In this document: piece after piece, positions 1-63,837 of the stretch
Layout of the letters: every line of letters starts with the position of its first letter
Numbering within the stretch: the first letter of the stretch is position 1
Source of the DNA: Bacteroidota bacterium
GTDB taxonomy: Bacteria; Bacteroidota; Bacteroidia; NS11-12g; UBA955
DNA: 63,837 nucleotides
Direction of reading: 5' to 3'
NCBI GenBank assembly: GCA_016868785.1
Contig: VGFS01000010.1
Location: 1-63,837 of the forward strand
Program-made: the position numbers and the translations under genes
The notes under the pieces: generated by a model
Database searches by the model: none
What the model saw: the letters and a program-made list of their open reading frames with translations, nothing else
What the model was told of the DNA's origin: nothing

Positions 1-1
1 C

Positions 2-61
2 ACGGGCGCCCTTGCTGTTTCTTACTTCTTGGACCCGTTTATTTTGGGTGTTAATGTGTAA
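2..61 (+). CDS. 3' end of an unidentified upstream gene
   Basis: The first bases read as an open frame of 19 codons ending at a TAA at 59-61. The encoded tail, TGALAVSYFLDPFILGVNV, is hydrophobic and could be the end of a membrane or outer-membrane protein. It is too short to assign, and it could be a chance frame. It is on the same strand as the large secreted protein that follows about 110 bases later. Confidence 0.35.
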   Translation, partial: TGALAVSYFLDPFILGVNV

Positions 62-174
62 AGATCAGAGATCTATGTGGATGACAGTTATTTTACGTTT
101 TTGCCTGATTAATTATTGAAATTAATCATAAGTATGACAAAAATTGTATATTGCACCTTAAAATATCATACCAT

Positions 175-3100
175 ATGAAACAAAATTACTTTCGTTTGAT
201 GCAAAACTGCAAGCACATTGCCCTGAAATTTTTCCTGGCAATTGGATCGGTGGGGACCGTTTCTGCGCAGTTGAGCGGTTCGTACACCATTGACCCGTCG
301 GCCGCATCATCCTCTTCAAACTACACTTCATTGGCTGCTTTTGTGACTGCACTAAACAGCAGTGGCGTGAGCGGCGCCGTTACGGCAACTGTAAAAGGTA
401 GTGAGGACGTTACCAACAACATTACATTCGGAAATATTTCGGGTGTGTCCTCGACCAACACCATCACCATTGATGGAGGAGGGTTTACTTACAAGAGTTC
501 TGTGGCGAATGTGATGGGTGGTTCTGCTACCGCAAACAACGCTGAGGTTATTCGTTTTTCGGGTACAGACTACGTAACCATCAAAAATTACATTGTTGAA
601 AACACTAACACCTCTAACAACGGCCGGATTATTCGTTTCGAAGCGGATGCCAACGGAAATAGTAGTGATTACAACAATATTTTGAATTGTACATTGCAAT
701 TTTCAGGACGTACTACTGGATCTACTTCGGCAGGTGCTTATGTGGTTTTTGGTAATTCATTGTCTGCTACCATCACATCACCGTCGTTTAACATGGGTAG
801 ATATACCGTAATCAAGGGTAACTTGATGCGCACCACGAATTCAAACAGTCCAGGTCCGGCATTCGGAATTTGTGAAAACGAACCCAGTTCAACCTATTCG
901 GGCACAGTTACTGGTAACGAATTCGTTGGCAATACCATTCAGAATTTTTACTACTATGGCGTTTACATGCGTTACACGCATGGTAATGTAATCGATGGAA
1001 ATGATATCTCTCGAGCAAACGCTACATCCAACAATGGTTTTAGTTCCCTATACGGGATTTATTCATTTCACGCCTATGCAGTTAGAGTGACCAAAAACAG
1101 AATCCACGATTTGCCTTTTGCCGGAGTTACGTCCACGGGAGGTGCAAACAACATATACGGTATAGCAATGGTTTATTCTTTCAATAGTTCTACAAGCAAG
1201 TCAAAGGTTGAATCGAACCGCATTGACAACAACAAAGCATACTACTATTTTTATGGTATCAATTTGAGTAGAAACACCGCCATGGAGGTGTCGAAAAATA
1301 TCATTGTAAACAACTATAACTATGCCTACTATTTCTATGCGCTGAATGCGAATAGCGATACGGATGCGCAATATTTGAACAATCGAATAGACAGTAATGA
1401 AAATGGAGGTTATTATTTCTATGGTATGCAGATTGCCCGCCCAAATGGAACAAATAACCAGTGCAATGACAACAGAATTACTTACAATAAAAACAACAAC
1501 AGTAGTTCAGGTTATGGTATGTATGGTATTTATATGTACAATTATAGCGGGACTTCTGACTGGAAAATTGATCGCAATGCCATTACCTACAACGAGGCAT
1601 TGGGGTACACATATAGTTCATTCTATGGTATCTACATGTACTACTATTTGAGTGGTAGTGTATCTTCAAACTTGATTGCTCAGAACGCGATAAATGGTTA
1701 TGACTACTGCATTTATTTCTACACCCCTACTGCGGCATACAAAAAGAGCTTTTATCAAAATACGATTCAGATGAGTAATGCTCGTGCAAACTATGCCTAC
1801 TCTGATCACAACGGGTTTTATGGTGGTAATTATGGTGGTACCGAGTTGATTGGTAATATTATCATGTTGACTAACTCTTACTCATGTTCTCAAATGTATA
1901 TCTACGGTAACTCATTGGGATTGGTGATCGATAACAACTCATATTTTGATACCTTGAATTTCGATAACTATTGGTACAACCCAAATGGTTCTGGTTCAAA
2001 CTTTGGTGCGTGGATGAATACGAGCTTGCCCGGGAAAGGAGAAAGGTTTTTGAACCATCGCTTCAAAGACATGAGTAAATTGGATTATCGCTCAGATGCT
2101 TTCGAGAACCAAAACAACGTCACAGAAAACAGTGTGGTAGCGAAAGATATCAACTTGAAGACCCGTAATTTGGTGAAGAACGACCGTGGTGCCATGGAAA
2201 GCTTCATGGACCTAGAATTGGTTCGCTCAGCGGTAAATTTGCCCGCAGTAATTTGTTCTGGTTATGAAACGTCTGGTAAGTTGACCATTAAAAACAAATA
2301 CATCGATACTGCTTACAACTTTAACATTGCTTACAGTATAAATGGTGCGAAGCCAGTAACTTCTCTGGTAACCGAGAAAATTTTGGCAGGCGATACTGCA
2401 GTAGTTTCTTTCACCTCCAATATTCGTTTCGATGCCCCCGGCGAAGTTTTGTTGAAAGTTTTCATTCAGTTGCCCGATGATAACACGTCGAATGACACAC
2501 TGACCTACAAAACCAAAGTGTTACCTGCACCTGGTGGAAGTGTAAGGTCCTACAGCGCAAAATCAACCAAGGCTCTATATCAATTTGGCAAAGCGTTCGA
2601 TGTAACAATCGCCAACGAGCCTGTGATTTTTGATTTCACTGCACCCCGTGCATACACCAACGGAGGTTACGGAAAAGATTGGACAGCTTCTAGTTACGTA
2701 TTGACCGATGGAGGTCGCACAATCTCTGGTTCTTCCGTGGCGGGTGCTTCTTCATCTGCCAACGCTGAATTGACCTTCTTAACCTCGGATTCTACCTTGG
2801 AGGATAGCTTTGTTACCGTTTGCATGAAGTTTACCGATTTGAATAATGGATGTGATACGACAATTAAACGTCGTGTACTTATCTATCCAAGTGCTAAACC
2901 AAATTTTGTTGTACCAGCAAGGATCTGTGATGGTGATGCAATCTTATTTGAAAACCGCAGCAATGTGAAATCAGGTTCATTGGAATTCTTCTGGGATTTT
3001 GGAACTGGTTTAGTTGCAGATACCTCAAATGCGCCTGAGCCAGTATTCCAGTTTTCAAAATCAGGCAAATACAAAGTGACCTTGACGGCGAAAACATTGC

Positions 3101-4671
3101 CTTATGGGTTTGTATTCAGCAAAACGATTGATGTAGACGTGAATGCGATCCCTGCCATTGCATTTGACAAAGCCAACGCTTGTTTGGGTCAAGACTTGGT
3201 ATTTACAAACAGAACGAGTCCTTTGTCTGCAAAAATGTCATGGGATTTCGGAAACGGAGCAACTGCAACCACTACTGATGCAAAATACAAATACAGCAAG
3301 GCGGGTACTTATTTGGTGACTTTGAGTGCCGACTTGAATGGCTGCGTAGCCAAACTGACTCAAAAGGTCTATCAGTTTGAAAAGCCGATTGCCAAGTTTA
3401 CATTGGTGAGCGGAACTTGCGACAACGATGAGTTTGCCTTCACCAACCAATCAACCATTGGAAGTGGATTGTTGGGTACCAAATGGAATTTTGATGACAA
3501 TGGAAGCGTGAGCACTGATTTTAATCCTGTTTACGAATTTTCAAAGCCCGGAAAGAAAAATGTAAAGGTGATTGCCTCTTCCGAGTTTGGATGTTTGGAT
3601 TCAATGATCAAAGAAATTGAAGTTCGCGAATCACCCAAAGCAGGTTTCACCAATACACCTGCGTGTTCATTAACACCAACTGTGTTCACCAATACCACGG
3701 CAGATGTCTCTGGTGCTGTTGCGAATTATACCTGGAACTTCGGTGACGGCACAACGAGTAAGACCAAATCGCCTTCAAAGAACTGGAGCAACTTGGGTCC
3801 AAAGAAAGTGACCTTGGTGGTGACTTTAGACAATGGTTGTAAGGCCGAGGTAACCAAAGATTTGAATGTGTTGACACAGCCCAAAGCGAACTTTACTGCT
3901 TCAGATGTGTGTGCGGGCGACCAAGTAGTGTTTGTAAATAACACCACTTGGCCTCAGGGTGACATCAGCTACAATTGGGATTTCGGAGACAATACGTACT
4001 CAACCAGCAGTGATCCTTCAAAATTGTACAACATCGTGCAGACCACCAGCTACAACGTAACGCTTTATGCTTACATCGCAGGTGGGTGCGCTGATTCAAT
4101 TACCCAACGTGTGACCATTAACGAAGCGCCTCGTACTTGTGATTTCCAGTCTCGTCCTGATTATGCGCACAGCTTCTACGGTATTCGTGTAGAGCCTGTA
4201 AATGGTTCGGGTGTATCGGGTGGACAGAACAACGTCGATTACACTTGGATCTTCGCTACTGGAGGTACATTGAAATCGAAAGATGTGAATGCCGCAGTGA
4301 GTTACGACTTGCAGTTCGATGGTGAATATGAAGTAACCATGAAAGCGGTTGTACGTCAGACCGGCTGTGAATGTTCAAAAACCAAAAAGGTATTAATGAA
4401 CCGCGCAGCGGTAAAAGATTTGCAATCGGTAGGTGTAGCGGTTTACCCTAACCCAACCGCTGGCGACATCAAAGTGGCCACCACTGAAACGTTCGGTGCC
4501 AACATCACAGTAAACGTCATGAGCATTGAGGGCAAGATGGTGAGCACTAAGACCGTTGCCAACGAAGGTGTGATGGTTTTGAACACCGACGGATTGAGCA
4601 ACGGAGTATACTTGGTACAGGTTATGTCGGGCGACAAACAAGTAACCAAGAAGATTACCGTTCATAAGTAA
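175..4671 (+). CDS. giant secreted beta-helix/PKD protein with T9SS sorting domain
   Basis: This protein of about 1498 residues is probably exported by the T9SS to the cell surface or medium as an adhesin or matrix protein. The ATG at 175 is preferred over an in-frame TTG at 151 because it gives a normal signal peptide ending near VSAQ. Residues about 80-560 read as a right-handed parallel beta-helix (repeating N-x-I-x-N turns) rich in Tyr and Phe. A CARDB-like segment follows at about 680-790. Six PKD domains then come with W-[DNI]-F cores near residues 939, 1021, 1102, 1184, 1265 and 1355. The last about 80 residues form a T9SS type A sorting domain starting at VYPNPTAGD and ending in KKITVHK. 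The gene is apparently monocistronic, with a terminator just downstream. No enzymatic domain is visible, and the ligand is unknown. Confidence 0.85.
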   Translation: MKQNYFRLMQNCKHIALKFFLAIGSVGTVSAQLSGSYTIDPSAASSSSNYTSLAAFVTALNSSGVSGAVTATVKGSEDVTNNITFGNISGVSSTNTITIDGGGFTYKSSVANVMGGSATANNAEVIRFSGTDYVTIKNYIVENTNTSNNGRIIRFEADANGNSSDYNNILNCTLQFSGRTTGSTSAGAYVVFGNSLSATITSPSFNMGRYTVIKGNLMRTTNSNSPGPAFGICENEPSSTYSGTVTGNEFVGNTIQNFYYYGVYMRYTHGNVIDGNDISRANATSNNGFSSLYGIYSFHAYAVRVTKNRIHDLPFAGVTSTGGANNIYGIAMVYSFNSSTSKSKVESNRIDNNKAYYYFYGINLSRNTAMEVSKNIIVNNYNYAYYFYALNANSDTDAQYLNNRIDSNENGGYYFYGMQIARPNGTNNQCNDNRITYNKNNNSSSGYGMYGIYMYNYSGTSDWKIDRNAITYNEALGYTYSSFYGIYMYYYLSGSVSSNLIAQNAINGYDYCIYFYTPTAAYKKSFYQNTIQMSNARANYAYSDHNGFYGGNYGGTELIGNIIMLTNSYSCSQMYIYGNSLGLVIDNNSYFDTLNFDNYWYNPNGSGSNFGAWMNTSLPGKGERFLNHRFKDMSKLDYRSDAFENQNNVTENSVVAKDINLKTRNLVKNDRGAMESFMDLELVRSAVNLPAVICSGYETSGKLTIKNKYIDTAYNFNIAYSINGAKPVTSLVTEKILAGDTAVVSFTSNIRFDAPGEVLLKVFIQLPDDNTSNDTLTYKTKVLPAPGGSVRSYSAKSTKALYQFGKAFDVTIANEPVIFDFTAPRAYTNGGYGKDWTASSYVLTDGGRTISGSSVAGASSSANAELTFLTSDSTLEDSFVTVCMKFTDLNNGCDTTIKRRVLIYPSAKPNFVVPARICDGDAILFENRSNVKSGSLEFFWDFGTGLVADTSNAPEPVFQFSKSGKYKVTLTAKTLPYGFVFSKTIDVDVNAIPAIAFDKANACLGQDLVFTNRTSPLSAKMSWDFGNGATATTTDAKYKYSKAGTYLVTLSADLNGCVAKLTQKVYQFEKPIAKFTLVSGTCDNDEFAFTNQSTIGSGLLGTKWNFDDNGSVSTDFNPVYEFSKPGKKNVKVIASSEFGCLDSMIKEIEVRESPKAGFTNTPACSLTPTVFTNTTADVSGAVANYTWNFGDGTTSKTKSPSKNWSNLGPKKVTLVVTLDNGCKAEVTKDLNVLTQPKANFTASDVCAGDQVVFVNNTTWPQGDISYNWDFGDNTYSTSSDPSKLYNIVQTTSYNVTLYAYIAGGCADSITQRVTINEAPRTCDFQSRPDYAHSFYGIRVEPVNGSGVSGGQNNVDYTWIFATGGTLKSKDVNAAVSYDLQFDGEYEVTMKAVVRQTGCECSKTKKVLMNRAAVKDLQSVGVAVYPNPTAGDIKVATTETFGANITVNVMSIEGKMVSTKTVANEGVMVLNTDGLSNGVYLVQVMSGDKQVTKKITVHK

Positions 4672-4693
4672 TCGTCATAAATTTCAAATAACT

Positions 4694-4722
4694 AAAAAAG
4701 GCGCCTTATGGGCGCCTTTTTT
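4694..4722. terminator. bidirectional intrinsic terminator
   Basis: The inverted repeat AAAAAAGGCGCC-TTATG-GGCGCCTTTTTT lies between two convergent genes. It has an A-run on one side and a T-run on the other, so it can end transcription of the giant secreted gene (+) and of the dehydrogenase-like gene (-). Confidence 0.85.
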
Positions 4723-4807
4723 AATTGAAAATAACTGAGTCCAATTGCTGATTTCCCGGGACCAACCTTAGTGATTTGAAGTTTTCCGTTGACGGTATAG
4801 GTTAAAT

Positions 4808-5479
4808 TTATTTCAAATAGCGCTGTTTTAGCAAGCTGCAGATTTTGTATCGCTCGTCGTGGGTGTCCTGATACATCGCCTCCAAAGTTTCGTAAACATC
4901 GGATAATCCAATTTTTTCGCACCATTCAAAAGGTCCCATTGGGTAGTTGGTGCCCAATTTCATGGCTTGGTCGATATCACTCTCGGTTGCCGTGCCCTCT
5001 TGGACTGTGTAAAATGCCTCGTTAATGATCATGCACACAACCCGTGGGGTAATCATGCCAACGCGACTATTTACGCATTCAGTTTCTGTGTATCCCAAAT
5101 GGGTAGCGACGGTAGCGACGGTCTGCCCAGGGATGTTCATCGGGTTGCTGAATTCCAATAGATTGCGTTCAATGAACGTACACAAATTGTTGATGCCAAT
5201 GCATTGCATGCCGTTATTTAATGCCGATTCAAGGCGATGCCCGTGTTTGTATAATGCCCCTTCAAGATTGCATTTTACCGCGCCCAATAGGAACAGGGTT
5301 TTTTTGTTTTGTTGGTACGTTGTTATGCGTTCTGTGTGGTTGTCGAAATCCAAATCAACGAATACGTCAAAATCTTCGTGGGCTGTGTTATCTTGCACCC
5401 ATGAAACGGGCATTGATGGGGATTCCTTACGCATCCACGCGTTTTGCTTTGCTGGGCTTGCCAATATTCCTATTTTCAT
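4808..5479 (-). CDS. 3-hydroxyacyl-CoA dehydrogenase C-terminal-domain protein lacking the NAD fold
   Basis: The protein has 223 residues. Residues about 135-220 match the 3HCDH C-terminal domain: GMITPRVVCMIINEA, then a G-T-NYPMGPFEW segment, then SDVYETLEAMY. The N-terminal half keeps a MKIGILAS start and a DVFVDLDFD strand. It lacks the GxGxxG dinucleotide-binding loop and the catalytic His region of full-length enzymes (about 290 residues), so dehydrogenase activity is doubtful. Short versions of this kind are, to my recollection, seen in other Bacteroidota. It may assist acyl-CoA metabolism or bind acyl-CoA without redox chemistry. Its start codon is only 26 bp from that of the divergent ridA gene, and a TAATTTTG -7 element lies 7 bp upstream of the ATG. 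Confidence 0.7.
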   Translation of the reverse strand: MKIGILASPAKQNAWMRKESPSMPVSWVQDNTAHEDFDVFVDLDFDNHTERITTYQQNKKTLFLLGAVKCNLEGALYKHGHRLESALNNGMQCIGINNLCTFIERNLLEFSNPMNIPGQTVATVATHLGYTETECVNSRVGMITPRVVCMIINEAFYTVQEGTATESDIDQAMKLGTNYPMGPFEWCEKIGLSDVYETLEAMYQDTHDERYKICSLLKQRYLK

Positions 5480-5486
5480 GCAATTA

Positions 5487-5494
5487 CAAAATTA
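5487..5494 (-). promoter_or_regulatory. -7 element TAATTTTG of the 3HCDH-like gene
   Basis: This is an exact match to the Bacteroidota -7 consensus TAnnTTTG on the minus strand. It ends 7 bases before the ATG at 5479, implying an almost leaderless transcript. No good -33 TTTG was identified. Confidence 0.55.
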
Positions 5495-5505
5495 CATCAA
5501 ACAAC

Positions 5506-5889
5506 ATGCGACACATCATTTATTCTGAAAATGCTCCAAAACCCATCGGACCCTATAGTCAAGCCGTTCAGGCAGGCAATACCTATTACTTCTCAGGACA
5601 AATTGGCCTAGATCCCAAAACGGGTAATTTTGATAGCGAAACCGATGTTGAAGCCCAAACAAAAAGGGTGATGTCGAACATTGGAGCGCTCTTGGCCACT
5701 GCGGGATTGGATTGGAATCACGTGGTGAAATCGTCGATCTTTTTGAAGGACATGAATGATTTTCCGAAGGTGAATGCCATTTATGGCGGTGTTTTTACTG
5801 AGGGGAATTACCCAGCGCGGGAGACGGTTCAGGTTTCTCGCTTACCCAAGGATGCCTTGGTTGAGATTTCGGTGATTTGTGTGAAATGA
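5506..5889 (+). CDS. ridA: RidA family enamine/imine deaminase
   Basis: This 127-residue protein belongs to the RidA/YjgF/UK114 family, which hydrolyses reactive 2-aminoacrylate and other enamine/imine intermediates released by PLP enzymes. The family-defining NYPARETVQV segment is present with Arg105 and Glu120 at the canonical positions. The family length is about 125-130 residues, so it is complete. The ATG at 5506 is chosen because the family begins right at this point. The frame is open further upstream, but that stretch lies antisense to the neighbouring dehydrogenase-like gene. It is divergent from that gene and convergent with the copper monooxygenase gene. No clear promoter fits in the 26 bp gap, so any promoter must lie inside the divergent gene. 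Confidence 0.93.
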   Translation: MRHIIYSENAPKPIGPYSQAVQAGNTYYFSGQIGLDPKTGNFDSETDVEAQTKRVMSNIGALLATAGLDWNHVVKSSIFLKDMNDFPKVNAIYGGVFTEGNYPARETVQVSRLPKDALVEISVICVK

Positions 5890-5933
5890 TTGAGCTGAAC
5901 CAACTATAATTTGGTGTTACAATTGCCATTGGT

Positions 5934-7514
5934 TTAGTTTTTTACCCAAGTTTGGGCATGCCGTTGGCCATCGGCGAAACGTAGGTTCAATTGATAACAT
6001 CCAGCGGGGACATCGTTCGTTTGAATGAGCGTTCCGGAAAGTTGATGGTCGTACAATGGCATTCCACTCTTTACTTTTCTTCCCGATGCGTCGAAAAGGT
6101 CGTAAGCCACACAGGGATTTTGTGATTCAAGCCACAGTTGATTCCCTGTGCCGGGATTGGGGTGTACTTTTACCAAGGTCTTTTTGAGCAATTTTGAACC
6201 AGAAATGTTTTTCAGGGGAGTGAAATCCACGATTTTAAATTCATCACCGGGAACGAATCCTGCCACCCAGAAATAGACCAACATCATTTCATCTTTAGTG
6301 CCCTCACCCGCAGAGACTGCCAATGGTGGACTGTTGGGGTTGTTGGGGTTTTGGGCGGTGTTGTCGTAGAGGCCTTCGCCCCAAATGGTACTGCCTTTGG
6401 CAAAAATCAGTGGCTGTCGCATGATGTAGGTTCGTTGCCAGTGAAAGTCCCAGTTGGGTATGTTCACAATGGGCGTGGTATCGGTACCATTTACATTGAA
6501 TGCTTTGATGCTTTTGCCAACCAAGTGCATATGTGGGGCAACAGCAAAAACTGAAATCGTATTGTTTAGTCCAAATTTCGAGGTGAACGTTTTGGTTTGG
6601 TCGGCCGGAATGTAAAGCGGCCCATTTAGCAGGGATTGCGCATGGTTTACCGCCGGAGCGATGATCATGTTTCGCAAAGTTTCAGTGGTGGTTTTTAGCA
6701 GGACGCGTGTGCTATCCACTTCGTTTTGAACGTAGCTAGGATAATGGATTTGAAGAATCACGCTGCCATTCTTGAGCAATCTGGCACCGAGGCCATCGGG
6801 AAATCGGTATGGCTCTTGACCGGGTACGTAAACACCAATGAGTTGTGAAGTGGGGGATCCTGTGCCGCCGAAGGAGAGATAGCCGGGTTTTGAATCGGCC
6901 TGGTCTAATTTCGCCGGTATGCTGCTGGTGTCGTAAAATACCAATACGTGGTGCACGACTTTGCGATTGCCAGGTACCACTTCGATGGCGGTAAGATATT
7001 GGTCGGTGTTGAGTCCTGCCGGAAGCACAAAGCAGCGGTATTCGTCGCTGGTGGTGTTTACGGTATAATTGGGCATTTTGAGGTTTACGGTGGGTTGGGT
7101 GAGGGTTGCGCCAACTTTGGGTTTAGGGTCTGTAGGGGCTTTGCTCACGTCTCCTTCAGGAGTTCCATTGCTTGCCCATTGGTTGATTTGTTCGATTTCT
7201 TCTGTGCTGAGGATCCGTTCATGGGCGTATCTGCGGTATTTGGGATCGGCCGGCCAAGGGGGCATGGTGCGACTTTTGGTGGATGCCGCAATGCTGCCGG
7301 CATAGTTTTTTGCTTTGTTGTATCCTACTAAGGAGAATGGAGCGATTCCACCGTCGATATGACATTGGGTGCAGTTTTCGTAGAGGATGGGGGCGATGTT
7401 TTCAGACCATGTTGCGGTTTGAGCCCATGAATTTGAATGTCCGAAACAGAAGATTATCGCAAAGAAAAATAATTGGACATTGGGCCGACGAAATGGGTTT
7501 TGTGCTTTGGGCAT
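5934..7514 (-). CDS. T9SS-exported cytochrome c / copper type II monooxygenase fusion
   Basis: This secreted redox protein of 526 residues is predicted from the ATG at 7514. An in-frame ATG at 7583 would add 23 residues before the signal peptide and would run across the divergent promoter. After the signal peptide (about residues 12-32) a single c-type heme motif CTQCH sits at residues 48-52, followed by a MPPWP segment typical of this cytochrome-like module. A peptidylglycine-hydroxylase-like copper domain follows, with HH at 188-189, a further His at 257, HMH at 328-330 and a DEMM Met-ligand segment. The C-terminal about 75 residues (KVHPNPGTG onward) are a T9SS sorting domain. It may carry out copper-dependent oxidation outside the outer membrane with heme as electron relay. 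The substrate is unknown. Confidence 0.82.
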   Translation of the reverse strand: MPKAQNPFRRPNVQLFFFAIIFCFGHSNSWAQTATWSENIAPILYENCTQCHIDGGIAPFSLVGYNKAKNYAGSIAASTKSRTMPPWPADPKYRRYAHERILSTEEIEQINQWASNGTPEGDVSKAPTDPKPKVGATLTQPTVNLKMPNYTVNTTSDEYRCFVLPAGLNTDQYLTAIEVVPGNRKVVHHVLVFYDTSSIPAKLDQADSKPGYLSFGGTGSPTSQLIGVYVPGQEPYRFPDGLGARLLKNGSVILQIHYPSYVQNEVDSTRVLLKTTTETLRNMIIAPAVNHAQSLLNGPLYIPADQTKTFTSKFGLNNTISVFAVAPHMHLVGKSIKAFNVNGTDTTPIVNIPNWDFHWQRTYIMRQPLIFAKGSTIWGEGLYDNTAQNPNNPNSPPLAVSAGEGTKDEMMLVYFWVAGFVPGDEFKIVDFTPLKNISGSKLLKKTLVKVHPNPGTGNQLWLESQNPCVAYDLFDASGRKVKSGMPLYDHQLSGTLIQTNDVPAGCYQLNLRFADGQRHAQTWVKN

Positions 7515-7564
7515 CCTTGGTACGATTGAATTTGCAAGATAGACAATAAAATGGCGAAAAGGTT

Positions 7565-7572
7565 TAATTTTG
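7565..7572 (+). promoter_or_regulatory. -7 element TAATTTTG of the DUF3467 gene
   Basis: This is an exact TAnnTTTG match that ends 12 bases before the ATG at 7585. It argues against the in-frame TTG at 7570, which lies inside the element, as the translation start. Confidence 0.55.
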
Positions 7573-7584
7573 TGCAAAGCCATT

Positions 7585-7914
7585 ATGGAAGATAATCAAG
7601 AACAGGGTCCAGGATTGGACATCGAACTTACCGAGGAAATCGCGGAAGGTATTTATAGCAATTTTGCCATTATCACCCATTCTCAAACGGAGTTTATTGT
7701 GGATTTTGTGCGCATGATGCCCGGTATTCCGAAGGGGAAAGTCAAAAGTCGCATCATTTTAGCGCCGCAACATGCCAAGCGTTTGGTGATGGCATTGAGC
7801 GATAATTTGGGTCGTTACGAGGATCATTTTGGCGAAATTTCTTTGGAGGAAGGCAATGGTTTGCCGCCGCATACGGTTCCTTTTGGGTTTGGGGGTCCTA
7901 CGGGGCAAGCATAA
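7585..7914 (+). CDS. DUF3467 domain protein
   Basis: This is a cytoplasmic protein of 109 residues of the DUF3467 family, recognised by the segments EGIYSNFAIITHS, EFIVDFVRMMPG and SRIILAPQHAKRL. The function of the family is unknown. It is widespread in Bacteroidota as a short stand-alone protein. The start is set at the ATG at 7585, just after the promoter element. The paaN-like gene begins 28 bases after its stop on the same strand, so the two may be cotranscribed, although no functional link is apparent. Confidence 0.8.
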   Translation: MEDNQEQGPGLDIELTEEIAEGIYSNFAIITHSQTEFIVDFVRMMPGIPKGKVKSRIILAPQHAKRLVMALSDNLGRYEDHFGEISLEEGNGLPPHTVPFGFGGPTGQA

Positions 7915-7942
7915 TTGTTGTGCAGATTTAAATAAGATTACA

Positions 7943-9604
7943 ATGAATAGTATGGATAATACAATCAAAGAAAGACTTTTGGCTGCGTATGCGGCTCAAC
8001 AGAGCAGAACTTATTATGCGGCGTGGCCAGAATCGCCCCGTGCGTATGCAGAGGATGGCATGGCGAGGGGATTGGCTGTGTTCCAGGCTTTATTGACACA
8101 AAATTTCACGGCATTGTCGCAAACTGGCAGCGATGGCTGGGTAGGCGAAGAGGTGAGTCCCTATATGATGACCGGATTGGGCATTCAGTATCCTGAGTTT
8201 TCCGCGGCTACCTTGATTCAACAAGCCAAGGATGCGCAGCAAGTGTGGGGAAAGACTTCGGTTGATCAGCGTGCGGCAGTTTTGTTGGATGCATTGGATC
8301 GCGTGGCTGTGAAGTTTTTTGATATTGCCTATGCCACGATGCACACGACTGGACAGAGTTTTATGATGAGTTTTCAGGCCAGCGGACCGCATGCGAACGA
8401 CAGGGCGATGGAGGTATTGTCGATGGCTTACCATGAGTTGAATCGTTTTCCTGCCTCGGTTGACTGGGTGAAGAACATGGGTAAGTTTGATTTGCAGTTG
8501 AAGAAGAATTACAAAGCGGTGCCGAAAGGCATTGCATTGGTAATAGGGTGTTCAACATTTCCCACATGGAACACGGTGCCTGGTTTGTTTGGTAGTATGA
8601 TGACTGGCAACGCGAGCATCGTAAAGCCCCATCCTAAGAGTGTGTTGCCAATCGCCATGGTGGTTGCCGAAATGCAAGCGGCCCTGCGGGCCGCAGGTTA
8701 TCCCGAAACGGTGGTGCAGTTGGGTGTGGATACCTTGGCCAATCCCATCACCAAAGAATTGGCCGAAAACGAGGCGGTGAAACTGATTGATTATACCGGA
8801 GGTTCCGCCTTCGGCGATTATATTGAAACTTTGACTGGCAAAACGGTATTTACCGAAAAGGCAGGTGTGAACTCCGTGATATTGCAAGGAGCTACAGATC
8901 CAACTGCTGTGTTTGGGAATTTGGCCTTTGCAGCGAGTTTGTATAGCGGACAAATGTGTACGGCGCCACAGAATGTGTTTGTGTCTGCCGATGGAATCGA
9001 TACTGCCGAAGGTAAAATGAGCTTCGATGATGTAGTTGCTGGCATCGCTCAGGCGGTGAAAGGGTTGGCCGAAAATCCCAAAATGGGTGCGGGTACGTTG
9101 GGTGCCATTCAGAATGACATCACTACCCAGCGGGTTAAGTCCGTAGAAGCAGCGGCGGGTAGTTCAGTGGTATTGGCTTCAATGGCCATTGAGAACCCTG
9201 AGTTTCCTGATGCCCGGACGGCTTCCTCTGCGGTTATCGCCGTGGATGCAGTTGACATTGCGCAATGGAAGCATGAGTGTTTTGGTCCAATCGTTTTTGT
9301 AGTAAAAACCAACAGTCACGACCATAGTTTGGCCTTGGCCAAAGAGTGTGCGGCGAGTTTGGGTGCGATTACTTGCTCTTGTTACAGCAACGATGAATCA
9401 TTCATGACGAAAGTAGAAGACGAAATAAATGCGGCTTTTACGCCTGTGAGTTTCAACTTTGGCGGCGCCGCTTTTGTGAATCAGCATGCTGCGTTTAGTG
9501 ATTTCCATGTGACAGGCGGTAACCCAAGCGGTAATGCGTCATTCACAGATGCACAATATGTGAACCGCCGTTTTGTTTGGGTGGGTAACCGACGTATGGC
9601 GTAA
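7943..9604 (+). CDS. paaN: PaaN-type aldehyde dehydrogenase (phenylacetate degradation family)
   Basis: The protein has 553 residues and follows the layout of the PaaN branch of the aldehyde dehydrogenase superfamily. The N-terminal YYAAWPESPRAYAEDG segment is typical of PaaN. An NAD-binding/ALDH core follows, with the nucleophile Cys339 in SGQMCTAP. The family is associated with aerobic phenylacetyl-CoA catabolism, where it is thought to oxidise the ring-opening aldehyde. It lacks the MaoC-like hydratase domain of PaaZ. The ATG at 7943 is taken as start; an ATG three codons later is an alternative. The open frame extends upstream into the DUF3467 gene but has no homology there. A strong terminator follows. 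A related thiolase is at 51.5 kb; other paa genes are not in the window. Confidence 0.83.
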   Translation: MNSMDNTIKERLLAAYAAQQSRTYYAAWPESPRAYAEDGMARGLAVFQALLTQNFTALSQTGSDGWVGEEVSPYMMTGLGIQYPEFSAATLIQQAKDAQQVWGKTSVDQRAAVLLDALDRVAVKFFDIAYATMHTTGQSFMMSFQASGPHANDRAMEVLSMAYHELNRFPASVDWVKNMGKFDLQLKKNYKAVPKGIALVIGCSTFPTWNTVPGLFGSMMTGNASIVKPHPKSVLPIAMVVAEMQAALRAAGYPETVVQLGVDTLANPITKELAENEAVKLIDYTGGSAFGDYIETLTGKTVFTEKAGVNSVILQGATDPTAVFGNLAFAASLYSGQMCTAPQNVFVSADGIDTAEGKMSFDDVVAGIAQAVKGLAENPKMGAGTLGAIQNDITTQRVKSVEAAAGSSVVLASMAIENPEFPDARTASSAVIAVDAVDIAQWKHECFGPIVFVVKTNSHDHSLALAKECAASLGAITCSCYSNDESFMTKVEDEINAAFTPVSFNFGGAAFVNQHAAFSDFHVTGGNPSGNASFTDAQYVNRRFVWVGNRRMA

Positions 9605-9624
9605 TCACTTCGCAAAGTTAATTT

Positions 9625-9673
9625 GATACAAACAAAGAGGGGGCCGCGCAGCGGCCCCCTCTTTGTTTGTATC
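9625..9673. terminator. 23-bp perfect hairpin, bidirectional terminator
   Basis: The arms 9625-9647 and 9651-9673 are perfect 23-bp reverse complements around a 3-nt GCA loop, with a GC-rich centre and A/T-rich flanks. It lies 20 bases after the paaN stop. On the other strand it lies directly after the TAG of the small lipoprotein-like frame, so it can serve both transcripts. Confidence 0.88.
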
Positions 9674-9674
9674 A

Positions 9675-9881
9675 CTACATCGACTGAATTATCGAGTAGA
9701 ATGAATGATTGATGTTGAAAAACGTGCTTATTAGAGCATCAATGGTGTAAGTGGTGGCAGTTGAATCTGCTTGTGCTACTGAATCTGCCCCTGAAGCCTC
9801 AGTGGCGTTGCTGCTGTATGAGCCCATTACCAAGGCAATTGCTGCAATTCCGGTGCAAAATATATTGTTTTTTATGTTTAT
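9675..9881 (-). pseudogene. small lipoprotein-like gene without a valid start codon
   Basis: The frame reads INIKNNIFCTGIAAIALVMG, then SYSSNATEASGADSVAQADS, and ends with SFYSIIQSM at a TAG at 9675-9677, one base from the terminator hairpin. This has the form of a small Bacteroidota lipoprotein: basic start, hydrophobic core, then a Ser/Ala/Thr-rich linker. Two key elements are off by one base each. The position expected for ATG is ATA (9881), and the lipobox Cys after VMGS is Tyr (TAC). A 50-residue product from the ATG at 9827 is the only canonical option and would lose the signal sequence. An AAAATTTG box (one mismatch to TAnnTTTG) lies 21 bases upstream of the ATA. It could be a decayed gene, a non-canonical start or chance; the terminator placement favours a real or formerly real gene. 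Confidence 0.42.
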
Positions 9882-9953
9882 TTGTTATAATCAATGTATG
9901 GCCAAATTTTCTTTCGTCAATACTTCTTGTGAAAAAAATTGGTAAACGGACGA

Positions 9954-10505
9954 TTATTTTTCTGCTTTCCAGATAATCTCTGTCCCGCCGTTTTTGTGAT
10001 CCAAAAACCGAGCAAGTGTAAACAAGTAATCGCTGAGTCGGTTTAAATATCTCACCACAAAACTGGGAACATCTTCTATGTCGCGCAGATGAACCACCAA
10101 ACGTTCTGCCCGCCGGCAAACACATCTTGCAACATGTGCCTGGGCTCCCTGCACAGACCCTCCAGGTAAAATAAAATTTTTCAACTCAGGCAATTCGGCG
10201 GTGAGGCGATCGATTTCCGTTTCCAACCGACCAATTTTCTCTTCTCCCAGTGCGGGCAAAGAAATATTTGAACCCGCTGCAGACGCCAAAAATGATCCAA
10301 TGGTAAAGAGGTCGTTCTGAACCTCTGCCAGCAAAATCTCCTCTTGTTCGCCTTTTACATGGCAACGAATCATCCCGATGTGACTGTTGAGTTCATCTAC
10401 AGTGCCATAACTCTCTACCCGGATGTGATGCTTTGATACGCGTTCTCCGCCAATTAATCCTGTCTTTCCGTCGTCTCCGGCCTTGGTGTAAATCTTGAAT
10501 CCCAT
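9954..10505 (-). CDS. PduO-type cob(I)alamin adenosyltransferase
   Basis: This 183-residue cytoplasmic enzyme transfers the adenosyl group of ATP to cob(I)alamin, giving adenosylcobalamin. The family motifs are intact: the N-terminal ATP loop YTKAGDDGKTGLIGG with RVSK, the ESYGTVDELNSHIG segment, the RCVCRRAER motif and the final YLNRLSDYLFTLAR. Length and ends are normal for the PduO class. The product is a cofactor for enzymes such as methylmalonyl-CoA mutase or class II ribonucleotide reductase, none of which is in the window. It has its own promoter-like element, so it is probably transcribed separately from gpsA 100 bases upstream. Confidence 0.93.
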   Translation of the reverse strand: MGFKIYTKAGDDGKTGLIGGERVSKHHIRVESYGTVDELNSHIGMIRCHVKGEQEEILLAEVQNDLFTIGSFLASAAGSNISLPALGEEKIGRLETEIDRLTAELPELKNFILPGGSVQGAQAHVARCVCRRAERLVVHLRDIEDVPSFVVRYLNRLSDYLFTLARFLDHKNGGTEIIWKAEK

Positions 10506-10521
10506 GCTTGTGATATAGGTA

Positions 10522-10550
10522 CAAAGTTACCACCCTTTTGTTTGGTTCAA
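10522..10550 (-). promoter_or_regulatory. promoter of the adenosyltransferase gene
   Basis: On the minus strand TAACTTTG (10522-10529) matches the -7 consensus exactly, and a TTG lies 18 bases upstream (10548-10550). The box ends 16 bases before the ATG at 10505. Confidence 0.55.
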
Positions 10551-10605
10551 GCAGGTTGAAAACCGGAAAATTGTATGATCAGCGATTCAGTGCCTTGCGC
10601 AAAAT

Positions 10606-11607
10606 TTATCGCAAGCTGTTTTCGCTCAACGCGCGGAAAGTGCTTTTGGCATTGGCATTCTCGTAGATGACTTGGTAAACAGCATCGGCGATGGGCAATG
10701 TCAGTGCTCGTTTGCTGCTCTTTGCATATACCAATTTCGACGCGTAGTAACCCTCCGCCACCATGTTCATTTCCAGTTGTGCGGCTTTTACTAAGTAGCC
10801 TTTCCCCAACATGTTACCAAACGTTCGGTTTCTGCTAAACTGAGAGTAACAAGTAACCAATAAATCACCGAGATAGGCTGCTTCATTCACGTCTCTCTCC
10901 GCATTGGGATCTATGGCATTGAGGAAAGCCTCCATTTCTCTAATGGCACAACTCGTATACAATGCCAAAAAATTGTCGCCGTAGCCCAACCCATGGGCAA
11001 TACCAGCCCCAATGGCATAGATGTTCTTCATTACTGCGGCATATTCAGCGCCCATCAAATCATCACTGCATTTTACTTTGATGTACTGTCCCACCAACTG
11101 CTGTTTAATGGTTTCAGCAACGTCCAGTCGGTTGGCGGCAACGGTGAGGTAAGATAGTTTTTCGGCAGCGACTTCTTCGGCGTGACAAGGTCCCGTGATG
11201 ATGGCAATTTGGTCTGAAGGAATGTGATGGTGCACCTCCAAGTATTTGGCCATCACCAATTGCGTATTGGGTTCAATGCCCTTAATTGCTGACACATACG
11301 TATGACCTATCGGTAACGTAATGCCTTGCAGTCCTTGGTGTAAAAAAGCCGAGGGGATTGCCAAAATTATGGTTTCGCAAGTGTTGACCAACTCTTGCAA
11401 ATCGTTACAAATGGTTACCCAGTTGGGATGAATCTCAACACTGGATAAGTAATCGGGATTGTGCAAATATTCCTGAATGTATGTCGCCTTTTCAGGATTG
11501 CGAATCCACCATTTAACGGGACGACCCCCATCGGATATCATTTTCATCAAAGCCGTGGCCCAACTGCCACTACCAACGATCCCGATGGGCGATTGTCTTG
11601 CTGTCAT
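10606..11607 (-). CDS. gpsA: NAD(P)-dependent glycerol-3-phosphate dehydrogenase
   Basis: This 333-residue cytosolic enzyme reduces dihydroxyacetone phosphate to sn-glycerol-3-phosphate for phospholipid synthesis. The Rossmann loop GIVGSGSWATAL is at the N-terminus and the catalytic segment MKNIYAIGAGIAHGLGYGDN, with its Lys, is in the middle. The substrate-binding C-terminal domain, with AYLGDLLVTCYSQFSRNRTFG, is complete. The gene starts 5 bases after the bcp stop, so the two are probably cotranscribed. No special regulation is visible. Confidence 0.95.
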   Translation of the reverse strand: MTARQSPIGIVGSGSWATALMKMISDGGRPVKWWIRNPEKATYIQEYLHNPDYLSSVEIHPNWVTICNDLQELVNTCETIILAIPSAFLHQGLQGITLPIGHTYVSAIKGIEPNTQLVMAKYLEVHHHIPSDQIAIITGPCHAEEVAAEKLSYLTVAANRLDVAETIKQQLVGQYIKVKCSDDLMGAEYAAVMKNIYAIGAGIAHGLGYGDNFLALYTSCAIREMEAFLNAIDPNAERDVNEAAYLGDLLVTCYSQFSRNRTFGNMLGKGYLVKAAQLEMNMVAEGYYASKLVYAKSSKRALTLPIADAVYQVIYENANAKSTFRALSENSLR

Positions 11608-11612
11608 TCTGT

Positions 11613-12062
11613 TTATTTAATGATTTGATTTGCGTGGTTTTTGGTGTCAACCTTCTCAATGATCTCTGCCAAATTTCCAGCTTCGTTTATAACGAAGGTA
11701 GTGCGGGCAATGCCCATGTATTTTCTGCCATACATGCTCTTCTCTACCCAAACGCCATAGGCCAAGGCCACGGCGTTGTCGGTATCGGCCAATAAATCAA
11801 AAGGCAGATTGTACTTGTCGATGAACTTTTGGTGTTTGGCTTCGGTATCGGGACTTACACCCAATATGGCGTAGCCTTGCGACAATAAAGCCTCATAATT
11901 GTCACGCAAACTGCAGGCTTCTGCTGTACAGCCGGGAGTATCGTCTTTGGGATAGAAGTATAACACCAATTTTTTTCCGGTGTAATGATTCAAAGTGATT
12001 GTTTCTCCACGTTGGTTGTTGGCAGAGAAGGCAGGGGCGGGTGTTCCAATGGTCAAATTCAT
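11613..12062 (-). CDS. bcp: thioredoxin-dependent peroxiredoxin (Bcp/PrxQ)
   Basis: This 149-residue cytosolic peroxidase reduces H2O2 and organic hydroperoxides using thioredoxin. The peroxidatic Cys45 and resolving Cys50 lie in the motif DDTPGCTAEACSLRD, the classic BCP spacing. The C-terminal IARTTFVINEAG segment is also typical. It sits between the S9 peptidase gene (90 bases upstream) and gpsA (5 bases downstream). Thioredoxin reductase is encoded at 20.1 kb. Confidence 0.95.
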   Translation of the reverse strand: MNLTIGTPAPAFSANNQRGETITLNHYTGKKLVLYFYPKDDTPGCTAEACSLRDNYEALLSQGYAILGVSPDTEAKHQKFIDKYNLPFDLLADTDNAVALAYGVWVEKSMYGRKYMGIARTTFVINEAGNLAEIIEKVDTKNHANQIIK

Positions 12063-12152
12063 GATGGTGTAACAATTAATCGTTTAAAGCGTTTGTTGGA
12101 TGCAAAGCTCGCCGCTTAATGGTTGCGAATTTCGCAAAACTCCACAGACTAT

Positions 12153-14567
12153 TTACAATTTTTCGAAAACGAATTCCGTCATTCTGCGATACAGGTGATA
12201 ACTCGCCGCGCGATCTCCAATGCCGTGGTTGCGGTTTGGATAAACTTCACTGTCGTATCGAACCCCCGATTTGATCATGGAATTGATCATCTCCGCAGAG
12301 TTCTGCCAATGAACATTGTCGTCTCCGGTACCATGTACCAACAAATAATTGCCTTTGATACCGTCGGTAAAATTCAACGGTGAATTGTCCTCGTATCCAC
12401 GTGGATTATCGATGGGTCTGCGCAGGTATCGCTCTGTGTAAATGTTGTCATAAAACTTCCAGTGGGTTACCGGTGCAACGGCTACCGCAGCTTTGAATAC
12501 ATCGCCATGTTTGGTGATGGCAGAACTGCTCATGTATCCGCCGAAACTCCAACCCCAAATGCCGATTCTGTTGGCATCAACGGTTGGGGTTAATGCCATT
12601 TGCTGCGCAGAATAGGCGTGGTCATTGCTCTCCAACTTGCCCAATTGTAAGTAGGTCGATTTTTTGAAAATGGCCCCTTTTCTGCCCGTGCCTCGGTTGT
12701 CAACCACCGTGATTAAATAACCTTTAGACGCCAGAAACTGATGGTAAAAGAAGTTGCGACTGCCAAATTGATTTCGCACTTGATTGCTACCAGGTCCGCC
12801 ATAAACAAACATCATCACGGGGTATTTTTGTGAGGGGTTGTAGTTTGGGGGATAGATCGTGTACGAAATTTGTTTCGATAATAATTGTTTGTGCAAATCG
12901 TATTGTTTAGCTGCCATTGCCGCGTCCCAGCCGTTGACTTTTGCTAGGTGCCAAAATTCCGTTTCCCAAAATCCTTTGGCGGTAGTGTCGGTGGCGTATT
13001 CGCCAAATTTCACCAATCCCAACTGCAAAGAAGCCATTTTTTCTGTCCACGCGACATTCAATTCTACGTCTTTGCTCCAGTTCCCGTCCATGCGTTTGAT
13101 GCGATGTTCCACTACCGGCATATGGGAGTTGTTGCTGCGCGATTCCGTGTAGTATAGGGCATTTGGACCCAAATTTACGTTGTAGTTGTAGCCAGGTTCA
13201 GTGAGGCGCTTTTTGCCTTTGCCGTTGAGGCCTATGCAATAAACATGGTCTTCCAAAACCGATTGTTCGCTGCTGCTGTAAACGATGCTTTTGGTTGCAT
13301 CAACATAGCCCAAGAATCGAATCACATCGAAATTTCCCGCAGTAATCGCTTTGGAGTTTCGCCGGGTAGCCGCACAGTTGGGGGATACGTTGCCTTTTAT
13401 TATGCAGTCAGTGTAGTCCTGTAAATACAAATGGTTGAAGCCCGATTTCTCGCTGCTATATATGAATTTGGTGCTGTTGGGTATGAATGTGAGGTTGTCG
13501 GTGATTTCCACATAGGCCGAATCTATCTCCTCCAGGATCAATCCACAGTCGCCACTCATTGGATTACAGAACAACAGTTCCCAGTGGTTTTGCCAACGAT
13601 TCAGTCGCTGAATGCTCAAAAATTGATCGGTTTGGGTCCACTGGATGCGGGGTAGATACTGGTCCTTCTCACTGTTTGTATTGGCGAATCGCGTTTGCTT
13701 GCTGTTGAGTTCGTAAATATGCACATCTACTTTGGCGTTGTCTTCGCCGGCCTTGGGGTATTTCCAATGGGTTTGCGATGGGTAAAGCTCTTTGTTGTTG
13801 AACATGTCCATCGAGAACTCCTTCACTTTGCTCTCATCGAAGTGATAAAAAGCGAGGAAGCTGCCACTGGGCGACCAGCGCATGCCATTGTCCATAGTAA
13901 ATTCCTCTTCATATACCCAATCCACGGCGCCATTGATGATCTTGTTTTCAGCACCATCGGTGGTGATTTGAGTTTCTATGCCGGCAATCAAATCATAGAT
14001 GAAAACATTGTTTTCTTTTACGTAGGCCACGCGTTTACTGTCGGGCGATAGCGTAGGATAACGCATACGTCCGGGTATGTAGGTGATTTTATGTGATTGC
14101 AAATCAACAACATAGCATTTTGCGGTGAACGAATGTCGATACACTTGTTGTTTCTCGTACTGTACCACCATAAATTTCTCATCGCTGCTTATTTCATAGC
14201 TGCCTTGGGGTGTGATTTCTGGGAACCATTTGCTATCGAACAATGTAGCCGTGGTGGCGTATTTGCCTTCGATGTCTTTCTTAACCAGCGACCAATGAAG
14301 GGGTATGTTGGGTTTTGATTTGTCGACTTCTTGCTGAACAAATTCTAAAAAGTGCTTCCCATCGGGTGCAAACTCCCAAAAATTTGCGGGCTTGGGATAG
14401 AGGGTTGGGTCGCGAAAAATGCGCTCGAGGGTCAGTTGGGCAGTTTCTTCCAACGCGGGTAGGGCTTGCGATCGCTTTGCAATTGCCGATGGATCTTGGG
14501 CATGGGCATTCAAAGAAAACGAGCCCAAAATTGCGGTAAGCACTAATTTGAAAGACAATTTCTTCAT
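12153..14567 (-). CDS. S9 family peptidase, dipeptidyl peptidase IV-like
   Basis: This exported serine peptidase of 804 residues has a signal peptide ending near NAHAQD. A DPP-IV type eight-bladed beta-propeller spans about residues 100-530, and an alpha/beta hydrolase domain forms the C-terminal about 260 residues. The catalytic triad is intact: Ser674 in GWSFGGY, Asp749 in HGTGDDNVHW and His781 in NRNHGIG. The propeller carries a WVYEEEF stretch equivalent to the Glu-Glu motif that binds the free N-terminus in DPP-IV, supporting dipeptidyl release. It probably acts in the periplasm on peptide nutrients. Its ATG overlaps the kup stop codon by one base (TAATG), indicating translational coupling. 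Confidence 0.92.
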   Translation of the reverse strand: MKKLSFKLVLTAILGSFSLNAHAQDPSAIAKRSQALPALEETAQLTLERIFRDPTLYPKPANFWEFAPDGKHFLEFVQQEVDKSKPNIPLHWSLVKKDIEGKYATTATLFDSKWFPEITPQGSYEISSDEKFMVVQYEKQQVYRHSFTAKCYVVDLQSHKITYIPGRMRYPTLSPDSKRVAYVKENNVFIYDLIAGIETQITTDGAENKIINGAVDWVYEEEFTMDNGMRWSPSGSFLAFYHFDESKVKEFSMDMFNNKELYPSQTHWKYPKAGEDNAKVDVHIYELNSKQTRFANTNSEKDQYLPRIQWTQTDQFLSIQRLNRWQNHWELLFCNPMSGDCGLILEEIDSAYVEITDNLTFIPNSTKFIYSSEKSGFNHLYLQDYTDCIIKGNVSPNCAATRRNSKAITAGNFDVIRFLGYVDATKSIVYSSSEQSVLEDHVYCIGLNGKGKKRLTEPGYNYNVNLGPNALYYTESRSNNSHMPVVEHRIKRMDGNWSKDVELNVAWTEKMASLQLGLVKFGEYATDTTAKGFWETEFWHLAKVNGWDAAMAAKQYDLHKQLLSKQISYTIYPPNYNPSQKYPVMMFVYGGPGSNQVRNQFGSRNFFYHQFLASKGYLITVVDNRGTGRKGAIFKKSTYLQLGKLESNDHAYSAQQMALTPTVDANRIGIWGWSFGGYMSSSAITKHGDVFKAAVAVAPVTHWKFYDNIYTERYLRRPIDNPRGYEDNSPLNFTDGIKGNYLLVHGTGDDNVHWQNSAEMINSMIKSGVRYDSEVYPNRNHGIGDRAASYHLYRRMTEFVFEKL

Positions 14568-16510
14568 TACTTGATGCGTTTAAGTTGCGCCGCGGCTCTG
14601 GGAGACACAATCAACGGCACCAACTCAGTGCTCACCATGGATCCATCGAGGCCAAACCATTTTTCGGGTTTACCTGAGAAATACCGGACAGCATCGTAAA
14701 TCTTCATCACTGTATGCTCAAAGATGGGAAGGTCATTTTCTTGACTCATTTCTTCTTCAACAAAGACGTATCTAAAATCACCGATGGATTTTTTGTCTAC
14801 GAAGGCATGATAATGATGATCTAAATCGATTTCCTTGTTTTCGACCAATTCGCGAATCACTGCCTTTAAGTATATGCTGATTTTTTGTTGTACCCTGAAC
14901 CCAAGTCTGAATTGTACCTTGTAGATATCATTCTTTTCAATCGTTAATACCTTGTACTCCATGGTGTAAGGCTCGTCGGTTACCTCGATGTTGACAAACC
15001 AATAAAAATCGGCGCGTTTCGGTCTTTTGTGTAGGATGCTGTACAAAATGGGCGATTCAACCATGGCGGGTTCTTTTACCTTTGACATATACACCAAGTG
15101 GGTGGCATATTTGGGCAAAGTAGTGTCGCGACTTAATGCACGTAGTTTGTCTCTGAAACTATATAGGTCCTCTCGGTCAATTACGTCATTTTTAATTTTA
15201 CCTCCGCGCAGTGAAGAATACATGACTACGATGTAAAGGGCTCCGATGAGAACAGTGAAGAAACCGCCTTCAGAGAATTTGGATAGGTTGGCAATCAAGA
15301 ATACACTCTCGATTAAGAAGAACAAAGCCATGATGGGGTATAAAAACGTCTTTTTGTAGCGCTTGAATTTCATGAAATACGCCAACAGAATGCTTGTCAT
15401 CAACATGTCAATGGTAATCGCAAGACCGTATGCCGCTTCCATTTTTTCGGCTTCTTGGAAAAATAATACCACGGTGATACATCCGATTAGCAAAAAGGAG
15501 TTAATGACGGGAATATAGATTTGACCTTTAATATCGCTTGGGTATTTGACAGTGAATTTGGGAAAGAAGTGTAATCGAATGGCTTCGGAAACCAACGTAA
15601 ATGCACCTGTAATCAGCGCCTGGCTCGCAATGATGGTTGCCATCGCGGCGATTCCAATACCAACGGGCAAGAACCATTCAGGCATCAATGCGTAAAATGG
15701 TCGTTGATAGCCCAAAAATTTGCCTTCTTGTCCTAATAACCATGCGCCTTGTCCAAAATAGTTAAGAACCAATGCCAATTTGACGAATGTCCAAGAAACA
15801 CGGATGTTCTTACGGCCACAGTGCCCCATATCGCTGTACAGCGCTTCTGCACCTGTCGTGCATAGGAATACGGCACCAAGAATTAGAAAGAAATCATATC
15901 GGCTGTAAATCAACAATGATACTGCGTACGTTGGTGAAAGGGCTTTAAGAATCTCTGGGTGTTTGAGGATGTTGGTAAAGCCCAAAACTGCGAGCATACA
16001 GAACCAAATGAGCATGATCGGACCAAAAGATTTTCCGACGAAGCTTGTACCCGCTCTTTGAATCATGAATAAGCCAATCAATATGCTGATAACAATGGGC
16101 ACTGTGTTGAGGTCTTCAAGCCCGTCGATCAATTTTAGTCCTTCGATGGCGGAGGATACTGAAAGCGGTGGTGTAATAATCCCATCGGCCAGCAACATGG
16201 CTCCGCCAATCACCGTGCCGATAATCAACTGCGGATAACGCCTTTTGAGCAGGTTATACAATGAGAAAATTCCACCCTCTCCTTTGTTGTCGGCCCGCAG
16301 CACCAATATGATATACTTGACAGTTGTTTGGATGGTTAGCGTCCAGAAGACTAAGCTTAAACCGCCGTAAACGAGTTCTTTGGTGATCACGTTTTCGCCC
16401 ATGATGGCACTCATAACATACAGGGGAGAGGTTCCGATGTCGCCAAAAATGATGCCCAAGGTAATGAGAAGGCCAGCACCGGTGACCTTATTGATGTGAG
16501 AGTGGCTCAT
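14567..16510 (-). CDS. kup: Kup family potassium uptake protein
   Basis: This inner-membrane K+/H+ symporter has 647 residues. The N-terminal GLLITLGIIFGDIGTSPLYV motif is diagnostic for Kup/HAK/KT transporters. About 12 hydrophobic helices cover residues 10-440, and a cytosolic C-terminal domain follows. Length is normal. It is the first gene of a probable kup - S9 peptidase - bcp - gpsA run on the minus strand. The 207-base gap to the divergent glnN holds the promoters of both; only imperfect -7 matches are visible on this side (TAAATTCG). Confidence 0.95.
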   Translation of the reverse strand: MSHSHINKVTGAGLLITLGIIFGDIGTSPLYVMSAIMGENVITKELVYGGLSLVFWTLTIQTTVKYIILVLRADNKGEGGIFSLYNLLKRRYPQLIIGTVIGGAMLLADGIITPPLSVSSAIEGLKLIDGLEDLNTVPIVISILIGLFMIQRAGTSFVGKSFGPIMLIWFCMLAVLGFTNILKHPEILKALSPTYAVSLLIYSRYDFFLILGAVFLCTTGAEALYSDMGHCGRKNIRVSWTFVKLALVLNYFGQGAWLLGQEGKFLGYQRPFYALMPEWFLPVGIGIAAMATIIASQALITGAFTLVSEAIRLHFFPKFTVKYPSDIKGQIYIPVINSFLLIGCITVVLFFQEAEKMEAAYGLAITIDMLMTSILLAYFMKFKRYKKTFLYPIMALFFLIESVFLIANLSKFSEGGFFTVLIGALYIVVMYSSLRGGKIKNDVIDREDLYSFRDKLRALSRDTTLPKYATHLVYMSKVKEPAMVESPILYSILHKRPKRADFYWFVNIEVTDEPYTMEYKVLTIEKNDIYKVQFRLGFRVQQKISIYLKAVIRELVENKEIDLDHHYHAFVDKKSIGDFRYVFVEEEMSQENDLPIFEHTVMKIYDAVRYFSGKPEKWFGLDGSMVSTELVPLIVSPRAAAQLKRIK

Positions 16511-16683
16511 GAATTATTTATGGGAGCGAATTTAAGCAGGAATTGCCTACGTGGATAAGAAATCTCTCCATGTGTTCATTTTGTGAATAAGTGTGGATTG
16601 TGTGGTTTTTTGGGCGTTGAGACCTGTGGATGGCGTGGTAAAAATTGATTTCAATAAATGTTAAATTGACACTTAAAATGTTT

Positions 16684-16691
16684 GAACTTTG
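16684..16691 (+). promoter_or_regulatory. possible -7 element of glnN (GAACTTTG)
   Basis: GAACTTTG differs from TAnnTTTG by one base and lies 26 bases before the ATG. The nearest upstream TTG (16666-16668) is spaced only 15 bases away, shorter than usual. This is a weak call. Confidence 0.3.
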
Positions 16692-16717
16692 CTGAGTCGA
16701 AAACACTACAACCTCAC

Positions 16718-18889
16718 ATGTCAAAAAAACCCTCAAACACTTCCGCTTCCGTGAATGATTTCGCCGTAAGTCACGAAGGCATCAGTACATTTTATGCCGA
16801 TTTGGTATTTGGTCCGAAAGCACAGTCTCAGTATTTGTCTGCGGCTGCTCAGCAAGCGATTGCACAGGCTGCCAGCCATAGTCAGCCTATCTCTCGCGAA
16901 ACCGCCGATGAGGTGGCTGCTGGAATGCAGGCTTGGGCTCTGGATTTAGGCGCAACACACTACACCCACTGGTTTCAACCCTTGCGAGGCACTACAGCAG
17001 AAAAGCACGATAGCTTTTTCGAGCCTACCGGTGTAGATACGGGCATTGAAAAGTTTGGTGGCAAAGCGTTGGCACAGCAAGAGCCAGATGCAAGTTCTTT
17101 CCCATCGGGCGGGATCAGAAATACGTTTGAAGCACGTGGATATACCGCTTGGGATCCAAGTTCTCCCGCATTCATTATGCCCAAGGCCGGTGCGAAGACC
17201 TTGTGCATTCCCACCGTATTTGTATCCTACACAGGTGAGGCACTCGATTACAAGGCGCCCTTGTTGAAGTCCGTGGCTTTCTTGAAAACTGCCGCAACCG
17301 ATGTTTGTCAATATTTCGATAAAAATGTAAAAACCTGTTCTATCTCTTTAGGTATTGAGCAAGAGTATTTCTTGGTCGATGAACAGCAATTCAAATCGCG
17401 CCCTGATTTGATGTTTGCCGGTCGTACCTTGATTGGAAATAGTCCAGCGAAAGGACAGCAGTTGGAGGATCACTATTTCGGTAGTATTCCAAACCGTGTG
17501 TTGGCCTTCATGGCAGATTTTGAAGAGCGCGCCCACTTGTTGGGGATTCCGTTACGCACCCGTCACAACGAAGTAGCGCCCGCCCAGTTTGAGTGTGCCC
17601 CACAATATGAGGACATGAATTTGGCGGTGGATCACAACTCTTTGTTGATGGATTTGATGGAGAGTGTGGCTTTGGATCACAACTTACGCGTTTTGTTGCA
17701 TGAGAAGCCCTACAAAGGCATCAATGGATCAGGTAAGCACAACAACTGGAGCATCATTACAGACACTGGGGTGAATTTGTTGGCTCCCGGAAACAGCCCA
17801 GAGAGCAACTTACAGTTCTTGACCTTCTTCGTAAATACCATCAAGGCCGTTCACGATCACCGCGATTTGTTGCGTGCGAGTATTGCCACTGCTGCCAACG
17901 ATCACCGTTTGGGGGCCAATGAAGCGCCACCGGCTATCATGAGTGTGTTTGTGGGACATACCCTGGAAAACGCATTGAACGATTTTGAATCAGATGCGAA
18001 AGTGGGTACCAAAGCCAATGCATCGGCCAGCATCAACGTGCCCAACATACCTGAGATTCTGTTCGATAATACCGATCGTAACCGTACATCGCCCTTCGCG
18101 TTTACCGGAAACAAATTTGAGTTCCGCGCGGTGGGTAGCTCCGATAACTGTTCGAGCTCAATGGTGGTTTTGAATACCATCGTGGCCAATCAACTGAAGA
18201 ATTTCAAAGCCGAAGTAGAAGCGCAAGTAGCGAAAAATGGTGGCAGTTCGGAAGAGGCAATCAAGCAAATACTGCGCGCTTACATCACCGATTCTAAGCG
18301 TATTTTGTTTGGTGGAAACGGCTACGGCGACGAATGGAAAGCCGAGGCGAAACGCCGTGGTTTATCGAACATTACCACTACGCCAGAAGCTTTGCTGGCC
18401 TATCTGACCCCTGCTTCAGAGAAATTGTTTGTAGAAAATGGCATCCTCTCGCACCGTGAGTTGGAGGCCCGTACAGAAATTCGCTACGAGACATACGTTT
18501 TGCGTTTACAGATCGAAGGACGGGTAATGAACGAATTGGTGAGCAGCTACGTAATTCCTGCGGCAGTGAATTACCAGAAGCGATTGGCTGAGAATGTGAA
18601 TGCGTTGAAATCGATGGGATTGCCCGCGGCTTCATACAAAGCACAGGCCGAGATTATTGAGTTCTTGAGCAAGCACATCAACCGCGTGTATGAGTTGGAT
18701 GAGCAAATGACTTCGGAGCGTGCGAAGGCCAACAATTTGGAGCATGCCGATAAAAAAGCGTTGGCATATTGTAATGCGGTGAAGCCGATGTTTGATGAGA
18801 TTCGCGAGTGCTGCGATGAAATCGAGCGCGTATGCGATGATGCTGAATGGACATTGCCCAAATACCGTGAATTGTTGTCGTTGAGTTAA
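16718..18889 (+). CDS. glnN: type III glutamine synthetase
   Basis: This cytosolic ammonia-assimilating enzyme of 723 residues converts glutamate, ammonia and ATP to glutamine. Its length and the motifs GIEQEYFLVD, RHNEVAPAQFECAP, KPYKGINGSGKHNNWS and the C-terminal helical domain identify the GSIII class common in Bacteroidota. That class forms double-ring dodecamers and is about 720-730 residues. The ATG at 16718 begins MSKKPSNTSASVNDF; the frame is open another 12 codons upstream without conservation. No adenylylation gene is nearby, as expected for GSIII. Its terminator seems to lie 131 bases past the stop, within the convergent gene. Confidence 0.96.
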   Translation: MSKKPSNTSASVNDFAVSHEGISTFYADLVFGPKAQSQYLSAAAQQAIAQAASHSQPISRETADEVAAGMQAWALDLGATHYTHWFQPLRGTTAEKHDSFFEPTGVDTGIEKFGGKALAQQEPDASSFPSGGIRNTFEARGYTAWDPSSPAFIMPKAGAKTLCIPTVFVSYTGEALDYKAPLLKSVAFLKTAATDVCQYFDKNVKTCSISLGIEQEYFLVDEQQFKSRPDLMFAGRTLIGNSPAKGQQLEDHYFGSIPNRVLAFMADFEERAHLLGIPLRTRHNEVAPAQFECAPQYEDMNLAVDHNSLLMDLMESVALDHNLRVLLHEKPYKGINGSGKHNNWSIITDTGVNLLAPGNSPESNLQFLTFFVNTIKAVHDHRDLLRASIATAANDHRLGANEAPPAIMSVFVGHTLENALNDFESDAKVGTKANASASINVPNIPEILFDNTDRNRTSPFAFTGNKFEFRAVGSSDNCSSSMVVLNTIVANQLKNFKAEVEAQVAKNGGSSEEAIKQILRAYITDSKRILFGGNGYGDEWKAEAKRRGLSNITTTPEALLAYLTPASEKLFVENGILSHRELEARTEIRYETYVLRLQIEGRVMNELVSSYVIPAAVNYQKRLAENVNALKSMGLPAASYKAQAEIIEFLSKHINRVYELDEQMTSERAKANNLEHADKKALAYCNAVKPMFDEIRECCDEIERVCDDAEWTLPKYRELLSLS

Positions 18890-18902
18890 TAACTGTTTAG
18901 CA

Positions 18903-20030
18903 TCAATCCCGAACCATCACTTTTTGTGCAGATTTGTTTCGATAGCGAAACAGCAGCACTTGGTTCTTGGGCAGGGGTTGGTTCATGGGGATCGATTGTC
19001 CTTGTAACGTGAATATTTCTATTGGCGCCTCCGCAGGAGGCGCCAATTTTTTTATATCGGCATAGCAATCCGGAATTTCGAAGCGCGCGTAACAATTGGT
19101 GTCTTGGTTCAAGCAAACCTGCGACCACTGGGCAGCGAGTATGTAGCGTCCTTTGCGCGGAAAGCGGTACTCAAACATCCGCCCCTTGCTGCTGGCTGAA
19201 ATCAACGAAGTATCGGGGAATGCGTACTTTTGATAAAGGCTTAGATCGTTGGGGTTGTTCCATCGGACAGCGGCAATGGTGTCGAGTGTGGCATCGCGGT
19301 AAACCCTGAAATAATGCTTCCAACAAGTGTCTTTGGGATCGGAAGCCACCAAGGTCATTTTGGCTTGCAACGAATCACAGCGGGTTTGTAGACTGCTTAA
19401 TCGCGCGGACTCAAAAGACAGGATTGTGAGTTCTTTGGCGAAGACGGTGTCGCAGTTGCGACAGCGGTTCCAGATACTGAGCGACATTTTGAATTTTCCC
19501 GCAGTGGGGAATGTGTAGTTGCACAGTCCGTTATAGTGTTTGCCTGTGTCTGTCTTGCCGGTTTGATAATCGTAAAATCGGTATTCGTAGCGCAAACAGG
19601 AATCCGGATAAACATTCTCTAGCTGCCACTGGAAATATCGATTTTGGTTGTACTGCTTGAGTTTGGCGGAAAACCAATTGCATTTCTGTGGTTTGCAAAT
19701 CACTTTTAGGGTTAGGTAGATGGTGGTATCGTCGCGATTGCACTTGTTTTTTATCATAATGGTGCCGTAAAAGGTGCCCGTGTCCCCAAAGAAAATGGTG
19801 AATTTTTTGTTGAGGGTGCGGTAAACCGGTTCGGCCAAAGGGTCTACAAATTCTGTTTCAAACGCATGAAAACAGGTGTCGTTCACGCCCTGAATTTCTA
19901 AAGAATATACATTGCATTGGTTGACAACACTCACAGAAACACCGCTCCAGTTTGTCTGCGATAACAATGGCTGTTGCATCATCCAGGTGGATAAGAAAAT
20001 CAGGCCAATTGAATAAAATCGCGACAACAT
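18903..20030 (-). CDS. secreted PKD-like protein with short T9SS-like tail
   Basis: This secreted protein of 375 residues has no recognised function. It has a signal peptide (MLSRFYSIGLIFL to LLSQT). Two PKD-like beta-sandwich segments have the pattern ..YEYRFYDYQTG..FPTAGKFKMSLSIWNRC and ..MFEYRFPRKGRYILAAQ. It contains an unusual number of Cys residues, probably forming disulfides. The last 40 residues (PIEIFTLQGQSI to QKVMVRD) resemble a shortened T9SS sorting domain. The gene is convergent with glnN with only 13 bp between stops, and the probable glnN terminator falls within its 3' coding region. Confidence 0.6.
   Translation of the reverse strand: MLSRFYSIGLIFLSTWMMQQPLLSQTNWSGVSVSVVNQCNVYSLEIQGVNDTCFHAFETEFVDPLAEPVYRTLNKKFTIFFGDTGTFYGTIMIKNKCNRDDTTIYLTLKVICKPQKCNWFSAKLKQYNQNRYFQWQLENVYPDSCLRYEYRFYDYQTGKTDTGKHYNGLCNYTFPTAGKFKMSLSIWNRCRNCDTVFAKELTILSFESARLSSLQTRCDSLQAKMTLVASDPKDTCWKHYFRVYRDATLDTIAAVRWNNPNDLSLYQKYAFPDTSLISASSKGRMFEYRFPRKGRYILAAQWSQVCLNQDTNCYARFEIPDCYADIKKLAPPAEAPIEIFTLQGQSIPMNQPLPKNQVLLFRYRNKSAQKVMVRD
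19021..19053 (+). terminator. probable glnN terminator located inside the convergent gene
   Basis: A 12-bp perfect stem ATTGGCGCCTCC/GGAGGCGCCAAT with a GCA loop is followed by a T-run on the plus strand only. It is 131 bases after the glnN stop, within codons for LAPPAEAPI of the opposing gene. On the minus strand no T-run follows, so it should not stop the opposing transcript. Confidence 0.7.
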
Positions 20031-20114
20031 AAATAGACAACATACGGAATTGGCGTGAAATTTCCAAAAAAATCAAGTGTGAACAAAATCACAATAACTC
20101 CCCAATATGGGCTT

Positions 20115-20122
20115 TATTTTTG
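20115..20122 (+). promoter_or_regulatory. -7 element TATTTTTG of trxB
   Basis: This is an exact TAnnTTTG match ending 9 bases before the trxB ATG. The in-frame TTG at 20120 overlaps this element, so it is not the start codon. Confidence 0.55.
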
Positions 20123-20131
20123 TATGGTTTT

Positions 20132-21073
20132 ATGGAAAACGTAGAGTGTTTAATTATCGGCAGCGGTCCGGCAGGATACACCGCCGCCATTTACGCCGCC
20201 CGTGCGGACATGAAGCCTGTGATGTATGAAGGTTTGCAGCCTGGCGGACAGTTAACCATCACCACGGAGGTGGAGAATTACCCTGGTTTCCCGCATGGGA
20301 TTCAAGGTCCGGAAATGATGAATAATTTCAAGGAGCAAGCCGTTCGTTTGGGCACTGATGTGCGTTTTGGTATGGTAACCTCGGTTGAATTCAAGCAAGG
20401 GGGTCCACAAAAAGTGATTGTGGATGGAAGTCATGAAATAGAAGCGCAAGCCGTTATTATTTCTACCGGTGCCAGTGCCAAGTGGCTGGGGATACCCTCC
20501 GAGCAACGCTTGAATGGTTCGGGTGTGAGTGCCTGTGCGGTGTGCGATGGATTCTTCTATCGCGGTCAAGACGTGGCCATAGTGGGTGCGGGTGACACCG
20601 CCTGTGAGGAGGCTTCGTATTTGGCTAAAATCTGCAACAAAGTGTATATGTTGGTGCGCAAGGACGAGTTTCGTGCTTCCAAGGCGATGCAGCATCGCGT
20701 GATGAACACGTCGAATATTGAGGTGTTGTTCAACACGGAAACCGATGAAATTTTGGGCGATTTTGGGGTTGAGGGATTGCGGGTTAAAAACAATGTTACC
20801 GGAGAAACCCGTGAATTTCCGATCAAAGGATTTTTTGTAGCGATCGGACATCAACCGAATACAGATATTTTCAAGCCATACATCGACATGGATGAGCAAG
20901 GATACATTATCACCAAGCCAGGTACCAGCTACACCAATGTAGAGGGGGTGTTCTGTGCGGGTGATGCCCAAGATAAGATCTACCGTCAGGCCGTTACCGC
21001 AGCCGGTAGTGGTTGTATGGCCGCTTTGGATGCAGAGCGCTGGTTGGGTGCCAAGCACGCTGCTACACACTAA
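20132..21073 (+). CDS. trxB: thioredoxin-disulfide reductase
   Basis: This 313-residue flavoenzyme reduces thioredoxin with NADPH. The FAD loop is GSGPAGYTAAIYAAR, the redox pair is Cys135/Cys138 in ACAVCDG, the NADPH loop is GAGDTACEEA, and the C-terminal FAD motif GVFCAGDAQD is intact. The ATG at 20132 is chosen over an upstream in-frame TTG at 20120 because of the promoter position and the family N-terminus (MENVECLIIGSG). The next gene starts at the base after its stop codon, so the two are cotranscribed. It supplies reduced thioredoxin for peroxiredoxins such as Bcp at 11.6 kb. Confidence 0.96.
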   Translation: MENVECLIIGSGPAGYTAAIYAARADMKPVMYEGLQPGGQLTITTEVENYPGFPHGIQGPEMMNNFKEQAVRLGTDVRFGMVTSVEFKQGGPQKVIVDGSHEIEAQAVIISTGASAKWLGIPSEQRLNGSGVSACAVCDGFFYRGQDVAIVGAGDTACEEASYLAKICNKVYMLVRKDEFRASKAMQHRVMNTSNIEVLFNTETDEILGDFGVEGLRVKNNVTGETREFPIKGFFVAIGHQPNTDIFKPYIDMDEQGYIITKPGTSYTNVEGVFCAGDAQDKIYRQAVTAAGSGCMAALDAERWLGAKHAATH

Positions 21074-22819
21074 TTGTCATTTACTGTGCGATATCTAACC
21101 TTGGGTTTGTGGGCTTTCTTGATGGGCGCAAATTTGAGGGCTCAGGTATCGCACGCCGTTTTGGCGGTTGATGGCAGCAACAATCCGGTGAACGGGAATG
21201 AGCCCAGTATTGCCATTGATCGCAACCATATCAATCGCACATTCATTGGGGTTAATACGAGCAGTGTGTTGGCCACTGAGGATTTGCAATTGAAGCGATG
21301 GCAGCCAGTGATGGTGAATCCGCCACAGGGATTTTACGGCGACCCGGTCATGAAGTCGGGCAAGAACGGCATGATTTATTTGGCGCATTTGGCCAAAAAC
21401 AAACAAGGGGTATGGCCTCAGTTTTTCGATCGCATTGTTTTTGAGCGGAGCGCGGATGGCGGACAAACATTTTCTGCCGTTGATGTGGGTTTTCACGAAG
21501 GCAAGATGCAAGACAAACCTTGGTTTGCGATGGATGAATGGGCAGGGAGTCCAGGAGTTGGGAATGTGTATCTCACCTGGACGGAATTCGACAAGTATGG
21601 CAGTGCATCGCCACAAGACTCCTCAAGAATATGGTTTGCGCGGACGAAAATGGGCATAGATGCGCCGTTTGAGTCGCCGGTGGTCATCAGCGATCGCGGC
21701 GGTGATGCATTAGATGATGATGGCACTACCGAAGGGGCCAACATTGCCGTTACGCCGGATGGCGTTTTGCATGCGGTGTGGTCGCGGAGCGACACTATTT
21801 GGTACGATTGCAGTAAAGACCAAGGGAAAACTTGGGGGGAAGATCGGTTTGTGGCGGAGCAATATGGTGGATGGAATCACGAAGCTGTCCGCGGAACCAT
21901 GCGGGTGAATGGGATGCCTTTTGCCGTGTCTGACGCACATGGAAATTTGGTGGTGGTTTATTCTGGGTTGTCTTGTAAGAAAACGGCTTATTCGTTGTGT
22001 CGCGTGAGGGATGTATATGCGGTGGTGAAATGGGCCGGTGGAAATGAGTTTTCGAAGCCGGTACGGTTGAACCGAATATTGGCTGCGCAGGATGATGCCG
22101 CCCATCGGCTGGATCCCCAAACCCCAGAATTTTCGAGCACGGAACAATACTCGCCCATGGTGGTGACCTCACCCGATCACAAACGCATTTTTGTGGCTTG
22201 GCAGGACCGCAGGCGCAGTGCAACCGGTTCCTTTTTTGATGTGTATGGCACAGAGATTCGCGTGCAAAGAAGCGGTGGCATAGGCAAGCGATATTTGCAT
22301 GTGGATGAAAACATCCGTTTGTCGAAGACTGCATCGATGGCTCCGGGCAATGCCGTTTTTATGGGTGATTACATCGGGTTAGACTGGGCCAAAGACATGG
22401 TTGTGGCTTATACGGGGTTCGATGTGTCTCGGTCGCATCCAGTGGTGAATTTGGCCCGGATTAAGGTGAGGTTGCGCTGGTTTGGTTTGAGAAAAATAAA
22501 AGGGGTGGAAGGAATTTCCGAGCCGGGATTGAGTTTTTGGGTGATGGACGATGTGGCGGTGAAAAGCAGTACCCAAGAAGCCATTGTGGATAATCGTAAG
22601 GATAAAAAAATATTTATTTGGGCGGAATGGCCTGGGGTGAACAATTTTACGGTGGAATTGAAAATGGGCTCTCAGGTGGTGATGTCTCATGTGTTTGAAA
22701 ATGTGTTAGATGGCAAGGTCGATTTTGAGTTGCCACTGTCGCGATTTGTACAAGGATCCTACGAAATGGTGTTGAGAAAGAAGGGCAGAAGTGTGAGTTT
22801 GCCCGTTTATTTAAAATAA
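21074..22819 (+). CDS. exported sialidase-like (BNR) beta-propeller protein
   Basis: The protein of about 581 residues has a signal peptide (LGLWAFLMGANLRAQ). Its propeller resembles sialidase/BNR-repeat proteins, with Asp-box-like elements SADGGQTF and SKDQGKTW and a WQDRRRSATGSFFDVYG segment. The sialidase catalytic Arg triad and nucleophilic Tyr cannot be assigned, so enzymatic activity is uncertain. The C-terminal about 110 residues form a separate beta-rich domain that is not a clear T9SS domain. It has no ATG near the 5' end. A TTG directly after the trxB TAA (21074) or a GTG at 21086 would start it, consistent with translation coupled to trxB. The pairing with trxB has no obvious logic. 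Confidence 0.7.
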   Translation: MSFTVRYLTLGLWAFLMGANLRAQVSHAVLAVDGSNNPVNGNEPSIAIDRNHINRTFIGVNTSSVLATEDLQLKRWQPVMVNPPQGFYGDPVMKSGKNGMIYLAHLAKNKQGVWPQFFDRIVFERSADGGQTFSAVDVGFHEGKMQDKPWFAMDEWAGSPGVGNVYLTWTEFDKYGSASPQDSSRIWFARTKMGIDAPFESPVVISDRGGDALDDDGTTEGANIAVTPDGVLHAVWSRSDTIWYDCSKDQGKTWGEDRFVAEQYGGWNHEAVRGTMRVNGMPFAVSDAHGNLVVVYSGLSCKKTAYSLCRVRDVYAVVKWAGGNEFSKPVRLNRILAAQDDAAHRLDPQTPEFSSTEQYSPMVVTSPDHKRIFVAWQDRRRSATGSFFDVYGTEIRVQRSGGIGKRYLHVDENIRLSKTASMAPGNAVFMGDYIGLDWAKDMVVAYTGFDVSRSHPVVNLARIKVRLRWFGLRKIKGVEGISEPGLSFWVMDDVAVKSSTQEAIVDNRKDKKIFIWAEWPGVNNFTVELKMGSQVVMSHVFENVLDGKVDFELPLSRFVQGSYEMVLRKKGRSVSLPVYLK

Positions 22820-22852
22820 TTGCACAAAGAATGTAGGAAATCGTGCAAGTCC

Positions 22853-22884
22853 TTTGTGTAAATACACTTGAAATCCTATTTTTG
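22853..22884 (+). promoter_or_regulatory. promoter of ppiD (TTTG-N20-TATTTTTG)
   Basis: TTTG at 22853-22856 and TATTTTTG at 22877-22884 are spaced by 20 bases. This is the full Bacteroidota -33/-7 arrangement, and the box ends 18 bases before the ATG. It is one of the two best promoters in the window. Confidence 0.75.
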
Positions 22885-22902
22885 CTTCCCTTTTAATAGA
22901 CT

Positions 22903-25068
22903 ATGGCATTAATACAGAAGTTACGAAACTCAGGAATGGTTGTGATTGTGGTCGTGGCCGCCTTGGTTTTGTTCGTCATCGGAGACCTTTTAAACAGCCG
23001 TTATGGCTCAAATAACAACAATGCTGAAGAAGGAGTGTTTGTTGAAATAGGCGGTAAGGCCTTCAAAGAGAAAGATGATTTGGAGCCGTTGGTAAACAAA
23101 TTGTACCAACAGAAAATGGCTAATGATCCTTCTTTGGCGACCAAGATGCAATCGGATGAGAAGTTCCGTTTGAAAACCGTAAAGGAGTTGTATCAAAGCG
23201 CGTACGATCAATTGATCCGCGAGCAAATATTGATGAAAGAAATTGAGAAGTCGGGTATTTCTTTGTCCGAAGCTGACGTCAACGAATTGTTGGTGGGTAA
23301 GTACCCCAGCGAATCGATGTTGCAGATTCCCGATTTCCAGACGGATGGTAAATTCGATGGCAAGAAGGTTGAAATGATTTTCAAACAGGGAAAAACCAAT
23401 GCCCAATTGAAAGCCAACTTGATGACTTTGGTTGAGAGTGTAACCAATTACGAGAAGATCGAGCGTTACGCCACTTATATTTCCAAGGCCAACATCAAAA
23501 CCAAAGCGGAAAAAGAATACGAATACGTGGTTGCCAACCAAGGTGTGGTAGGTAATATCATCAACATCGCGCACAACAGCGTTCCAGACAAAGACGTGAA
23601 ATTGACTGATGGGGATTTGGAAGATTATTTGTCGCGCAACAAAGAAAAATACAAATTCACTTCGGAAGCCCGCAACGTGAAATACGTGTTGTGGGATGTG
23701 GTTCCTACACAAGGCGATACCATGGAAGCTTACACAGCCGCCATGCGTACAGCCGAGGGCATGCGCACCCAGACCGAACCCGATACCATTGGTGCTTTGG
23801 GTTACTACAACATTACCAGTTTGCCAGAATCAGCCCCCGAAGAAGTGAAGAGTTTGGTATGGAATGCGCCCATCAATGCGGTTGTAGGTCCTGTATACCG
23901 TGAGGGTAACTTCTACATTTGGCAAAAAGTGGCTGAGGCCAAGGACACCGTTCCGATGGTTCATGCTTCGCATATTTTGATTCCAACAACGGGTCCTTTG
24001 CCTGATGGTACCAACATCGTGGATTCAGTCATGGCAGAAACCAAAGCCAAAGAGGTGTTGGGCAAAATCTTGGCTGGTGAGGACATGGCTGCGTTGGCGC
24101 CAAAATTGTCTACCGATCAAGGGTCTGCGGCCAAAGGCGGAGATTTGGGATGGGCTGCTGCGAGTGGATATGTAAAAGAATTTGCAGAGTTCTGTAAAAC
24201 GGCCTCTAAAGGACAGGTGGGCTTGGTAAAGACGCAGTTTGGTTTCCACATCATCAAGATGGTGGATGAGCCACAGAGCAAAAAGATCAAATACACACAG
24301 AACACAGTGGAATTGGCAGCAAGTCCTAACACGGTTAGCGTAGTTGACGCAAAAAGTCGTGCTTTCCGTAACAAGGTTACAACCGATGCGGGGTCATTCG
24401 ACAAAGCGGTAGAATCTATGGCTTTGGTTCCTCGTGTGATGAAAGACATCAAAACCGACATGCAGGCAATTACTGGAATCAACGCACCGGAGAACGTGAA
24501 AACCATTATGTATTGGTTGTTTGACAAAGCACGTGCGAAGGGCGATGTATCGGATGTATTCCAGTTTGCGGGTGCTCACGTTGTATTCAACGTGGAAGCG
24601 GTTAAGCACGTGGGTTATGCCAACGTGGAGGATGTTCGTTCGGAGATTGAGCCTTTGGTTCGTGAGGAGTTGAAGGGTAAGTTGATTGCTGAAAAATTGA
24701 CGAAGGCTGCTGAAAAAGCAAAATCGCCCCGTGAATTGGCGAGCATGGCAGGGGCTACCTTGATTCCTTTGGAGTCGTTGAAGATGGGTCAAAACTTCTT
24801 GCCACAATTGGCTGCTGAAATGCGCATTTTGGGTGCTGCCTTTGGGGTTGAATTGAAGAAGTTTTCTGCGCCAGTCATTGGCAAGAACAATACAGCGATG
24901 ATTTGGATCGACAAGCGCGATGACATCAAAGTGCCCAAGTCTGCGGGTGATGCGCCAGATCCATTTGAATTCTATAACCGTCCGCAATACATCATGAACA
25001 CTTTGCAGGATGTATTGACGAAAAAAGCTCAGGTTCAAGATTTCCGCTACAAGTTTGAGTGGTTCTAA
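22903..25068 (+). CDS. ppiD: periplasmic peptidylprolyl isomerase, PpiD/SurA-like
   Basis: This membrane-anchored periplasmic folding factor has 721 residues. One N-terminal transmembrane helix (about residues 12-27) follows MALIQKLRNSG, as in PpiD. A SurA-N-like helical chaperone region spans about 40-240. One parvulin PPIase domain spans about 350-450, beginning VHASHILIP and ending FGFHIIKM. A long C-terminal part without an obvious second parvulin domain follows. It probably assists folding of outer-membrane and secreted proteins, including beta-barrels such as SprA and TonB receptors (inference). It is transcribed alone between a strong promoter and a terminator. Confidence 0.9.
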   Translation: MALIQKLRNSGMVVIVVVAALVLFVIGDLLNSRYGSNNNNAEEGVFVEIGGKAFKEKDDLEPLVNKLYQQKMANDPSLATKMQSDEKFRLKTVKELYQSAYDQLIREQILMKEIEKSGISLSEADVNELLVGKYPSESMLQIPDFQTDGKFDGKKVEMIFKQGKTNAQLKANLMTLVESVTNYEKIERYATYISKANIKTKAEKEYEYVVANQGVVGNIINIAHNSVPDKDVKLTDGDLEDYLSRNKEKYKFTSEARNVKYVLWDVVPTQGDTMEAYTAAMRTAEGMRTQTEPDTIGALGYYNITSLPESAPEEVKSLVWNAPINAVVGPVYREGNFYIWQKVAEAKDTVPMVHASHILIPTTGPLPDGTNIVDSVMAETKAKEVLGKILAGEDMAALAPKLSTDQGSAAKGGDLGWAAASGYVKEFAEFCKTASKGQVGLVKTQFGFHIIKMVDEPQSKKIKYTQNTVELAASPNTVSVVDAKSRAFRNKVTTDAGSFDKAVESMALVPRVMKDIKTDMQAITGINAPENVKTIMYWLFDKARAKGDVSDVFQFAGAHVVFNVEAVKHVGYANVEDVRSEIEPLVREELKGKLIAEKLTKAAEKAKSPRELASMAGATLIPLESLKMGQNFLPQLAAEMRILGAAFGVELKKFSAPVIGKNNTAMIWIDKRDDIKVPKSAGDAPDPFEFYNRPQYIMNTLQDVLTKKAQVQDFRYKFEWF

Positions 25069-25096
25069 CCTTCAGCAGAGATAGGAAAACTTTTGT

Positions 25097-25132
25097 GAGG
25101 GGCCCCGTCGGAGACGGGGCCCCTCTTTTTTT
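25097..25132 (+). terminator. intrinsic terminator of ppiD
   Basis: A 13-bp perfect stem GAGGGGCCCCGTC/GACGGGGCCCCTC with a GGA loop is followed by seven T residues. It starts 28 bases after the ppiD stop. Confidence 0.92.
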
Positions 25133-25141
25133 GCTAAGGCG

Positions 25142-25173
25142 TTGGCAATCACCTGTGCGTTGTCGTATTTTTG
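25142..25173 (+). promoter_or_regulatory. promoter of the phosphosugar isomerase gene
   Basis: TTG (25142-25144) and TATTTTTG (25166-25173) are 21 bases apart. The box ends only 5 bases before the ATG at 25179, so the mRNA may be essentially leaderless. Confidence 0.65.
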
Positions 25174-25178
25174 TGATT

Positions 25179-26165
25179 ATGTCAGTTATCACCCACGAAT
25201 TATCGCTCGAGAATTTCCACGAACAGCTCAACTACGTTTTGGCCAATTACCACAAACATGGTAAATCGGTAAGCCAATATAACAACATCGTAATTGGAGG
25301 TTTGGGAGGTAGCGGTATCGGTGGGCGTATTGCCCGTTTGGCGCTGATGAACGAAATGCCCGTGCCCGTTGAAGTATTCAGCGAATACGGTTTGCCCGCC
25401 TATGCCAACAACAAAACCTTGGTTATTTTGTGCTCCTATAGCGGCAACACCGAGGAAACATTGTCGATGTTCGCACAAGCCAAAAACTTGGGTTGTGAAA
25501 TGATCACCGTGGCGGCTTCAGGAAAGTTGAAAGCGTTGGCAGAGAGTCATAGTTTGCCCTATTACAGCATCGCGTTGGGTTATCAGCCCCGCATGACCTT
25601 GGGATTTGGTTTGGGTACTTTGGTGATGATTTTGGGAGAATTGATGGGGAAAGATATGCGCAACACCTTGCAAGATGTAGAAGCCATGTTCCAATCACCT
25701 GCACCCATCGTAGCTCGCGCTAAGGAGATGTACAATGTGTTTAAACCCACCATCGCACAGAAATTTGTGGTCGTTTGTGATTTGGCCTACGAAGCCGTTG
25801 CCATTCGCTTCTGTCAGCAAATCCAGGAGAATGCCAAAGGCGAAGGGTTTGTTTCCGTATTGCCAGAAGCCAATCACAACATGATTGAAAGCTATTACGA
25901 AAAGCACGATACCAATTTTATTTTTCTCAATAGTGGCAAAAATGCCCGTGTGAATGCCCGTTTTGATTTTGTAAAAAGTGTCCTCACCGATTTGGGCAAT
26001 GTGGTGTATCAATACCCCGTGACCGATACCAGTTTAAAGTCTCAATTTGAAGTGATTCACGCCACAGATTGGTTGAGCATTTGGGCGTCTGATGATAAAC
26101 AGGTCGACAATATGCAAGTGGGGATCATCATGAAGTTGAAAGGTCACCTCGAAAACCTGAAGTAA
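25179..26165 (+). CDS. bifunctional phosphoglucose/phosphomannose isomerase
   Basis: This cytosolic SIS-domain isomerase of 328 residues interconverts glucose-6-P or mannose-6-P with fructose-6-P. The motifs are GGLGGSGIGG, the phosphate-binding LCSYSGNTEET and the C-terminal EGFVSVLPEANHNMIESY. These fit the dual-specificity PGI/PMI family found in archaea and some bacteria rather than classical Pgi. The ATG at 25179 gives the family N-terminus; the frame is open another 40 codons upstream through the ppiD terminator, which rules out that extension. It is followed after 3 bases by the metallohydrolase gene. Confidence 0.9.
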   Translation: MSVITHELSLENFHEQLNYVLANYHKHGKSVSQYNNIVIGGLGGSGIGGRIARLALMNEMPVPVEVFSEYGLPAYANNKTLVILCSYSGNTEETLSMFAQAKNLGCEMITVAASGKLKALAESHSLPYYSIALGYQPRMTLGFGLGTLVMILGELMGKDMRNTLQDVEAMFQSPAPIVARAKEMYNVFKPTIAQKFVVVCDLAYEAVAIRFCQQIQENAKGEGFVSVLPEANHNMIESYYEKHDTNFIFLNSGKNARVNARFDFVKSVLTDLGNVVYQYPVTDTSLKSQFEVIHATDWLSIWASDDKQVDNMQVGIIMKLKGHLENLK

Positions 26166-26168
26166 TCC

Positions 26169-26948
26169 ATGAAAATCACTTTCCTCGGCACCGGGACCTC
26201 GCAAGGGGTGCCACCCATTGGTTGTACGAGTGAAGTGTGCTTGAGTGAAAATCCCAAAGACAAGCGACTGCGAGTGTCTATCCATGTGGAATGGCGTGGA
26301 CTTAGCTTGGTGGTTGACTGCGGTCCCGATTTTCGGTATCAAATGATTCGCGCGGGAATCTCAAACATTGATGCAATTTTGTTTACGCATGAACACAAGG
26401 ATCACACAGCGGGCTTAGACGACATCCGTCCATACAATTATTTGCAAGAACGCCATATGCCGGTATACCTGCATCCACGGGTATTTGGCGCTTTTCAATC
26501 TCAGTACGATTATATTTTTCAACCGGTGCCTTACCCTGGTGTTCCTTTGATTGATTGGCATTTGATTGATTTAGAGCCTTTTGAGATCCAAGGACGGGTG
26601 ATTTGTCCGGTAGAGGTGATACATTACAAACTGCCAGTATTGGGTTTTATTTTCGATAAGTTTGCCTACGTCACAGACGCCAACTTTATTTCTGAACAGG
26701 AGAAAGAAAAACTCAAAGGGATGGATGTGTTGGTGCTCAATGCCCTGAGAAGAGAGGAGCATATCAGTCATTTTACCTTGTCACAAGCGGTGGCGCTGGC
26801 CAAGGAACTGGGTGCCAAGCAAACGTATTTCACCCACATGAGTCATCAAATTGGACTTCATGATGCGGTATGTGAAGAATTGCCTCAGGGTATAGACCTC
26901 GCTTATGATGGCTTGGTGGTGGAGATTCCCGATACGGCAGAATTATAA
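26169..26948 (+). CDS. PhnP-like metallo-beta-lactamase-fold hydrolase
   Basis: This 259-residue cytosolic metallohydrolase is of the MBL fold. It has the N-terminal LGTGTSQGVPPIGC loop and the metal motif THEHKDH (His74, His76, Asp78, His79), plus the downstream YVTDANF Asp and a C-terminal THMSHQI His. This pattern is shared with PhnP and other cyclic-phosphodiesterase-like hydrolases, but without phosphonate genes nearby the substrate is unknown. It is cotranscribed with the phosphosugar isomerase. Its 3' end overlaps the convergent M20 peptidase gene by 6 bases. Confidence 0.88.
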   Translation: MKITFLGTGTSQGVPPIGCTSEVCLSENPKDKRLRVSIHVEWRGLSLVVDCGPDFRYQMIRAGISNIDAILFTHEHKDHTAGLDDIRPYNYLQERHMPVYLHPRVFGAFQSQYDYIFQPVPYPGVPLIDWHLIDLEPFEIQGRVICPVEVIHYKLPVLGFIFDKFAYVTDANFISEQEKEKLKGMDVLVLNALRREEHISHFTLSQAVALAKELGAKQTYFTHMSHQIGLHDAVCEELPQGIDLAYDGLVVEIPDTAEL

Positions 26949-28421
26949 TCGCTGAAACAAATCCATGTAAAACACAACCCCATTCGCGAATTGTTTGAGG
27001 GTCATATATTCATTGATGCCATGGATGCTCGATAAATTGGCGGATGAAAATTCGAAGGGAACAAACCGGTACATTCTGTCGGTGACTTGGCTATAATTTT
27101 TACAATCGGTGCCGGTAATAACCAATCCCGGAACAACCACAGTTTCTTCAAAATTCGCGTGGATAGCGGCCTTGATTTGATCATAGCCCACGCCTTCGCT
27201 GGCTGAAACGGGTGTTGCCTCTTTGCTCTCTGAATAAATGCTTGCTTTGATTCGATTGTCGTCTAGCACAGTCTCCACCTGTTTCAATACATCTGCGATG
27301 CGATCACCGGGGAAAAGCCTTAGGTTCACGATGGCTTCAGCATAGGGGGGGACAACATTTTCTTTGCTGCCCGCTTTAAGTATGGTAGTAACGTGGGTAG
27401 TTCGGATGGTAGCGGCCGTTTTTTCGCCCCCTTTGAGTACCATTTTAACCAGCGGTGCAGTGATCCATAAATTGCTAAACAACATCCGATATCCCACATT
27501 CATGTAGGGGGCGGCTTGCTCAAAGAGTCCGCGAACGGGGGGTTCTAAATGGGCCGGGAATTGATAGTTTTCTAATTTGTTGAGCCCTTTGCTTAAAATA
27601 GCGGTAGCATTTTCTGGGTTGGGCCAGGCGGAGTGACCTCCGAGCTGTTCCACGCGCAATTTGATGCTTACGAATCCCTTTTCGCTCAAGCCGATGATGG
27701 CACAATCATTTTTTAATCCAGGGACGATGCCTTTCATCACGCCAAATCCCTCGTCTGCGATAAAGGCAATGGGAATTTTTTGACTCATTAAGTGCTTGGC
27801 GATTGCGGCAGCACCTTCTTTTCCGCCTGTTTCTTCATCGTGGCCAAATGCGAAGATAAGGGTACGGTTCAAGGGGAGTTTTTTTGCCAGGGTTCTCTCT
27901 GCCGCTTCCATAAGGCCGATAACCACATTTTTGTCATCCAGTGCCCCTCGACCCCACAGTGTGTCTTTGTTGATTTTGCCATCGAATGGGCCGTGTTTCC
28001 ATTGGCTGCTATCGGGGGCGGGAACCACATCCATGTGACCCAAAAACAGGGCCGCAGGCAGTTTGGAATTGCCTTGTAATGTTATCAGTAAGCTGTGCTG
28101 ATTGATCACCTCCCATTTGGCTTGGGCCGCCATGAGCGGGTAGGTTTTCTTGAGCCAATTATGAAACGACAACAGGGTTGTGTGATTGATGCTGTCATTG
28201 TTGGCATCTTCGTACCCCACAATTCTATAGGTAGTTGCTTCGCCCAAATGTTGGAGCGCCGTTCTTTCGAGTTCAGCGCGTTCGGCCGACGACAGTTCCT
28301 TCAAGACGGGCTTGCTTTTGAGTGATTTGGGCCGATTGATGAAAGTGATCAGTATCATCGCAACCACGGTTAACCCCAGAAGAATCCCTATGTATTTGAA
28401 GATTTGCTTGAATGTTGTCAT
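26943..28421 (-). CDS. M20 family metallopeptidase (carboxypeptidase S/PM20D1-like)
   Basis: This protein of 492 residues has an N-terminal membrane anchor (residues about 9-27), with the catalytic part outside the cytoplasm. Zinc-site motifs are present: FLGHMDVVP (His, Asp), GALDDK (bridging Asp) and GHDEETGG (catalytic Glu and ligand Glu). The dimerisation domain contains GGHSAWP. The relatives with an N-terminal anchor cleave dipeptides or N-acyl amino acids. It lies 36 bases after porZ and may be the last gene of the T9SS/gliding transcript, although a functional link is not known. Its 3' end overlaps the convergent metallohydrolase gene by 6 bases. Confidence 0.9.
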   Translation of the reverse strand: MTTFKQIFKYIGILLGLTVVAMILITFINRPKSLKSKPVLKELSSAERAELERTALQHLGEATTYRIVGYEDANNDSINHTTLLSFHNWLKKTYPLMAAQAKWEVINQHSLLITLQGNSKLPAALFLGHMDVVPAPDSSQWKHGPFDGKINKDTLWGRGALDDKNVVIGLMEAAERTLAKKLPLNRTLIFAFGHDEETGGKEGAAAIAKHLMSQKIPIAFIADEGFGVMKGIVPGLKNDCAIIGLSEKGFVSIKLRVEQLGGHSAWPNPENATAILSKGLNKLENYQFPAHLEPPVRGLFEQAAPYMNVGYRMLFSNLWITAPLVKMVLKGGEKTAATIRTTHVTTILKAGSKENVVPPYAEAIVNLRLFPGDRIADVLKQVETVLDDNRIKASIYSESKEATPVSASEGVGYDQIKAAIHANFEETVVVPGLVITGTDCKNYSQVTDRMYRFVPFEFSSANLSSIHGINEYMTLKQFANGVVFYMDLFQRL

Positions 28422-28457
28422 AGACGATTTTCAAAGCAATGTTAAGGAAAAATTGGC

Positions 28458-30701
28458 TTACTCTTCGCCCCGGATATAAATGAATTTACCCATGGCCGTT
28501 TCTGTGCCGTCTGTATTGATGGCAAAGACGAACAACAGCCCACTGTTGGGTTTGCTTCCATCCAATCTCAGGCCGTTCCATGTGGCTTTTCCGCCATTGG
28601 CCTTGGTTTGATACACCAGTTTTCCGGTGATGTCGGTGATTTTGACCTCGGCATTGCTCGTGAGTCCTTCTATGGTTACCAACCCATCGTATTTTGGCGG
28701 TACGGGGTTAGGGTACACTTTGATTTTCTCGAACTGCTCGGCAGCGTCGTTGGCATCGCTGCGATACGAAATGATTCCTTTATCGGTCCCCGCAAATACT
28801 TCCCCAGTTTCACTGTTTTGTCCGATGCAAATAATGCGATTGGATAGCAATGGACTGTTGTCGATGTTGAAATGTTTGATAACCCGCTGACCATAAGGTT
28901 CAATCAAAAATAGGCCGTTGTTTGTGGCCATCCACTTTCTTCCTCCGCCATCCACACAAATGTCGTTGATGGTTTCCTCACCCATAAGGTAGCCCACATT
29001 GCCGTCTTGATCTACAATATAGCGGTCAACTTTTGGGTTGCTGAAGAGGGTGCTAGAGCCCGAATAGACATTCAACCCTTGGTTGGTACCTATCCAGGTA
29101 TAGCCCAGGTCATCACACTTCACCGACAATACCTCTGTGGAGATCAATCCTTGTTGTGTGCCAATATAAACGGTGCGGTCATCGGTAAGGGCATCGAGTG
29201 ATTTCCCTTCATCAAACACTTGAATGCCGCCAGTTTGCAGAATCATCCATTTCCTGTCGAGATAGTCGATGCTCAGATCTTTTACTTCTCTACAGGCCGA
29301 TGGGGTGGCCACGATTTTCCATTGGTTTTGTTTGGTTAAGCAGAAAAGGGGTTCGTCTCCACCAAACGAAGCAAACCAAATATTGCCCTTGCTGTCTTCC
29401 GCGATGCCCGATACCTTGATTAAATTGATGGGGGGCTGACGTTTTAAGGGTGAATTGGTTTCATCATATCGATTGATAATGACCCCATCTTTAATCACCA
29501 AAATGCCATTCGAATGGGTTGCTGCCAAATACCAATTTCGGGATTTGATGTATTGAACAAACGTGAAATCGTATAAGTTGTTATTGAGCGGGGAGGGGAG
29601 GTTGTTTTTCCATCCGCCATCGCGATACAAGTAAAAGCCTGCGTTGTTGAAAGCATTTCCAAAGGTTGAGCTTACTCCACCCGCTGTGGCCAACACGTCG
29701 GAGCCGTTTTGCGTCATTCTAAAGATGGATGGATCGGCCGGCCCATCGGGCAAAAATGCGATTTCTCCGTTCGGGTCTTTTTTTATCACACCTGGACCGA
29801 TTCCTGTGCAAAACCAGAAAAGACCGTCTTTGAATTGGGTTATGCCTGCAACCAAGTTGATTGATTCTTTTTTGGTTCCGCTATTGGTTAGGGTGGTAAT
29901 TTCCCCTTGCCTTGCGATGTGCGTGCCAAATTCGTTGGTCCATATCCGGGCGATGACGCGTTTGTCGTTGTAAAACTGCCCCAAACTCTTGTTCCACTGG
30001 TAAACCATGCTATCCAATTCAAACAACAGGGTTCCATTGTAGTTGGTGAGGTGTTTGGCGGCGCGATTGTCTTCAACGGCCCATTGCCATTGGGTGTAAT
30101 CGTTTAGGTTGATCGATTTTGACCACTTGGCAAATCGAACGCCCCCACTGGTTCCGATGTAGATAGAATCGCCTACAATTGCCGACGACAACACCGCGAT
30201 TGCAGAGCCATTGGGTCCGATGCTTGAATAACTATCGTTGATTTCGTGGTTGTCTAAATCCACCACGAGCAAACCAAAATAGGTAGAAATTAAAGCCTCA
30301 TTTTCATGAAAATTGCCTGAAAGTATGCGTTTATCCCCTTGTAATAACTTGTTTTTAAATCCTGGGATGTTGTATATGATACGGTCGTTCTGCAGTAAAT
30401 CTATGTTGCCGTCTGAATAGCCAATGAGTAGGATATCGCGTTTGGCGTTGTAGGAAAGCGTAGTGACTTCGTTGTTGGCAAACCCCTCTTCTTTTCCCAA
30501 TTTCTCCATGTCGCCATAATTCATCATCACCCGGAAAAATCCTTGTTCTGATGCGGCATATACGTATCGTTGGCTGGCCTCACAGATGAGGGCGTTTTTA
30601 TAACTGAGGTGCGTACGCCATCGGCCTGTTTGGATCAATTGGGCGTTGGCCGTAGCCAAAAATCCCACCAACAATATCCATCCCAAAAATCCCTTTTTCA
30701 T
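28458..30701 (-). CDS. porZ: T9SS surface protein PorZ
   Basis: This 747-residue protein is part of the T9SS attachment complex that, in studied species, links cargo to A-LPS on the cell surface. It has a signal peptide (MKKGFLGWILLVGFLATANAQ). Two seven-bladed beta-propellers of the two-component-regulator type follow (blades such as GDSIYIGTSGGVRF and KGNIWFASFGGD). The C-terminal about 85 residues (KVYPNPVPPKYDG to GKFIYIRGEE) form a CTD-like domain, as PorZ characteristically has. The start lies 5 bases after the sprA stop, so the two outer-membrane T9SS genes are cotranscribed. Confidence 0.88.
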   Translation of the reverse strand: MKKGFLGWILLVGFLATANAQLIQTGRWRTHLSYKNALICEASQRYVYAASEQGFFRVMMNYGDMEKLGKEEGFANNEVTTLSYNAKRDILLIGYSDGNIDLLQNDRIIYNIPGFKNKLLQGDKRILSGNFHENEALISTYFGLLVVDLDNHEINDSYSSIGPNGSAIAVLSSAIVGDSIYIGTSGGVRFAKWSKSINLNDYTQWQWAVEDNRAAKHLTNYNGTLLFELDSMVYQWNKSLGQFYNDKRVIARIWTNEFGTHIARQGEITTLTNSGTKKESINLVAGITQFKDGLFWFCTGIGPGVIKKDPNGEIAFLPDGPADPSIFRMTQNGSDVLATAGGVSSTFGNAFNNAGFYLYRDGGWKNNLPSPLNNNLYDFTFVQYIKSRNWYLAATHSNGILVIKDGVIINRYDETNSPLKRQPPINLIKVSGIAEDSKGNIWFASFGGDEPLFCLTKQNQWKIVATPSACREVKDLSIDYLDRKWMILQTGGIQVFDEGKSLDALTDDRTVYIGTQQGLISTEVLSVKCDDLGYTWIGTNQGLNVYSGSSTLFSNPKVDRYIVDQDGNVGYLMGEETINDICVDGGGRKWMATNNGLFLIEPYGQRVIKHFNIDNSPLLSNRIICIGQNSETGEVFAGTDKGIISYRSDANDAAEQFEKIKVYPNPVPPKYDGLVTIEGLTSNAEVKITDITGKLVYQTKANGGKATWNGLRLDGSKPNSGLLFVFAINTDGTETAMGKFIYIRGEE

Positions 30702-30706
30702 GTGTA

Positions 30707-33700
30707 TTAATTGAAAGTGTAGCGGGCTTCAATACCAAAATCGGTGAGTGCGGTGTAGAACTGCGTGTTGATCTTGGGATTCATTACCACACGGTTGTAT
30801 TTCAAGGCCAAGTTGATTTTTTGGTTCACTTGGTAAGTGATGTTTGGACTGATTCTGATGTTTTTCATGCCCGCAGTGTAGCGATTCACATCTACGTCGA
30901 TCTTGCGAATTACCGTTACGTTGTCTGTGACACTCACCGTCATATCGAAACGGAAATCATTGGGCAAATACACCCATCTGCCGTTTCTTCTCCATGGCAT
31001 GGTGATGCCCGTGGTGCGATAACCCGCATTCAACTGGAATTCATTGTTGCGCATTTCGGTGAGGTTGAAGGAAGAGGCAAATAGCTTCAAAACCCTGGAG
31101 CGTTTGTATTCTACGCCTACGGTCCAGTTGTTTTTGGTGGTCACATTCAAACCAATCAACGGGAAGAATCCTTCCGAAATGGTGGCATCAGCAATTTGGT
31201 ATTTTGCTGTCAAATCTTTGCCCATCATCAAGGCTTCATTTGGGGTGTATTTCAGGTTTTGGGTATAGTTTCCAATGGAATACCTGCCGGTGTAGGCATG
31301 TTTGATGTTGATATTGTTGAAGCGGTTACCCAAGAATTTAATTTTGGTTAATCCATTGTAGTTCACGTTCCAGTTGGGCAATGGAATCGCTGGGAATCCT
31401 GAAATATCGCTATATCCAACATCTTGACCAGAGTAGGTTCCATAGAAAGCGCCAATCAAAGCATCTTGAGAATTCTTGCTGAAACCCAACGGGAATTTTG
31501 TGATGGTATCAATGGCTGTGCCCCCAATTCTCTGTGACGACAATCTTTGCGCTACCGTGTAGCGATTGTTCAACATTTGCGTGAAGACAGCATTGGGGTG
31601 CTGGTCGGAATTTTGGAAATTTTGATCTTTCACAAAATGCGTTTTGAAGAACATGCCGGTGACATTGAAGTTTCCGGTTTGTGTTAGACCTTGGTCCATC
31701 CACGCAAAGCCATCGTATTTGAAAACAGATTGTGTTCCTTGGGTGTGGTTGCGAGCAAAATCAAGGCGTATACGGAAGTTCTTAATGGGCTCAATGGTTA
31801 CGTTTGCCGTGAAGTTCTCCGTTTTGTTGTTTCGGTAAAAGTTGGATTGACGACTGTCGTTTTTCAATGCGCCTAAATCTGCCAACTTATATCGCAACAT
31901 AGGGTCTTGCAAGCCGAACACGAACCCTACGCCAGGTTGCATGTGTTTGAAATTGTTGCCGAAATAGTCGGGTTTGTAGGCAAAGCCAGGTAGTTCGGTA
32001 TTCTCTTTCAACTGATAACTAAAGCCCACATTCTTGAGCATGCTGATGAAGTTTCCAGCGAAAATCTTTGCGGGATTGGCTTTCTTCGTTTCGGGCTGAC
32101 CTTTTTGTAAGGCACTTTCGAAGGAAGGGCCTTCATCGTCTTGTTTGGGTGCAGGGGTTGTAGCGGTCGCAGGTTTCTTTACCTTCTTGGGTTTTTCAAG
32201 ATCGCGCAACCAAGGGATGGTTGAATACAATTGGGTAAAATTCAATTGACCACTTACGTTGATGTCTTGTCCATTCTGCAAGCGATTTCCCAAGGATTGG
32301 AAGGCGGGAGGCGCTTGGTTCCACTCATAACTTCCCACGTATGTTACCGTGGTGTTCATCCAACGGGTCAGTTTTGATTTGCTAAAGGGAAGGGTGTAGG
32401 TGGCGTTGACGTTTTGGTAGAATTTGGACATCCGGCCTAAGCTCAAGAATTCACGTCGTACCGAATCCAACTTAATCTCATTGTCCAACCTGCCATAAGG
32501 CTCTTGAATTCGTGAGGTAACATTGGCGGAATAATTGACTTTGATCGATTCTGTCAAAGGCAAGTTTGTGTTGAAATTGCGAAGAATTGTGAAGTTCTTA
32601 TCGAACAGTCTTGGGTTGACTTGTATGAACTTGTTGTTGTTTCGTGCTTGTTGCTCACTGTACAAACGGTTGGTTTGTATTTGTGTGCTGAAGCTAGATG
32701 GCATGAAGTTGTAGTTGAAATCCCTCACCAAAGCCAATTTCCTAGTCTTCATTTTGCGGAAGGGTTTGTGGTATTTTGTGTTTCTGTTGTAGGTGTACCC
32801 AATGGTGGCTTGTGTGGTTTTGATGAAGTACTCTTCAATTTGTTGATTCCTGCGGTAGTTGTTTTGATAACTGTATCCAAAAACGAAGTTGCTGGGCGAC
32901 CAAATCTTTGGCAGTTTGCCCATGGCGGAGGCCACCCTTACGTTGTTAAAGTTAATGCTATACAACGAATTGTATTCCTCAGCGGCTTTTTTCACCGCGG
33001 CCCTTGTGGATGCATCGGCAATCCCCGACAAGAAAGTTTTTAACTCTAAATCAGGATTTAAAGGGTAATACTTAGGTCTCGCATAGCTTTCAGAATAACC
33101 AATGTACATGGGGACACTCACGCCCGCTTTTTTCGGGAAGAATTTACCCAATTCCAGGTTTGATGCTATGTCGTAATTTAAGTTGGTGCTCAGACTTCTG
33201 TCGTTCAGTTTTTTATCTACATCACCAAATCCGATGGTCCGAATGGTGCCTCCCATGTTGAGCTGACCGAAATCGGCCAGTTGCATTTGAACGTTCGCCA
33301 AGGTGGCGTATCCTCCTTTATTGGCAATTTCCTTAACACGCAATTCGTTGAACCAGGTTTCAAAGCACTTGGGTGAATTGCTGTTGTTTTTGATACCTAC
33401 CATCATTACACGCAGGTTTCCAACATCGGGTAACCCCATTACTGTGATTTTCCCTTTGCTCGTGAATTTGATGTATGGAGCGGTCATCGGCCATGCGGCG
33501 TTCTGACGAGCAATTTTTAAATAGTAGAATGAATCTAGCGCGAAGTCCATCAAATTTTCCGCCGGCCAAATCAGCGCCGCCGCATTGCCTGAACGATTGT
33601 TGATGGTACCGCGTGTGATTTTCAGTGGAATTTCATATTCGTAATAGTTCGAAGTAAGGTCGGTACCAAAACGAATGAAGGCAGCAACTTCTCCATCTTG

Positions 33701-36700
33701 AATGGTCGTACCTTGGCTTTCTTCGGCGTGCACGTACAATTGCATTCTTTTGTAGTTGCGCGCATCAAAAGTTGTGGTTTTAAAGGCCGCTCTGCTGTCG
33801 CCCGCTTTCAATTCACACACCTGCAGAGAGAGGGATTGTTCGTTTTCTAAAACGGTGCCCAAACTAGCCATGTTTTGTACGCGATCAACGCCTAGAGGTG
33901 TTACATAAGCAATGGGATAGCGGTTGCTGTTTTCTTCAATGTTTACGGCGCTTACAACGAATTTGGTTCCATCGTTGGGATCTTGTGGGACAATCACACC
34001 TGGGGTTTTTAAACTATTGGTGTAACGACGCCAATCGGCGCGTACCATGTTGATGTAACCCATACGCAGAAGGGCTGTGTCATTGAATCCTGTCATGACC
34101 ATTCGCATGAAACGAATACTCTTGAAATCGCTGATGTTACCCACCGCTTTTTCGAATTCGCGAATCGGAATTTTCAACTGATACCAAGTGATGTCTTTTT
34201 CCTTGCCGTTGCGCAATTTTGTCTTTTTACGTACCACATCAGAAATGTAGTTGTTGCCAATTCGCATGTCTGAGGCATTGATTTTAATGCGATATTGGAA
34301 ATAGTCTTCGCTTTGGTTTAAAGTAAAATCGCGGTTTACGTCTTCGTCGGAAGGAATCGAAGTGGTTGACTTGGGCATCCCGTCGTATTTCCCGGTGTAT
34401 TTCTCGTTACTTGAGTTCCCTTGCAGACCTTGGATTTTTTCGTATCTGTGAATGATATCAGCATCTAATACATCATAGGCACTTTCTAAGTAATGAAGGT
34501 AATTGTCGTTGCTAGGGTCTTTTGATGCGTCTTTGTAGTACTGTGAACCAGCACCGAAATTCGCCGCGATTTTTTTCAAAAGTATGGTGTCGAAATGCGC
34601 CAATTCTTGCGCATCGTCCATTCCGTCAAGACCCACGTCCTGCGTTTGAAGCGTAGCAGGATTATTGTCAAAAGCGTAATTGATTTGGGGTCCGCTGGGA
34701 ACAATCGCCAATGAAGTTGTATCTGTTTCGGCAGTGCTGTTGGTGCCCGTGGGCAAGCCGTTTTCGAAAGACTTTCTGCGATCAGGCAAAATGTCTTCAC
34801 TCACGTTACCCAAGTGAAGCAGCAATTCACCCCTGAGGTTTGGGTTGTTAGACATTGGGTCGAGCATCCATATTTCAATGTAGTCGATGTTGGCTGCTTC
34901 GAAGTCGTTCTGGTCGATTTTCCGTGTGATACCAGCCCAACTCAATTCTGGATTCAGCAATTCCCCTTTGTCGTTGATCTCGCTTGGATTGCTGTTGTAG
35001 TTGTACATACCTCTGCTGGTAGGACGGAAAAACAAATCCAAAGTTGGCAAGATGGTAGGGGTCCCCTGAGGGAAGTTCCGCTGTGGAAATAATTCTCTTT
35101 GATCTACTTGGCGCTGGAATGGGTCGCTGAGAACATTGTCGACGCGCTGTTTGATGTTGTCTGGCATGTCGTTGTCTCGGTAAAACAACTGGTCAATGGT
35201 ATAAAAACTCAACGCCGCATGGTGATTCATCCAGGTGGTTTTGTCGTAAGTTTTTGTATCGGGGAAGCGATCCTCTTGTTTTTGAGGCACAGAAGCAACG
35301 ACCCAGTTTCCCACGCTTTTTAGGTCGTTGGACATTTCTGCATTTTCAAAATCTTCCAAATTTGAAACCCCACGTTGGTTTCCTTGAGATTTGTGGTTAT
35401 GGGGGAAAATCTTCGCAAACTCACCGTAGGCTGTGATGTTTGATATTTCTTTGGTTTCAAGAAATGGCAACGCATCTATGATTTTGGTCAAGAATCTTGA
35501 TTTAGAACTATAGGCCACATCTGCACCGATGATGGTATTCAATAGCGGCTCTTCATTGAAGTTGGTTTTTGTCGTTAGGGGTCTCTCATACATGTGCAGT
35601 GCTGTACCACCGACAATGAGTTTTTTGTTGAATTTGTGCTCAATTCTACCTCCAAGCAAAGTTTTTTGCTGAATGTTGAAGAAGCTCTGTCCATCGGCAC
35701 TGGCCCTAATTTCCGCACCTCCGCGAAGCAATCCCTCGTTGATGATTTTTACTCGACCCAAAGCGTAATCTACTTCGTAGTCCATTCCTTCGGTGAGGGG
35801 TCTTCCGTTGGCGGTGACGCGCACAGAACCCCGCTGTAGATTGGTGGTTCCCAAGAACAACTCGGCTCCGTTGCTGCTCTTGTAACTGCCCTGCAAAAAG
35901 AATTTATTGTGTTTGACATCTTGTTGGGCTAACCATTTGGTGCTGTCATAAAGCGCATCGTAACAGTAGTAATCGCCCAAGTCATTTCGCCCATTAAATT
36001 GTTCACGCATGAAATCACCGAATGGTTCTGTAACCGGGAAAATAATCCTTGCGTATTGGGTGTTTACGGTAAGTCCTTCAATCGCGTCAAATACACCGTC
36101 GGGCTTCGCCTCTTGCTGTCGGTTCAGTTTGTCCAATCCCAAAACCCGAATCAAAGGATTGCCATTAACCAGGTTGGGGCAGTTTGCATTGCCGATGGGT
36201 AAGTAGTTGTAATCGCCACCCGTAGTGTCGTCGGCATAGATGATGTTTAACTTGAAATCTTCCAAACTCAAGCTGTAGGTATTGAGTGCGTAGATGTTCT
36301 TCATCATCAATTTCCACATGGGCAAGGGTGTTCTGATTGTATTGCCTTTCAGCATTTTTAAGAACAACAATTGCTGATTACCTGGAGCAACGTCGCGTGA
36401 AAATTCACCCACTTGGAATACTTCGCCATTGTAGGTGTATTCGAAAGCAACCGCCAATATTTCATCGTTGTTCAACGGTTGATTCAGCGAGATAAAACCC
36501 AATTGCGTGTTTAAGCTGAATTCTTTATCGGTCAACTGACGGGCGTAGTTCAACATGTCGAAATCTACCGTTTGTTCAAAGTAGGGCATGTTGGCGAATA
36601 CCCGGTCTATGGCTTTTCCGGTGGTTCTGGCATCGGGGTCATTGACCATTTTGGCATACAGGGTATTGGCATCATTGCTGGCTTGTAAGTTTGTAGAACC

Positions 36701-37813
36701 ACCCAGTGGCGCTCTGTAAGGCTTGGCCTCTCCCAAATCCTGGAACGCAAGAATATCCCTGGGCGTTTCCACATTCGCGTTTCGGTTGGTCACCCATACC
36801 TCAACCCGGTTGATGATTACACCGCTGGCAACAATGGGCAAATTCTCCAAAGACCGATTGTAGTTTTCGCGGAAGAATTGTGAAAGGAAATAGTGCTTGT
36901 TTTGGTCGTAATTGTCGGCCGTGATTTTGAACTCGTTCATTTGGGCTCCGCCCTTGAGTACCGTCTCGGTACTTTGTCCCTTGTTTTGAGAAAAAACCGT
37001 TTTGATGGTGGTTTTTCCAAACTGCATGGTGTTAGAAAACCCAAACAAACTGTTGGCGGGTTTGATTAACTGGGTGGGTAAATTCAGGTTGACATTTCCC
37101 ACTTGCACGTCTTTCAAAATGCCATCCGGTTTGCCTTTCCATCCCAAATTGGTCTGGTTGTCGAATTCAAAAGCCGCCTCCGTGTCATAGTTGATCCCCA
37201 ATTTCACAAATTCACCCACGCTACCGTTGGCGCTGATTTGCATTTGTTGGTCAAACACTGGTACAAAATACTTTTGCTGACGTTTTGAAAAGTTGGGGTT
37301 CCTGTTTTCGTTGATGCTGCCACCCAATTTGATCATGGCGCTGCCATTCAACTGAAAATCAACACCCCCCTCACCGAAAATTTTCGACACAGTGGGGTTG
37401 TTCAATTCGGCCTTGATCAGTTCACTGATCCCTTTGTTATTCGGGCCCAATGCGTACGCACTCTGCGACTTGTCTCTGAAGTATTTCTCGCGCTCTAACT
37501 TGCCCTGTGTTTGAAAATACTCGGTTACCGATAAAGTTTCGCCCGTTGGGTAACTCAATGATCCCAAATTCCTGAATCCTTCGTAACGGTTTTCCCTGGC
37601 ATTGTATCGCCATTCCGTTTTGATGGGGTTCTCTAAGTCAATTTTACTGCCGCTAACCGAAGATTGAGCAATTCTGTATTTCAGACTGTTGGTATCGGTC
37701 TGGGCAAACAATGCCTTTCCTGATCCCGCCAATAGGCCAATCAGCAACAAACTTGTATGCGCGAATATTCGACAGCAGCTCGTTGATTTTGCGAGAAACT
37801 TCATTCTTAACAC
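30707..37813 (-). CDS. sprA: T9SS outer-membrane translocon SprA/Sov
   Basis: This giant outer-membrane beta-barrel of 2368 residues is the secretion pore of the T9SS and is required for gliding-adhesin export in Flavobacterium. Length and composition match SprA: a signal peptide up to LFAQTDT, and two SprA-N type regions (about residues 50-500 and again near 1000-1250). A long series of barrel strands ends in YTFN. A Lys/Pro/Ala-rich loop occurs near residue 1880 (KKPKKVKKPATATTPAPKQ). An ATG three codons in (37804) is an alternative start. It follows ruvA by 57 bases, a gene order common in Bacteroidota, and precedes porZ by 5. Confidence 0.95.
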   Translation of the reverse strand: MLRMKFLAKSTSCCRIFAHTSLLLIGLLAGSGKALFAQTDTNSLKYRIAQSSVSGSKIDLENPIKTEWRYNARENRYEGFRNLGSLSYPTGETLSVTEYFQTQGKLEREKYFRDKSQSAYALGPNNKGISELIKAELNNPTVSKIFGEGGVDFQLNGSAMIKLGGSINENRNPNFSKRQQKYFVPVFDQQMQISANGSVGEFVKLGINYDTEAAFEFDNQTNLGWKGKPDGILKDVQVGNVNLNLPTQLIKPANSLFGFSNTMQFGKTTIKTVFSQNKGQSTETVLKGGAQMNEFKITADNYDQNKHYFLSQFFRENYNRSLENLPIVASGVIINRVEVWVTNRNANVETPRDILAFQDLGEAKPYRAPLGGSTNLQASNDANTLYAKMVNDPDARTTGKAIDRVFANMPYFEQTVDFDMLNYARQLTDKEFSLNTQLGFISLNQPLNNDEILAVAFEYTYNGEVFQVGEFSRDVAPGNQQLLFLKMLKGNTIRTPLPMWKLMMKNIYALNTYSLSLEDFKLNIIYADDTTGGDYNYLPIGNANCPNLVNGNPLIRVLGLDKLNRQQEAKPDGVFDAIEGLTVNTQYARIIFPVTEPFGDFMREQFNGRNDLGDYYCYDALYDSTKWLAQQDVKHNKFFLQGSYKSSNGAELFLGTTNLQRGSVRVTANGRPLTEGMDYEVDYALGRVKIINEGLLRGGAEIRASADGQSFFNIQQKTLLGGRIEHKFNKKLIVGGTALHMYERPLTTKTNFNEEPLLNTIIGADVAYSSKSRFLTKIIDALPFLETKEISNITAYGEFAKIFPHNHKSQGNQRGVSNLEDFENAEMSNDLKSVGNWVVASVPQKQEDRFPDTKTYDKTTWMNHHAALSFYTIDQLFYRDNDMPDNIKQRVDNVLSDPFQRQVDQRELFPQRNFPQGTPTILPTLDLFFRPTSRGMYNYNSNPSEINDKGELLNPELSWAGITRKIDQNDFEAANIDYIEIWMLDPMSNNPNLRGELLLHLGNVSEDILPDRRKSFENGLPTGTNSTAETDTTSLAIVPSGPQINYAFDNNPATLQTQDVGLDGMDDAQELAHFDTILLKKIAANFGAGSQYYKDASKDPSNDNYLHYLESAYDVLDADIIHRYEKIQGLQGNSSNEKYTGKYDGMPKSTTSIPSDEDVNRDFTLNQSEDYFQYRIKINASDMRIGNNYISDVVRKKTKLRNGKEKDITWYQLKIPIREFEKAVGNISDFKSIRFMRMVMTGFNDTALLRMGYINMVRADWRRYTNSLKTPGVIVPQDPNDGTKFVVSAVNIEENSNRYPIAYVTPLGVDRVQNMASLGTVLENEQSLSLQVCELKAGDSRAAFKTTTFDARNYKRMQLYVHAEESQGTTIQDGEVAAFIRFGTDLTSNYYEYEIPLKITRGTINNRSGNAAALIWPAENLMDFALDSFYYLKIARQNAAWPMTAPYIKFTSKGKITVMGLPDVGNLRVMMVGIKNNSNSPKCFETWFNELRVKEIANKGGYATLANVQMQLADFGQLNMGGTIRTIGFGDVDKKLNDRSLSTNLNYDIASNLELGKFFPKKAGVSVPMYIGYSESYARPKYYPLNPDLELKTFLSGIADASTRAAVKKAAEEYNSLYSINFNNVRVASAMGKLPKIWSPSNFVFGYSYQNNYRRNQQIEEYFIKTTQATIGYTYNRNTKYHKPFRKMKTRKLALVRDFNYNFMPSSFSTQIQTNRLYSEQQARNNNKFIQVNPRLFDKNFTILRNFNTNLPLTESIKVNYSANVTSRIQEPYGRLDNEIKLDSVRREFLSLGRMSKFYQNVNATYTLPFSKSKLTRWMNTTVTYVGSYEWNQAPPAFQSLGNRLQNGQDINVSGQLNFTQLYSTIPWLRDLEKPKKVKKPATATTPAPKQDDEGPSFESALQKGQPETKKANPAKIFAGNFISMLKNVGFSYQLKENTELPGFAYKPDYFGNNFKHMQPGVGFVFGLQDPMLRYKLADLGALKNDSRQSNFYRNNKTENFTANVTIEPIKNFRIRLDFARNHTQGTQSVFKYDGFAWMDQGLTQTGNFNVTGMFFKTHFVKDQNFQNSDQHPNAVFTQMLNNRYTVAQRLSSQRIGGTAIDTITKFPLGFSKNSQDALIGAFYGTYSGQDVGYSDISGFPAIPLPNWNVNYNGLTKIKFLGNRFNNINIKHAYTGRYSIGNYTQNLKYTPNEALMMGKDLTAKYQIADATISEGFFPLIGLNVTTKNNWTVGVEYKRSRVLKLFASSFNLTEMRNNEFQLNAGYRTTGITMPWRRNGRWVYLPNDFRFDMTVSVTDNVTVIRKIDVDVNRYTAGMKNIRISPNITYQVNQKINLALKYNRVVMNPKINTQFYTALTDFGIEARYTFN

Positions 37814-37870
37814 TTCTTAACGTTGTGTAGCAGTTTGGCGAATAGGCTTATTTTTAGTTGGTTTTGCAAG

Positions 37871-38473
37871 TTACAATATTTTCAGCGAATTTTTGATGAG
37901 TTCTTCGATGGTGGCGGTGCCGCCAAGTTCTTTGCTGACTTTCATTAACGCTTTTTCTACATTCGCTTTCGGATACCCCAAAGTTGTTAAAGCAGCCAAT
38001 GCCTCAGTGAAGTGGTCGCTCACCCCAGAAGCCGCACTCAATCCCATGGATTTTTTCCCACCCATGAGTTTGTCGCGCAACTCCAATACGATGCGTTGTG
38101 CACTTTTCTCCCCAATGCCCTTGATACTCTTCAATAAACCCACATTGCCGTTCAAGATGGCCGATGCCAAATCATCGGGAGCCAAACTGCTCAACATCAG
38201 CATGGCCGTATTGTTTCCAACGCCAGAAACGCTGGTTAACATCCGAAACATGTGGCGCTCGTCAGGGTCTGCAAAAGCATACAAATTCATCGATACGGGA
38301 CTCTGGTTTTCTACTTTGAATAACAGATCGACAAATAATCTGGCTGTTTTGTGGCCTTTGATTTTTTCGTAAGTGGTTAAACTAATTGCCGCGATATACC
38401 CCAATCCCTGATTGGAAATGACCACATGGGTAGGGTTTAGCGATTCGATATTGCCTTCGATGAAATCGTACAT
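37871..38473 (-). CDS. ruvA: Holliday junction branch migration protein RuvA
   Basis: This 200-residue DNA-binding subunit of the RuvAB branch-migration motor has three parts. The N-terminal OB domain begins MYDFIEGNIESL. Two helix-hairpin-helix segments are visible (MLTSVSGVGNNTAML, LLKSIKGIGEKSAQRIVLELRDKL). A C-terminal UBA-like domain (EALAALTTLGYPKANVEKAL) contacts RuvB. It is complete. It starts 3 bases after gldG and is placed inside the gliding/T9SS transcript; ruvB and ruvC are not in the window. Confidence 0.96.
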   Translation of the reverse strand: MYDFIEGNIESLNPTHVVISNQGLGYIAAISLTTYEKIKGHKTARLFVDLLFKVENQSPVSMNLYAFADPDERHMFRMLTSVSGVGNNTAMLMLSSLAPDDLASAILNGNVGLLKSIKGIGEKSAQRIVLELRDKLMGGKKSMGLSAASGVSDHFTEALAALTTLGYPKANVEKALMKVSKELGGTATIEELIKNSLKIL

Positions 38474-38476
38474 GGG

Positions 38477-40249
38477 TTAGTTTGTTTGGTATTTTCGCTT
38501 GCGATAAATGTGATTGGCCACGCCAAAGAATAAAATGCTAAGCAAAGGTGCTATGAGGTTGAACCACTGCCAGTAGTCGCGTTCAAGTCGCGTTTTTTCC
38601 GTATCCAATAACCGCAGCGTTTTTTCTTTTGCCCGAATTTCGATCAATCCATTGTCGTCGATCAGGTAATCGATGCAATTCAACAAGAACTTCTTGTTGG
38701 CAAATGTGGTCTTGGTAAAGCGATCGAATCCAGTGGGGTATATTCCACCCCTGCCGCTGATGCCGTTACGCATGATATCTCCATCGGCAATCACAATCAT
38801 TTTGCTGTTTCCTGTGGGTAAAAACGGAACCCCATCGTAGTGCTTTTGGTAAATGAACGGCGACTGAAATTTGCCCTCCAACAAAACGCCCGATAATTTG
38901 CTGCCACCCCTTAACGTGCTGCGATAACGGTCGTCGCGCGATTGCATGTAAGACGTTTCGAGGTCCACAGTCGCTGGGGCTTGCACCGTTTTTGTATAGG
39001 GCGAACTACTCAACAAGGGCGTCACGTTGAGGTCAGTTTTCGATTTGGCCGATAATGTGGCTGGAAACTGTACCCAAATAGGCCCAACGTTGCGATTGAT
39101 GATATGGGGCGAAGTGGCCGACATGAATACGGGGAAGTAATAAAAATCAATCATTTCGGGCCTTCCACCAACCGGAATGGGTATGGCATTGCAATTGGCG
39201 TCCATCAACAAGGTAGATTCCAACTTCACGCCGTAATGAAACAGCGACGATGAAATGTTCTCCAACTGATTGTCCATGGCGATAATCTGGGAATTGTTTT
39301 CGAAACTGTCGATTTCGGCATGAACAGGATCAATCATCCAAATGACCTTTCCCCCTTTCATTGCGAACTGGTCAATCAAATACAATTCTGCTGGGGTGTA
39401 GTCCTTGGCGGGTTTGATCACCATGAGCAAATCGTTGTTGTTCAAGCGTTTTTGCAGACTTTCAATGAGTACGCTACCCATGGCCTCTGGATTGTCAATG
39501 GCTTTGAGCTTTTCAACAAAAGGTTCGGCACTTTTGGGATCGACCACATTCAAATTCAAGGCGTTTACATTGTAGTACTTTGATAACTCCTGGGCAAAAT
39601 CGGCCACCCGATTGTCGATCATTTCTCCAGACCCATCTGCCACCGCAATATTCTTAGATTTGTCTAAAATGCACTGCCTCAAACCATTGGCGATTTCATA
39701 TTCCACATTGTCGATGGCTCGTTTGATGTTGTTATCGGCATCCAGGGCTACGTCGTGTTCATAGAAGTTGATGGCCACCGTTTTCCCCGCATAACTCATT
39801 TCTGCCCCAGGGATGATGTTTTTGATGACGGTAGAGTTGCTGCCTTCATCGTCGATATCACGCTGGTGCAGGACCCCGCGCGACTGAAAATCCTCCAGTA
39901 TTCCGCTGATTTCAGAGGTGAGCTTGCCCTCGAAAGGGTCTATCAATTCAATTTCGATGTTCCGACCACTGATCTCGCGAAACTCATAGGCCATGTCGCG
40001 AATCTCGTTGCGGAGGTTTTTGAAACGGGCCGACGTCTCCCCATCCAAATACAGTCGGAAGTACAGTTTTTCCTTGAGTCCTTTGGCGAGTTTCTTGCTC
40101 GTTTCAGAGAGGGTGTATCGCGCTTCGCTGGTAAGATCCAAGCGTTGGTAGTATGCGTTGGCCAGGATGTTGGCTACAACCACCACAACCAATAGAGTGA
40201 CGAATTCGAGCAGGGATTGAATGCGATTGCTATACTTTTTCATCACCAT
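38477..40249 (-). CDS. gldG: gliding-associated ABC transporter subunit GldG
   Basis: This protein of 590 residues has one N-terminal transmembrane helix (about 14-32) and a C-terminal transmembrane helix near residues 565-585 (WFNLIAPLLSILFFGVANHIY). A large periplasmic region lies between, including an ABC-type uncharacterised transport domain. The YTLSETSKKLAKGL and IELIDPFEG segments are typical of GldG. It works with GldA and GldF as an ABC exporter-like complex linked to gliding motility. A second ATG at 40243 overlaps the gldF stop by one base (TGATG); the ATG at 40249 overlaps by seven. Confidence 0.92.
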   Translation of the reverse strand: MVMKKYSNRIQSLLEFVTLLVVVVVANILANAYYQRLDLTSEARYTLSETSKKLAKGLKEKLYFRLYLDGETSARFKNLRNEIRDMAYEFREISGRNIEIELIDPFEGKLTSEISGILEDFQSRGVLHQRDIDDEGSNSTVIKNIIPGAEMSYAGKTVAINFYEHDVALDADNNIKRAIDNVEYEIANGLRQCILDKSKNIAVADGSGEMIDNRVADFAQELSKYYNVNALNLNVVDPKSAEPFVEKLKAIDNPEAMGSVLIESLQKRLNNNDLLMVIKPAKDYTPAELYLIDQFAMKGGKVIWMIDPVHAEIDSFENNSQIIAMDNQLENISSSLFHYGVKLESTLLMDANCNAIPIPVGGRPEMIDFYYFPVFMSATSPHIINRNVGPIWVQFPATLSAKSKTDLNVTPLLSSSPYTKTVQAPATVDLETSYMQSRDDRYRSTLRGGSKLSGVLLEGKFQSPFIYQKHYDGVPFLPTGNSKMIVIADGDIMRNGISGRGGIYPTGFDRFTKTTFANKKFLLNCIDYLIDDNGLIEIRAKEKTLRLLDTEKTRLERDYWQWFNLIAPLLSILFFGVANHIYRKRKYQTN

Positions 40250-40971
40250 TTTCTGCTTTCAAAAACCAACTTAGTGCCACCGAGGAAGGTAGCGATGAAG
40301 CCCAAGAAATAGACGATGTCGCGGGTGTCGAGCACTCCACGACTGATCGACTGATAATGGAAGTCCAAGCTAAACCACTCCAAACTTTTGCCAATCAGTT
40401 CTAACGCTTTGATATCACCCAGCAAACTCAAAACCCCATACCAGAAAAAACACAGCACCATTGAAATAATCAGGGAAACAATCTGGTTGTCGGTAAGTGA
40501 GGAAGCGAACAAACCAATGCTGGCGTAACTCGCTGCCAAAAGAACGAGACCCATGTAAGAGCCCCAAGTCGCGCCACTATCAACACCTTGAAGCGGGTCT
40601 GCCAATTGGTTGATCGTGTAGTAATAGAAAAGGGTGGGGAGCAGCGTGAAGACAATCAATCCCACGGCGGCAAAATATTTGCCTAGTAGAATTGCAGTGT
40701 CGCTCACAGGTCGGGTGGTAAGGATCTCGATGGTTCCGAGTCGTCGCTCCTCGCTCAAACTGCGCATGGTGATTGCCGATACCAGGAAAATGAGGATGTA
40801 GGGCGCGATGTTGAACATGACTTGCAGGCTGGCAATGCCCAAATCTAACACGTTGTTTTCCTGTATCAACCACATGAATATGCCGGTGATTACCAAGAAA
40901 ACGCCCATCACGATGTACGCAATGAAGGAGCCCAAAAAACTGCGAATCTCTTTCTTAAATACTACCCACAT
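40243..40971 (-). CDS. gldF: gliding-associated ABC transporter permease GldF
   Basis: This 242-residue integral membrane protein has about six transmembrane helices of the ABC-2 type. It carries the conserved ITMRSLSEERRLGTIEILTTRPVSD loop seen in GldF and related gliding permeases. It pairs with the ATPase GldA and the accessory GldG. The annotated start overlaps the gldA 3' end by 17 bases, and gldG overlaps its own 3' end, so the three genes are translationally coupled. Length is normal for GldF. Confidence 0.92.
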   Translation of the reverse strand: MWVVFKKEIRSFLGSFIAYIVMGVFLVITGIFMWLIQENNVLDLGIASLQVMFNIAPYILIFLVSAITMRSLSEERRLGTIEILTTRPVSDTAILLGKYFAAVGLIVFTLLPTLFYYYTINQLADPLQGVDSGATWGSYMGLVLLAASYASIGLFASSLTDNQIVSLIISMVLCFFWYGVLSLLGDIKALELIGKSLEWFSLDFHYQSISRGVLDTRDIVYFLGFIATFLGGTKLVFESRKW

Positions 40972-41680
40972 GGCTATTGGTTAAATTTCTGAAGATGATT
41001 TCCAAAGAATCGTTGGGGGAAGTTTGCTTGAGGCCTTCCAACGTATCGTCTGCGATGATTTTTCCGTGATTGAGCAGAATAACGCGGCTACACATGGCTT
41101 CTACTTCTTGCATGATGTGCGTGCTGAGTAAGACAGTTTTATTCTTGCCGAGGTTCTTGATCACATTGCGCATCTCTAACACTTGGTTGGGGTCTAGACC
41201 CGATGTGGGTTCGTCTAAAATCAATACTTCTGGGTCGTGAATCAATGCTTGCGCCAGGCCAACACGCTGTCGGTACCCCTTCGATAATTGTCCGATTTTT
41301 TTGTTCCTTTCGGGCGACAATTGGGTGAGGTCGATGGCTTTTTCAACCGCAGATTTGATTTGCGATACGCCTGCCATACTTGCAGAAAATTGCAGGTACT
41401 CGGTGACATACATGTCGAGGTAGAGGGGGTTGTGCTCTGGCAGATAGCCCACGCGTTTTCTGACCGATAGGCTGTCTGTATTGAGGTTAAAGCCACAGAC
41501 TACAGCATCTCCGCTGCTGGCGGGAATGTAGCCGGTGAGTATTTTCATGGTTGTGGATTTTCCGGCTCCGTTCGGACCCAAAAATCCAACAATTTCGCCT
41601 GTGGGGATTTCAAACGATAAGTCGTTTACGGCCCACTGGCTACCATAGCGTTTCGATAAATGATTGACTTGAATGCTCAC
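40955..41680 (-). CDS. gldA: gliding-associated ABC transporter ATP-binding protein GldA
   Basis: This 241-residue ABC ATPase has Walker A GPNGAGKST (residues 35-43), a signature-region LSKGYRQRV (132-140), Walker B VLILDEPTSGLD (from 152) and the H-loop STHI. The context with GldF and GldG identifies it as GldA rather than a general exporter ATPase. In Flavobacterium johnsoniae this transporter is associated with gliding. An exact -7 promoter box lies 8 bases upstream of the ATG, so transcription of the gld-ruvA-sprA-porZ block may begin here. Confidence 0.92.
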   Translation of the reverse strand: MSIQVNHLSKRYGSQWAVNDLSFEIPTGEIVGFLGPNGAGKSTTMKILTGYIPASSGDAVVCGFNLNTDSLSVRKRVGYLPEHNPLYLDMYVTEYLQFSASMAGVSQIKSAVEKAIDLTQLSPERNKKIGQLSKGYRQRVGLAQALIHDPEVLILDEPTSGLDPNQVLEMRNVIKNLGKNKTVLLSTHIMQEVEAMCSRVILLNHGKIIADDTLEGLKQTSPNDSLEIIFRNLTNSHVGSI

Positions 41681-41688
41681 AGAAAATA

Positions 41689-41696
41689 CAAAAATA
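41689..41696 (-). promoter_or_regulatory. -7 element TATTTTTG ahead of the gld-sprA block
   Basis: This is an exact TAnnTTTG match on the minus strand, in the 35-bp gap between the M23 peptidase gene and gldA. It ends 8 bases before the gldA ATG. It would allow gldAFG-ruvA-sprA-porZ to be transcribed independently of ribF and the peptidase. Confidence 0.55.
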
Positions 41697-41715
41697 GTTG
41701 AATCGTTTCAACCTT

Positions 41716-42600
41716 TTATACGCTGTATAACGTTTGCGACACTTCTTCTATTCTAATCTCGTAAGAATATCTGCGTTTGCGGCTCTTGCTGCCTTTGTAT
41801 CTGCTTCTGCGATAAGAACTTCTGCGTTTTTTGTAGTGGTAAGTTCCCGCTGGCATTTGGAAAATTTTTGATTCGATGTTTAGTGTGTCTACCTTCACCG
41901 TTTCATTGGGAAAATCAATGACGGCGGAGGGGTTCAAGGGGCGACCCAAAAAGCGAATTTCAAAATGTAGGTGGGGGCCTGTGCTATGGCCAGTTGATCC
42001 GCCTAAGCCAAGCAGTTGACCTGCATTGACCAATGTGCCGGGATTTACATCGAGTTTGCTGAGGTGTGCGTACAAGGTTTCTAGTCCGTTGTAATGCCTC
42101 ACCACCACACAATTTCCGTAGCCATTGTAGTATTTGCTCATGCGCACAACGCCATCAAAGACCGCGTACACGGAATCACCGGTGCGTAGTTGTAAGTCGA
42201 TGCCGGTATGCGGACGTCCATGCCGCCAACCAAAGGGAGAATTGGTTCTGCCATAGACGGGCATGGCGAAATCACAGTCCATTTCAAGCACGGTTAGCGG
42301 AATGATTTCTTGCAATTTTCGCAAATCGAATCGATAGGCATCTACATGGAGGGTGTCCCAAAAGGCATAGAAATCGTATTCAGGCAACATGCCGGGAATG
42401 ATGAACTCTCCCTCATCGTAATAATAAGCAGTGGTGTCATCTGAAGACATCCAAGCAGAATCTTCAACAATGTAATCGCCATCGTCTTCGCCGTAATCCT
42501 CGTCATCCACCTGAGCTTTGGCGGATATCGATAACAGCAAGGAGACCAGCAAGCAGGTCTGCTTAATCAAATTGAACCATTGATTGGGCTTGTTGTGCAT
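41716..42600 (-). CDS. secreted M23 (LytM) metallopeptidase
   Basis: This 294-residue cell-wall endopeptidase probably cleaves peptidoglycan cross-links in the periplasm. The LytM zinc site is complete: His131 and Asp135 in HTGID, and His179 in YAHL with the pair His210/His212 in PHLHFE. A signal peptide ends near ISAKAQ. The region after it is strongly acidic (DDEDYGEDDGDY), while the C-terminal tail is strongly basic (KKRRSSYRRSRYKGSKSRKR). The ATG at 42600 overlaps ribF by 38 bases. A TTG at 42570, overlapping ribF by 8 bases, gives a more compact signal peptide and is an equally good start. The gene is translationally linked to ribF. Confidence 0.9.
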   Translation of the reverse strand: MHNKPNQWFNLIKQTCLLVSLLLSISAKAQVDDEDYGEDDGDYIVEDSAWMSSDDTTAYYYDEGEFIIPGMLPEYDFYAFWDTLHVDAYRFDLRKLQEIIPLTVLEMDCDFAMPVYGRTNSPFGWRHGRPHTGIDLQLRTGDSVYAVFDGVVRMSKYYNGYGNCVVVRHYNGLETLYAHLSKLDVNPGTLVNAGQLLGLGGSTGHSTGPHLHFEIRFLGRPLNPSAVIDFPNETVKVDTLNIESKIFQMPAGTYHYKKRRSSYRRSRYKGSKSRKRRYSYEIRIEEVSQTLYSV

Positions 42601-43498
42601 CGATAAGGATTTGGGTTTTGAGCGATTCCAAGGAATCGAACTTTTGCTCATTTCTCAAATACTGTACCAAAAACAACGAGATGGGGCGTCCGTAGATGTT
42701 TTTGTCGAAATCGAAGATGTGGGCTTCCACGCGAAGGTTTTGGCCATTGACGGTAGGACGGTAACCGATGTTGCAGACCATTTTATAGCGCTCATTTTCG
42801 AGCAGACAATAGCCTGCGTAAACACCCGAAGGGGGGATGAGTTTGTAAGGGTCTTGAATGTCCAAATTGGCCGTTGGGAAGCCGATGGTTCTGCCGAGTT
42901 TTTGTCCTTCCGTTACGATACCAGTAAGTATGTATGGTTTGCCAAGAAGGGTGTTGGCTTCGTTTAATTGTTTGTTTGACAGTGCTTTGCGAATTCTGGT
43001 GCTGCTGATGGCGATGGCATCTATCTCAGAGGCTGGGATTTCTTGCACTTGGAAATGAAACTCTTGGGCCAGGGCCAAAAGACTTAGAAAATCGCCCTCA
43101 CGGTTCTTGCCGAAGCGATGGTCATAACCGATCACAATGGTGTCTGCGTGAAGTTGATCCACCAAGATTGTTTTGACAAAATCTCTGGGTGATAGTTGCG
43201 CGAATTCTTGTGTAAATGGCAAAACCAAAACATAATCCACCCCCAAATCGTAAACGGCTTGGGCTTTTTCTTCGATGCTGCTGAGCATGCGAAGTTCGTG
43301 GTTGTTTGGGTCGATCACCAGCCGGGGGTGGGGGTGGTAGGTGATGAGCAAACTCTTGGTATTCTTAGATTTGGCCAAGACCACCACTTGTTTAAGTACT
43401 TTTTGATGGCCCAAATGTACCCCGTCGAATGTCCCTTGGGTAATGACCAGCGGCTGATCGCTGGGAATCTCGGACGGGTTGTGGTAGAGGCGTTTCAT
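42563..43498 (-). CDS. ribF: bifunctional riboflavin kinase/FAD synthetase
   Basis: This 311-residue enzyme makes FMN and FAD from riboflavin. The N-terminal FAD synthetase domain has TQGTFDGVHLGHQKVL and GYDHRFGKNREGD. The C-terminal riboflavin kinase domain has GRTIGFPTANL and a CNIGYRPTVNG segment. It is complete, and the first gene of the minus-strand run that continues into the M23 peptidase and the gld-sprA block. It is divergent from porQ with 67 bp between start codons. Confidence 0.96.
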   Translation of the reverse strand: MKRLYHNPSEIPSDQPLVITQGTFDGVHLGHQKVLKQVVVLAKSKNTKSLLITYHPHPRLVIDPNNHELRMLSSIEEKAQAVYDLGVDYVLVLPFTQEFAQLSPRDFVKTILVDQLHADTIVIGYDHRFGKNREGDFLSLLALAQEFHFQVQEIPASEIDAIAISSTRIRKALSNKQLNEANTLLGKPYILTGIVTEGQKLGRTIGFPTANLDIQDPYKLIPPSGVYAGYCLLENERYKMVCNIGYRPTVNGQNLRVEAHIFDFDKNIYGRPISLFLVQYLRNEQKFDSLESLKTQILIDAQQAQSMVQFD

Positions 43499-43551
43499 TA
43501 TAGCGTGTGCAAATTTCGTGAAAATAACTGTGCCAAATACGCGTTGTTAAG

Positions 43552-43559
43552 TAAATTTG
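43552..43559 (+). promoter_or_regulatory. -7 element TAAATTTG of porQ
   Basis: This is an exact TAnnTTTG match ending 6 bases before the ATG at 43566. It overlaps the in-frame TTG codons at 43557 and 43560, so the ATG is preferred. Confidence 0.55.
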
Positions 43560-43565
43560 TTGCAG

Positions 43566-44645
43566 ATGCAAAAACGCGCATGGTTCTTCGGTTTGGCGAT
43601 GGGGATTCTTTCGCTGAATGCCCAAACGGGTGGTACAGGCGTTTTTCGCATTTTGGATGTGCCGTTGCATAGCAGGGCTTTGGCTTGGAGCGGTTACCTG
43701 GTAACTCAACCTTATGGAGATGTACTGCAATCGGTCAACAACCCGGCTTTGCTCAACGAAAGTCATGTTGGTAAGTTTGGTTTGAGTGCAGGATCTGTCT
43801 TGCCTACCGTGATGACAGCCAACGCCACAGGTGCTTGGAAAGGCAAGCGATTTATGTGGTCGGGATTTGCTCAGCTCATCGATGCCGGAGCAATGGATGC
43901 TTATGATGCCGGTGGAAATCCGCAAGGCGAGGTAAAAGCTAATGAAACCCAAATTGGGGTGAGTGCCTCTTGTCAAGTAGAGCCCAGATTTAGGGTGGGT
44001 GCTCAAGTGGGTATGGTGTACAGCGTGTTGGGGCCATATGTTTCCAATGGTGTATTCATGAATCTCGGTTGCAATTATATCAAACGCGATTCGGTGCTTA
44101 GTTGGGGATTGTTGGTGAAGAACCTCGGGGCGCAAATTGTAACCTATCGGGATGCGGCTCGCGAACCTCTGCCTATGAACATTCAAATGGGTGTGTCGTT
44201 GAGCCCCAAGCACATGCCATTTAAATTTCATATTACCGCCCACAGTCTTCAGCGCTGGGATTTGACCTATGACCAATACATCGACAATGGTGGGAAAATC
44301 GATTTGAACGGAAAGCCCGTTGTGCCATCAGAGGCTGGTTTTGCGGCAAAATTGATGCGGCACATGGCCCTTGGGACTGAATTGGCGCTCGGACAAAATT
44401 TGAGTTTTTTGATTGGATACAGTCATCAGCGCAGAATGGAAATGTCGACTTCCGAGCGCAGAGGTACCTCGGGTTTTGGTTGGGGAATGAAATTTAAAAT
44501 GGCCAAATTGGACATTACCTATGGTAGTGCTTCCTATTTTCCGGGTCAAAATTCTAACCAATTTTCTTTGTCAATTGACCCAACCCGCTTCTCAAAAAAG
44601 CGCACGATTGCTCATGTGGCTTTTAGGGGTATACCAGAACTTTAA
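43566..44645 (+). CDS. porQ: T9SS outer-membrane protein PorQ
   Basis: This 359-residue outer-membrane beta-barrel protein belongs to the PorQ family, needed for T9SS function in Porphyromonas. Family features are the signal peptide ending LSLNAQTGG, the early VNNPALLNE segment, a YDAGGNPQGEVKANETQIG motif, a GVFMNLGCNYI strand and NLGAQIVTYRDAAREPLPMN. The gene is followed after 8 bases by cmk, a porQ-cmk pairing typical of Bacteroidota. It is divergent from the ribF-gld-sprA-porZ block, so the window holds three outer-membrane T9SS components. Confidence 0.87.
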   Translation: MQKRAWFFGLAMGILSLNAQTGGTGVFRILDVPLHSRALAWSGYLVTQPYGDVLQSVNNPALLNESHVGKFGLSAGSVLPTVMTANATGAWKGKRFMWSGFAQLIDAGAMDAYDAGGNPQGEVKANETQIGVSASCQVEPRFRVGAQVGMVYSVLGPYVSNGVFMNLGCNYIKRDSVLSWGLLVKNLGAQIVTYRDAAREPLPMNIQMGVSLSPKHMPFKFHITAHSLQRWDLTYDQYIDNGGKIDLNGKPVVPSEAGFAAKLMRHMALGTELALGQNLSFLIGYSHQRRMEMSTSERRGTSGFGWGMKFKMAKLDITYGSASYFPGQNSNQFSLSIDPTRFSKKRTIAHVAFRGIPEL

Positions 44646-44653
44646 TTTTTAGC

Positions 44654-45337
44654 ATGGAGAAAAAGATCAACATCGCCATTGACGGATACAGCAGTTGTGG
44701 CAAGGGGACCTTGGCGAAAGCATTGGCGAAAGCCTTGGGTTATGTGTTTATCGATAGCGGCGCAATGTACAGGGCGGTAACGTTACATATGTTAAGGGCT
44801 GGGGTGGATGTGAATGATGAAACTGCGGTTTCTGATGCGCTGAATGCTTTGCAAATAGGGTTTGTGAACAATGCAGACAATTTGTCGGAAGTGACATTGA
44901 ATGGGGTTTCTGTGGAATCGGAAATAAGGAATATTGAAGTGGCGGCCAAAGTGAGTGAAGTGGCGAAAATTCAAAGCGTAAGAACACGGATGGTGGCTTT
45001 GCAGCGGGCCATCGGACAGTCGAAAGGGGTTGTGATGGATGGTCGAGACATCGGAACTGTCGTATTTCCTGAGGCCGAACTAAAATTATTTATGACCGCA
45101 AGTCCGGCCGTTAGGGCCCAAAGACGGTTCGATGAATTGATCGCCAAGGGCGATGATGTTACGTTGGAAAGCATCGCAGAGAACTTGCAACACCGCGATC
45201 TCATCGATGCGAGTAGAGAAAATAGCCCCTTGACATTGACAAATGATTACCGCGTGTTAGACAATTCAGATTTGTCAAAAGAGGCCCAATTTGACCTAGC
45301 TATGGACTGGGCAAAAAAAGCCATCGCGGGGAATTAA
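44654..45337 (+). CDS. cmk: cytidylate kinase
   Basis: This 227-residue cytosolic (d)CMP kinase has P-loop GYSSCGKGT at residues 11-19, the DSGAMYRAVT substrate segment and the motif DGRDIGTVVFPEAELKLFMTAS. The Ser-Ser-Cys version of the P-loop is typical of Bacteroidota Cmk. It is complete, and cotranscribed with porQ. Confidence 0.96.
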   Translation: MEKKINIAIDGYSSCGKGTLAKALAKALGYVFIDSGAMYRAVTLHMLRAGVDVNDETAVSDALNALQIGFVNNADNLSEVTLNGVSVESEIRNIEVAAKVSEVAKIQSVRTRMVALQRAIGQSKGVVMDGRDIGTVVFPEAELKLFMTASPAVRAQRRFDELIAKGDDVTLESIAENLQHRDLIDASRENSPLTLTNDYRVLDNSDLSKEAQFDLAMDWAKKAIAGN

Positions 45338-45386
45338 GCCCTTGATTTCGTTGATATCTTGCGCATAACCTTGTTTGGGGATGTTG

Positions 45387-45394
45387 TATTTTTG
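45387..45394 (+). promoter_or_regulatory. -7 element TATTTTTG of tpiA
   Basis: This is an exact match ending 7 bases before the tpiA ATG at 45402. It rules out the in-frame upstream TTG at 45375 as start. Confidence 0.55.
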
Positions 45395-45401
45395 TGGAAG
45401 T

Positions 45402-46166
45402 ATGAATAGGCAAAAAATCGTTGCGGGTAATTGGAAAATGCACAAAACCTTGGAAGAGAGCCAAGCGTGGATCACTGAAGTAAGAGGCATCGTAAGAGAT
45501 GAGTATCGCGGGGATGGCAAAGTGGTGTTGATTCCAACCTTTTTGGCGTTGCCAACTGCGGCGAGATTGTTGGAGGGGAGTGGTTTGCAGGTGGGTGCTC
45601 AAAATGCCCATCAAGAAGATCAAGGCGCTTACACCGGTGAAATTTCTGCGGGCATGTTGAAGTCGATAGGGGTTGATTATTGCTTGGTGGGACATAGTGA
45701 GCGACGTCAATATTTCGGCGAGACGAACGACGTGTGTGCGGCCAAAGTGAAGTCTGTGATTCGACATGGGATGAAGCCCATTTTTTGTGTGGGTGAGACG
45801 TTAGAGCAACGTGAAAGCAAGCAATATTTTAGGGCCATTGAAGAGCAGGTGGTTCAAGGGTTGTTCCATTTAGATCGCAAAGAATTTGCCCAAGTGGTGG
45901 TGGCTTACGAGCCTGTTTGGGCCATCGGAACGGGTTTGAATGCCTCTCCAGAGCAAGCGCAAGAAATTCATGCTTACATCCGCAAACTGATTGCCAATCA
46001 GTACAATGAAGAAGTGGCCGCTGCAACATCGATTCTCTACGGGGGAAGCGTGAAGCCAGAAAATGCGGCTGCGTTGTTTCTTCAGGGCGATATCGATGGT
46101 GGATTGATCGGTGGTGCTAGTCTGAAGGCCCGCGATTTCATCGATATTGTGAAGGCGATGCGCTAA
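45402..46166 (+). CDS. tpiA: triose-phosphate isomerase
   Basis: This 254-residue glycolytic enzyme interconverts dihydroxyacetone phosphate and glyceraldehyde-3-phosphate. Catalytic residues are in place: Asn10 and Lys12 in AGNWKMH, His98 in GHSERR, Glu170 in YEPVWAIGTG, and the phosphate loop YGGSVKPEN. The start at the ATG at 45402 gives the family N-terminus. A 1504-residue secreted-protein gene follows 42 bases later on the same strand without a clear terminator, so the two may share a transcript. Confidence 0.97.
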   Translation: MNRQKIVAGNWKMHKTLEESQAWITEVRGIVRDEYRGDGKVVLIPTFLALPTAARLLEGSGLQVGAQNAHQEDQGAYTGEISAGMLKSIGVDYCLVGHSERRQYFGETNDVCAAKVKSVIRHGMKPIFCVGETLEQRESKQYFRAIEEQVVQGLFHLDRKEFAQVVVAYEPVWAIGTGLNASPEQAQEIHAYIRKLIANQYNEEVAAATSILYGGSVKPENAAALFLQGDIDGGLIGGASLKARDFIDIVKAMR

Positions 46167-46208
46167 TTTCGACAAGGAAACGCATCTTGGTGCGTTATTT
46201 GATAACCC

Positions 46209-49200
46209 ATGATGATGCTTCGAGCCCTTTTTACCATTGTATTGTTTGCCCTCGGGTCTAAATTGTCGGCCCAAAACGGTAGCTTTAGTCCGGTTCCTGC
46301 CACGTTTATCGCGGAATTTGAGGCGTTTATTGCCAAGGCGAACGACAAGGGATTGACCCGCAATTTTGCCGTGTTCAAAGAAAATTGGGAGTTGGGAAAG
46401 TTCTCGCCCGGTCAGCAAAAATTTATCATAGATATCAGCAATCAGATGCTCGCTGAGAAAATGTCGCTGCAACCACATTTTCAATTGTTTATGACCACTG
46501 TTGCGGCATTTTTGGAGAATAAACTGCCCGATAAAATCTTACTACAGTGGCAAAATATTACCAAATCGCTGCTGGGAAATAGTAACAAAGAATACCTCGA
46601 CTTTTTAACTACCACGGCCAACTTGTTCGCAAACAAGGTGGTTTATCAGTCCGGAACTACTCTTTGGAAGGTTGACACCCTGGATTTCGACATGTATTAC
46701 AAAGGGGAGATTGAAATTCATTTTGGGCAGGTAGATTTGGTTTGTCAGGGATTCATGGATAAAATGGTGGTGAAAGCCACCAAAGGCATCTATAAGCCAG
46801 CCAAAAATATTTGGCTTGGGGAGTATGGGACCGCTGATTTTCAACGTTGCCTGCCCGATGAGTCGGCCTATGTGAAGTTTGGTAAATTTCGCTTGAATTT
46901 GGACGTGAATACCTACAGTGTAGATTCTGCATCGCTTACTTATAACCGGTATTTTAAAACTGCGGTGTTGGGTAAATTTACCGATAATTTGTCGAGCGCC
47001 ACCGATTCATTGAAAGTAAAAAAATCGGGATTCCCGCAATTTAACTCTTACGACAATGAATTGTTGGTGCGAGGCATTGTAGGGGATGAGAGTTTCTTCC
47101 GCGGGGGCTTTACCATGCAGGGTCATACCATTACAACGGCAACAGCCAATGGAAAACCTTCGGTCATCGACGTGTTCTACAAAGGCAAGAAAAAGGTAAC
47201 ACTCAAGAGCAAATCGTTCAAAATATCGGATGGCATTGCGGGTACATTGCAAGCGGAGTACACCTTATACCTCGACAGTGTCACCACCATTTATCACCCG
47301 TTCGTTAAAGTCAACTTCATCTTCAAAGACAACAAACTCATCGTAGATCGCGGCGAAGAAGGATTGATGCGGGTACCCTTTGCAGATAGCTATCACAATG
47401 TGAGCTTGGATGTCCAACAAGTTCGCTGGGTCATTACCGAACCCTTTGTGGACTTTGATAACGTAAACAACGACCTCGAAGCCCGAATATCTTCGGATGA
47501 CTTTTTTCGCGACATTCTCTATAACCGATTGCAAGGACCCCTACGCTCTCATCCCTTGGAAGGGCTTGTGGCATTCTATAACCGTCAGCCCGAAGACCCC
47601 ATCTCCAACCAGTTGCAGCAGGACATCAAGCGATTGATGCTTTCCAAAGATCCTGCAGACAAAGCCAAAGCGGATGCCAAAATGAAGCAGTTGCAAGCCC
47701 GCAAAGCAGAATTGCGCGAATACTACAAGGCCGAGCAGCGTCAGAAATTCTCTTTGGATGACTATGCGTTCTTTCAGAAAACCCAAAAAGAGTATTTGGT
47801 TGCGCCATTCTTGGAACTGCACGACCAAGGATATATCAACTACCTACAAGATCAAGACAGCGCGATTCTTCTGCCCAAAGCCTTTCGCTATGTGCAAGCC
47901 CACCAAAAGATGCGTGATTATGATGTGATTCGCATTTCTTCCATCATTGGTGCAAGACCAAATTTTACCCTCAATTTGCTGTCGAACGAGATGAATTTGG
48001 AAGGGGTTTCGAAATTTTTCTTCTCCGATTCTCAGAACGTGATTGTGGTTCCTTCTAATCAGCAAGTTACCCTAACCAAGAACCGCGGACTGAGATTTGG
48101 CGGACAGTTGCGTGCAGGTCGATTCGATTTCTACGGTAAAAAATACGTGTTCAATTACGGTCAGTTTAACATTGCGATGTCGGCCGTAGACTCATTGCAA
48201 ATGTATTTCCCGGATTCCTCGGGCCGCAGGTTGGTTCCCATCAAATCGGTGTTGCGAAACGTGAGTGGAACATTGTATATCGACAAGCCCAACAACAAAT
48301 CCGGCAACAAGGATTATCCTGAATATCCCATTTTTGTGTCGGACAAGGGCAGTGAGGTGCTATACGACAAACCCCACATTCACGGCGGTGCCTATGAGGG
48401 CGATAAGTTTAAGTTTGTGATGGATCCGTTTACGATTGACAGCTTAGACAACTTCACCATTGCCGGTTTGCGTTTCGATGGCAACTTTATTTCGGATGGG
48501 ATTTTCCCTGAATTCCGTCATTACGTGACCATTCAAAAAGACTATTCCTTGGGATTTATCAAGCATACACCGCCCGGAGGGTACACCATGTATCGCGGAA
48601 AAGGGCTGGGCGATATGACCATGAATTTGTCAGAGGAGGGTTTTTATGGTACGGATGGTAGCATCCAATATCAAGGATCGAAAAGTGAATTTACCAAAAT
48701 CTTGCTGTTGCCGAAAAAAGCAGTGGGTGTGCTGAATCGCTACGATTTGGCTGAAAATACCAAATACCCCGAGATCCATGCCGTGATGGCCAACATGGAG
48801 TGGAATCCCTATCAAGACGAGTACAACGTAACCAATGGCATAACACCCATCAAAATGTTTAAGGTGGGCCACGACTTTACGGGCACAATCACCCAGTCGC
48901 CCAGCATGGTGAAAGGAAATGGAACCTTGGCATGGGATCAAGCGAAGTTTTATAGTCAGGAGCAAGTGTTTGGTCCTCAGAAATCAACCGCGAAAAAAGC
49001 CAATTTGCAGATTTATGCGGCTGACTCCTCGCGGATGGCATTTGAAACCAGCGACATCAATGGTACCATGGATTTCAGCAAACGCATAGGAACCTTTACT
49101 AAGAATGAGCCTGGTTCAATGACGAAGTTTGATTACAACATGTACCAAACCAACCTCACGGATTATCGCTGGGACATGGACAAGAAGATCATCACCGCGA

Positions 49201-50723
49201 AGGTGGGCCCTTCACTGGCCGGACAATCCCCCATTTTTGCAAGCACCAATCCAACCCAGGGCGGTCTGAGTTTTGAAGCGAAACGGGCCGATTACAGCTT
49301 GGTGGATTATACCCTCAAAATTTCTGAGATTCCGTATATCGATATCGCCGATTCAAGATTGTTCTTGAAAGATGGCAAAGCCACTGTGCGTGCCAATGCC
49401 GATATGGACCTATTGGATAGTACCAAGTTGATTGCCGGAAAGGACAATAAATTCCATGAAATTTATAAGTTGAAAGTAAAGGTCTATGGTAAAAATAAGA
49501 TTCGAGGCAATGGTTTCTATCAGTATGTGAACAGTCGCGGTGGCCGACAAGAATTCTTCCTCGACAGCGTGATCGTGAATGAAAATCAACGAGTGGAAGG
49601 GGTTGGAAAGATCGCCGAGGAGCAGAACTTTACCTTGGAGACAAAAATTGGGTACAAAGGCTTCGCTCAGATTGAAAGTACAGAGAAGCTTATCCGATTT
49701 ACCGGTTACGTGAAACCGTTGCATACGTTCAAGAACATTTATCCTTCGGTTTGGATTCGTTTCGACAACCGTGTGGATCCCAAATATGTGGTGCTTGACA
49801 TGAGCGACCCCCGCGATAAAGACAATAAAAAGCAATACGTGGGATTGTTTGTCGCCAATGATTCAAGCTTCGTGTATCCCCTGATGTATTCATGGAAACG
49901 TCGTTACTCTGATGACGATGTTACCAATGATACGGGCATTTTCTACTACGACAACAAGACAGAAAGCTTTTATGCAGGCAGCAAGTCTCGATTGCGCGAT
50001 GGTGGACTCAAGGGCAGCTGGATTCAATTTAACGAACGCAATCATAGCATTCATGCCGAGGGGCCTTTGGATTTTGGACTCGAAACGCCCAACATCAAAT
50101 TTAAGAATGCGGGTACGGCAGATTTGTATCCCGGCGATAGCAGTTTTGTGTTCAACTTGGCGATGATGCTGGATTTCCCCATGCACCCCGATTATGTAGA
50201 ACGCTTGGTGGCACTGATCAACGAAAATGGAGGCAATACTGCAACCGTTAATACCGATTTCTTCAAACGTTGTTTGGGCGAGATGATGGAAAGCGAGAAG
50301 GCCTATCGCAACGCCTTGGAGAATTTGATGAAAAACGGCGAATTGAAAGGCAAGGACGAGGCGGAATACAAGTTGGTACTCAGCGATGCTACCTTCAGAT
50401 GGGATAGCAAACTCCGCGGGATGTATTGCAACGACTTAGTTTCAGTGGCCAGTATCGCAGGCAAGCCCATCAATAAGAATATGCATGCCGTGATGCTGTT
50501 AGAACACAAACGCAGCGGTCAAAACATGTATGTTTACCTCGATTTGGGCGCCAACGATTACATCTACATCAACCTCACCAAGACGGGGGCGAATGTGTAT
50601 GCAACGGACCAAAACCTGCAACAAATTTTGACGAATACAGCCGACAAAGTGAAAGCGGAGAACTTCTATATTCGTCCGGCAACCGAACGTCAGGTCGACA
50701 AATTCCTTAGACGTTTTGAATAG
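46209..50723 (+). CDS. very large exported protein of unknown function
   Basis: I do not recognise this 1504-residue protein. It has a signal peptide (LFTIVLFALGSKLSAQ), so it enters the periplasm. A helical part covers about residues 25-140. Long beta-rich stretches follow with repeated short strands (for example VDLVCQGFMDKMVVKATKGIY), interrupted by a charged helical segment near residues 470-520 (KRLMLSKDPADKAKADAKMKQ). The C-terminus (ERQVDKFLRRFE) is not a T9SS domain and does not end like an outer-membrane barrel. The beta layers recall beta-taco/OstA or AsmA-like bridge proteins, but no motif proves this. Start ATGATGATG at 46209. The stop is 8 bp from the convergent truA. Confidence 0.75.
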   Translation: MMMLRALFTIVLFALGSKLSAQNGSFSPVPATFIAEFEAFIAKANDKGLTRNFAVFKENWELGKFSPGQQKFIIDISNQMLAEKMSLQPHFQLFMTTVAAFLENKLPDKILLQWQNITKSLLGNSNKEYLDFLTTTANLFANKVVYQSGTTLWKVDTLDFDMYYKGEIEIHFGQVDLVCQGFMDKMVVKATKGIYKPAKNIWLGEYGTADFQRCLPDESAYVKFGKFRLNLDVNTYSVDSASLTYNRYFKTAVLGKFTDNLSSATDSLKVKKSGFPQFNSYDNELLVRGIVGDESFFRGGFTMQGHTITTATANGKPSVIDVFYKGKKKVTLKSKSFKISDGIAGTLQAEYTLYLDSVTTIYHPFVKVNFIFKDNKLIVDRGEEGLMRVPFADSYHNVSLDVQQVRWVITEPFVDFDNVNNDLEARISSDDFFRDILYNRLQGPLRSHPLEGLVAFYNRQPEDPISNQLQQDIKRLMLSKDPADKAKADAKMKQLQARKAELREYYKAEQRQKFSLDDYAFFQKTQKEYLVAPFLELHDQGYINYLQDQDSAILLPKAFRYVQAHQKMRDYDVIRISSIIGARPNFTLNLLSNEMNLEGVSKFFFSDSQNVIVVPSNQQVTLTKNRGLRFGGQLRAGRFDFYGKKYVFNYGQFNIAMSAVDSLQMYFPDSSGRRLVPIKSVLRNVSGTLYIDKPNNKSGNKDYPEYPIFVSDKGSEVLYDKPHIHGGAYEGDKFKFVMDPFTIDSLDNFTIAGLRFDGNFISDGIFPEFRHYVTIQKDYSLGFIKHTPPGGYTMYRGKGLGDMTMNLSEEGFYGTDGSIQYQGSKSEFTKILLLPKKAVGVLNRYDLAENTKYPEIHAVMANMEWNPYQDEYNVTNGITPIKMFKVGHDFTGTITQSPSMVKGNGTLAWDQAKFYSQEQVFGPQKSTAKKANLQIYAADSSRMAFETSDINGTMDFSKRIGTFTKNEPGSMTKFDYNMYQTNLTDYRWDMDKKIITAKVGPSLAGQSPIFASTNPTQGGLSFEAKRADYSLVDYTLKISEIPYIDIADSRLFLKDGKATVRANADMDLLDSTKLIAGKDNKFHEIYKLKVKVYGKNKIRGNGFYQYVNSRGGRQEFFLDSVIVNENQRVEGVGKIAEEQNFTLETKIGYKGFAQIESTEKLIRFTGYVKPLHTFKNIYPSVWIRFDNRVDPKYVVLDMSDPRDKDNKKQYVGLFVANDSSFVYPLMYSWKRRYSDDDVTNDTGIFYYDNKTESFYAGSKSRLRDGGLKGSWIQFNERNHSIHAEGPLDFGLETPNIKFKNAGTADLYPGDSSFVFNLAMMLDFPMHPDYVERLVALINENGGNTATVNTDFFKRCLGEMMESEKAYRNALENLMKNGELKGKDEAEYKLVLSDATFRWDSKLRGMYCNDLVSVASIAGKPINKNMHAVMLLEHKRSGQNMYVYLDLGANDYIYINLTKTGANVYATDQNLQQILTNTADKVKAENFYIRPATERQVDKFLRRFE

Positions 50724-50731
50724 GTAAAGGT

Positions 50732-51472
50732 TTAATCTTGCTGGGATTCTGGGTAAACCACTTGGGTTAAAAACAACCCTTTGGCGGGGACAGAAGCACC
50801 CGCATCGCTGCGATTTCCTGTGTCGAGAATGCGCTGAAATTCCTCGATGCTAATTTTGCCCAATCCAACTTCTATGAGTGTGCCCACGATGGCTCTTACC
50901 ATGTTGCGCAAAAAGCGATTGGCTTGAATGGTAAAAACATAACCGAGGTCGGTGGCTAACCAGTGTGCTTGAAACACGGTGCAGTTGGGGTTGTTGTTGG
51001 GTGCCTCGCCTTTGCAGAAAGCCAAAAAGCTGCGTTCACCTACGAGTTTGGTCGCACAGTGATTCATGGCATCAACATCTAGACATTGGGCATTCCACCA
51101 AAAGGTGTGGGGCACAAACGGATCTTTTTTTGTTTGAATATGGTATTGGTACTCACGAAGTATGGCATCGAACCGCGCGTGAAAATTGGGCTCACAGGGT
51201 TGGACGGTCATGACATGGATATCGATGGGAATCATTTTGTTCAACCGATGGGCCAAATCATGGGGCAGGTTTTCAGGACCATCGAAATGGGCCACAAAAT
51301 ACCTGGCGTGTACCCCTGAATCTGTGCGACCGCAACCCATGGTCTCAATGGGCTGATTGCACAAAGTACTGAGGGCTTTGTCGATGGCGGCCTGAACGGT
51401 AGGTGCGTTGGGTTGAATTTGCCAGCCAGCGTAATTGTTGCCATTGTAGGCCAATTCGATTTTATACCGCAT
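50732..51472 (-). CDS. truA: tRNA pseudouridine(38-40) synthase TruA
   Basis: This 246-residue enzyme modifies uridines 38-40 in the tRNA anticodon arm. The catalytic Asp51 is in GCGRTDSGVHA, the N-terminal LAYNGNNYAGWQ strand is typical, and the C-terminal RFLRNMVRAIVGTLIEVG is conserved. The ATG at 51472 starts two bases after the thiolase stop codon, so the genes are cotranscribed. An in-frame ATG at 51514 would extend it into the thiolase gene and is not favoured. Confidence 0.95.
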   Translation of the reverse strand: MRYKIELAYNGNNYAGWQIQPNAPTVQAAIDKALSTLCNQPIETMGCGRTDSGVHARYFVAHFDGPENLPHDLAHRLNKMIPIDIHVMTVQPCEPNFHARFDAILREYQYHIQTKKDPFVPHTFWWNAQCLDVDAMNHCATKLVGERSFLAFCKGEAPNNNPNCTVFQAHWLATDLGYVFTIQANRFLRNMVRAIVGTLIEVGLGKISIEEFQRILDTGNRSDAGASVPAKGLFLTQVVYPESQQD

Positions 51473-51473
51473 G

Positions 51474-52676
51474 TTAGCAGTTTTCGTAAACGATGGCACA
51501 GCCTTGACCAACACCGATACACATGGTGGCCAGGCCGTATTTCAACGAAGGGTTTCTGCGCATATGGTGCAAAAGGGTTGCCGAAATTCGGGTTCCTGAT
51601 GCACCCAGTGGATGACCGATAGCGATGCTTCCGCCGTTTGGATTTACGATATTTCGATCAATTTCAAGTGCGCGCATGCTGGCCAGTACTTGAGAGGCAA
51701 AGGCTTCGTTTAATTCTGCAACGCTCAAATCTTGAACGGTAAGGCCTGCGTTTTTCAATGCTTTTTGGGTTGCGGGTACTGGTCCGATACCCATGATACT
51801 TGGGTCTACGCCCGCCGCACCGATTCCCGCTACGCGGGCCATGGGGGTAAGTCCAAGTTGGTTGACCATTTCTTCAGAGGCAAGTATGCACACTGCGGCG
51901 CCATCGTTGATGCCAGAGCTGTTGCCGGCTGTAACACTGCCACCCTCGCGAAATGCGGGTTTCAAGTTCGCCAAAACACTGATTTCACTGAGTCTTGGTT
52001 GTTCGTCGGTGCTAAACAGCAAGGGCTCTCCTTTTTTCTGTGGGATGGGCACTGCAACGATTTCGTTTTGGAAATTACCAGCCGCGTGGGCATTTTTCCA
52101 ATTGAGTTGCGTTTCGTAGGCAAACTTATCTTGGTCCTCTCTCGATATTTTAAATTGCTCTGCTACGTTTTCCGCGGTTTCACCCATGGAATAAGGGTAA
52201 TACAATTTGGATAATGCTGGGTTGGTGAATCTCCATCCAATGGTTGTGTCGTGAATTTCTGTTGAGCGCGAAAAGGCCGATTCTGCTTTGGCCATCACAA
52301 AGGGTGCCCGGGTCATGCTTTCCGTACCCCCTGCAAGCACCAAATGGGCTTGGCCCGAGGCAATCGACATCGCACCATTCATGATGCTTTGCAACCCGCT
52401 GGCACAGAGTCTGTTTACCGTATAGCCCGGAACGCTCGTTGGGATTCCAGCCAGTAAAGTAGACATTCTTGCTACGTTTCTGTTGTCTTCACCCGCTTGG
52501 TTGGCAGCCCCCAAAATCACTTCATCAATGGCCGCTGGATCGATGTTGGGGTTGCGTTGCAACAACGATAAAATGACGTGCGCCGCCAAATCATCGGGAC
52601 GGATTGCAGCCAAAGTGCCACCAAATTTCCCTACTGGGGTTCTTACAATGTCGATTACGTAAACAGGTTGCTTCAT
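51474..52676 (-). CDS. acetyl-CoA acyltransferase, PaaJ/PcaF-like thiolase
   Basis: This 400-residue thiolase has the acyl-Cys91 in NRLCASG, His355 in GHPLGASG, and Cys386 in CIGVGQG. Several stretches agree closely with 3-oxoadipyl-CoA thiolases PaaJ/PcaF: ANQAGEDNRNVARM, the AFSRSTEIHDTTIGWRF region and the SMGETAENVAEQFKISREDQ region. It probably releases acetyl-CoA (or succinyl- plus acetyl-CoA) in aromatic acid breakdown, though a general beta-oxidation role cannot be excluded. Together with the PaaN-type enzyme at 7.9 kb it hints at phenylacetate catabolism. The start at 52676 follows the family N-terminus; the frame is open a further 59 codons upstream across the divergent promoter. 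A GAATTTTG box (one mismatch) is just upstream. Confidence 0.9.
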   Translation of the reverse strand: MKQPVYVIDIVRTPVGKFGGTLAAIRPDDLAAHVILSLLQRNPNIDPAAIDEVILGAANQAGEDNRNVARMSTLLAGIPTSVPGYTVNRLCASGLQSIMNGAMSIASGQAHLVLAGGTESMTRAPFVMAKAESAFSRSTEIHDTTIGWRFTNPALSKLYYPYSMGETAENVAEQFKISREDQDKFAYETQLNWKNAHAAGNFQNEIVAVPIPQKKGEPLLFSTDEQPRLSEISVLANLKPAFREGGSVTAGNSSGINDGAAVCILASEEMVNQLGLTPMARVAGIGAAGVDPSIMGIGPVPATQKALKNAGLTVQDLSVAELNEAFASQVLASMRALEIDRNIVNPNGGSIAIGHPLGASGTRISATLLHHMRRNPSLKYGLATMCIGVGQGCAIVYENC

Positions 52677-52721
52677 CGATGCAAAATTCTGCATTTTCGC
52701 GCATAGCTCGTTGGTAAATTT

Positions 52722-52729
52722 TATATTTG
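52722..52729 (+). promoter_or_regulatory. -7 element TATATTTG of the 187-residue protein gene
   Basis: This is an exact TAnnTTTG match ending 7 bases before the ATG at 52737, in the 60-bp divergent gap with the thiolase gene. Confidence 0.5.
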
Positions 52730-52736
52730 CCCATTC

Positions 52737-53300
52737 ATGTCTATTTATCAGGGCCATTTCCTCAAGCAAACCGCCACAAAATTGGTTGCGGCATTGCTTA
52801 TGGTCTTGATACCGGGACTCACCTTTATGCATGTTCTGGCGCACAAACGTCAACGCAAGGAAGTGAAACGCTACCTAGAAAGAACCGTGGGTATGGAGGT
52901 GTCGGAAGACCTGTTTTTGCCCAATACGGCGGAATATGCTCATTTGAAAAAGGGCAGTGAAATCATGCTGGGTGAGAACAAGTACGACGTGCTGCAGGTG
53001 GTGGTTGTACGGGGCGGATATCGCGTAAAAGCGTTCAATGACAAAATCGAAAAAGCCCTAGAAAATCAAATCGCCCAGCAAACCGAGCGCGGTCATGGTG
53101 GCAGCAGTCATGCCAAGCCGCTTTGGTTCGATAAATTGCACTGGGGCCTTTGGGATAAAGAGACAAGTGTTCCACTTCCATTGGATAAGGAGCAAGAATT
53201 TTTAAAGTATGTGGGCCGCGATGTACTGTGCGGATTCAGGGAGGTGAGCGTTCCGCCTCCGCAAGGATGTGAGTACCAACAAAGGGAATTTTATTCCTAA
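52737..53300 (+). CDS. uncharacterised membrane-anchored protein beside a TonB receptor
   Basis: I do not recognise this protein of 187 residues. One transmembrane helix (about residues 15-33, LVAALLMVLIPGLTFMHVL) is followed by a basic stretch HKRQRKEVKRYLER. An extracytoplasmic domain of about 145 residues then carries a His-rich element RGHGGSSHAK near residue 120 and a C-terminal PPPQGCEYQQ with a single late Cys. A helix plus basic flank at the start suggests inner-membrane anchoring, although orientation cannot be proved. A TonB-dependent receptor gene starts 78 bases downstream on the same strand, so the pair may act together in heme or metal uptake (inference). Confidence 0.6.
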   Translation: MSIYQGHFLKQTATKLVAALLMVLIPGLTFMHVLAHKRQRKEVKRYLERTVGMEVSEDLFLPNTAEYAHLKKGSEIMLGENKYDVLQVVVVRGGYRVKAFNDKIEKALENQIAQQTERGHGGSSHAKPLWFDKLHWGLWDKETSVPLPLDKEQEFLKYVGRDVLCGFREVSVPPPQGCEYQQREFYS

Positions 53301-53378
53301 AACACAAATGCAGCTTCTTTGCACGGCGAAGGGGTGATCATTTGGTGTGTTTTCTATTGTGAATTCATCCAAAAAATT

Positions 53379-55625
53379 ATGAAAAAAACGATGATTATTA
53401 GCGCTTTGCTGTGCCTGATGGGTATGGCGAACGCACAAGTGGATACAAAGAAATCAACTGACACCAGTGAAGTGGAATCGTTTGAAGAGGTATTGGTCTC
53501 CTCACAGCGATTTGAACAACAGAGAAAAGAAACACCTAGACAAATTGAAGTTGTCGGTGCCAAGCGTTTGTTGGAATTACAACCGGCCACCTTGGGTGAT
53601 GCGTTAATCAATACGGGTCAGGTGTTTGTACAAAAGAGTCAAATGGGCGGTAGTTCGCCCGTTTTGCGTGGGTTTGAAGCCTCGCGGGTGCTGATGGTGG
53701 TCGATGGGGTTCGCATGAACAATGCCACCTATCGTGCGGGCCATTTGCAGGACATCATCACCGTAGATCCGTTCATGCTCGATCGCATGGAGGTGAACTT
53801 TGGTTCAGGCTCTACTTTGTATGGTTCCGATGCCATGGGCGGTGTGTTGTACTTCAAAACCAAGGAGGCAACTTTGGGCAAATTTGCGGTTAAACCTACG
53901 GCTACTGTGCGATATCAATCGGCCAGCCAATCCATCATTGGTAACCTGGGATTGAAGATGCAAACCGAAAAGGTGGGACTGATTTTGTCGGCCACCCGGA
54001 GTCAATTCGGCGATTTACGCAGTGGTAGCAGGAATTATTCGGACTGGGATACGTTTGGATATTTAACTAAATATGTGACCCGCATCAATGGTCGCGATAC
54101 CGTTTTGAAGAACAATGATCCGCAGTTACAGAAAGGAACGGGCTACGATCAGACCGATTTGTTCGCCAAAGTTTTTGCCAAAACGGGAAAGGTTGAACAC
54201 ACCTTGAATGTGCAGCGTTCTATGGCCGGACTTATTCCGCGGTATGACCGTATGTCGGAGTTTAACAACGGCAAGCCCGTTTACGGTCGGTGGGATTATG
54301 CCCCACAGAATCGTAGTTTTTTGTTGTACACGGCCAAATTGGGCTCTGCGGATCACAGCACGCGATTGACGTTGGCTCAGCAAGGGACAGAGGTTGCCAG
54401 GGTAACCCGAAATTTTGGAAGTTCTACCGAGCGGACGCAGCGCGACGAGGTTACGATGCGCACGTTGAATTTGGATCGCCACGACAAGATCAGCGAGTCG
54501 TTCACTTTGAATTCTGGGGTAGAGATGGTTTGGAATGCGGTGAATTCGGTGGGAATCAATAAAAATATTTCTACTTTGGCAGAAACTGCAACCAAGGCCA
54601 GGTATAGTGATTCGGGTGCAACCACTCAGATGCATTCTGTATTTGCTCAGGGGATTTATCGTGTAGCAAAAACGGGCACAGTGATTCAGGGGGGCTTCAG
54701 GGTTTCCAAGTATTCGTTGGAGGCTTTGTTTTCTCAGGCGAACCCTTGGAAGTTGCCTTACAGTTCCATTTCATTTGCTTCAACAACGCCCAGTTATGAT
54801 TTGGGGTTGACGCAGCAGTTAGAGAAGGGATTGTTGTTAAAGGCGAGTGTGAATCAGGCTTACCGCAATCCAAACATAGACGATATGACCAAGGTGTTTG
54901 ACAGCAAGCCGGGAGCCAAGTTGTTGGTACCGAGTCCGACGTTGAAAGCCGAGCAGAGCACCACCTGCGATTTGGGGTTTTTGTGGCGGAAGGACAGGGC
55001 GTTTGCTTTGGAGGCGGGGATGTTTAGCAGTGTGGTGAAGAATTTACTGTTAGACCAACCGGGCAGTTTGAACGGTGCTGATTCGATGATGTACGATGGC
55101 AGGATGACAAGGATTTATCAGTTGCAGAATGTGGCGGTTGGACAGATCACGGGGTTGTATTTGAATGCGAAGGTGAGGGTGATGCGTGATTTGTGGTTCA
55201 GCGGATCGGTTACACAGACTAAGGGGATATATCAGGTGGATGAGGCGGCTGCTTCGCAGCCGCTGGATCATATTCCGCCGGTATATGGACAGGCCTCTTT
55301 GCGTTGGAACGGCGCGGGTTGGTTTGCTGAAGCGCAGTGTTTGTTCAACGGGATGAAGAAGGCCAAGGATTACTCGAGTTCTGGGGAAGACAATCAGGAC
55401 AAGCAACCGATTGGATTGGCTGATATCAATGGTGATGGAAAGGCAGACGGGTTCAATCCGGCTTGGCAATGTTGGAACCTTCGCGGGGGGTATCAGCACA
55501 AGTCGGGTTTGAGCGCTACGTTGGCTGTGGAGAATTTGTTGGATTTGCATTACCGGTATTTTGCCAGTGGGATGAGTGCAGCTGGGAGGTCGGTGAATGT
55601 GAGTTTGGCGTACACTTTTTGGTGA
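53379..55625 (+). CDS. TonB-dependent outer-membrane receptor, heme/iron type
   Basis: This 748-residue receptor has a signal peptide (MKKTMIISALLCLMGMANAQ) and a TonB-box-like SFEEVLVSSQRFEQ. A plug domain covers about residues 35-160, with SSPVLRGFEASRVLMVVDGVRMNNATYRAGH and a GSGSTLYGSDAMGGVLYF end. A 22-strand barrel follows and ends VSLAYTFW with a terminal aromatic residue. The plug signature resembles hemoglobin/heme and transferrin receptors, but related plugs bind other ligands. No carboxypeptidase-like domain precedes the plug, so it is not a SusC type. The upstream 187-residue protein gene is likely in the same transcript. The frame is open another 20 codons upstream. Confidence 0.9.
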   Translation: MKKTMIISALLCLMGMANAQVDTKKSTDTSEVESFEEVLVSSQRFEQQRKETPRQIEVVGAKRLLELQPATLGDALINTGQVFVQKSQMGGSSPVLRGFEASRVLMVVDGVRMNNATYRAGHLQDIITVDPFMLDRMEVNFGSGSTLYGSDAMGGVLYFKTKEATLGKFAVKPTATVRYQSASQSIIGNLGLKMQTEKVGLILSATRSQFGDLRSGSRNYSDWDTFGYLTKYVTRINGRDTVLKNNDPQLQKGTGYDQTDLFAKVFAKTGKVEHTLNVQRSMAGLIPRYDRMSEFNNGKPVYGRWDYAPQNRSFLLYTAKLGSADHSTRLTLAQQGTEVARVTRNFGSSTERTQRDEVTMRTLNLDRHDKISESFTLNSGVEMVWNAVNSVGINKNISTLAETATKARYSDSGATTQMHSVFAQGIYRVAKTGTVIQGGFRVSKYSLEALFSQANPWKLPYSSISFASTTPSYDLGLTQQLEKGLLLKASVNQAYRNPNIDDMTKVFDSKPGAKLLVPSPTLKAEQSTTCDLGFLWRKDRAFALEAGMFSSVVKNLLLDQPGSLNGADSMMYDGRMTRIYQLQNVAVGQITGLYLNAKVRVMRDLWFSGSVTQTKGIYQVDEAAASQPLDHIPPVYGQASLRWNGAGWFAEAQCLFNGMKKAKDYSSSGEDNQDKQPIGLADINGDGKADGFNPAWQCWNLRGGYQHKSGLSATLAVENLLDLHYRYFASGMSAAGRSVNVSLAYTFW

Positions 55626-55635
55626 TGGGTTGATT

Positions 55636-55667
55636 GGGTTCGGCGTGCCCGAAGGGCCGCCGAACCC
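55636..55667 (+). repeat. GC-rich inverted repeat preceding the terminator
   Basis: The 10-bp arms GGGTTCGGCG and CGCCGAACCC enclose a further GCCC-GAA-GGGC stem, giving a long nearly perfect hairpin without a T-run. It begins 11 bases after the TonB receptor stop and is followed 4 bases later by a second hairpin. Confidence 0.7.
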
Positions 55668-55671
55668 TCAG

Positions 55672-55704
55672 GCGCCGGGGAGCGGGAGCTCCCCGGCGCT
55701 TTTG
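55672..55704 (+). terminator. intrinsic terminator of the TonB receptor gene
   Basis: A 12-bp perfect stem GCGCCGGGGAGC/GCTCCCCGGCGC with a GGGA loop is followed by TTTTG. It forms a tandem pair with the hairpin at 55636-55667. Confidence 0.85.
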
Positions 55705-55743
55705 TTTTATGGGGTTGTCTGAGGACCATCACGGATACTTTCG

Positions 55744-55751
55744 TATCTTTG
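55744..55751 (+). promoter_or_regulatory. -7 element TATCTTTG of the YebC-family gene
   Basis: This is an exact TAnnTTTG match ending 8 bases before the ATG at 55760. It separates this gene from the upstream TonB receptor transcript. Confidence 0.55.
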
Positions 55752-55759
55752 CAGCCACT

Positions 55760-56479
55760 ATGGGAAGGATTTTTGAAAAACGCAAACATACCATGTTTGC
55801 TCGCTTCGACCGTATGGCCAAGCAGTTTACCCGCATCGGAAAAGAAATAGCCATCGCAGTAAAGCAAGGTGGACCTATGCCGGAAAACAATCCCAAACTG
55901 CGTACAGTTATCCAAAACGCCAAGGCCGTGAACATGCCCAAAGACCGCGTGGATGCCGCAATTAAAAGAGCGAGTTCAAAAGGCGATTCTGCCGACTATG
56001 AAGAAGTTCGTTTCGAAGGGTATGCCCCTTATGGTGTGGCTGTTTTGGTAGAAACCGCTACCGATAACAATACCCGTACCGTTGCCAACGTGCGTATGCA
56101 TTTCAACAAAGGGGGTGGGGCCATGGGCAAGACAGGCTCATTGGATTTCATCTTTACCCGAAAAGGCGTATTGAAAATTGAAAAAGCCAAGTTGGGCGGT
56201 CGGGATTTGGATGAGTTTGAGTTTGAACTGATCGATTTTGGTCTCGATGAAGTGGCCATTGATGAGGATATGGTGTATGTATATTGTGATTTTACATCGT
56301 TCGGACAGATGCAAAAAGGCCTAGAAGACATGGGTGTAGAAGTGAATACTGCCGAGTTGCAATACATTCCCAATACTTGGGTAGATCTCACTGAGGAGCA
56401 GGCGAAAGAAGTCTTGGATTTGGTGGATCGATTGGAGGGAGACGATGACGTTCAAAACGTTTATCACAATTTGCGATAA
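55760..56479 (+). CDS. YebC/PmpR family regulator
   Basis: This 239-residue cytosolic protein of the YebC/PmpR (TACO1-like) family has been described as a transcriptional regulator and, in recent work on relatives, as a ribosome-associated factor helping with proline-rich stretches. Conserved segments are the N-terminal [55 protein letters not shown] and [16 protein letters not shown]. It is full length. The start ATG at 55760 follows the promoter box; the frame is open upstream through the preceding terminator, so that extension is not real. Confidence 0.92.
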
Positions 56480-56525
56480 GGGAAGCTGGTGCGGGGCGCA
56501 CTGCAGTTAGTAAGACTGTACATAA

Positions 56526-56560
56526 CGCAAAAGAGGGCGGAATTTCCGCCCTCTTTTGCG
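56526..56560. terminator. bidirectional intrinsic terminator
   Basis: A 15-bp perfect stem CGCAAAAGAGGGCGG/CCGCCCTCTTTTGCG has an AATTT loop, between the convergent YebC-family and DUF1573 genes. A and T tracts within the stem make it usable from both sides. Confidence 0.85.
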
Positions 56561-56588
56561 TTGGTTATTGCGTTGGTTATCGCGTTGG
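56558..56588. repeat. 12-bp tandem repeat, 2.6 copies
   Basis: The units GCGTTGGTTATT, GCGTTGGTTATC and a partial GCGTTGG run from the terminator arm to two bases before the DUF1573 stop codon. It is a short direct repeat of unknown role, possibly slippage-derived. Confidence 0.75.
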
Positions 56589-56590
56589 AA

Positions 56591-57763
56591 TTATTTCGGA
56601 CAGGTTTGGCACTCAATTACCTTGGCATCGAAAACTGCCTTTAATGGAATGTTGCGCTCAGGTTGTGTGGGGTCGTTGCTCACAATCCAAATGGAGTAGT
56701 TGGCATTCCCCTTTTTTAATACGGTTTCAAAAAACACTTTCACCGTAACCGATTTTCCGGCAGGAATTACCAGTTTGGCCTGTGGGTACTTGGGCGATTT
56801 CTCAGTGGGGTATTTCAGTGAAATACAGCCGCAATCACCCGCGATTTCATGAATTACGAGTTCGGATTGGCCTGGATTCGACAAAGTGATTTCTGTGGCT
56901 AGAATGTCGCCGGCCACTTGCTTGCCAAAATTGATTTCTGGTTTGTCGGTGGTTAGTTTTGGTTGTTTTGCCAATTGCTTGGCGTTGAGTTTTGGGAAAA
57001 ACTGCTTGCGGTTGTAATTGACGTACATCGCATTGTACAAAGCCGCAGGGTTGTCGGTGATGAAGGGCAATTCAATGGTTGAAAAGCCGTAGTGCTTGAT
57101 TTTGGTGCCATCAATGATGACCGAAAATTTGCCGCTTTCATAGGGTTCCAGTGTGCTAGGGAACGCGGTTATGGTAAGGAAGTCTGGAATGCTGCCTGGT
57201 TCGATGGGATTGAAATTAGCCGTGTAAGGCGTTTCATTGGTTATACGTATGGTTTGAGAATCTCGATGATTGTCGTACAGGGGGTTGAACGTAATGGAAG
57301 GGGCGCTGTATCGGATTTGACCTAAATCGGGGATGGGTGCTGCATTCGGGTCGATCTCTTCCTTGAGTACTTCTCCTTCAATATCCAGATGAACGATGGG
57401 CGCATTGATGGCGTTGGAGTATACCGTGATGGATTTTTTAAATTCTCCGATGCGGTTGGTGGTTTCATATCTTGCTTCAATAAATCCTTTGCCACCTGGC
57501 AGGATGGAGTCACGGGTCCAGTCTGGGGTAGTGCAACCACAAGAGGTATGTACTTGCTGGATAAATAGGGTTTGGTTTCCCATATTTGTGAAGGGGTAGC
57601 GGTGGGAAGCAAATTTGATGGATTCGGAGACTTTGCCAAAATTGTGAATGCTGTGATCGAAAATGATTTCAGGTCCTTTGGTGGGTTGCTTCGTATTTTG
57701 CGCGAAAACGGGGCGGTTGGTTATAGATAGGAGTGTAAAGCTGAGGACTGTCAGGATTCTCAT
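56591..57763 (-). CDS. exported DUF1573 protein with two ASH-like domains
   Basis: This 390-residue exported protein of unknown function has a signal peptide (MRILTVLSFTLLSITNRPVFAQ). Two DUF1573-type beta-sandwich domains are visible. The first, about residues 32-130, begins FDHSIHNFGKVSES and carries TSCGCTTPDW. The second, about 275-385, begins INFGKQVAGDI and carries GDCGCISLKYP. The CGC motifs are typical of the domain and may form a disulfide or bind a ligand. A middle domain of similar fold without Cys lies between. The ATG at 57763 gives a proper signal peptide; an in-frame start at 57805 would lie upstream of the promoter box. It is divergent from the ribosomal operon. Confidence 0.8.
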   Translation of the reverse strand: MRILTVLSFTLLSITNRPVFAQNTKQPTKGPEIIFDHSIHNFGKVSESIKFASHRYPFTNMGNQTLFIQQVHTSCGCTTPDWTRDSILPGGKGFIEARYETTNRIGEFKKSITVYSNAINAPIVHLDIEGEVLKEEIDPNAAPIPDLGQIRYSAPSITFNPLYDNHRDSQTIRITNETPYTANFNPIEPGSIPDFLTITAFPSTLEPYESGKFSVIIDGTKIKHYGFSTIELPFITDNPAALYNAMYVNYNRKQFFPKLNAKQLAKQPKLTTDKPEINFGKQVAGDILATEITLSNPGQSELVIHEIAGDCGCISLKYPTEKSPKYPQAKLVIPAGKSVTVKVFFETVLKKGNANYSIWIVSNDPTQPERNIPLKAVFDAKVIECQTCPK

Positions 57764-57790
57764 GGTGCGAATTTTCTGGGTGGGAAGTAT

Positions 57791-57798
57791 CAAAAGTA
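57791..57798 (-). promoter_or_regulatory. -7 element TACTTTTG of the DUF1573 gene
   Basis: This is an exact TAnnTTTG match on the minus strand, 27 bases upstream of the ATG at 57763. Confidence 0.45.
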
Positions 57799-57950
57799 GT
57801 ACCAAAGTTGAAGACGGAGAAAAAAAGATGAAAGTTGCTTGAAGGGTGGCGATTACAGCGTTTTTGGGAAGTGGCGATGGAATTTAACGCCGAATTGGTG
57901 AGATAATTGGGAATCTTTTGAAAACACGGCCATATTTTTTTCGTACAGTA

Positions 57951-57981
57951 TTGATATTGACAAATGAAAAGCGTAATTTTG
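57951..57981 (+). promoter_or_regulatory. promoter of the str-S10 ribosomal operon
   Basis: TTG (57951-57953) and TAATTTTG (57974-57981) are spaced by 20 bases, the full -33/-7 pattern, ending 20 bases before the rpsL ATG. The preceding about 130 bases are A/T-rich and hold no other feature I can support. Confidence 0.72.
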
Positions 57982-58001
57982 CCGTCCTTTTTGGGAAAAA
58001 T

Positions 58002-58382
58002 ATGCCAACTATACAACAGCTAATTAGAAAGGGAAGACAGGAAACTGTTTGGAAGAGTAAGTCTCCAGCACTCGATTCTTGTCCACAGCGCAGAGGTGTT
58101 TGTACCCGCGTATACACAACCACGCCAAAGAAGCCAAACTCCGCGCTTCGTAAGGTGGCCCGTGTACGTTTGTCGAACGGAAAAGAAGTGAACGCCTACA
58201 TTCCGGGTGAAGGCCACAACTTGCAAGAACACAGTATCGTATTGGTACGTGGCGGCAGGGTGAAAGATTTGCCAGGGGTACGTTATCACATTGTACGTGG
58301 TGCATTGGACACTGCGGGCGTGGAGGGACGTAACCAACGCAGAAGTAAGTACGGTACGAAGAAACCAAAGGCTAAGAAATAA
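58002..58382 (+). CDS. rpsL: 30S ribosomal protein S12
   Basis: This 126-residue small-subunit protein sits at the decoding centre. It has [12 protein letters not shown] at the start, [17 protein letters not shown] and [13 protein letters not shown], the two loops where streptomycin-resistance substitutions occur. Both loops carry the usual Lys residues. The start at 58002 follows the promoter; the frame is open upstream without homology. It is the first gene of the ribosomal operon, followed by rpsG after 16 bases. Confidence 0.98.
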
Positions 58383-58398
58383 TTAAGAGTAAAAAGTC

Positions 58399-58869
58399 AT
58401 GAGAAAATCGCGCGCTAAAAAACGCATATTGTTGCCAGATCCCAAGTTCAACGACACCGTTGTAACTCGCTTTGTAAACGGGATGATGTATGATGGCAAA
58501 AAATCTTTGGCATTCAACATTTTTTATTCTGCTTTGGATATTGTTGAGGCTAAGGTTACAGAGGAGCCAGGTATCGAAACTTTCCGCAAGGCGTTGAACA
58601 ACGTAATGCCAACGGTAGAGGTAAAGGCACGTCGTGTAGGTGGATCTACCTTCCAAATTCCAACTGAAGTTCAGCCCCGCCGTCGTATGGCTGTGGGTAT
58701 GAAGTGGATGATTGGTTACGCCCGCAAGCGCAACGAGAAATCAATGGCTGAGAAGTTGGCTGGTGAGATTTTGGCTGCAGCACGTAACGAAGGTTCTGCT
58801 GTGAAGAAAAAAGAGGATACACACAAAATGGCTGAGGCCAACAAGGCGTTCGCGCACTTTAGAGTTTAA
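58399..58869 (+). CDS. rpsG: 30S ribosomal protein S7
   Basis: This 156-residue protein nucleates assembly of the 30S head by binding the 3' major domain of 16S rRNA. The start MRKSRAKKR, the central [19 protein letters not shown] and the C-terminal [19 protein letters not shown] are typical. Length is normal. It lies between rpsL and fusA in the usual str order. Confidence 0.98.
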
Positions 58870-58887
58870 TTATAGAGAAATAGAAGC

Positions 58888-60990
58888 ATGTCACGCGATT
58901 TATCGTTAACAAGAAATATTGGTATTGCTGCGCACATTGATGCCGGTAAGACTACAACCACAGAGCGCATTTTGTTCTACGCCGGTGTAAACCACAAAAT
59001 TGGTGAGGTACACGATGGTGCGGCCACCATGGACTGGATGGCTCAGGAGCAAGAGCGTGGAATTACCATTACTTCAGCAGCTACCACTGTATTCTGGAAG
59101 TATTTGGATAAGAACTACCACATCAACATCATTGATACCCCAGGTCACGTAGACTTTACGGTTGAGGTAAACCGTTCTTTGCGTGTATTGGATGGTTTGG
59201 TGTTCTTGTTCAGTTCTGTGGATGGTGTTGAGCCTCAGTCAGAAACTAACTGGCGTTTGGCTAACAACTACAATGTGGCTCGTATTGGTTTCGTAAACAA
59301 AATGGACCGCTCGGGTGCTGATTTCTTGAATGTTGTAAATCAAGTGAAAACCATGTTGGGTAGCAATGCAATTCCTTTGCAGTTGCCCATCGGTGCTGAA
59401 GATAATTTCAAAGGGGTTGTTGATTTGATCAACTTCCGCGGAATGGTTTGGAATGAGAAAGACCAGGGAATGACCTACGAAACGGTAGAAATCCCTGCAG
59501 ATATGGTAGAAGAAGCGACCATGTGGAGAGAGAAGTTGTTGGAAGCTGTGTCTGAATACGACGATACCTTGATGGAGAAGTTCTTCGAAGATCCAACTTC
59601 AATCACAGAAAGAGAAATTTTGAACGCTTTGCGTCCAGCCGTTATCGACATGAAAATTGTTCCGATGATGTGTGGATCTGCGTTTAAGAACAAAGGGGTA
59701 CAAACCATGTTGGACATGGTGATGGAATTGATGCCATCTCCTTTGGATAAGGGTGGTGCAAAAGGTACTGACCCTGATACGGAGAAAGAAATCATCCGTA
59801 AGCCTGATTACAATGAGCCTTTCGCCGCTTTGGCGTTCAAGATTGCTACCGATCCATATGTAGGTCGTTTGTGTTTCTTGCGTGCTTACTCAGGCAAATT
59901 GGATGCGGGATCGTATGTATTGAACATGCGTACAGGCAACAAAGAGCGTATCTCTCGTATCTTCCAGATGCACGCGAACAAGCAGAATCCAATCGAATAT
60001 TTGGGTGCTGGTGATATCGGAGCTGCAGTGGGATTTAAAGATATCAAAACTGGAGATACCTTGTGTTCTGAAGGTCACCCTATCGTGTTGGAGTCAATGG
60101 TATTCCCTGAGCCAGTAATTGGTTTGGCGATTGAGCCTAAGACTCAAGCCGATTCAGATAAGTTGGGTAATGCTTTGGCGAAATTGGCTGAAGAAGATCC
60201 TACTTTCCGTGTAAATACGGATTCTGATACGGGTCAAACCATCATCAGTGGTATGGGTGAGTTGCACTTGGAAATCATCGTGGATCGTTTGAAGCGTGAA
60301 TTCAAAGTTGAGTGTAACCAAGGTGCACCTCAAGTATCTTACAAAGAAGCAATTACAACTGAATATACACACCGTGAAACTTACAAAAAGCAAACCGGTG
60401 GTCGTGGTAAATTCGCGGATATCCAATTCACTTTGGGCCCAGCCGATGGGTCTTTCACAGGCGAAGGTTTGCAGTGGGTGAATGAAGTTGTGGGTGGTTC
60501 AATTCCCCGTGAATTCATTCCTTCAGTGGAAAAAGGTTTCAAGGCCGCTATGGCCAACGGTGTATTGGCAGGTTATGCCATCGACCGTATGAAGGTTCGT
60601 TTGTTCGACGGTAGTTTCCACCCTGTGGATTCAGATTCGTTGTCGTTCGAAGTTGCAGCACGCAGCGGTTTCCGTGAAGCGGCTCGTCGTTGTAACCCAG
60701 TATTGTTGGAGCCTATCATGAAGTTGGAAGTAGTTACTCCTCACGAAAACAGTGGTGATGTAATGGGTGACTTGAACCGTCGTCGTGGCCAATTGGAAGG
60801 TATCGACGAGCGTGCAGGTTCTCAAATTGTGAAAGCAAAAGTGCCATTGAGTGAAATGTTTGGATACGTTACTACGTTGAGAACGATCACTTCTGGCCGT
60901 GCGACGTCTTCAATGGAATTCAGTCACTATGCTGAAACTCCAAGAAACATCGCAGATGAAGTATTGAAAAAAGCTAACGCTGCTAGTTAA
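58888..60990 (+). CDS. fusA: elongation factor G
   Basis: This 700-residue translational GTPase drives translocation. G1 is AHIDAGKT at residues 15-22, G3 is DTPGH near 80, and G4 is NKMD near 135. Domains II-V follow, including the [10 protein letters not shown] and [20 protein letters not shown] segments. It is the canonical copy, located in the str operon. No tuf gene follows; rpsJ begins 11 bases downstream. Confidence 0.98.
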
Positions 60991-61001
60991 TAAATTTCAA
61001 A

Positions 61002-61310
61002 ATGGTAAATCAAAAAATCAGAATCAAGCTCAAGTCTTTCGACCACAACCTTATCGACAAATCTGCCGAGAAGATTGTGAAGGCCGTAAAGACCACTGGG
61101 GTCGTGGTGAGTGGGCCAGTGCCGCTTCCAACACGTAAGAGAATCTTTACTGTGTTGCGTTCACCTCACGTTAACAAAAAAGCTAGGGAGCAGTTCCAAT
61201 TCTGCACATACCAACGCTTGATCGACATTTTCAATGGATCTACAAAGACTGTTGATGCGTTGATGAAGATTGAGTTGCCCAGTGGTGTTGAAGTAGAAAT
61301 CAAATTGTAA
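61002..61310 (+). CDS. rpsJ: 30S ribosomal protein S10
   Basis: This 102-residue protein of the 30S head also serves as NusE in antitermination. Motifs are [49 protein letters not shown] and the C-terminal [11 protein letters not shown]. It begins the S10 gene order directly after fusA. Confidence 0.98.
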
Positions 61311-61321
61311 GGATAGCAGTC

Positions 61322-61939
61322 ATGAACGGAATAATCGGAAAAAAGTTGGGTATGACCAGCATTTTCAACGAGGATGGTAAGCGTTTGGCTTGCACCGTGG
61401 TTGAAGCAGGTCCTTGTGTTGTAACACAGGTAAAGACCCAAGATACGGATGGTTACCAAGCGGTTCAATTGGCTTGGGGAGATAAGAAAGACAAACACAC
61501 TTCTTCTGCCATGAAAGGTCACTTTGCGAAGTCTAAAATCACACCTAAGCGTGTTGTGATGGAGTTCCGCGATGTAGATGCTTTGCCTGAATTGGGTTCA
61601 GTGGTGGATGTAAACTTGTTCGAAACTGGCGAATACGTGAGTGTAGTGGGCAAGTCTAAGGGTAAAGGTTTTCAGGGTGTTGTTAAACGTCATGGTTTTG
61701 CCGGTGTGGGTGAATCTACGCATGGTCAACACAACCGTTTGAGAGCGCCAGGTTCTATCGGTGCTTGTTCGTTCCCAGGACGTGTATTCAAAGGAATGCG
61801 CATGGCAGGACGTACGGGTGGAAACCGAGTGAAAATCCAAAACTTGGAAGTTTTGAAAATTGATGCAGACAGAAACCTGATCGTGATTAAAGGTGCGATC
61901 CCAGGTTACAATGGTTCAACCGTAATAATTGAGCGTTAA
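61322..61939 (+). CDS. rplC: 50S ribosomal protein L3
   Basis: This 205-residue early-assembly 23S rRNA-binding protein starts [15 protein letters not shown]. It carries [16 protein letters not shown] and [20 protein letters not shown], whose loop reaches toward the peptidyl transferase centre. It is complete, with the next gene 2 bases on. Confidence 0.98.
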
Positions 61940-61941
61940 TC

Positions 61942-62568
61942 ATGGAAATTAAAGTATTAAACAAGCAAGGTTCTGAGACTGGAAGAACAGTAACTCTGTC
62001 TGAGTCAGTATTCGGTATCAGTCCCAACGACCATGCCATATACTTGGATGTGAAACAGTTCTTGGCGAATCAACGTCAGGGTACTCACAAGACCAAAGAG
62101 AGAAAAGAAATTCACCGTTCTACGAAGAAGGTTTTCCGTCAGAAGGGAACAGGAGGAGCACGTCACGGTTCATTGAAAGCTGGTATTTATGTGGGTGGTG
62201 CCCGTATTCACGGTCCACGTCCTCGCGACTACTCTTTCAAATTGAACAAAAAATTGAAGCAGTTGGCCCGTTTGTCGGCATTGTCTTACAAAGCAAAAAC
62301 GAATAACATCGTTGTTGTGGAAGATTTTGATATGGCAGCGCCTAAAACGTCAGAGTTCGCAAATATGTTGAAGGCCTTTAAGGTGACTGGACGTACATTG
62401 TTCGTAACACCAGAGGTTCAGAAGAACATCGTTTTGAGTGGTCGTAATATCGAGGGCAACACAGTAATGCGTGCCAGCGATTTGAATACTTACGAAGTGA
62501 TGAAGGCCGCTCAATTGATTATTACAGAAAATTCAATCGCCAAGATTCAGGAGGCAAATACAAAATGA
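61942..62568 (+). CDS. rplD: 50S ribosomal protein L4
   Basis: This 208-residue protein has an extended loop lining the exit tunnel ([20 protein letters not shown], around residues 67-90). In Enterobacteria L4 regulates the S10 operon; no such leader is evident here. Its stop overlaps the rplW start (ATGA at 62565-62568), indicating coupling. Confidence 0.97.
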
Positions 62569-62849
62569 TACTCAAGAAGCCGTTGATTACCGAGAAGATG
62601 ACCGCTATCATGGATAAGCGTGGTCAGTATGGATTCGTTGTTGACCCTAAGTCAACCAAAAACGAAATCAAAGCTGCCATCGAAGATTTCTATGGAGTGG
62701 AAGTGGCATCGGTAAACACCATGATCCAGCGGGGGAAGTCGCGCCGTAACAGACGCACAGGCCAAATCTCCGGTTATACTGCTAGGTATAAGAAGGCCAT
62801 TGTAACATTAAAAGAAGGGTTTAACATAGACTTTTACGAAAACATTTAA
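62565..62849 (+). CDS. rplW: 50S ribosomal protein L23
   Basis: This 94-residue protein at the tunnel exit is the docking site for trigger factor and SRP. Family motifs are [35 protein letters not shown] and the basic [10 protein letters not shown] tip. It overlaps rplD by 4 bases. Confidence 0.97.
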
Positions 62850-62851
62850 TC

Positions 62852-63685
62852 ATGGCAGTACGTCGTTTAAATCCCACCACGCCTGGTCAACGCTTTAGGG
62901 TTGCCAATGCTTTTGCAGAAATTACCGCTAGCAAACCTGAGAAGAGTTTGTTGGTTTCCTTGAGCAAATCTGGTGGTCGAAACAATCAAGGTAAAATCAC
63001 GTCTCGCTACATTGGTGGTGGACACAAGCGTCGTTATCGTATCATCGACTTCAAGCGTAATAACTTCGGAGTTGTAGGAGAGGTAATGACAGTAGAATAC
63101 GATCCTAACCGCAGTGCATTCATTGCATTGATCCAATTTACCGAAGAGAAGCGTTACATCATCGCTCCTGCAGGTTTGAAGGTAGGACAAAAGATAGAGC
63201 AGGGTCCTGGTTCAGCGCCAGAGATCGGTAATGCTTTGCCATTGTCTGAGATTCCTTTGGGTACATTGGTTCACAACGTCGAGATGAACCCAGGTCAGGG
63301 AGCTAAAATTTGTCGCAGTGCTGGTTCTTATGCTCAGTTGATGGCGCGTGAGGGCAAGTATGCCGCGATCAAATTGCCTTCAGGCGAGAGTCGTTTGATT
63401 TTGGCTGCATGTTTGGCTACCATCGGAAGCGTAGGTAACCAGGAGCACAGCCAAGAGCGCAAGGGTAAGGCGGGTCGTAGCCGTTGGATGGGTAGCCGTC
63501 CGCGTGTACGTCCATCAGCGATGAACCCTGTGGATCACCCCATGGGTGGTGGTGAAGGCCGTAACAAAGGTGGTCAGCCTCGTTCTAGAAATCTTATCTA
63601 TGCTCAAGGTCAGAAGACCCGTGCACCTAAGAAGGCTAGCAGCAACATGATCATTGAGAGAAGAAAATCAAAACGTAACAAGTAA
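62852..63685 (+). CDS. rplB: 50S ribosomal protein L2
   Basis: This 277-residue core 23S rRNA-binding protein has [20 protein letters not shown], the central [23 protein letters not shown] region and the C-terminal [13 protein letters not shown] loop, with the conserved His near the peptidyl transferase region. It starts 2 bases after rplW. Confidence 0.98.
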
Positions 63686-63700
63686 TAGATAAGCGAAATC

Positions 63701-63837
63701 ATGACAAGATCCATTAAAAAAGGTCCATTTGTAGACGTTAAGTTGTCTAAGAAGGTAGAAGTACTGAACGACAGCAACAAGAAGACTGTCGTAAAGACCT
63801 GGTCAAGAAGAAGCTTGATCATCCCCGATTTTGTGGG
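63701..63837 (+). CDS. rpsS: 30S ribosomal protein S19 (partial, runs off the window)
   Basis: The 45 complete codons visible begin [15 protein letters not shown] and include [14 protein letters not shown], the typical N-terminal half of S19 (about 90 residues in full). The 3' half lies beyond the right edge. The order rplB-rpsS matches the S10 operon, so rplV and rpsC are expected next. Confidence 0.95.

Follow-up and report, generated by a model that had tools for sequence, protein, structure and literature searches.

The stretch of DNA analysed here (the window, 63,837 nucleotides) contains a gene for an exported protein of 1504 residues and raises the question of what so large a protein contributes to the cell envelope. 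How lipids cross the periplasm is open even in E. coli and is less known in Bacteroidota; AsmA-like proteins were tied to periplasmic lipid transit in E. coli only recently (PMC8593681, PMC8912898). A first-pass annotation had listed the gene downstream of tpiA as one of the largest of the window, had found no domain that could be named and had suggested that the product may be a lipid-transfer bridge of the LptA/OstA or AsmA/TamB type. The open reading frame (46209..50723, + strand) was confirmed by its relatives, opens with ATG and lies 42 nt 3' of tpiA (45375..46166, +) on the same strand, and co-transcription of the two genes is likely. It is faced by truA. It does rank with the largest genes in the window, but its size is exceeded by that of the gene for the T9SS translocon SprA/Sov (30710-37816, - strand, 2369 codons; TIGR04189, 2191 bits).

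To place the protein in a family, Pfam, NCBIfam and PHROGs were searched, but no model reached its cut-off. The best Pfam match, DUF5626, had an E value of 0.032 and remained under its own cut-off. NCBIfam gave no match of any kind and hence no T9SS C-terminal sorting domain, as annotated. Across 23 diverse family members Pfam revealed no common domain, and neither an OstA/LptD_N/OstA_2 domain nor a TamB (PF04357) or AsmA (PF05170) domain was present in any of the 23. A search of PDB sequences detected no solved protein of similar sequence, no enzyme family was matched in Pfam, NCBIfam or PDB sequences, and a literature search found no paper describing the family, which is weak evidence of absence.

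The N-terminus carries a putative type I signal peptide (residues 1-22, 46209..46274, +), recognized from sequence, hydropathy and an AQ/SQ cleavage region that is aligned in the relatives. It reads MMMLRALFTIVLFALGSKLSA, ends in SAQ, and cleavage was predicted by eye to occur before Q. The sequence contains no lipobox cysteine and just four cysteines in all, and hydropathy analysis gave no second hydrophobic segment (the best 19-residue window beyond the first 25 residues averages 0.94). Neither an inner-membrane anchor nor a lipid anchor nor an outer-membrane barrel was seen. Where AsmA/TamB proteins have an N-terminal anchor helix, the hydrophobic stretch of this protein resembles a cleavable signal peptide, and we infer that this signal directs export to the periplasm.

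It is a real conserved gene. A single copy is present in its own genome, and all 39 relatives carry it. Of 65 genomes of the home order, drawn from two families and 18 genera (requested at a completeness of at least 90%), 64 have it as a single copy. Of 395 genomes sampled throughout the phylum, 14 carry the gene, a patchy distribution confined to the class of the window's genome. Outside the home order, members of the family are found in a small number of Bacteroidia families, frequently at a conserved locus with prmA; f7, f10 and f11 are three families with genomes in which the gene again lies 3' of prmA. The recurrence of the locus in distant families points to vertical descent accompanied by losses. 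Amino acid identity of the protein between the window's genome and a second genome (G012) is 95.5%, with synonymous sites saturated. The value for TpiA is 95.4%, and those for Cmk, PorQ and a TonB receptor are 79%, 77% and 83%, respectively. In this comparison the dN/dS values for the thiolase and OS_HP2 genes were inconsistent with protein identity and were left out. Conservation of the sequence at the level of TpiA suggests a core function.

For structure prediction, an alignment of the protein with homologues from 54 other genomes was used, and AlphaFold2 was run on two overlapping pieces, residues 23-850 (piece 1) and 505-1504 (piece 2). Mean pLDDT values were 87.9 and 88.6, pTM values 0.67 and 0.57, respectively. 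The models bear out the annotated helical N-terminus followed by a stretch of over 1000 residues in which short strands prevail. All parts being encoded on the + strand, piece 1 begins with a predicted N-terminal domain of six helices (residues 23-142, 46275..46634), followed by beta region I (residues 143-434, 46635..47510). According to the alignments and the model, a helical insert (residues 435-504, 47511..47720) comes next, of which residues about 455-504 are clade-specific and present in part of the family only. Between beta regions I and II lies a probable winged helix (residues 505-566, 47721..47906), a tentative assignment based on a VIA-align match to IclR 3r4k (Z 6.2, 64 residues); weak winged-helix Pfam matches occur in single family members. 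Beta regions II (residues 567-850, 47907..48758), III (residues 851-1090, 48759..49478) and IV (residues 1091-1326, 49479..50186) are separated by borders that are our own and descriptive. In region IV, modelled in piece 2, the strands continue without an established fold match. The same piece ends with a predicted alpha/beta domain (residues 1327-1504, 50187..50720), which is the least conserved part of the protein. This domain and the winged-helix-like insertion had not been part of the earlier description. Together, the beta regions comprise about 86 predicted strands in roughly 1100 residues.

Both pieces were compared to the PDB by Foldseek and VIA-align. With Foldseek, LptD, LptH, LptC and LptA were top or near top for both pieces (piece 1: LptH, probability 0.99, and LptC, 0.98; piece 2: LptD, 0.98, E 1.5e-6, and LptA, 0.99). 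In the VIA-align results, every row with Z >8 for either piece was LptA, LptC, LptH or the N-domain of LptD. These matches fall at three places in the chain (Z 8 to 10.9). Within region I, residues 211-433 matched LptC (6mjp_C, Z 10.1) and LptA (2r1a_C, Z 9.8). The highest value (Z 10.9) was that of an LptD N-domain with 153 residues aligned in the range 247-592, so that the alignment passes over the winged helix. In region II, residues 571-778 matched LptC (4b54_B, Z 9.5), and residues 846-1066, largely in region III, matched the LptD N-domain (9a39, Z 10.6) and LptA (2r1a_E, Z 9.0). In the LptA and LptC rows named above and in the best ones of LptD, 115-153 residues align at 3.0-3.5 A, while unrelated rows had Z <=6.9. 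A best Z between 7 and 8 is typical of models without a clear match, so that an isolated value around 9 is modest. The fold case rests mainly on the finding that, in two pieces predicted separately, one fold family takes up every row above Z 8. These searches barely reached region IV, the N-terminal helices or the C-terminal domain. No TamB or repeated-beta-groove structure was among the PDB matches listed, which proves nothing about absence, and a viral structure library gave only weak matches to tail fibres and repeats. The protein is thus predicted to have a beta-taco (beta-jellyroll) fold in several segments, and the beta part showed neither separate globular domains nor homology to an enzyme family, the two outcomes that had been named as speaking against a bridge.

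The segments are also related to each other. Comparison by hhalign revealed an internal repeat between residues about 792-848 and 880-937 (95% probability, 57 columns), and a 43-column stretch of region II aligned with region III (87% probability). Regions I and II reached 53%, compared to 22% for a noise pair. In the strands, hydrophobic and polar residues alternate with a value of 0.387, exceeding the mean (0.255) and the maximum (0.321) of 300 shuffles of the strands, although any beta sheet with a single hydrophobic face would show it too. If all 86 strands formed one continuous taco with two strands to each 4.8 A turn, it would extend over about 20 nm, a figure that is arithmetic only but near the width of the periplasm. 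It is conceivable that the segments do not form such an array and that the protein is a soluble periplasmic carrier, each taco segment holding lipids while the chain does not span the periplasm. The lack of anchors at either end and the inserted and flanking domains that interrupt the beta region would fit a carrier, but the number of strands and the internal repeats favour an elongated array, and we regard this explanation as decidedly unlikely.

Region II stands apart from the rest of the protein as its most conserved part. At 43 of its positions, many of them polar, the residue is conserved in at least 90% of the 23 members, and the region carries the polar motifs DYD (570-572), SDS (606-608), NKSG (696-699) and SLGF (780-783). 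From their sequence, D570, D572, SDS606-608 and NKSG696-699 could instead constitute a binding or catalytic site. The protein might then be an enzyme or a sensor in which region II is the active or ligand site, merely framed by the taco segments. However, not only do the sequence libraries lack a matching enzyme family, but no enzyme occurs among the structural matches with Z >7 either. Hence, an enzyme or sensor appears very improbable.

In the first-pass annotation, kinship with the LptA/OstA or the AsmA/TamB type had been proposed, with profile-profile searches and structure prediction as checks. The Lpt beta-taco stood up by predicted fold, with matches above Z 8 in both pieces, but the sequence marks of either family are missing. 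Profiles of OstA_2 (LptA-like) and of LptC, built from proteins of the same genomes, gave no signal when compared by hhalign with that of the 1504-residue family (probabilities of 3.7% and 0.4%, respectively). The same comparison of OstA_2 with LptC yielded only 17%, which makes it a weak instrument for the Lpt fold. Judged by these sequence marks, the protein belongs to neither the LptA nor the AsmA/TamB family. LptA/OstA proteins bind LPS and bridge LptC to LptD. What the protein shares with the components of this bridge (LptA, LptH, LptC and the N-domain of LptD) is the export signal to the periplasm and the predicted beta-taco at three places (Z 9 to 11). LptA is a single small polymerising domain, whereas the chain described here is several times longer, with several putative taco segments, and adds helical, winged-helix-like and C-terminal domains while lacking an OstA or LptC sequence domain. 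Its gene is not located beside Lpt genes and coexists with those of LptC and LptF/G. Bacteroidota also have an LptA-like OstA_2 protein of about 500-600 residues, which is likewise exported and beta-rich, but the two proteins are encoded by different genes in the same genomes.

The window's genome contains LptC, two LptF/G proteins, one TamB and one AsmA match. OstA_2 was detected there only below the cut-off, within another large frame; the genome is rated 100% complete, yet has no OstA_2 above the cut-off. Because the gene is present in most genomes of the same genus and in every other genome tested, a gap in the assembly is the likely explanation. For the same reason, the idea that the protein replaces a missing LptA was rejected. 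With LptC, LptF/G, TamB and AsmA encoded in the same genome, it is an additional component that adds to the known lipid routes.

TamB and AsmA proteins are also very long, periplasmic and beta-rich, and the TamB of this genome is encoded in an open frame of 1505 residues. They are, however, encoded by separate genes in the same genome, and the protein differs from them by its cleavable-looking signal peptide and the lack of both a visible inner-membrane anchor and a TamB or AsmA Pfam domain. The resemblance to TamB leads to the main rival explanation, according to which the protein serves outer-membrane proteins in the periplasm as a chaperone or scaffold, its taco segments guiding unfolded or amphipathic protein strands and carrying no lipid. 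Such a role has been proposed for TamB, itself a long beta-taco protein. In Flavobacterium johnsoniae, TamB and TamL are essential, and depleting TamL altered the outer-membrane proteome strongly but lipids only slightly (PMC12045153). The winged-helix-like and helical domains would suit protein contacts as well. On the other hand, the lack of a visible TamB domain or membrane anchor, together with the separate tamB gene, make a chaperone function unlikely.

The most likely role of the protein, to which we give about an even chance, is that of a soluble periplasmic lipid conduit. The signal peptide would take it to the periplasm, where the beta region of roughly 1100 residues would fold as several LptA-like beta-taco segments along one chain. 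These segments probably align to form one hydrophobic trough, along which lipid (for instance LPS/lipooligosaccharide or phospholipid) might be carried or slide between the inner and outer membranes, and docking to membrane partners may fall to the helical N-terminus, the C-terminal domain and the winged-helix insertion. Since LptC and LptF/G are found in the order and an LptA-like protein in nearly all genomes, it would work alongside the usual Lpt bridge and not in its place. In favour of a conduit we counted the restriction of rows with Z >8 to Lpt proteins, the Foldseek probabilities, the pLDDT values, the internal repeats, the strand alternation and the array of about 20 nm, and further the signal peptide without a membrane segment, the near-universal single copy in small genomes and the conservation equal to that of TpiA. 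Against it stand the missing sequence relation to OstA_2 and LptC, the lack of a visible membrane or lipid anchor or barrel, the otherwise present Lpt set, the conserved polar motifs in region II, a genome context that says little, and the pTM values. As a tentative extension, the protein may be a lineage-restricted, previously undescribed single-chain soluble bridge of LptA-type segments, spanning the periplasm beside Lpt and TamB/AsmA, probably essential in the order and supplying the outer membrane with lipid by a further route. The protein is a good candidate for a component of envelope building that has not been described before. A conserved unnamed protein with a predicted Lpt-type fold in several segments offers a direct handle on whether a further Lpt-fold route exists and suggests that the beta-taco is used in an architecture far larger than LptA that sequence profiles have missed.

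The genetic neighbourhood was also considered. In part of the home order, the gene order is prmA or tpiA, the 1504-residue gene, plsY and clpS, and pairing with plsY was found in this part and in one distant genus. A link to phospholipid synthesis via plsY was rejected, since prmA and plsY also lie together in genomes lacking the gene, and it is further weakened by several families that possess the gene and in which no plsY was found; this neighbour therefore says little on function. A single-protein search detected no plsY in several complete gene-carrying genomes of the families f7, f9 and f10, whose acyltransferase route may differ. In two f4 genomes without the gene (L206 and L211), prmA and plsY are adjacent and followed by an M48 peptidase gene, and the locus looks as though only the 1504-residue gene were missing. 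PorQ (43557-44645) and SprA are two T9SS parts within the window, but a T9SS link is not supported because the neighbours elsewhere are tpiA/prmA and plsY/clpS. The window also holds an open reading frame of 404 residues (56591-57805, - strand) whose matches to the models for OS_HP2 (seleno)protein and for choice-of-anchor D fall just short of the cut-offs.
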